Positions 1 to 23,244 of a stretch of 23,244 nt of DNA are shown here, piece by piece; positions within the stretch are counted from its first letter, which is position 1; each line of letters begins with the position of its first letter. Location of the stretch: the IMG/VR virus record IMGVR_UViG_3300010155_000100, positions 1 through 23,244 of that record. The stretch is one strand, 5' to 3'. Under the pieces are notes generated by a model. That model ran no database searches and was not told the origin of the DNA. It saw only the letters and a list, made by a program, of their open reading frames with translations. The DNA is from a virus. A program made the translations under genes and the position numbers.

Positions 1-2
1 AT

Positions 3-701
3 ACAGCCAGAGCTTTTGACCATATATCAAGTGAGGGTATCGATAATGAGACTAAAGCTGCAATAAGGAAAGGTATTGATCCTGCAGAATTAAGATCAGC
101 TATAGATAACTTTGTAGGCCAATACCCTAAAGGTACTGACTTTATTAATTCTAATATTATGAATGCAATCTCCAGATCAGCAGGTAACTATGTGCAAGCT
201 ATTAGCGATAAACGAGCTATAGGGTCTAAAGATCTTACAGGTTATCTCGACTATGAAAAACTCACCCTTGATATCAAGGATAACGGGTTACCCTCAACAT
301 TCTTTGCAATTTCAAAGCATCCTGAGCAAGAGATTGGGGTTAATGGTTGGAGCAAGGTTAACCATAAGGTTAATGGTTTAATGCAATCAATTAACAGCCA
401 ACTACTCAAAGCAAATAAAGATGCACAACCTATGACTAAGGGAGAGGTGTACAAAGCATTGTACGATGAGTACGTTACGATGGGAGCAGCTTCGATTGAC
501 CCTAAGGACAAGGATGACAATCCATTTGCTACATACTGGGAAAAGGCATCTGTTGAATCATCTGATGATAAACATCTTTCCTTATCACCAGCTATGTTAT
601 GGATTCAAAACATTGATAAGAAACCTGACCCATCATATTCACCTCCTAACGGGGGTGCATTGATAAAGACCCTTGTTGCTAACAGATTAGGGAAATCTTA
701 A
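3..701 (+). CDS. Partial virion-operon protein, C-terminal 232 residues (function unknown)
   Basis: The reading frame is open from the left edge of the window to a TAA at 699-701, so the methionine at 159 is internal and the true start lies outside. The visible part is hydrophilic and mixed-charge, with no membrane segment, cysteine motif or recognisable catalytic motif. It ends in a Pro/Ser/Gly-rich stretch followed by a basic tail (ANRLGKS). It sits 19 nt before the lysozyme/nuclease ejection protein, on the same strand and with no terminator between them, so they are probably co-transcribed late genes. By position it could be another internal-virion (ejection) protein, as in the T7 gp14-gp15-gp16 series, but this is inference from order only. 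I do not recognise the family. Confidence 0.7.
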   Translation, partial: TARAFDHISSEGIDNETKAAIRKGIDPAELRSAIDNFVGQYPKGTDFINSNIMNAISRSAGNYVQAISDKRAIGSKDLTGYLDYEKLTLDIKDNGLPSTFFAISKHPEQEIGVNGWSKVNHKVNGLMQSINSQLLKANKDAQPMTKGEVYKALYDEYVTMGAASIDPKDKDDNPFATYWEKASVESSDDKHLSLSPAMLWIQNIDKKPDPSYSPPNGGALIKTLVANRLGKS

Positions 702-720
702 TTAATAGGAGATGTCGATT

Positions 721-3700
721 ATGAGCGACAATAAAGAAGTACTTCATGGGCAAGACGCAATAGCTCAAGTCGAACAAAACTTAGGAAGACCGTTAACCTA
801 TGCGGAGAAACGCGTAGTCGAGGAAGAGGGGTACGTTGCTACCCCTTATACCGACACTAAAGGTGTTACAACCTTTGGGGTAGGTCAAACGGGAAGGTGG
901 ATCGAGGAAGGTTTTGAGCCTGCTTTTCAGCATCATGTTGACAGAGCTAGAGCTCGTATACCTAAGTTCGATAAGTTCCCTGAGGAACTCCAAGCTGAGC
1001 TTATTCAAGCTGAGTACAGGGGTGACTTGGGGCATTCCCCTACTTTTGTACGTCTTATGAATGAAGGTAATTACCAAGAAGCCTCTCAGGAATTCTTGGA
1101 TAACAATGATTACCGTAAGTCACAGGAAGAGATGACAGGTGTCCACGGGAGAATGAAGAGAGTATCTGATGCAGTTGCATCCTTTGGTGCTCCTGCGGTA
1201 GACGAAAAGGGGAGAGTAGTACCTGAGGCTACAACAGCCCCTGTAACCGACTTTAGAATCGGTACCTCAGGATATTCATTCATTGACGGTGATACTGTTA
1301 AGGATGATACTACAGGTGAACGAATAAGACTCCGTGAGATAGACCTTGCTGAGCTTACTAAAGTCACAAGAGAAGGTGGGTATTCAGTTGGTGAAGGTGC
1401 AGGTCAAGTTACTAAAGAGTACGTGGCACACCTAGCTAACAAGTATGGATACACACAAGTAAAAGCTGGAAAAGAAAAAGATGACTATGGGCGTAGGATT
1501 GGTGATCTAGTTGATGAAGAGGGCAACTCCTTTACCGACTTCTTGATCAGCCAAGGTATCGCAAGACCTACCTTCATTGGTAGATCAACTGAGATGATGA
1601 GCGATGAGAGTTATGATCGATTCGTCTGGGGTGAGAGCCTAAGAAGCCTTAGGGGTCCCGACACAAAGAGAACAGATATAGATGTTGCTCGAGAGTTAAT
1701 ACAGAGAGCAGCCTTAGATCCTTCTAATGGTGTCCCTCTATTCAAACAGAAAGCTTTTAACGAAGAGGAGTTCGCATCTTTCCCTGAGTTATTCTCAGGT
1801 GTAGTATTACGTAATAAGAATGCAACCTTTGACAACAGATCTAAGACACCTTTCTCAGATTCTTTTGGTGCTGGTGTAACATCAGCCGTTAACTCTTTCA
1901 GAATGGCTGGTGCAGCTATGGCAGACACTGTGGGTGCTGACGATGCTCAGGCTTGGTTTGAGGGCGGTGCTGCTTACCATAGATCTAAGTTGGCTGATGC
2001 ACCTAAGGTCCGATTGAGCTATGAGGATGTTGATTGGTCTTCATTCGGTCAAGTCACAGAGTTCCTTGGGTCTAACATTGCAATGTCTCTCCCTTACATG
2101 GGAGTCACTATGGCATCAGTAGTGGCCGCTCCGTTCACTTTCGGAACTAGCTTAACTGTCCCTGTGGCAATGTACTCAGGTATGATCCTTGACGAAATGC
2201 CAGGGAAGATGGAAGATAAGAGCTACGGTGTTGCCCTTGCAGGTGGCGCAATAGCTGCATCATTAGATCGTTTAGGTCTTAAAGCGGCTATGGGTTCTTT
2301 CACCCCTAAGCATTTCTTAACTGGAGAAGCTAAGGATAAGGCTATCGATGCTATCCAACAAGCAGGACTAGCGGTAAGTAGGGAAGAAGCTGAGCAAGTT
2401 CTTTCAAAAGCTACTAAGCGAGAGCTACTAGGCTATCTCGGTGATGCAAGTAATTTCATGGAGAATCAAATAACCAAGAGCTACATACTAAAGCAGTTTG
2501 CTAAAAGGATGTCAGTCTCAGGTGGCATGGAAGGTGGTACGGAGATGCTTCAAGAGCTAACCCAATACACATCTGCTGTCATAGGATCTGAGAAGACTTG
2601 GGATTATGATGAGCTTGAAGAGCGTATGGCCAATGCCGCTATTGCTGGTGGTATGATTGGTAGTTCTTTCTCTGTACCCTCTACAGCTTTCCAAGCAGGT
2701 CAATGGAAAGATGCTGGGGTTGCTAAGTCAGATTATGATAAGCGATTTGATGATGCCACAGCTGGCTTTAGGGCAGATGAAAGGGCAAAGACTGCAACAG
2801 AAGGTAGTAAAGGATATGTCCCCGACATTCAAACTAAACTGTCTGGGTTCTGGGATAGGATCAAAAGTAAGAAAGTAGACAGGCAAGAGAAGCTCAAGAA
2901 AGGAACTCCTGTTCCAGACGAGACTACACTTGACGACTTCGCATCCGAATCTGATACGAGGAGAGATGCAAGACCTACCTCTCAGAAGCTAAAGGATATC
3001 CTAAAGGACCCAGTATCTGCATTAAGATCATCTCTTGACACACGTATAACTATTGACATGCTTAATAGCAGCCCTACCCTACGACTCATATATGATGGGT
3101 TTGCGGGTAAGAAGAATAAAACACATGGTGGTATTGATTTCCAGAACGATAAGCTACTAAACTTTACCCATTTTGAGAAGTTCCTTCGACCAATCGAAGA
3201 GATCCTGAATGATTTTAAGGTTAAGGGTAGAACTTATGGTAAGAGACGTACCGCAATCTCGACCCTTGTGCAGAAATTCTATGAGAAAGAGATACGACCT
3301 ATAACCAAAAGGGATAGTAACAAGAAGTGGAAGAGTGTCGATGATATCTTCAGTCAAATAGATTGGAATAACGTATCAGATCCTGCCTTTGTTAAGAACA
3401 AGGATGCAATAGAGACTCTAGTTCGAGAACTCTACACTGTCGATGATGCAATGTATCGGAATATAACAGCAGTCCAAGAGGTAGCTGGGGAAAGGCAGAT
3501 AGGTGAACTGCAAGATCACATCTTCAGAAGCAAAGGTTTCTTAAAGAAGCATATTGGTAAGAAGAAAGAGGAGTTCACTAACCTACTCGCTGAGACTTAT
3601 GGACTTAGTAGAGATGTTGCAGCATCTGTCACTGATTCTATCATTGATAACCCTGAAGTTAACACCTTAGATGAGGCGTTTGACTTGACTAAAGGGGGCA

Positions 3701-5301
3701 TAGTACCTAAGGGCCACAAGCGTAGGTCACTTAACCTTGCGGATAACCCAGAGTTCTCTGAGTTCTTAGAGCAAGATGTCTTCAGGAACCTCGAGTTCCT
3801 CATGAAGGGCTCAGCTCGCTACATGACTATGACTAAGTTCATTGGTCGTGACAGTGTAGTGCTGATGGAACAGCTCAGGGATGTTTATAGAGAACTTCGA
3901 GGAGATGCAGAGGAAGGCTCGCCCAAAGCTCAAGCAGCATTAGAGTTAGTTCAAGATCTATCTGCAGACTTACGGGACTTGATTAACGCTGACTCTGGTA
4001 ACTACAAGCGTATAGAGAACGATGCATTAAGAGGGGCACAGAAGTTTGCAACCTTAGCCGCAACTCTTACAATGTTACCACTATCTGCTATATCATCAAC
4101 GGTTGAGTTAGCCCTTGTCACCAAAGGAACTTCATTGCGTAACATGCATCAGAATACTGGTTCTTTCGGTATCCTTTTAGGTAAGGAAATGTATGAGTAC
4201 TTCAGGGAAGTTGGGAGACTTACGGGTGTTACACCTAAGATGAGCACCTTCGACTGGCAACTCAGTAGGGCAGAGCATAGGGTAGGTGAAGATCGAAGAC
4301 ATATAGACATCAAAGATCCGAGGAAGTTAATTAGAAACGCTGGATTCTTGTCCCAAAAGACAGGTGCAGCTGCTGTTACAGGTGTATCAGAGAGCAACCA
4401 GTTCACTGAAACACTAATGAACTCGTTCTTCAAGATGATTGGTCTCCAAGGTATTACCAACCTTACTCGTACCATGCGAGCAGCTATGTGGAATGATTTC
4501 TTAATTGAGAATCTAGACATTATTCACATGAATGAAGGTAAGCCTGAGACTAATGAGTCTGCTGAAGCTGAGAAGATGTTACGCTACATGGGGATACCCG
4601 TTGATAAGATGCTAGCACTCTCACTACAGCTTAAGATAGAGCAAGAAGCAGAGATAGATTCAACCCCAGAGTTATTGGCGGAGTGGGAAGCTGAGTTTAA
4701 CAATGGTTTAATTAACTTTGTTAACGCTTCAGTACCAATGCCAGGGGCTATGAGCAGACCTTTGTTCTACAGCAATCCTCACTTTGCAATGTTCACTCAG
4801 TTCCAAGGTTTTATCTCTGAGTTTACAGCTAATCACATACCTCATATGTACGATACGATGAAGACAGCAACTCCAGGGATGAAGTTCTCTGTATTCTCAT
4901 CGATGGTAACAATGTTAATGTTAGGGTATGCATCTCAGTACCTCAAAGATCTCATTAAGTTCGGGGAAGGTTCTCCGTATCTATCAGATCAAGAGAAGTA
5001 TCTGAGAGCGTTGTACTCTACAGGTTTGTTAGGAACAACAGAGAGAGTATGGGGTAACAACTTCGTATTCCCTCTTTATAAAGATAGGAGTAGAAATACT
5101 GGTGAAGCAGTATGGAACCTAGTGTCAGGCGAAGCCCCTGCATCAGGATTACTCGAGAATATTGTTGGCTTCGGACGGGGTGTTATTGAAGGGGATTCCC
5201 GATCTATGGTTAAGAGAGGCGTGGGTATGACACCTATGTCTCCACTCAAGCATAGAATCTATGACACCAGCGTAGAGAACGGTTGGATAATAGGAGAATA
5301 G
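721..5301 (+). CDS. Internal virion/ejection protein with N-terminal lysozyme and SNase-like nuclease domains
   Basis: A 1526-residue protein. Residues about 20-150 form a phage-lysozyme (T4 lysozyme-type) domain: E36, D45 and T51 keep the E-8aa-D-5aa-T spacing of the T4 catalytic triad, followed by FGVGQ. Residues about 185-290 form a staphylococcal-nuclease-type domain: DGDT (D189, D191), R203, D208, E211 and YGR (R258) match the SNase metal-binding and catalytic residues D21, R35, D40, E43 and R87. The remaining ~1200 residues have no recognised domain but include hydrophobic stretches near 455-490, 1110-1135 and 1392-1410. T7 gp16, a similarly huge ejected protein, has an N-terminal transglycosylase, so a role in wall penetration and DNA ejection is inferred. 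ATG 721 is preferred because AGGAG (707-711) lies 9 nt upstream; the in-frame ATG 712 touches that site. The stop is 3 nt before the next start. Confidence 0.85.
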   Translation: MSDNKEVLHGQDAIAQVEQNLGRPLTYAEKRVVEEEGYVATPYTDTKGVTTFGVGQTGRWIEEGFEPAFQHHVDRARARIPKFDKFPEELQAELIQAEYRGDLGHSPTFVRLMNEGNYQEASQEFLDNNDYRKSQEEMTGVHGRMKRVSDAVASFGAPAVDEKGRVVPEATTAPVTDFRIGTSGYSFIDGDTVKDDTTGERIRLREIDLAELTKVTREGGYSVGEGAGQVTKEYVAHLANKYGYTQVKAGKEKDDYGRRIGDLVDEEGNSFTDFLISQGIARPTFIGRSTEMMSDESYDRFVWGESLRSLRGPDTKRTDIDVARELIQRAALDPSNGVPLFKQKAFNEEEFASFPELFSGVVLRNKNATFDNRSKTPFSDSFGAGVTSAVNSFRMAGAAMADTVGADDAQAWFEGGAAYHRSKLADAPKVRLSYEDVDWSSFGQVTEFLGSNIAMSLPYMGVTMASVVAAPFTFGTSLTVPVAMYSGMILDEMPGKMEDKSYGVALAGGAIAASLDRLGLKAAMGSFTPKHFLTGEAKDKAIDAIQQAGLAVSREEAEQVLSKATKRELLGYLGDASNFMENQITKSYILKQFAKRMSVSGGMEGGTEMLQELTQYTSAVIGSEKTWDYDELEERMANAAIAGGMIGSSFSVPSTAFQAGQWKDAGVAKSDYDKRFDDATAGFRADERAKTATEGSKGYVPDIQTKLSGFWDRIKSKKVDRQEKLKKGTPVPDETTLDDFASESDTRRDARPTSQKLKDILKDPVSALRSSLDTRITIDMLNSSPTLRLIYDGFAGKKNKTHGGIDFQNDKLLNFTHFEKFLRPIEEILNDFKVKGRTYGKRRTAISTLVQKFYEKEIRPITKRDSNKKWKSVDDIFSQIDWNNVSDPAFVKNKDAIETLVRELYTVDDAMYRNITAVQEVAGERQIGELQDHIFRSKGFLKKHIGKKKEEFTNLLAETYGLSRDVAASVTDSIIDNPEVNTLDEAFDLTKGGIVPKGHKRRSLNLADNPEFSEFLEQDVFRNLEFLMKGSARYMTMTKFIGRDSVVLMEQLRDVYRELRGDAEEGSPKAQAALELVQDLSADLRDLINADSGNYKRIENDALRGAQKFATLAATLTMLPLSAISSTVELALVTKGTSLRNMHQNTGSFGILLGKEMYEYFREVGRLTGVTPKMSTFDWQLSRAEHRVGEDRRHIDIKDPRKLIRNAGFLSQKTGAAAVTGVSESNQFTETLMNSFFKMIGLQGITNLTRTMRAAMWNDFLIENLDIIHMNEGKPETNESAEAEKMLRYMGIPVDKMLALSLQLKIEQEAEIDSTPELLAEWEAEFNNGLINFVNASVPMPGAMSRPLFYSNPHFAMFTQFQGFISEFTANHIPHMYDTMKTATPGMKFSVFSSMVTMLMLGYASQYLKDLIKFGEGSPYLSDQEKYLRALYSTGLLGTTERVWGNNFVFPLYKDRSRNTGEAVWNLVSGEAPASGLLENIVGFGRGVIEGDSRSMVKRGVGMTPMSPLKHRIYDTSVENGWIIGE

Positions 5302-5304
5302 CTA

Positions 5305-8300
5305 ATGGCTAGACGAGCAGGCGGAGCCACAATCATTGGGCCCGAGAAAGTAACAGCAGAACAGCAGGATTCAGACCGACAGAGAATGCTTGAAGGGTTG
5401 AGAGCTCAGGCTGCCCAAGGGCAAGCTGAGTATGACCAGATGGAAGAAGAGTTAGGGCCAGTGGAAGGCCCGTCTTTACTGGAAACCCCAGTAGATAGGC
5501 TTGGAGTAGCAGGAACTCAAGCTCCTACAGCAATTCCCGAGGTAACCCCTGAGGTTACACCAGAGGCGCAGGTAGGTGTAGAGCCAGAGGTTGACCCTCT
5601 ACAACAACGACAAGTGGAACTCGAGCATCAGCCAGGGTTGTTCTCAAGAACAGGCTTAGCACAGGACTTCAGTAATATTGATGAAGTCTTTGGGACTGAT
5701 ATGACTAACCGATTGAGGTTCTTCAACACTCGACTTACTCAAGACCTTGACCCTGTACAGTATCCTCTTAGGAAAGCTATTGAATCTGAGCATCTTGGTG
5801 GTATCCAAGAGGGCTTTAATAAAGGTGATTTCCTATTAGACCAGTTCAACGATAATGACACTAGCACACCAATGAAGATGGATAAAGGTAAGAATCCCTT
5901 AGCTTTAACTAAAGCAAATGTATTGATGTCGCAAAGAGGGTTAGGTATTGCTGAATGGAATCCTAAATGGAACCCTAAAGAAGCCGAACTGGATGCACAA
6001 GGAAGGGTACTGAACTACGAGAAGATGGATGACAAGGGTAACTTTGAACTAAGCACGACTCAACCTGTCAGGATAAGCCCTGTATATGGAGTAGCCTTAG
6101 CCTCTACAATAGAACCTTACTTGCTACGAACTGAAGCTATGGAGTTTGAAGCAGAGGTAGAGCAGGATGAACAAGGTGCAAGAGCCGAAGATCTACAACA
6201 AGCTATGTCTATGGAAGGATTAGGTAGGGAAATCTTCAAAGGCGTTAGAGGTTTCAAGGCCGAGCTACAGGGACAGCCTACCGAAGATGTCAATGCAGAC
6301 TACGATAACCTAACCCCAGAAGCCTTTGAGATGATTGGTAAATGGGCTATGGAAACGTATGCTCAAGCTAACCCAGAGATGCTTACTATTATTCCTGGGA
6401 AAAAGGATGGAGACTCTGCGACTGCTAGGGGATATGCTTTAACTCAGGAAGGACTCTACACTCTCCAACGGGAAGTTGAAAGGTATCAACCAGTAGACTT
6501 TGACTATAGTTTGATGGTTGAGAAATCCCCTACAGGTAGACACCAGTATGGGCAGAAAGGTTCTCGAGCTGCGTCTGGGCAACAGCCTAAGACTGACACT
6601 ACAAAAGTAGATGAAGCTAAACTCAATGCTCACTCAGTCGATGTTGTATTTGACAATCAGAGGTCTAAGATTGCCGTGATGATGGGTGCTCATGCTTTAG
6701 CAACCAACCCTATCGCTAGTAGAGGTGGAGATAACTTCACTCATAATGCTTTTGACATGGGAAGGGATAGGATGGATAAGATCCTAGCTACTGTTACAAA
6801 GCAGCAAGCTATCCTTGCTAGGCTAGAAGCTGAGCTTGAAGACGTTAAGTCTCAACTTGCAGTAAATGATTTCCCTTGGCTTGCCGATAAAAGCTGGCAA
6901 CTCCAAGAGGAGATTCATGTAGTTAAAGAGCGCATTAAAAAGTTTAGTGATAAGGAAGTTCAAAGGAGATCCTACTTCCAACATACTAATAAGTACCTTG
7001 AAGCTCTAGTTAACCTATCGAAGTACAACGGGGAAACTTTCCACTACTCTTACTTCAATCAGAGATCAACGAACCGACTTACCACTCATCAACATAAACT
7101 ATCTTTCCAGAATAACCATTTGATTCGTAACGTGGTTGGCTCTGGGGTTAAGTATGAGATCCAAGCTAGAAGTGGCTCAAAGAATGAGACTGCTTTCGTT
7201 GAGAACCTTGGGTACTTATTCTTTGATGGGGGTGGTTATCGCCCTGAGGTAGCTCAGAAGAGAGCGAGAGCACATATCAAGAACAAGTCTGCTCGGTACA
7301 AGCAACTGGTTAGCATCGGTGGTAAGATAAAGAATGCTCTGGATAACTTTGACCCATCTAAAACCAATAAGGAACTCGCAGGGGTTAAGGTAACCCCGAA
7401 AGGTATCATAGGTATTGATGGTATCTCAGAAACTATTCCAGCTTCATTGATGGAAGATACTGAGGTGAAGTCTTTCCTTGAGACGTTGAGTTCTGATGAT
7501 GTTAAAGGTACTCACAAGCACTTCGTTCAAGTACTTGATTATCTAGTTGACCTAGCTAAGTACGATGAGGCTGTTAAGTCAGGTAAGTCTTTCCATTCTT
7601 CTGTGAATGCAGTTGAAGTGGATGGTATCTCGAATGGCTTAGCATCTATCATTGCATCACTTGGCTTAAAGAATAAACTTTACAGTGTTGGTGTGTTACG
7701 GGCAAGGGGTCAGGAAAAGAACCTTGGTGCTTGGCAACATATACCTAACCGAGATGCATTTGAGGGAGACCTTAGGGATATCTTGGCGGAGAACATTGGG
7801 GAAGCTATGAATGGTGAGTTAGGTGGAGCCCTCTTATTTGATTCAGCAATGATGCGTAAGTACGGCTACACAGAGGAAGCTATACCAGCTCTCAGGGATA
7901 TGATTAAGATAGCTGTCTCGGATAAGGCAAACTTCCTTAAGCCTCCACTGATGACCTTCGCATACGGACAAGAGTTATCTAACTTGATTGGGTCTGTATA
8001 CGATACTGTTGTTGATCCTTCTAAGAAAAACCAAGAGCTTAAGACTTCTCTGGAGAAGTTCTTCCCTGGAGGTCTTGCGAAGGGCGTTGAGTTCCTAAGT
8101 GAGTTTAGGAATGCAGCTCTTGAGTTAACACTTGGGGAAGATGTACTTGACTTCACTACAAGCGTTAAGAACTTCGTTGAAGTCTCGACTATGTACAACA
8201 GACCTGTGGAACTCCATAGTGAATCAGGTGGTACTGTCAGCTTTGGTGGGTTCATAACTAAGGTAGATACGGAGAAAGAGTCTTACTCCTTTGTGCCTGC

Positions 8301-9195
8301 TGAGCCACTGTTTGAAGGAAGGAGAGCTACTAAGAAATCTCTTGAGAAGGCGTTAGCAGCTACTGGCAATCCAACTAGGAAAGCATTAATCCAAAAGAGA
8401 CTAGACAATCTACCTAAGCAAGTTAAAGCTAAGGTGACACCTAAGTATAAGGAGTTCTCTCCTCTTGCGCCTAAGGGTGGATTAGTAGGTGGTAAAGCTA
8501 GGGGTGGTATACTTATTGCCTTTGGCCAAGGATCAGATGGTGCTACGATAGTTGATTTATATTCAGGTAGGACTTGGGATAAATTAGTTAGGGAAGGTGG
8601 GGGTAAGACTCCATTTATTCTACCTATCTATGATGCTATTGTAACTGACTTGGGATCTATGAATGCCTCAAGGAAAGCTATCAATAACTCATGGTTCGAT
8701 ATCACTACTTCTGGTAGAGTCTTAAATAGTTTAGAAAAGAATGTCACAGGTAATGTACATTTTGGTCGGAAGGAATTTAGGAAGCTAGCGGAGACAGAAG
8801 GTAACTCTCCAATTGATATGGAAGAGCATGGACTGCTAGTTGAATGGGTTGCTAATAAATTAGTTAGGTTGAAGAACTTACCTAAGGAAGATACTCGAGG
8901 TCAGACTCTTAAGAGAGAGCTACTAGAGAATCCTACTTACGGCAATCTCTTTGCAGCACAAGAGTTCTTACTCAAGAACGAGTATGGGGTTACCCGTAAT
9001 TCTGATGGTGTATTAGTAGACGAAGATATCAGGACTCAGGTTGCTAAGCTAGTACGTAAAGCAAACGAGAGATCCCGTAAGGTTGCTCACGAATTAATGA
9101 AAGATCGTGAGGCTTTCGGGACTGATGCTGAGATCCTACAGTACCATTCAGATGACTTAGGGTTAGGGGACTTCCTTTCTGCTTACGACGAATAA
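5305..9195 (+). CDS. Probable virion-encapsulated single-subunit RNA polymerase (N4 vRNAP-like)
   Basis: A 1296-residue protein and the last gene of the late operon. Four motifs of the T7/N4 single-subunit RNA polymerase family appear in the right order. A DxxGR-like site RSTNR (R591) is followed by LSFQNNHLIRNVV, resembling NPQGNDMTKGLL in T7. Motif A is VDGISNG (D773), like T7 VDGSCSG. Motif B is K879-3aa-M883-3aa-Y887-G888, like T7 K631/M635/Y639/G640. Motif C is IYDAIVTD (D1110), like HDS in T7. The first ~100 residues are Pro/Glu/Gln-rich with PEVTPEVTPE repeats and look disordered; about 500-560 looks coiled-coil. In N4 the vRNAP is likewise the last late gene, facing the replication genes, and is injected to transcribe early genes. 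Differences: N replaces G in DxxGR, and the motif B Arg position is Ala (Lys one residue earlier). AGGAG at 5292-5296 supports the start. It could instead be an inactive structural derivative. Confidence 0.7.
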   Translation: MARRAGGATIIGPEKVTAEQQDSDRQRMLEGLRAQAAQGQAEYDQMEEELGPVEGPSLLETPVDRLGVAGTQAPTAIPEVTPEVTPEAQVGVEPEVDPLQQRQVELEHQPGLFSRTGLAQDFSNIDEVFGTDMTNRLRFFNTRLTQDLDPVQYPLRKAIESEHLGGIQEGFNKGDFLLDQFNDNDTSTPMKMDKGKNPLALTKANVLMSQRGLGIAEWNPKWNPKEAELDAQGRVLNYEKMDDKGNFELSTTQPVRISPVYGVALASTIEPYLLRTEAMEFEAEVEQDEQGARAEDLQQAMSMEGLGREIFKGVRGFKAELQGQPTEDVNADYDNLTPEAFEMIGKWAMETYAQANPEMLTIIPGKKDGDSATARGYALTQEGLYTLQREVERYQPVDFDYSLMVEKSPTGRHQYGQKGSRAASGQQPKTDTTKVDEAKLNAHSVDVVFDNQRSKIAVMMGAHALATNPIASRGGDNFTHNAFDMGRDRMDKILATVTKQQAILARLEAELEDVKSQLAVNDFPWLADKSWQLQEEIHVVKERIKKFSDKEVQRRSYFQHTNKYLEALVNLSKYNGETFHYSYFNQRSTNRLTTHQHKLSFQNNHLIRNVVGSGVKYEIQARSGSKNETAFVENLGYLFFDGGGYRPEVAQKRARAHIKNKSARYKQLVSIGGKIKNALDNFDPSKTNKELAGVKVTPKGIIGIDGISETIPASLMEDTEVKSFLETLSSDDVKGTHKHFVQVLDYLVDLAKYDEAVKSGKSFHSSVNAVEVDGISNGLASIIASLGLKNKLYSVGVLRARGQEKNLGAWQHIPNRDAFEGDLRDILAENIGEAMNGELGGALLFDSAMMRKYGYTEEAIPALRDMIKIAVSDKANFLKPPLMTFAYGQELSNLIGSVYDTVVDPSKKNQELKTSLEKFFPGGLAKGVEFLSEFRNAALELTLGEDVLDFTTSVKNFVEVSTMYNRPVELHSESGGTVSFGGFITKVDTEKESYSFVPAEPLFEGRRATKKSLEKALAATGNPTRKALIQKRLDNLPKQVKAKVTPKYKEFSPLAPKGGLVGGKARGGILIAFGQGSDGATIVDLYSGRTWDKLVREGGGKTPFILPIYDAIVTDLGSMNASRKAINNSWFDITTSGRVLNSLEKNVTGNVHFGRKEFRKLAETEGNSPIDMEEHGLLVEWVANKLVRLKNLPKEDTRGQTLKRELLENPTYGNLFAAQEFLLKNEYGVTRNSDGVLVDEDIRTQVAKLVRKANERSRKVAHELMKDREAFGTDAEILQYHSDDLGLGDFLSAYDE

Positions 9196-9215
9196 CTACA
9201 ACAATAAAAAAATAA

Positions 9216-9266
9216 AGGGCCCCGTTAGGAGCCCTCTTGGACCCCTTAATTGGGGTCCTTTTTTTT
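9216..9266. terminator. Bidirectional rho-independent terminator between convergent operons
   Basis: Hairpin GGACCCC (9239-9245), loop TTAATT, GGGGTCC (9252-9258) is followed on the + strand by eight T (9259-9266). This ends the late operon 43 nt after its last stop codon. A second weaker stem AGGGC (9216-9220)/GCCCT (9231-9235) lies beside it. On the - strand the structures are followed by a T-rich run (complement of 9202-9216), so the region should also stop the replication operon. The TAA of the last - strand gene overlaps the + strand T tract. Confidence 0.9.
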
Positions 9267-9534
9267 AGTAACCTTTACCTTTCAGTATAGGTTGCGCATG
9301 TTCCACAGTGTCTCTTGCTTTCTTGGCAAGAACATTAGCCATCTTCTCGGCTTCATCTGGTTCAATGCCTCGATCAATATAACCTGCGTAGTTCTCTGCG
9401 GCTACGTGATCAATGATTGCATTGTTAATCTCAGGGGTGTACGCAAGGGTAGGGTCAAGCCCTAGCTCCTCAACGTAATCCATGTCATCAACACCGTCAT
9501 GCCTCATAATATTAAAAGATTGTTTCTCACTCAT
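9265..9534 (-). CDS. Small acidic hypothetical protein, 89 aa
   Basis: The last gene of the replication operon. It is acidic in its first two thirds (DGVDDMDYVEELGLD) with a basic C-terminus (LKGKGY) and is probably soluble and helical; there is no membrane segment or known motif. ATG 9534 has AAGGA 9 nt upstream, inside the end of mazG, whose stop is 2 nt before this start, so the two are likely translationally coupled. Its stop overlaps the terminator T tract. I do not recognise the family. Confidence 0.7.
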   Translation of the reverse strand: MSEKQSFNIMRHDGVDDMDYVEELGLDPTLAYTPEINNAIIDHVAAENYAGYIDRGIEPDEAEKMANVLAKKARDTVEHAQPILKGKGY

Positions 9535-9536
9535 AG

Positions 9537-9866
9537 TTATTTATCCTTGACGAATATTCCATCAACCATTCGTCCAGTTCGTTTACTGATAACCTCATAA
9601 GCTTCATCGAGGCACTCATATAGATTAGTATTCCAAAGCTTAGCTTGAATAGCAAGAGTAACAAGTATGTCACCGATGGCATCAACTGCTTCCCCCTTAT
9701 CATCAGACTGTATAGCATCCCCAAGTTCAGCAACTTCTTCTTCAGTCTTGGAGAACTGCTTTAGTTTACGCTCGGTTGTTGGGGGTGCATCTGTTAGGAT
9801 ACCTTTATCATAACCCCAATCAATTACTTTATGTTCCAGCTCTTCCATTATCTCATAACTACTCAT
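9537..9866 (-). CDS. mazG: MazG-type nucleoside triphosphate pyrophosphohydrolase
   Basis: A 109-residue protein with the all-alpha NTP-PPase signature: E44-x-x-E47 (in TEEEVAEL), then E59-x-x-D62 and D66 (in GEAVDAIGDILVTLA), which bind Mg2+ in MazG/dUTPase-like enzymes. The family hydrolyses (d)NTPs to monophosphates; in phages it is proposed to trim non-canonical nucleotides or alter host nucleotide signalling. It has a single MazG domain, as usual in phages. GGAGG lies 6 nt before ATG 9866; the in-frame GTG 9869 is too close to it. The start overlaps the stop of the upstream gene by 8 nt. It lies in the same operon as ribonucleotide reductase and polymerases, consistent with nucleotide-pool control. 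Confidence 0.85.
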   Translation of the reverse strand: MSSYEIMEELEHKVIDWGYDKGILTDAPPTTERKLKQFSKTEEEVAELGDAIQSDDKGEAVDAIGDILVTLAIQAKLWNTNLYECLDEAYEVISKRTGRMVDGIFVKDK

Positions 9867-10083
9867 CACTTACCTCCACTAAACACCCAAGGGATACCAT
9901 ATTCATATAGAGACCTAACGCACCAATCATTGCTAGGTTGGACATTCTTCCATTATATTTATGGACCAGCTCATCAAGTTCTTGAATTAAATTCTCTTCA
10001 ACTTTGAAGTGCTCCTCCGTTAATACCGGCTCATCTGTAGCCAGAACCCCCGGCATTTGTACTACTTTTTTCTTATCACTCAT
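9859..10083 (-). CDS. Hypothetical protein, 74 aa, with C-terminal hydrophobic segment
   Basis: The N-terminal half is charged (MSDKKKVV, then an acidic stretch EEHFKVEENLIQELDEL that looks helical). It is followed by a hydrophobic stretch at about residues 47-67 (SNLAMIGALGLYMNMVSLG) and an acidic end. The hydrophobic part could be a weak membrane segment or a buried helix. TAAGGA lies 8 nt before ATG 10083. The gene lies 16 nt after the RNA polymerase stop and overlaps mazG. No family is recognised. Confidence 0.7.
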   Translation of the reverse strand: MSDKKKVVQMPGVLATDEPVLTEEHFKVEENLIQELDELVHKYNGRMSNLAMIGALGLYMNMVSLGCLVEVSDE

Positions 10084-10099
10084 ATAGATAATCCTTAGG

Positions 10100-12196
10100 T
10101 TACGAGAAGAAATAATCTGAGCTTACTACCTCTTCGACTTTAAGGTCTCCAAGCTCAGGTTGTGTTACAGAATATCCTTTGAAGTTCTCAATCAGCATTG
10201 ATTCAATTATATCAAAGAAGTTATTTACATTATACAACATGGCAAACTGCCACTTAGTGTGCTCAACAAGTTTATCAATGTCACAAGCATGTGTAGAGAA
10301 TGAATCATGTACAGCCCCAAAGTCCCCAGGGAATGCCTCAATGACCTTAGCCATATGAGCAGCATCCATTGAGTGTACGAAGTTAGGTGAACATCCAGAT
10401 GCAAAGGATCTCCTGCAGGGTATTAGGTTACCCTCTTTAGTTATCACAGGTATCTTCACACTATGACCTATCCTACCTATAGACCTTATGGTACTACGGA
10501 AAGTCATATTCTTTTGCTTCCATACTTCATACAGCACAGGGAATCCTGAGGGTGTAGTCCACTGCAGACAAGTCTCACCACTGTCGATGAGGAAGTTAGT
10601 TACTTTCTGCAGGAACTTCATGGTCTTCAGGGGGCCCACACAAGTATCGTTGATTGCTAGTATTAGGTTACGGGCTAGTAGGTCACAGTCATCTCTTGAG
10701 ATCTTGTACTTCCTAGTGTAGCCTTCTACCTTACAGTCATGATACATGTTCTCTGCTATCTTACGTTGCCCTGCAGAGTACGCCCTTGTCATTGCCCCAC
10801 GTTTAGCTATCCCTTTCCTTATGCACTTCATAGGCATACTACGTTCAGCAAACCATTCAGGCATCCTACCTATTAAACGTTTCGCAACCTGTACATAAAA
10901 GTCCTTTTGTATATCTTGAGGAACAAGTGACACAAGTTCTCCAGCTTGTTTATCTTTAGACATCGCAGCCAAGTGCTGCCATCCATTGTTACTCCCGTCA
11001 ACAGGGATAGGAAGTCTGGAGTAGTAGTCCCCTTCAGCCTCGGAGTATCCCTTCAGGTCCAGACAGCAAGCCAGTAGAGTCACTGGTTTCTCTGCCTCCA
11101 TTCGGAACCTTAGGTTCTTCCCATCCTCTAAAAGACTGTCCATGTTTTCTATAGTCCACCTTGCCCTGTCTTCTAAAGTCATTTTGTCTACGGATAGAGT
11201 GTCTAACCCTTCCTCTTCTAAATGACTTTTGTAGTCTTTGGTTATCCATGTTAGTTTCTCCAGTTCCTTCAGGGTATACGATTGATTATAAGAACATGCA
11301 GTATGAATGCACAACCAATAGAACCCCCTCTCGTCCACAACCTTACCATCAGAGAACTCAAAGAGTCCCTTGGCTATGTCTGAACCTTGGAAGTTCAGGA
11401 AGGGTTCAGTGTAGTAAACCCTACCACGATAGTCACACTCAACTGCTTGGAAGAAACTCCTAGTGCCTATAGCTCTAGCCTTAGTTAAGGTGAACTTCAT
11501 CTCAATCCTTTTCGACCTACCCTTATCTGATTTATCTTCCATGTCTACGAACTTAGATACGTTATCCCTAAGTGCTTTAACAAGGGTAGTGTTTAAACGC
11601 CACTTAACCCTCTGTAGCTTGTCTAAAGCTTTAACAAAGGGCTCATCTAAGAGTTGGCTAAAGTCCCTCTCAGAGGTCATACGTTTGATATATGGCCTCT
11701 TGGTTATAGGGTTCCTTAGTCCAGTTATAGGCGGGAACATTCTGAAATTTGTACCTGATAGGGTAGCAGATTCATATGATGGAGGGATCTCTCCCAGATC
11801 CTCCCACTTCTCTGTTAGGAATACAACATACGGGGCACGATACCCCTCGTACTCTCTCTCGATTTCTATGTAACCCAGCTGTAGGAAAGCTTCAATGAAT
11901 AAATCACCCACAGAAAATAGTTCTGTATAGGTGCTACTAGTTATTCCTATCCTGGATATCACAGCTAATCCGATTGAGGAAGAGGTGTTGGTTAACTTGA
12001 ATGGTTTACCGTTAGAGCTACGTGACCTTAAGAATACACTTTGAGCAGTAAGCACTGCAGTCACAACCAACTCTTCGTAGTCGATACCGTAATCTACATG
12101 CCTGTTAAGCAGTCCGATGCCCGAGTGATTCCTCCCCCGAGCACCCTCTCTGTTACTCCTAATGTACTCTGCTACTTCGTGAATAGCATTAGTCAT
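10100..12196 (-). CDS. T7-like single-subunit DNA-dependent RNA polymerase
   Basis: A 698-residue protein with every core motif of phage single-subunit RNA polymerases: DYRGR (D255-R259) followed by LNFQGSDIAKGL; motif A PVDGSNNGWQH (catalytic D400); motif B K465-3aa-M469-3aa-Y473 (AKRGAMTRAYS); motif C VHDSF (catalytic D631). The C-terminus ends YFFS, reminiscent of the aromatic 'foot' (FAFA) of T7 RNAP. It is about 185 residues shorter than T7 RNAP (883 aa). R259 versus T7 R425 shows that most of the loss is N-terminal, the promoter- and RNA-binding domain. AGGAG lies 5 nt before ATG 12196. The gene lies 13 nt after the primase-helicase and near the end of the operon, unlike T7 gene 1, which leads the early region. 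It presumably transcribes middle or late phage genes. Confidence 0.95.
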   Translation of the reverse strand: MTNAIHEVAEYIRSNREGARGRNHSGIGLLNRHVDYGIDYEELVVTAVLTAQSVFLRSRSSNGKPFKLTNTSSSIGLAVISRIGITSSTYTELFSVGDLFIEAFLQLGYIEIEREYEGYRAPYVVFLTEKWEDLGEIPPSYESATLSGTNFRMFPPITGLRNPITKRPYIKRMTSERDFSQLLDEPFVKALDKLQRVKWRLNTTLVKALRDNVSKFVDMEDKSDKGRSKRIEMKFTLTKARAIGTRSFFQAVECDYRGRVYYTEPFLNFQGSDIAKGLFEFSDGKVVDERGFYWLCIHTACSYNQSYTLKELEKLTWITKDYKSHLEEEGLDTLSVDKMTLEDRARWTIENMDSLLEDGKNLRFRMEAEKPVTLLACCLDLKGYSEAEGDYYSRLPIPVDGSNNGWQHLAAMSKDKQAGELVSLVPQDIQKDFYVQVAKRLIGRMPEWFAERSMPMKCIRKGIAKRGAMTRAYSAGQRKIAENMYHDCKVEGYTRKYKISRDDCDLLARNLILAINDTCVGPLKTMKFLQKVTNFLIDSGETCLQWTTPSGFPVLYEVWKQKNMTFRSTIRSIGRIGHSVKIPVITKEGNLIPCRRSFASGCSPNFVHSMDAAHMAKVIEAFPGDFGAVHDSFSTHACDIDKLVEHTKWQFAMLYNVNNFFDIIESMLIENFKGYSVTQPELGDLKVEEVVSSDYFFS

Positions 12197-12209
12197 TTGA
12201 ACTCCTATC

Positions 12210-13817
12210 TTAATCTATAAAATCTAAGAAATCTACCTGACCTTTCAAACGTCTAGTCTTCTGATCATAGTAGGCGGAACCACAGTCGCCAGTCAGTCCA
12301 GTGAATCGGGACTTCAGGACCCTGAGGTGTATTGTGTTACGTTCATCTTCATTGGTGGCAATCAAGTTACGAGCAAAGGTAACAATATCAAAGCTGATTT
12401 GTTTGATAGAACCTGAGCCCTTGATGTCATCAATAGAAGCGAGGTGTCCTTCCTCAAAGGATTTCCCTTGGGATTTCCTTAGGTGGGATATGATACCTAG
12501 CCATACATCATGCTTCTTTACAATCTTAAGTAAGTCAGACATGATAGCATCGATAGCTTCATTCCCTGTTTTACCATCAGCACCTTCCGATACTGCAATG
12601 GTGATGTGGTCTAGTACTAGGTACTTACAACCCAGTAAACATAAGTTCTCTATCTGATCTATAAGAGATGAATCAGATACAGCACCGTTATGATCAAGCA
12701 AGATGAGACGATTATCTCCAAATACTGTATCAAACGCTTTTCTCTCCTGTTCTTCTGTAGGATCTTCAGGGGTAAACATCTGTATAAACTTCTGAGCTGA
12801 GTCACCAATAGATTCCTCAAGGGATATCATACCAATGTTATCTTCTGTCTCAGTCTTAAGTTGTAGGATGATCTCTTTGATCATTGTTGATTTACCACTA
12901 CCAGTACCTGAGGTGAACAAGGTAATCTCCCCTTGCCTCATACCTGATAGCTTGTCGTTAAGACCTGATAGGCAACTAGGGTATGGGACAGACTCAACAG
13001 ACTTACGTTTAGTAAACTCTTCCCATATATCTTCCCCTCTCACTACACTGGCTGGAGTATAAGGTCTTGCATTCCAGTAAGCGTTAATGATTGCGCTATG
13101 CCCATGCTTTATTAAAGTCTCACATGGATCATTCTCAGGTAGGTGAGCTATCTTTACCCTATCCCACCCGATAATCTTAGCTGCTTTCTCCACAGCTTTC
13201 TCACCAGCCTCATCCTGATCGAACATAAGTACAACTGTATCAAACGATCGTACCCAATCCCTGTTAGCAATCAATGGACCTAGCTGACTTGAGGATGGAA
13301 GTGAGACAGTGGCATAGATCTTTCCACTTTGAGTTAAGTTAGATTGAGCCACAGCCATAGCATCCAGTTCACCTTCAGTGATCACTAGGATCTTGCCACC
13401 ACGATTGAAAGAAGACTGACCGAACAGTTCAATGTCGTTGAAGTCTCCCTTAACCTTAAAGGACTTAGGTAATTCCCGTATCTTATAAGCTACAACTTCC
13501 CCTTTCTTAGTGTAAGGATAGTAGTGAGCTTCGATTGTACCGTCTTGGTTATACGATACCTTCATCCCAAAATGTTTAGCGACTTGCTTTGTGATACCTC
13601 TTTCCTGTACACCACGAGTATCATAGGATTCAATTGTCTCCATTGATTCATGGGCTACGTAGGTTTCTGGTTGTTGCATATCGACTTCTCTTTCTTTATC
13701 AAATGTAGTTTTATTGCATACGTAACACTTGCCTACCCCATTGGAGTACATACCGACCCCATCAGAGGAGCCGCAGTGTTTACATGCTATGTGTTTTACA
13801 AATCTATCTTTACTCAT
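12210..13817 (-). CDS. T7 gp4-like bifunctional primase-helicase
   Basis: A 535-residue replicative primase-helicase. The N-terminal zinc-binding domain has C12, C15, C31 and C34 and reads much like T7 gp4 (CGSSDG, CYVCNK). A TOPRIM primase core follows: VITEGELDA supplies the conserved Glu and LMFDQDEAG the DxD. The C-terminal RecA-type helicase has Walker A TSGTGSGKST (K309), a Walker B-like YLVLDHI and a GIISHLRK motif typical of DnaB/gp4 helicases. It unwinds DNA and makes primers at the fork beside the T7-like polymerase in this operon. The length is close to T7 gp4A (566 aa). ATG 13817 is preferred, with GGTGG 5 nt upstream; an in-frame GTG at 13826 would add three residues. The upstream gene ends 18 nt away. 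Confidence 0.95.
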   Translation of the reverse strand: MSKDRFVKHIACKHCGSSDGVGMYSNGVGKCYVCNKTTFDKEREVDMQQPETYVAHESMETIESYDTRGVQERGITKQVAKHFGMKVSYNQDGTIEAHYYPYTKKGEVVAYKIRELPKSFKVKGDFNDIELFGQSSFNRGGKILVITEGELDAMAVAQSNLTQSGKIYATVSLPSSSQLGPLIANRDWVRSFDTVVLMFDQDEAGEKAVEKAAKIIGWDRVKIAHLPENDPCETLIKHGHSAIINAYWNARPYTPASVVRGEDIWEEFTKRKSVESVPYPSCLSGLNDKLSGMRQGEITLFTSGTGSGKSTMIKEIILQLKTETEDNIGMISLEESIGDSAQKFIQMFTPEDPTEEQERKAFDTVFGDNRLILLDHNGAVSDSSLIDQIENLCLLGCKYLVLDHITIAVSEGADGKTGNEAIDAIMSDLLKIVKKHDVWLGIISHLRKSQGKSFEEGHLASIDDIKGSGSIKQISFDIVTFARNLIATNEDERNTIHLRVLKSRFTGLTGDCGSAYYDQKTRRLKGQVDFLDFID

Positions 13818-13835
13818 TACGACCACCGTTGTTCT

Positions 13836-14375
13836 TTAAGCTTCTTTACCATCCTTCTTTTCTTCTGGCTCTCCTTGTCCCTCTTCATCCGAGCTACCTT
13901 CTTGTTCTTCAAGCTCTTCTCGTATTGAAGCTGCGATTCCGTCGAGTCTATGTTTTGTTTCATCGTTAATAGTTTCCTTCGGTATAAATTTAATTGCACC
14001 AATTTGTCTATTCAGGAATACAGGGTTACCATCAGGATACTTCTCGGTCAATACGTCTAACGACCATTGAACCTTTACCTCTCCTGCGGATAGGCCACCC
14101 TTAGTCTTGAACAGTTGTAGTATATCATACGTAAAGTATTCACTACCCAGATCACTGATCAATTTATTTATGTGGGAAGATGAGCTTGTATATGTCTTCC
14201 AGTTGGAGACAGCTCTCTCTTTCCCCTTGCGGTACATGTGGAATTGTTTCCTACCTATATACCTTTTAGGTTCTTCGGGATGATTACAGGTTATCAAATA
14301 TATAAACCCAAAGTAATCATCGGGATCAAAGTCAGGGCCATCATAACTCCAATGGCCCAAGTACGTGTCACTCAT
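13836..14375 (-). CDS. GIY-YIG family endonuclease
   Basis: A 179-residue protein. GFIYLI (residues 23-28) and RYIGRKQ (38-44) form the GIY-YIG signature, followed by a W..Y.SSS stretch, DILQLFKTKGG, and PVFLNRQIG, which supplies the late Asn usual in this nuclease superfamily. The family cleaves DNA; free-standing phage members act as homing or junction nucleases. The last ~30 residues are a highly acidic Glu/Ser/Gly tail, probably disordered. ATG 14375 has AGGAG 7 nt upstream; the frame extends to a GTG at 14411 with no better ribosome site. It lies between the exonuclease group and the primase-helicase, so it may serve DNA processing in place of a T7-type endonuclease I, which is not seen in this window. 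That role is inference. Confidence 0.75.
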   Translation of the reverse strand: MSDTYLGHWSYDGPDFDPDDYFGFIYLITCNHPEEPKRYIGRKQFHMYRKGKERAVSNWKTYTSSSSHINKLISDLGSEYFTYDILQLFKTKGGLSAGEVKVQWSLDVLTEKYPDGNPVFLNRQIGAIKFIPKETINDETKHRLDGIAASIREELEEQEGSSDEEGQGEPEEKKDGKEA

Positions 14376-14391
14376 TGTACATCTCCTAGTA

Positions 14392-14748
14392 TCAATTGTA
14401 AGTGTGACCACCTAAGGCTTGTTGTACCCTAACATAGTCTTTCAGCTCTTCATCTTCAGCTGTATCTTTGACATCCTCTGTCTCAATGGGTTCCATAGGT
14501 TCCTCCGCAGGTGTAGTCCAGTCCAACCTTATTCCCCAGTATCTAGTATCCAACCCTCCCCCCTTACCTTTACCGTTGTAGTACCTTTCGTATTTCTCTT
14601 TCAAGAATTCCTGGTTGTCCTTAACAAAATCTTCCTTATGCTGGATGACACACCCCGTCATCATTTGTTCATTAAGACTTCCAATGAATGCATACTCTAC
14701 GAAGTCATCGTAGGATACTTTCTTGGATGAATGTATTTTCAATACCAT
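14392..14748 (-). CDS. Hypothetical protein, 118 aa, acidic C-terminus
   Basis: It begins MVLKIHSSKKVSYDDFVEYAF and has a mixed-charge middle with a short GKGKGGG linker, then an acidic run (EEPMEPIETEDVKDTAEDEEL). There is no membrane segment or known motif. ATG 14748 is chosen because GAGGA lies 6 nt upstream and the start overlaps the stop of the preceding gene by one base (TGATG), a classical coupling arrangement; the longer frame from 14772 lacks such a site. No family is recognised. Confidence 0.65.
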   Translation of the reverse strand: MVLKIHSSKKVSYDDFVEYAFIGSLNEQMMTGCVIQHKEDFVKDNQEFLKEKYERYYNGKGKGGGLDTRYWGIRLDWTTPAEEPMEPIETEDVKDTAEDEELKDYVRVQQALGGHTYN

Positions 14749-14963
14749 CAGGATTCCTCGAGTTCTGCCCAAAGACTACCAACAGTTAGTAAGAAGAAGG
14801 GGACTAGGATCACAACACCTTCGAGTGCCATCGCTGATCTCTTCTCAGTAGTAGCGTTGTATGCCCACACAGGTCTGCTATCTACAAACTCAATGTCAAA
14901 CCCAACACCATTACGTATCTCAAATGAAACTACCTTGCCGAATATATGCCAACATCCCATCAT
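14748..14963 (-). CDS. Small membrane protein, 71 aa, one C-terminal transmembrane segment
   Basis: Residues 1-40 are soluble-looking and could form a small beta fold (KVVSFEIRNGVGFDIEFVD). Residues about 45-66 (MALEGVVILVPFFLLTVGSLW) form a clear transmembrane helix, followed by an acidic end ELEES. AAGGAGG lies 4 nt before ATG 14963 and 7 nt before a second ATG at 14960, so either may be used. The first ATG overlaps the upstream stop as ATGA. It is paired with another small membrane protein directly upstream. Function is unknown; holin-like or membrane host-takeover roles are possible but unsupported. Confidence 0.65.
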   Translation of the reverse strand: MMGCWHIFGKVVSFEIRNGVGFDIEFVDSRPVWAYNATTEKRSAMALEGVVILVPFFLLTVGSLWAELEES

Positions 14964-15121
14964 TCATCCTCCTTCCAAGCCAGTATAGGCAGAGCTACTA
15001 GTATGCCACTTACCCAAACTAAAATAATATAATCGAATAGATTTTGTACTGTGAACTTAACAGTAAAGAATAAACCTATTACGACTAATACCCATAATCC
15101 AAAACCAATAAACTTAGTCAT
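14960..15121 (-). CDS. Small two-pass membrane protein, 53 aa
   Basis: Two hydrophobic helices, about residues 4-20 (FIGFGLWVLVVIGLFFT) and 30-48 (DYIILVWVSGILVALPILA), are joined by a short loop and followed by a charged tail WKEDE. ATG 15121 is chosen because it overlaps the upstream gene by only 8 nt; the frame open to 15163 would overlap it by 50 nt. GGGAG lies about 10 nt upstream. Size and topology fit a class II holin, but its place in the replication operon, away from the virion genes, makes that uncertain. Confidence 0.6.
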   Translation of the reverse strand: MTKFIGFGLWVLVVIGLFFTVKFTVQNLFDYIILVWVSGILVALPILAWKEDE

Positions 15122-15356
15122 GCTTTTCCATCTCCCAATATCTACAATGAAAATAATCCCCATAAGCTTCTATCTTTTTACGAGGATATCCCTGTTCTAC
15201 CATCCAATCTCCTTTCTGTTCCCAAGCCCAATCGTTGTACCCCTTAGGGCACTCCCTTGGGAACCCATGTCTATGACCTTCAGGTGGGTCAACTATTAAT
15301 ACCATACCTTTTGGGGGATCACCTTCTAGTATACTCCTCTCAGATTCTATTTTCAT
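15114..15356 (-). CDS. Hypothetical protein, 80 aa, Trp/Tyr/Pro-rich
   Basis: A soluble-looking protein rich in aromatic residues and proline (DPPKGMVLIVDPPEGHRHGF, then YNDWAWEQKGDW and YFHCRYWEMEKHD). There are no recognisable domains; a single Cys and several His are scattered and not arranged as a zinc site. ATG 15356 has GGGAG 7 nt upstream. It overlaps the upstream gene by 17 nt and the downstream gene by 8 nt, so it is part of a tightly coupled run. Family not recognised. Confidence 0.65.
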   Translation of the reverse strand: MKIESERSILEGDPPKGMVLIVDPPEGHRHGFPRECPKGYNDWAWEQKGDWMVEQGYPRKKIEAYGDYFHCRYWEMEKHD

Positions 15357-15594
15357 ATACTAACTCCCTTAATGTTTCAGTCATCTTAAAGTAGCTATCA
15401 TCTAGCCAGTCACATACACCATCAAAGCCTCTTTGTTTAATCCAAGACTCAAGATCCAAAGAGTCTGGTTCTTCTTTAAAGAACTGATGATACTCCTTAA
15501 ACGCATACTTTTCGTATTCACTTAAATTACGCCAACTAATAATATATTTACTTTTAGATTTAATGGTTCCACCAACATCGTCAAAGCTAATCAT
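15340..15594 (-). CDS. Hypothetical protein, 84 aa
   Basis: A mostly helical-looking acidic protein with many Tyr/Phe/Trp (SEYEKYAFKEYHQFFKEEPD, GFDGVCDWLDDSYFKM). No known motif or membrane segment. ATG 15594 overlaps the exonuclease stop by 4 nt (ATGA), and GGGGAG lies 5 nt upstream within the end of the exonuclease gene, implying coupled translation. Family not recognised. Confidence 0.65.
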   Translation of the reverse strand: MISFDDVGGTIKSKSKYIISWRNLSEYEKYAFKEYHQFFKEEPDSLDLESWIKQRGFDGVCDWLDDSYFKMTETLRELVYENRI

Positions 15595-16358
15595 CGTAGC
15601 TCCCCTTCGCCAAACATATCATCAAGCTTAAGCTCTTTGATTTCGTCAAAGCTCCTACGCATATAGATTAAGTTGAAGCATAGGTCAAGTTGATCTTGCC
15701 AATCACGAGGATGTTTATCTCTCCACGTAGCCCTTACAGTATCCAACATCTTATCAACAGACACACCATCAAGAATCTTCTCAGCAGTCTTAGGGCCAAT
15801 ACCTCTAAGCCCTTTAATGTTATCTGAGGAATCTCCTGTCAGCAATTGCTTGCATAAGAGGTAGTGCCCTTGGTCAGGTTCAATCTGATATAAGAGATTC
15901 TTGTTGAAGTTGTAGTGCCACCCAGGTACCATGTCAATATCCTTATCAATGTGAGCTATGACCCAGGAATCCCCAGCTTCTTCTGCTTCAGTAGCCCAGA
16001 TAGATACTATGTCATCTGCTTCACATCCATCAGAGGGTACGCAATCGGTATCCCAACAGTACTGGTATAGGTTATCAAGCCTTTCCTTAATCTTAGGATC
16101 TACCTTAGAGTTCTTTCGATTACCTTTGTAATCTTCAGCTAAGTCATGCCGAAAGTTCCCTTTACCTTTAACAGAGACGTACCCTTTAGCACTGTTGGTG
16201 TCCCTCATCACAGCTTTCAATGCTAGATCGAAAGTACTCTGAGCCTGAGCATCAGTAGATACTGTAGCTGCAATGCGGTATAACATAGAGTCAGCATCAA
16301 TAAAACATTTATCGAAGTCAACCCCTTCTTCTTTTCCTACATTAGTGAACGTCAGCAT
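15591..16358 (-). CDS. FEN-type 5'-3' exonuclease (T7 gp6 functional analogue)
   Basis: A 255-residue protein of the FEN/5'-3' exonuclease superfamily. N-terminal FIDADSMLYR (D21, D23), GCEADDIVS (E111, D113, D114) and IDKDIDM (D136, D138) supply the metal-binding acidic clusters. LTGDSSDNIKGLRGIGPKTA (172-191) supplies the last Asp pair and the helix-3-turn-helix that grips duplex DNA. Such enzymes remove RNA primers and degrade DNA from 5' ends in replication and recombination. ATG 16358 has AGGAG 6 nt upstream and overlaps the DNA polymerase gene by 17 nt. The order polymerase then exonuclease matches T7 genes 5 and 6. Confidence 0.93.
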   Translation of the reverse strand: MLTFTNVGKEEGVDFDKCFIDADSMLYRIAATVSTDAQAQSTFDLALKAVMRDTNSAKGYVSVKGKGNFRHDLAEDYKGNRKNSKVDPKIKERLDNLYQYCWDTDCVPSDGCEADDIVSIWATEAEEAGDSWVIAHIDKDIDMVPGWHYNFNKNLLYQIEPDQGHYLLCKQLLTGDSSDNIKGLRGIGPKTAEKILDGVSVDKMLDTVRATWRDKHPRDWQDQLDLCFNLIYMRRSFDEIKELKLDDMFGEGELR

Positions 16359-18174
16359 AGCTATCTCCTATTGATCCGTCACCATCCATACACATAACAC
16401 CTACAGATTTAGGTGCCTCTCGAAAAGCCTCAATACAAATCTCCATTACGGCATCTGCATCAGACTCTTTTGCTACAAACACTGTCTCATCATGGTAGAA
16501 TAAGGTAGGGTAAGCCTCAAGGTTTTTCTCCTTGATCTTCTTGTAAGCGTATACTAGTGCGGCTTTACAAGTAATACCCTCCAATGTTTGCAGTAGGTAG
16601 TTCAGTGTTTGATGTTCTGAACCTATCATGATACGTCTACCGTCAGCTCCAGCCACAAAGCCGTGACCTGTCTGCATCTGAGACCTACGGAATTCATCCT
16701 CAAGTGAATCCTTGAGAACCTTAAGACCTGGGAGTGCATCCTTAAACTTCTGGTCAGCTTCCTTACCAATCTTAGGAGACTTCTTACCAGAGATTACTTC
16801 CCCCAGCTTCCCTAAGCCAGCCCCGAATAGGTAGGCGTAGATGAAGTTCTTAGCCTTAGGCCTACTGATCCCTAAGATGTCAGCATTACGCTGATGAACA
16901 TCCCCATTGATTACCTCATTGGTAAACTCAGGGTCATTGATGTAGTGGCATAGTCCTCTGAACTGATTACCAGCAGAGTCAGCACCTACTACCTTGTACC
17001 CTTCTTCGCAGGTTAAGAGACTGCGTAGTTCCTTACCGTAGTCCGCATGAACCCCTGGTATATTAACGATTGTCCTGTGTCTACACCTGAACGATGGAGT
17101 ACCAATTGTAAACATAGAGCCATGAAGACGACCATCATTAAATTTCTCCCCATCTTTAACCTCCTCTATCCAACCCTCGACTGTTCCAAGCCTGTTACGT
17201 AGCATGTAGTAATCACTGATTAGTTTACCTAACTTACCCAAAGGTTTTAACGAAGTGTCTGTCAGCTTAGGGCTTTGTCTAATCCACTTACCATTGATCT
17301 TCTTAACAGTCCAGTCATCAGGCTTCCACCCTCTGTCCATTAAGAACTTCTTGACCTCTGCCATCTGACCAATGTTAACATCTACAAGTTCAATCCTAGT
17401 GTATGGGCCTTTGATAGGACCATCGGAAGCTCTACAGTCTTCCTCTAGTTGGAACCAATCGATGACTCTCTTGTAGTATGAACCATCCTTCTTAGTTATC
17501 TGGTCCACTTCCTTGTTCCCACGCATCACTGCAACCTTACCTAGTTGAGGATTGATCTCATCTTCAATGTGCTCCATCTCTTCTAAGATATGCGTATACA
17601 AAGACTCAGCCTTATCCATATTAAAGACCCAACCCTTCTGGGTTATCTCTGTATTGATAAGAGCGAAGTCATGCTCCAGCTTTAAAGCGTTAAGGAAGTT
17701 AGGGTTCTTCTTAATAAGAACAGATGCTTCTTTAGAAAGACGTTCGTATACCTTGGCGTTTAAGTTAACATCTCGGATACAATACTTCAACATCTCTTTA
17801 CTGTAGCAAGACCAATCCTCATGATCACCTTTAGGGTACTTAAAGAAATCACCCCAACCTTTTAACCCATGCAGATGTCCTCGTTGATACCTGCACAACT
17901 GAGACATTAGAAAGGTATCCCAGATCTTAGTGCTATCACTCGGTACCCAACCTGTTAGGTTCTTCAGTACTGGTAAGTCAAAAGCTATGATGTTGTGCCC
18001 AGTAATCAAGGCAGCTTCAGTCAGTCTATTCAACCCTTCAGCTAGTGAGGGAAGATCATCATCGAAGTCAGAGTAAGAGTGAACCTCACCTGACTGGGTA
18101 TCCTCCATGACAAGACACCATATCTCATCAGGGAATAGCCCATTAGTTTCTATATCGAATACGTATTTGCTCAT
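16342..18174 (-). CDS. Family A (T7-type) replicative DNA polymerase with 3'-5' exonuclease domain
   Basis: A 610-residue protein. The N-terminal proofreading domain has DIETNG (D7, E9), GHNIIAFDLP and YCIRDVNLNAKVY, the Exo I-III motifs. The polymerase domain has motif A VVGADSAGNQ (D399), O-helix RPKAKNFIYAYLFGAG (R438, K442, Y446, matching T7 R518, K522, Y526) and motif C YHDE (D562, E563). It is shorter than T7 gp5 (704 aa). ATG 18174 is chosen because AAGGA lies 7 nt upstream and the protein then starts as the family does; the frame open to 18279 runs through a promoter and lacks a ribosome site. A sigma70-like promoter lies 78 nt upstream. Confidence 0.95.
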   Translation of the reverse strand: MSKYVFDIETNGLFPDEIWCLVMEDTQSGEVHSYSDFDDDLPSLAEGLNRLTEAALITGHNIIAFDLPVLKNLTGWVPSDSTKIWDTFLMSQLCRYQRGHLHGLKGWGDFFKYPKGDHEDWSCYSKEMLKYCIRDVNLNAKVYERLSKEASVLIKKNPNFLNALKLEHDFALINTEITQKGWVFNMDKAESLYTHILEEMEHIEDEINPQLGKVAVMRGNKEVDQITKKDGSYYKRVIDWFQLEEDCRASDGPIKGPYTRIELVDVNIGQMAEVKKFLMDRGWKPDDWTVKKINGKWIRQSPKLTDTSLKPLGKLGKLISDYYMLRNRLGTVEGWIEEVKDGEKFNDGRLHGSMFTIGTPSFRCRHRTIVNIPGVHADYGKELRSLLTCEEGYKVVGADSAGNQFRGLCHYINDPEFTNEVINGDVHQRNADILGISRPKAKNFIYAYLFGAGLGKLGEVISGKKSPKIGKEADQKFKDALPGLKVLKDSLEDEFRRSQMQTGHGFVAGADGRRIMIGSEHQTLNYLLQTLEGITCKAALVYAYKKIKEKNLEAYPTLFYHDETVFVAKESDADAVMEICIEAFREAPKSVGVMCMDGDGSIGDSYADVH

Positions 18175-18189
18175 TATAGTTTCCTTTAG

Positions 18190-18211
18190 GAACAGTTTCA
18201 GGACTCTGTTC
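18190..18211 (-). promoter_or_regulatory. Leader hairpin just upstream of the DNA polymerase ribosome site
   Basis: GAACAG (18190-18195) and CTGTTC (18206-18211) form a 6-bp inverted repeat with a 10-nt loop in the predicted leader, immediately 5' of AAAGGA and the ATG at 18174. It contains a partial direct repeat of CCTGAA. It could modulate translation or mRNA stability; short stems like this also occur by chance. Confidence 0.3.
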
Positions 18212-18225
18212 AGGTCTGTTAATAA

Positions 18226-18370
18226 AAGTATACTTACATTTATGTCAGAATATTGTACATATAGTTTCATATCTGTCAAGATGTAAAGTATTTCAGTCCT
18301 CTTGGTATTACATTAAGTGTACTTAAGGGTACATAATGGTTACATATAGTTAGACTTTGCGTATACTTAA
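18226..18370. repeat. Cluster of TAAGTA(T/C)AC near-palindromes in the phoH-DNA polymerase gap
   Basis: The 192-bp non-coding gap (18175-18366) carries three related sites: the perfect palindrome AAGTATACTT (18226-18235), the near-palindrome TTAAGTGTACTTAA (18313-18326) and GTATACTTAA (18361-18370, overlapping the phoH stop). The centres are roughly 89 and 44 bp apart. They flank the sigma70-like promoter at 18252-18279, so operator or phage-promoter roles are possible. No gene is seen in this gap. Confidence 0.4.
18252..18279 (-). promoter_or_regulatory. sigma70-type promoter upstream of the DNA polymerase
   Basis: Reading the - strand: TTGACA (18279-18274), 16 nt, TACAAT (18257-18252). The -35 is perfect and the -10 matches TATAAT in five of six positions. 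Transcription would start near 18245, about 70 nt before the polymerase ATG. It lies in the largest non-coding gap of the replication operon, so host RNA polymerase could transcribe the replication genes from here. Confidence 0.65.
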
Positions 18371-19056
18371 AGCCCTGCCTTATGGAACATCCTTACCATC
18401 GCAGCACAAGTGTCAGACCTAACGATGTCGTCAAGTCCAAACTGTATAACGTATGCATTGCTTGGCATTTCTTTTTGAATAAGGTCAAGGAAGATTCGTA
18501 TCCCTGTCCCTGCCTTGAGGTCTGTTTGTGCGGGGTCACCCATAAGGCACAGCACAGATCCTTCACCAACTCTAGTCGTGATAGCTTTTATCTCTTCGAT
18601 TGTCAGCTGTTGACACTCATCAATCAGTATAAAAGAATTATCAAATGAACGACCTCGAATTGACTCAAGGGCTACAGGTACTATCTTTCCTCTCTTAACA
18701 CACAGATCATAGTAAGATCCTCCTAACGTCTTACGTATTACGTCAGTCATTGGCATTAGCCAAGGTTCAAGTTTCTCTTCAAGACCACCTTTGATTGCAC
18801 CAAGTGATCGTCCTGTAGGTACGTTAGCTCTAGCTAATACAATCTTATCTATCCTGTTCTTAACTAACCACAGAGCTGCCTTCACACAGCAGGTGTATGT
18901 CTTACCTGTACCTGCCGCACCGAGAACAACTAACAGATCCTTGTAGTCCAATGCTCTGAATAGTTCAGCTTGCTTGGCAGTCTTAGGTGCATAGTTAATA
19001 TGAGATTGATGTGTATCTTTGTATTGCTTTTGCTTTCTATCCTTATTCTTTCCCAA
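18367..19056 (-). CDS. phoH: PhoH-like P-loop ATPase
   Basis: A 229-residue PhoH-family protein: Walker A GAAGTGKT (residues 46-53), VLARANVPTGRSLG, Walker B FILIDECQ (D146, E147) and LMGDPAQTD, all typical of the PhoH core. The basic N-terminus (GKNKDRKQKQYK) may contact nucleic acid. The family is an RNA-helicase-like ATPase common in marine phages; its role in infection is unresolved. The start must be TTG 19056: an in-frame TAA lies four codons upstream, the next Met is far inside the domain, and AAGGG lies 6 nt before the TTG. A TTG start is unusual among its neighbours and may lower expression. It begins 15 nt after the reductase gene. Confidence 0.9.
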   Translation of the reverse strand: MGKNKDRKQKQYKDTHQSHINYAPKTAKQAELFRALDYKDLLVVLGAAGTGKTYTCCVKAALWLVKNRIDKIVLARANVPTGRSLGAIKGGLEEKLEPWLMPMTDVIRKTLGGSYYDLCVKRGKIVPVALESIRGRSFDNSFILIDECQQLTIEEIKAITTRVGEGSVLCLMGDPAQTDLKAGTGIRIFLDLIQKEMPSNAYVIQFGLDDIVRSDTCAAMVRMFHKAGL

Positions 19057-19071
19057 GTTAGACCCTTATAT

Positions 19072-20925
19072 TTAGTAAGTTATTTCACAAGCACCGCCTG
19101 CACATGCAGCTTCGGCACTCAAGTCAGTCTTATCTTCCACTTCTTGCACGAGAGTTAGGTCAATACCTGAGAGGGCACCTTCCATTACTCGATATCTTTC
19201 TTCTGTTATATCCTCGAAGGGTGCTTGTACATAAGTACCACCGTCATATGGTAGGACAGAGATGCCATTGAAGTGGTAACGATTCTTCCACATCCATTCA
19301 CCCACAAGCTCCCACTCACCTTCCTTAACGGAGATAGTACAGGATACATTGTGACTGTTCTGACCTTCCCTATGCCCAGCCTCTACCCATTCTACATTGT
19401 ACTTACTTACCCTGTCAAGTAAATCGATTGGGCTTTCGTTACGTAGTATAGATCCTTCAGGTGCAGCTTGAGGTATCTCTATGACAGCTTGTTCTTCAGG
19501 CTTGAAGTACTCGTCTTCCACCAACTCTGGATGGTGTTTAGAGAAGTATCCGTATAAGGCCTCGTTCTTTCCAATCCGTTGGCGACGAATGTAATAGTCG
19601 TTATGCCAAGCATGAATACCACTACTGCTCCCCAACACACAAGAGCTAGTACCGCTTGGCTTGACAGTAGTACAACGTGCAGCGCAGTTGATGCCCAATA
19701 AATTAGCGACTCTTTCATTTTCTTTCTTTACCTCCTCGGCAGCTTCTGTTAAATCATATTGAAGTACAGTACCTGAACCAATACCTGTCTGACCTACACC
19801 GATAAGAGCCTCACGTTCACAAGTCTCTTGCCATTCAGGTCTTAGGTAATGGAAGTCAGTATACCCTGCTTGAAGTGTACCAATTAAGGCTGCAGCTTTT
19901 GATCTTTCATTGAGATCCTTTTGGGATTCTATGTTAGATACATTAACTTCAGTTAGGTTACACATCTGATAAGGCCGTAGTCCAATCTCACAGCAAGGGT
20001 TAGTACCCCAGTCTTTATCATTAGTTAAGTAGATCCCTGGTTCACCTGAGCCTGAAAGTCTTACTCGTTCCCATAGTTTATCGAAGGCTTCCTTCGTAAT
20101 CTTATGGCGTAGTAGAGTTGCAGAGTTGTTAGCTCTTGCTCTTTGAGGGTTATCCTCCCACCAGTTACCTGACTTAGACCCAAGCATGGCTGAGTCATCC
20201 ATTGAGAACAATGAAATCATAGCAGCCCTACGAATACCACCAGTAAGTACAGCGTCAGCAATGAAGCACATCATATCATGCACCTCTAGTGTGGTTAGCT
20301 GTCTGCCTACTGCTTGGTCAAAGATAGATCTTAGATTGTGAATACAATCCTTAAGGGGCTGTGGGCCTGGGGCTTTACCACCAGTAGTGATGAGCAATGC
20401 ACCCTTAGGTCTGATGTCTCGGAAGTCAAACTCAACTTCCATCATGTTATAGAAGTAGGATTCACAGAGAACCTTAACTGCATCCGCCCAACCTTCAATG
20501 TTATCTGAGACTAAGAACCTACGCTTACGTTTCTTATGCCCCACAACTTCAGGTAGTTTACGTACATGGTGGTTCTGAACAGAGTAACCTACACCTGTCC
20601 CACCCAGCAATAAGAACATAGACTCAGCGAATGCTTCTACAGATTCTACTGGAAGGTAAGCACAGTTATAGATACGATTAGGTGCTAGCTCAATAGGTGC
20701 TCCACCAAACTGCAGGGCTCTCATGGAAGGCAGACACTTCTTATCGTATACAAACTTGTAAGCTTTCTCTATCTCCCTCTTAAGCTTAGGGTACTTACGT
20801 TGGTGCATCTCTTTGTTTCTTGTAACAAGTTCTTCCCAAGTTTCCCTGCGCTCTAGCTCTGGTACAAACTTAGCGTACTTACTAAAGACAGTTATGTCGG
20901 ATAAGATTTTATTAGACGTGTTCAT
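19072..20925 (-). CDS. Class II (adenosylcobalamin-dependent) ribonucleotide reductase, monomeric type
   Basis: A 617-residue enzyme resembling the monomeric Lactobacillus leichmannii ribonucleoside-triphosphate reductase. The catalytic set is intact: N309-P-C311-x-E313 (thiyl radical Cys and general acid/base Glu), C88 and C322 as the redox pair (C311 to C322 spacing of 11, as in RTPR C408-C419), and the C-terminal shuttle pair C608/C613 (CAGGAC, as in RTPR C731/C736). TTVKPSGTSSC is also typical. It converts ribonucleotides to deoxyribonucleotides and requires vitamin B12 from the host. It is shorter than RTPR (739 aa). ATG 20925 overlaps the endonuclease VII stop by 4 nt (ATGA), with AAAGG about 6 nt upstream. 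There is no accompanying small subunit, as expected for class II. Confidence 0.93.
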   Translation of the reverse strand: MNTSNKILSDITVFSKYAKFVPELERRETWEELVTRNKEMHQRKYPKLKREIEKAYKFVYDKKCLPSMRALQFGGAPIELAPNRIYNCAYLPVESVEAFAESMFLLLGGTGVGYSVQNHHVRKLPEVVGHKKRKRRFLVSDNIEGWADAVKVLCESYFYNMMEVEFDFRDIRPKGALLITTGGKAPGPQPLKDCIHNLRSIFDQAVGRQLTTLEVHDMMCFIADAVLTGGIRRAAMISLFSMDDSAMLGSKSGNWWEDNPQRARANNSATLLRHKITKEAFDKLWERVRLSGSGEPGIYLTNDKDWGTNPCCEIGLRPYQMCNLTEVNVSNIESQKDLNERSKAAALIGTLQAGYTDFHYLRPEWQETCEREALIGVGQTGIGSGTVLQYDLTEAAEEVKKENERVANLLGINCAARCTTVKPSGTSSCVLGSSSGIHAWHNDYYIRRQRIGKNEALYGYFSKHHPELVEDEYFKPEEQAVIEIPQAAPEGSILRNESPIDLLDRVSKYNVEWVEAGHREGQNSHNVSCTISVKEGEWELVGEWMWKNRYHFNGISVLPYDGGTYVQAPFEDITEERYRVMEGALSGIDLTLVQEVEDKTDLSAEAACAGGACEITY

Positions 20926-21296
20926 ACTCTACCTTTCTTTAAATATGTTTTGATTCTATCCAGTGTACCGAAGTCATCCTTCAGTCCACCAAGGGTTCGA
21001 TTACAAGAGTGGCATATCCACCCTCTAAATAGTCCTGTTAAATGGTCGTGATCAAGAGTCCAAGGGGATTTGTTTACACCCCCACATCCCTTAGCTTCCT
21101 CTGCATTACGCAGACAGATGGGACATTGGTGATCTTCTAGTGGAGGATCGAGAGCTTCTCGCAACTTCTTACGTACCTTAGCTAAAGAATTCTCACAGAG
21201 CTTACATGTTGTACGCCTATAGTTACCACCACTACAGATACCAAAGGCATATGACTCTTTCTTTACTCCACATTTTGTACAGGTTTTATATTCCAT
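20922..21296 (-). CDS. Endonuclease VII-like HNH recombination endonuclease
   Basis: A 124-residue protein. The endonuclease VII core has zinc ligands C58, C61, C95 and C98, catalytic LDHDH (D82, H83, H85) and CHSCNR with N99, matching T4 gp49 (Cys pairs, D40, H41, N62). A separate N-terminal zinc ribbon (C6, C9, C31, C34) precedes it. T4 endonuclease VII resolves Holliday junctions and branched DNA before packaging; some phage relatives are homing nucleases. AGGAG lies 5 nt before ATG 21296. It overlaps the reductase gene by 4 nt. Because it adjoins a reductase gene, a frequent homing target, a selfish origin is possible, though its place in the operon looks domesticated. Confidence 0.88.
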   Translation of the reverse strand: MEYKTCTKCGVKKESYAFGICSGGNYRRTTCKLCENSLAKVRKKLREALDPPLEDHQCPICLRNAEEAKGCGGVNKSPWTLDHDHLTGLFRGWICHSCNRTLGGLKDDFGTLDRIKTYLKKGRV

Positions 21297-21304
21297 GTTA
21301 TCTC

Positions 21305-21478
21305 CTAACTTGTATGGATAATTTCAGCATCATCTTTAGATACGAAGTTAATATATCCATCAGGTTCCCTGGATTTGAATTCATTTTCTTCTACATCCAA
21401 TAAGGGAACAGTCTCTCCCACTAAGGAAGCGTACCACTTTTTACTGTCGTCACAATTAACTATCTTTAGAGCTATCAT
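21305..21478 (-). CDS. Small hypothetical protein, 57 aa
   Basis: It begins MIALKIVNCDDSKKWYASLVG and ends DGYINFVSKDDAEIIHTS. The alternating pattern and phrases such as KKWYASLVGETVPLL and INFVSKDDAEII suggest a small beta-barrel; similar short proteins occur in many phages with no assigned role. ATG 21478 is chosen because it overlaps the stop of the gene before it (ATGA) and has GGGGTGG 3 nt upstream; the frame open to 21544 would overlap that gene heavily. It ends 8 nt before endonuclease VII. Confidence 0.6.
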   Translation of the reverse strand: MIALKIVNCDDSKKWYASLVGETVPLLDVEENEFKSREPDGYINFVSKDDAEIIHTS

Positions 21479-21642
21479 AGCCACCCCATATTGGTTGCGT
21501 TGTTGATGATGATCATAAAGCAGGTGAGCATGTGGATTACCCACCAGAAACTTCTTACACCTGCTATCAGATCTGCTTGGCTATCAGTCTCCCCGACCTT
21601 TTCGCCCAAAGATTTTGCCCAGATACGCCACCACTTTTTCAT
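21475..21642 (-). CDS. Small membrane protein, 55 aa
   Basis: The reading frame from ATG 21642 to TGA 21475-21477 encodes 55 residues. The N-terminus is basic and Trp-rich (MKKWWRIWAKSLGEKVGE), followed by a hydrophobic segment around residues 32-46 (FWWVIHMLTCFMIII). AGAGGTG lies 7 nt upstream and the stop overlaps the next start as ATGA, both favouring expression. Its first 59 nt overlap the end of the preceding 54-aa gene in another frame. Amphipathic N-terminus plus one membrane helix suggests inner-membrane association; function unknown. Confidence 0.55.
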   Translation of the reverse strand: MKKWWRIWAKSLGEKVGETDSQADLIAGVRSFWWVIHMLTCFMIIINNATNMGWL

Positions 21643-21748
21643 ACCGAGTCACCTCTTTGATCCAATTGCGTTGAGCTACTGTTAGTAAGGAGTCAGACAC
21701 ATAGATGGTCACCCCAATTAATACTAAAGCTATTAAAATATTACACAT
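21584..21748 (-). CDS. Small membrane-anchored protein, 54 aa
   Basis: ATG 21748 to TGA 21584-21586 encodes 54 residues: a short N-terminal membrane helix (ILIALVLIGVTIYV, residues 4-17), a polar middle, and a strongly basic tail (GKIFGRKGRGD). GAGGA lies about 8 nt upstream. The gene starts 3 nt after the previous stop and runs 59 nt into the next gene in a different frame, an unusually long overlap for this genome. The anchor and basic tail would place it in the inner membrane; no family is recognised, and there is no lipobox to suggest a spanin. Confidence 0.5.
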   Translation of the reverse strand: MCNILIALVLIGVTIYVSDSLLTVAQRNWIKEVTRYEKVVAYLGKIFGRKGRGD

Positions 21749-21751
21749 AAA

Positions 21752-21892
21752 TTATTTCCTCTTATCTTTCTCCTTGGTTGAGCCCGAAGGGCTCTTAGAT
21801 TCTTTCGTCTTACTTCCAAATATCTTATCCCAACTATCCTCAAACTTATCTTTGTTGGGTATAGGTCTGGGTCTTGATCCCTTACCTGACAT
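21752..21892 (-). CDS. Small basic, probably disordered protein, 46 aa
   Basis: ATG 21892 to TAA 21752-21754 encodes 46 residues beginning MSGKGSRPRPIPNKDKFEDS and containing WDKIFGSK, then a Lys/Ser-rich tail. Short proteins with an N-terminal GKGS-RP motif and a D..W.KIFG motif are, from memory, widespread in phage genomes without a known function. AGGAGG lies 8 nt upstream, a strong ribosome site, and the start is 1 nt after the previous stop. The charged, Pro- and Ser-rich composition suggests disorder and possibly nucleic-acid or host-protein binding, but nothing direct supports that. Confidence 0.6.
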   Translation of the reverse strand: MSGKGSRPRPIPNKDKFEDSWDKIFGSKTKESKSPSGSTKEKDKRK

Positions 21893-21893
21893 C

Positions 21894-22160
21894 TTAGTGG
21901 CCTCCTAATTGTTTGTCTATCAACGTTGCGTACCCCGCAATGTCATGCCAACTGTCAGCATAGTTAGGGTCACCGTTTAGTATCCGTCCAATCTTATGGA
22001 CTATCATCTCAAGTGATTCCTTTTGGCAAGGGGACAGATCATTCCACCCCATTGTCATCCGCATCACTGTCTTAAAGTTTTGCGCCACTGCACCTTGAGT
22101 CGCAAAGGAACCATACCTTTCTTCTCGTTGTTGCAAAGTATTGTTAGTGCTGTGTAGCAT
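21894..22160 (-). CDS. Conserved phage protein, 88 aa (DUF6378-like)
   Basis: The order of conserved phrases QREERYGSF, AQNFKTVMR, LSPCQKESLEMIVHKIGRIL and GDPNYADSWHDIAGYATL matches a small helical protein common in phages and prophages, which I recall as DUF6378. The E..MI..KI.R and D.W.DIAGY pattern resembles all-alpha NTP pyrophosphatase helices (MazG-like E and D clusters), so nucleotide hydrolysis is possible but unproven. AAGGAG lies 6 nt before ATG 22160; the gene overlaps the upstream gene by 17 nt. Confidence 0.7.
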   Translation of the reverse strand: MLHSTNNTLQQREERYGSFATQGAVAQNFKTVMRMTMGWNDLSPCQKESLEMIVHKIGRILNGDPNYADSWHDIAGYATLIDKQLGGH

Positions 22161-22320
22161 TATCTGCTCCTTCTAAGTGTTGGATACAATCAAGTATGTA
22201 AGCGCAGAGTTGGAAAGCTTTACTATCCTCATCTACTAACTCCATACCCTCTGACTCAAAGCTAACCTTGACATTAGTTAAGTCTTCAGTATCTCTTATT
22301 GTAATAGTATATGCTGGCAT
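22144..22320 (-). CDS. Small hypothetical protein, 58 aa
   Basis: MPAYTITIRDTEDLTNVKVS looks like a beta hairpin, followed by an acidic helix with FQLCAYILDCIQHLEG. No motif is recognised. ATG 22320 is chosen over the open frame to 22386 because GGAGG lies 9 nt upstream, and the longer form would run through the 11-bp repeat region. It overlaps the next gene by 17 nt and is the first gene after the terminator at 22411-22441. Confidence 0.55.
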   Translation of the reverse strand: MPAYTITIRDTEDLTNVKVSFESEGMELVDEDSKAFQLCAYILDCIQHLEGADNATQH

Positions 22321-22333
22321 TATGCATGTCCTC

Positions 22334-22407
22334 CAGTTGTCGGTTCGGATGCCTGTCTCAGTTGTCGGTGCCTCAAAAAAAAGCATGTACTTCAGACAGG
22401 TGTCGGT
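22334..22407 (-). repeat. Three direct 11-bp repeats, consensus ACCGACAMCTG
   Basis: On the - strand ACCGACAACTG occurs at 22344-22334 and 22369-22359, and ACCGACACCTG at 22407-22397. Each is followed within 15 nt by a variant of ACATGC or GGCATCC. All three lie in the non-coding gap between a terminator (22411-22441) and the next start (22320), so they probably regulate transcription of the downstream operon, as operators or phage-polymerase promoter elements. A run of eight T (- strand, about 22381-22374) lies between the repeats. Confidence 0.55.
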
Positions 22408-22410
22408 TGT

Positions 22411-22441
22411 GCAATAAAAAACAGGGGCAATTAAGCCCCTG
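22411..22441 (-). terminator. Rho-independent terminator after the possible small terminase gene
   Basis: The perfect 7-bp stem CAGGGGC (22422-22428)/GCCCCTG (22435-22441) with a 6-nt loop is followed on the - strand by six T and TATTGC. It begins 3 nt after the stop of the gene at 22444-22878. Confidence 0.85.
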
Positions 22442-22443
22442 GA

Positions 22444-22878
22444 TTAATGTCCTGATAGTCTGTCTAGTTCTTTCTGTAATTCATCGTCAGTAAGATCCGT
22501 GTAGTCAAAGTTTGTATTGACATTTTCAGAACGTTGTAGCTTAGGTTGTTCATACTCAGCAACAATAGAGGCGAGTCGTGCAGCCTCAACCATATCGTCA
22601 CTCGATATAGCCTTGATCATAGCTAGCTTCATAACGGTTAATCCCTTAGGGATAGAATCCATCAGGCTATCTGATAAGTTGTTAACTAAACTTAGAACAT
22701 CCTTCATCTGTTCCTTCATCCTTTCATTCTCTAGCCTAGCTTCAGTTGCCTTAGCAGTCATCATAGCCATATGCTCTTTATCATGACGAGGTTTGAGGTT
22801 GGCTAGTGAATTAGGATGTATCTTTTTCTTTCCTTCTTTAATATCAGTTTGAGTGTATATCTTCTGGGCTTCTTGCAT
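22444..22878 (-). CDS. Possible terminase small subunit
   Basis: A 144-residue protein. The N-terminal KKKIHPNSLANLKPRH motif and the C-terminal DYTDLTDDELQKELDRLSG are both typical of small terminase subunits in tailed phages, flanking a long central helical region (coiled-coil-like, residues about 40-110) that would support ring oligomers. Small terminase recognises phage DNA and loads the packaging motor. ATG 22878 has an excellent GGAGGTGAT site 5 nt upstream; the frame open to 22989 would run through a terminator and promoter-like element. It is flanked by terminators on both sides, so it may be a single-gene unit. It lies on the replication strand and no large terminase is visible here. 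A coiled-coil protein of other function is the alternative. Confidence 0.55.
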   Translation of the reverse strand: MQEAQKIYTQTDIKEGKKKIHPNSLANLKPRHDKEHMAMMTAKATEARLENERMKEQMKDVLSLVNNLSDSLMDSIPKGLTVMKLAMIKAISSDDMVEAARLASIVAEYEQPKLQRSENVNTNFDYTDLTDDELQKELDRLSGH

Positions 22879-22888
22879 TATCACCTCC

Positions 22889-22929
22889 GTTCTAGGTAGT
22901 TCCCTATAAGGTACCTTAATGCCTAGAAC
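22889..22929 (-). promoter_or_regulatory. T7-promoter-like site inside an inverted repeat
   Basis: On the - strand CATTAAGGTACCT then TATAGGGA (22921-22901) has the spacing of a T7-type promoter, and TATAGGGA equals T7 positions -4 to +4. Initiation would be at 22904, 26 nt before the ATG at 22878. A perfect 8-bp inverted repeat, GTTCTAGG (22889-22896) and CCTAGAAC (22922-22929), encloses it, and AAGGTACCTT (22908-22917) is itself a palindrome. It may be the promoter of the phage RNA polymerase, an operator, or an RNA hairpin next to the ribosome site. Confidence 0.45.
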
Positions 22930-22961
22930 AAACTGTAATGCCTCTGTATTCCCATCAGAGG

Positions 22962-23003
22962 GAAATAAAAGAAACCCTACCTGACCCACACGGGATCAGA
23001 TAG
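22962..23003 (-). terminator. Probable rho-independent terminator upstream of the possible terminase gene
   Basis: An 11-bp imperfect stem (22977-22987 with 22993-23003, two G-T pairs) and a 5-nt loop is followed on the - strand by the T-rich run TTTCTTTTATTTC (22974-22962). It lies 18 nt after the stop of the 22-aa peptide gene. Confidence 0.65.
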
Positions 23004-23021
23004 AGTCTCTTAGGATTGAAT

Positions 23022-23090
23022 CTATACCCCTTTATCGATGTAATCTACCATCATTAAGGCACAGAGACCGAGTGCTATAAGAATAATCAT
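23022..23090 (-). CDS. Putative 22-aa membrane peptide
   Basis: ATG 23090 to TAG 23022-23024 encodes MIILIALGLCALMMVDYIDK plus GV, a single hydrophobic helix with a charged tail. AAGGA lies 4 nt upstream, slightly close. The N-terminus resembles that of the 54-aa protein at 21584-21748 (ILIAL). It fills the space between a hairpin after the SSB gene and a terminator, which favours a real small gene, but at this length it could be chance. Confidence 0.35.
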   Translation of the reverse strand: MIILIALGLCALMMVDYIDKGV

Positions 23091-23124
23091 GACTTCCTTA
23101 TTGATTATCTTATCCCTCTTGGGT

Positions 23125-23159
23125 AATTAGTCTACATACAGAGAAGTTGTAAACTAATT
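23125..23159 (-). other. Long stem-loop after the probable SSB gene
   Basis: An 11-bp stem (23125-23135 with 23149-23159, one G-T pair) encloses a 13-nt loop, starting 5 nt after the stop of the gene at the right edge. There is no T tract on its 3' side (- strand reads ACCCAAGAGGG), so it is more likely an mRNA processing or stability hairpin, or a leaky terminator, than a standard terminator. Confidence 0.5.
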
Positions 23160-23163
23160 GGTA

Positions 23164-23244
23164 TTAAAACTCTGAGTCATCAGCTTCAGCACCTTCAACA
23201 TCGAAGTCAACTGAACCAGTATACTCAATTAAGTTTGTGATTTG
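23164..23244 (-). CDS. Partial C-terminus, probably a single-stranded DNA-binding protein
   Basis: Only the last 26 residues are in the window, ending EYTGSVDFDVEGAEADDSEF. An acidic, disordered tail with a terminal Phe is the signature of ssDNA-binding proteins such as T7 gp2.5 and bacterial SSB, which use it to recruit polymerase and other replication proteins. The replication operon that follows makes this role plausible, but the DNA-binding domain lies beyond the right edge, so the call rests on the tail alone. Confidence 0.45.
   Translation of the reverse strand, partial: QITNLIEYTGSVDFDVEGAEADDSEF

Follow-up and report, generated by a model that had tools for sequence, protein, structure and literature searches.

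The window, by which we mean the whole stretch of DNA analysed here, is a 23,244-base fragment of a virus genome. The element under study occupies positions 22889 to 22929 on the minus strand, between a terminator-like hairpin (23011-22969) and the ribosome site GGAGG of a 144-aa gene. The features that bear on it are as follows.

10100 to 12196, minus strand: single-subunit phage-type RNA polymerase of 698 aa, the proposed reader of the promoter
22422 to 22441, minus strand: terminator-like hairpin directly 3' of the 144-aa gene; a downstream hairpin of the strict definition was found in 24 of 38 scanned sequences, the window included
22444 to 22878, minus strand: 144-aa gene with its ATG at 22878, probably coding for the small terminase subunit
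22884 to 22888, minus strand: Shine-Dalgarno sequence GGAGG, assigned from the sequence
22889 to 22896, minus strand: 3' arm of the inverted repeat, CCTAGAAC, in the leader and adjoining GGAGG; CCTAGA in 38 of 38 close loci
22899 to 22921, minus strand: candidate promoter core CATTAAGGTACCTTATAGGGAAC (-17 to +6), kept and recurrent in relatives
22904, minus strand: putative +1, a G, placed by T7 geometry
22922 to 22929, minus strand: 5' arm of the inverted repeat, GTTCTAGG, upstream of +1; TCTAGG in 38 of 38 close loci
22930 to 22941, minus strand: 5' flank GCATTACAGTTT; in read-through RNA it is predicted to base-pair with the start codon and part of the ribosome site
22969 to 23011, minus strand: terminator-like hairpin 5' of the promoter; an upstream hairpin of the strict definition was found in 25 of 38 scanned sequences, the window included

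A preliminary description of this site, made from the letters of the window, had reported a T7-like promoter enclosed in a perfect 8-bp inverted repeat, which might serve as a promoter of the phage polymerase or as a hairpin controlling the gene. Its letters and coordinates were correct, the repeat is indeed perfect, and its 3' arm is contained in the minus-strand stretch CTACCTAGAAC downstream of the core. The likeness to T7 stood for TATAGGGA and the geometry of +1, but is weak elsewhere, with 5 of the 13 positions from -17 to -5 equal to the T7 consensus. A nested palindrome, AAGGTACCTT, is present as described but looks incidental, because it is kept only in the nearest relatives of the window, and we rejected it as a functional element. 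Upstream of the element, at 23125-23159, the window also carries a 12-bp near-perfect inverted repeat (AATTAGTCTACA/TGTAAACTAATT, 92%).

Perfect 8-bp repeats with a spacer of 3-30 occur 6 times in the window and 1 to 23 times in ten Markov copies of it. The repeat by itself is thus at chance level and not remarkable, and for that reason it was rejected as evidence when considered in isolation. The word CTTATAGGGA, at one mismatch, has 3 occurrences in the window against 2.2 expected, and no second copy of the core was found in the 23,244 bases at up to 3 mismatches. Taken alone, the site in the window is therefore weak evidence, and it is the data from relatives that decide.

Relatives were gathered with the polymerase (the best 80 of 106 loci) and with the 144-aa gene (the best 80 of 156 loci). 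We defined as close the 38 loci (L082-L119) whose small gene is at least 55% identical; many are near-duplicates, and among them are 13 distinct forms of the region from arm to leader. The arms TCTAGG/CCTAGA stand before the gene in every one of the 38 loci and stay constant while neighbouring letters vary. The core ACCTTATAG(A/G) precedes the same gene in 37 of them. The exception, L119, has TAGCTTAAAGA for the core and a spacer of 28 between the arms instead of 25, the latter being the exact spacer in 12 of the 13 distinct forms. Covariation, proposed earlier as a check on the hairpin, gave nothing to count, as the six inner arm pairs never vary. The shorter arm pair CTAGG/CCTAG matched 6 of 24 records of wider relatives; judged by eye, the matches in G003, G011 and G039 are the element and those in G022, G023 and G043 are not, and this pair was set aside as a search word.

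In relatives, the opposite strand carries the core again 8.2-9.5 kb upstream of the gene, either singly or as two tandem copies spaced 26-32 bp apart, and here the inverted repeat is absent. This second, late site is present in all 13 loci that hold 10 kb of upstream sequence (14 of the 38 loci overall); it was not found in the 9.0 kb available upstream in L083, a near relative. Its expected place in the window lies beyond base 23244, past the end of the record. The suggestion that copies be sought before late genes was thus borne out in relatives, where they precede large-terminase and portal genes. The accompanying refutation test, the lack of a second copy in the genome, does not apply to the window, because the record is a fragment and relatives carry the second copy. 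In the relative G001, the genes that follow the late site match the large terminase (5.5e-29), portal (1.7e-72) and major head protein (2.2e-78) families.

A pattern search of 21 records gave 33 matches in 17 records, compared with 1 for the reversed control pattern; the 4 records without a match are the two nearest relatives of the window and two records of the virus represented by L117, whose promoter letters differ from the search pattern. A matrix was trained on these same sites and applied to 8 records, in which only gene and late loci scored 28 or more, with 17.8 as the best score elsewhere and at most 19.6 in Markov copies (two of the records are 52-54 kb long, one was cut at 20 kb, and the window and G011 hold the gene site only). 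Searching 2.9 million viral contigs for TAGTACCTTATAGAG(A/G)G returned 27 stretches, 25 of which are, by eye, a late or gene site of this group; L194 is ambiguous, and L214 is by eye a tandem array resembling the late site. The conservation of arms and core, and the recurrence of the core elsewhere in relatives, exceed chance.

Two minor observations concern related words. L214 has a TTTGTAGTACCTTATAGAG word repeated in tandem at least three times, from 3261-3277 onward on the minus strand. A weaker conserved word, AAAGAACCTTAAAGAA, lies directly 5' of the primase-helicase gene in G001 (27776, plus strand), G003 (2672, minus strand) and G004 (14406, minus strand); it has a matrix score of 8.6-17.8, lies close to the end of the preceding gene and may be coding.

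More distant relatives carry the core or other words. In a sister clade, whose polymerase is ~64% identical to that of the window, the core reads TTAAGTACCTTA(T/A)AG before the gene in 4 loci (3 distinct), and in G033 and G030 it occurs also as tandem pairs on the opposite strand. No pair of gene and late sites was seen in the 16 other records of this search, many of which are fragments. Matches to TTAAGCAGCTTATAGGA with 3 mismatches were dropped, since the one in G030 lies inside the polymerase gene by its coordinates and the same was assumed for the others. The sister clade retains TCTAGG upstream, and around the same promoter it has a 10-bp repeat, TAGGTTACTC/GAGTAACCTA, the 3' arm of which contains most of the Shine-Dalgarno sequence. 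A third clade, with a polymerase ~45% identical, has a different word, TTAAATGTC(T/C)CCT(A/T)AAAGA, before the gene and, in 4 of the 16 loci with a large terminase, immediately 5' of the latter: TTAAATGTCTCCTWAAAGA precedes the small gene, and in L147, L149, L158 and L159 the large terminase. In L136, L139, L158 and L159 the third-clade word lies nearby on the other strand too, in L158 and L159 as a close back-to-back pair at the large terminase. Roseobacter phage CRP-7 (MK613349), in two stretches covering its genome, has 4 matches at up to 3 mismatches to a promoter-like word, TATAGTCCCCTATTAAAAGGA, at 2025 and 7146 of L163 (plus strand) and at 1262 and 20212 of L187 (minus strand), with 0, 3, 0 and 1 mismatches in that order. 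The CRP-7 and third-clade words were spotted by eye and then searched, and their copy numbers are descriptive.

The 698-aa protein matches PF00940 (E 7.6e-56), phrog_414 and, in the PDB, the T7 RNA polymerase (E 2e-33). If it reads the core, promoter letters and polymerase should vary together. The letter at -11 is the same at the gene and late sites in all 14 loci that show both: G in L085, L086 and L094, and A in the remaining 11. In L111 the letter at -10 differs at an extra partial match within the late leader. Comparison of 5 polymerases of the G(-11) group with 6 of the A(-11) group gave 13 fixed differences, of which 2, at window residues 575 and 580, fall in the specificity loop. This joint variation is suggestive only, as the lineages are few and the comparison does not separate it from phylogeny.

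A clearer case is the virus of L116-L118, where the gene site has ACC at -11 to -9 in place of the GGT of the window and the AGT of the A group. Its polymerase could be identified from overlaps: the contig L025 overlaps L117 by 2,085 bases at 100% identity, and L186, a stretch of the contig that also holds L117, is 99.9% identical to L025 over 2,700 bases. The polymerase encoded there has six extra alignment columns in the specificity loop. A search with ACCACCTTATAGAGAG returned 7 stretches, three of which are the gene site of this virus, while L217 and L221 look unrelated. L219 and L220, which are 99.8% alike, carry ACCACCTTATAGAGAG at a late site that may belong to the same virus, these contigs having no overlap with it. 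Polymerases with extra residues in the specificity loop are encoded both in L025 (3008-5110) and in L026 (7796-9895), and in L026 no match to the core was seen in the core searches.

Our combined findings make a strong case that the phage's own T7-type RNA polymerase most likely uses this site as a promoter. The phage-polymerase promoter proposed at the outset is upheld by the copies before late genes in relatives, by the matching letters at -11 and by the variant that goes with an insertion in the specificity loop. With the T7-type promoters (T7, SP6 and K11) the site shares a length of ~20 bp, TATA at -4 to -1 and a start at G, as well as lineage-specific letters at about -11 to -9, a PF00940 polymerase in the phage and a place before late genes. 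A ~20-bp word with TATA at -4 to -1 and a purine start was found before late genes in relatives, and in one copy in the window. The group differs from these systems in its own upstream letters, (A/G)GTACCT, and in having only two promoter loci in the scanned relatives of 52-54 kb; compared with T7 itself, the 698-aa polymerase is distant, and 13 of the 23 promoter letters equal the T7 consensus. We conclude that the promoter has probably diverged together with the polymerase, its recognition by which we infer from these sequences.

The position of the inverted repeat relative to this promoter is the same in the window and in the 38 loci, with the 5' arm upstream of +1 and the 3' arm at the ribosome site. 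An RNA started at 22904 could not form the stem, because the 5' arm lies upstream of +1. In RNA reading through from upstream, the inner stem is predicted at a probability of at least 0.9 in 10 of the 13 distinct forms. For the window, the minimum-energy fold of 115 nt extends the stem outward, such that GCATTACAGTTT pairs with part of the Shine-Dalgarno sequence and with the start codon; a shorter piece of 66 nt folds differently, with the start codon paired there too. The energy needed to open the ribosome site was higher in the read-through RNA than in the RNA from +1 for 20 of 21 distinct sequences, and L119 had no sequestration in this test.

How far this sequestration exceeds that of comparable sequence was assessed by shuffling. 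When everything upstream of +1 was shuffled, 11 of 19 sequences were reached by at most 5 of 100 shuffles, compared with 3 of 51 control genes (Fisher p 8e-6, with relatedness not removed). The 19 distinct sequences comprise 16 of the first clade and 3 of the sister clade after near-duplicates were dropped, and L119 stayed outside this uniform test as its core does not fit the pattern. Collapsed by hand into families, the count was 9 of 13, with the best member deciding for each family and the three sister-clade sequences counted as three. The window is borderline (5 of 100), and all 3 distinct sister-clade sequences stood at 0 of 100. The other 8 of the 19 sequences had no sequestration above that of their shuffles, nor had any of the 17 third-clade sequences, and with the three clades pooled the difference from control genes was weak (Mann-Whitney p 0.019). 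When the 5' flank alone was shuffled and the arms kept, about half of the sequences stood out, and the window was reached by 24 of 300 shuffles. When flanks were exchanged among ten relatives, cognate combinations were favoured (permutation p 0.012). An altered 6-base arm did little by itself to free the ribosome site; because this effect is so small, the arm alone was rejected as the mask, and the flanks matter too. The second early proposal, a hairpin controlling the gene, accords with these predictions, in which the ribosome site is buried in read-through RNA but not in RNA from +1. We hold with moderate confidence that the hairpin would hide the ribosome site in read-through RNA. The best argument for a function of the RNA is the sister clade, where the stem is replaced and its geometry preserved.

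The two early alternatives, promoter and hairpin, are thus both supported and fit together. We consider it likely that the element is a late promoter set inside a hairpin that silences read-through RNA, a late-only switch like that of gene e of phage T4. In such a scheme, an early RNA that enters the gene from upstream would contain the whole stem, and its folding would hide the Shine-Dalgarno sequence and the start codon, keeping the gene off. The polymerase gene lies downstream on the same strand, and its product, when made, would start at G22904 within the loop; the resulting RNA, without the 5' half, could be translated. Since the same core, free of the stem, precedes the late structural module on the opposite strand, the 144-aa gene would be switched on along with the late genes despite its place on the early strand. 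The terminator upstream would already lower read-through, which counts against the need for a hairpin. Judged by eye, the families were too few to support a link between sequestration and the absence of a strict terminator.

According to two reports (PMC3014915, PMC2988022), the T4 genes e (lysozyme), soc and I-TevI have a late promoter so placed that a stem in long early RNAs masks the ribosome site, whereas transcripts from the late promoter are without the 5' half of that stem. The likeness lies in the 5' half upstream of +1 and the 3' half at the ribosome site. The present case differs in having a promoter of a single-subunit polymerase rather than a T4 late promoter, in serving a probable packaging gene rather than a lysis, capsid or homing gene, and in being known from sequence and predicted folds.

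The arms may instead be read as DNA. They could be the two sites of an operator at which a phage protein represses this one promoter or sets its timing, with any RNA hairpin as a by-product. Six bases per arm are kept in 38 of 38 loci, the spacer hardly varies, and the arms lie 31 bp apart from centre to centre, about three helical turns. They are absent from the late site, and changing them scarcely alters the predicted opening of the ribosome site. The six invariant inner pairs suggest recognition of their letters, and a protein that reads them finds its best argument in the unchanging TCTAGG/CCTAGA of the first clade. However, the sister clade keeps TCTAGG yet has the other repeat, with its 3' arm over the Shine-Dalgarno sequence, L119 has its longer spacer, and the flanks outside the arms pair with the ribosome site too. 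On balance we regard an operator as unlikely.

That the promoter acts alone and the repeat has no role would agree with the chance-level frequency of such repeats in the window and with a late-site core that lacks one. It is difficult to reconcile with arms kept in all 38 loci amid varying neighbours and with predicted sequestration above that of control genes in the first two clades, and we think it improbable. Small-terminase subunits of some phages bind sites near their own gene, and the origins of T7 use promoters. A pac-like binding site or a promoter-primed origin would suit a position at a probable small-terminase gene, but the core stands at the late site without the repeat, and nothing in the data examined points to genome ends at the site, leaving a packaging or replication site very improbable. 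A host sigma-70-type promoter or a chance TATAGGGA is scarcely credible and was rejected, for although TATAGGGA-like words are not rare, a simple scan gave no sigma-70-like match at the site, and the core is long, conserved and present in second copies.

The 144-aa protein matched no PHROG at 0.001 and no Pfam family above the cut-off, and among 31 homologues scanned 2 touch a TerS PHROG, at best with E 0.035. A fold search with a predicted model (pLDDT 73, pTM 0.32) gave no match at E 0.001 or better, the best being an unnamed viral protein of 154 residues (E 0.0055). A homologue in CRP-7, gp61, was the sole record found among 50,697 (tblastn E 0.006) and has a profile match of E 8e-14 within CRP-7, where it directly follows the large terminase. 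The earlier label of small terminase thus has the support of position, through a CRP-7 homologue that adjoins TerL, but not of family or fold, and in the lineage of the window the gene does not adjoin TerL. By analogy with its position in CRP-7, we consider it the probable small terminase subunit.

Strand layout separates the clades. The window, G001, G003 and the sister-clade records carry the small gene on the same strand as the polymerase and replication genes; where the large terminase is also seen, it is on the opposite strand. The third clade has the small gene opposite the polymerase, primase or DNA polymerase in all 35 loci of L120-L161 that show both, and on the strand of TerL, ~4-8 kb apart, in all 16 loci showing both. 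The predicted silencing hairpin is thus present where early transcription would cross the gene and absent where it would not. That the hairpin goes with the early-strand position is a matter of consistency and may reflect a single evolutionary change. A broader scenario, which we offer tentatively and rate a little short of an even chance, is that a packaging gene was displaced from the late strand, where CRP-7 and the third clade have it, to the early strand, and that its timing was solved by placing the promoter in a stem. The stems would then differ in the two sister clades and be missing on the late strand, and the promoter loci would change together with the specificity loop.

CRP-7 is the best-ranked named relative by polymerase, at 35% identity. 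Like this group, it has early and late genes on opposite strands, a homologue of the 144-aa gene and a repeated word, TATAGTCCCCTATTAAAAGGA. It differs in that its gene lies beside TerL on the late strand, and none of the 4 matches to that word stands directly before the gene. We found no published promoter for this group: the main text of the CRP-7 paper (PMC6918029) never uses the word "promoter", and none is named in the titles and opening abstract lines from a broader literature search. The site yields a promoter consensus that can be tested for a group of uncultured marine phages with a distant relation to CRP-7. In the relatives, polymerase loops and promoter letters vary naturally and can be compared as sets. 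The layout suggests a second origin, in phages with a T7-type polymerase, of a control device known from T4.
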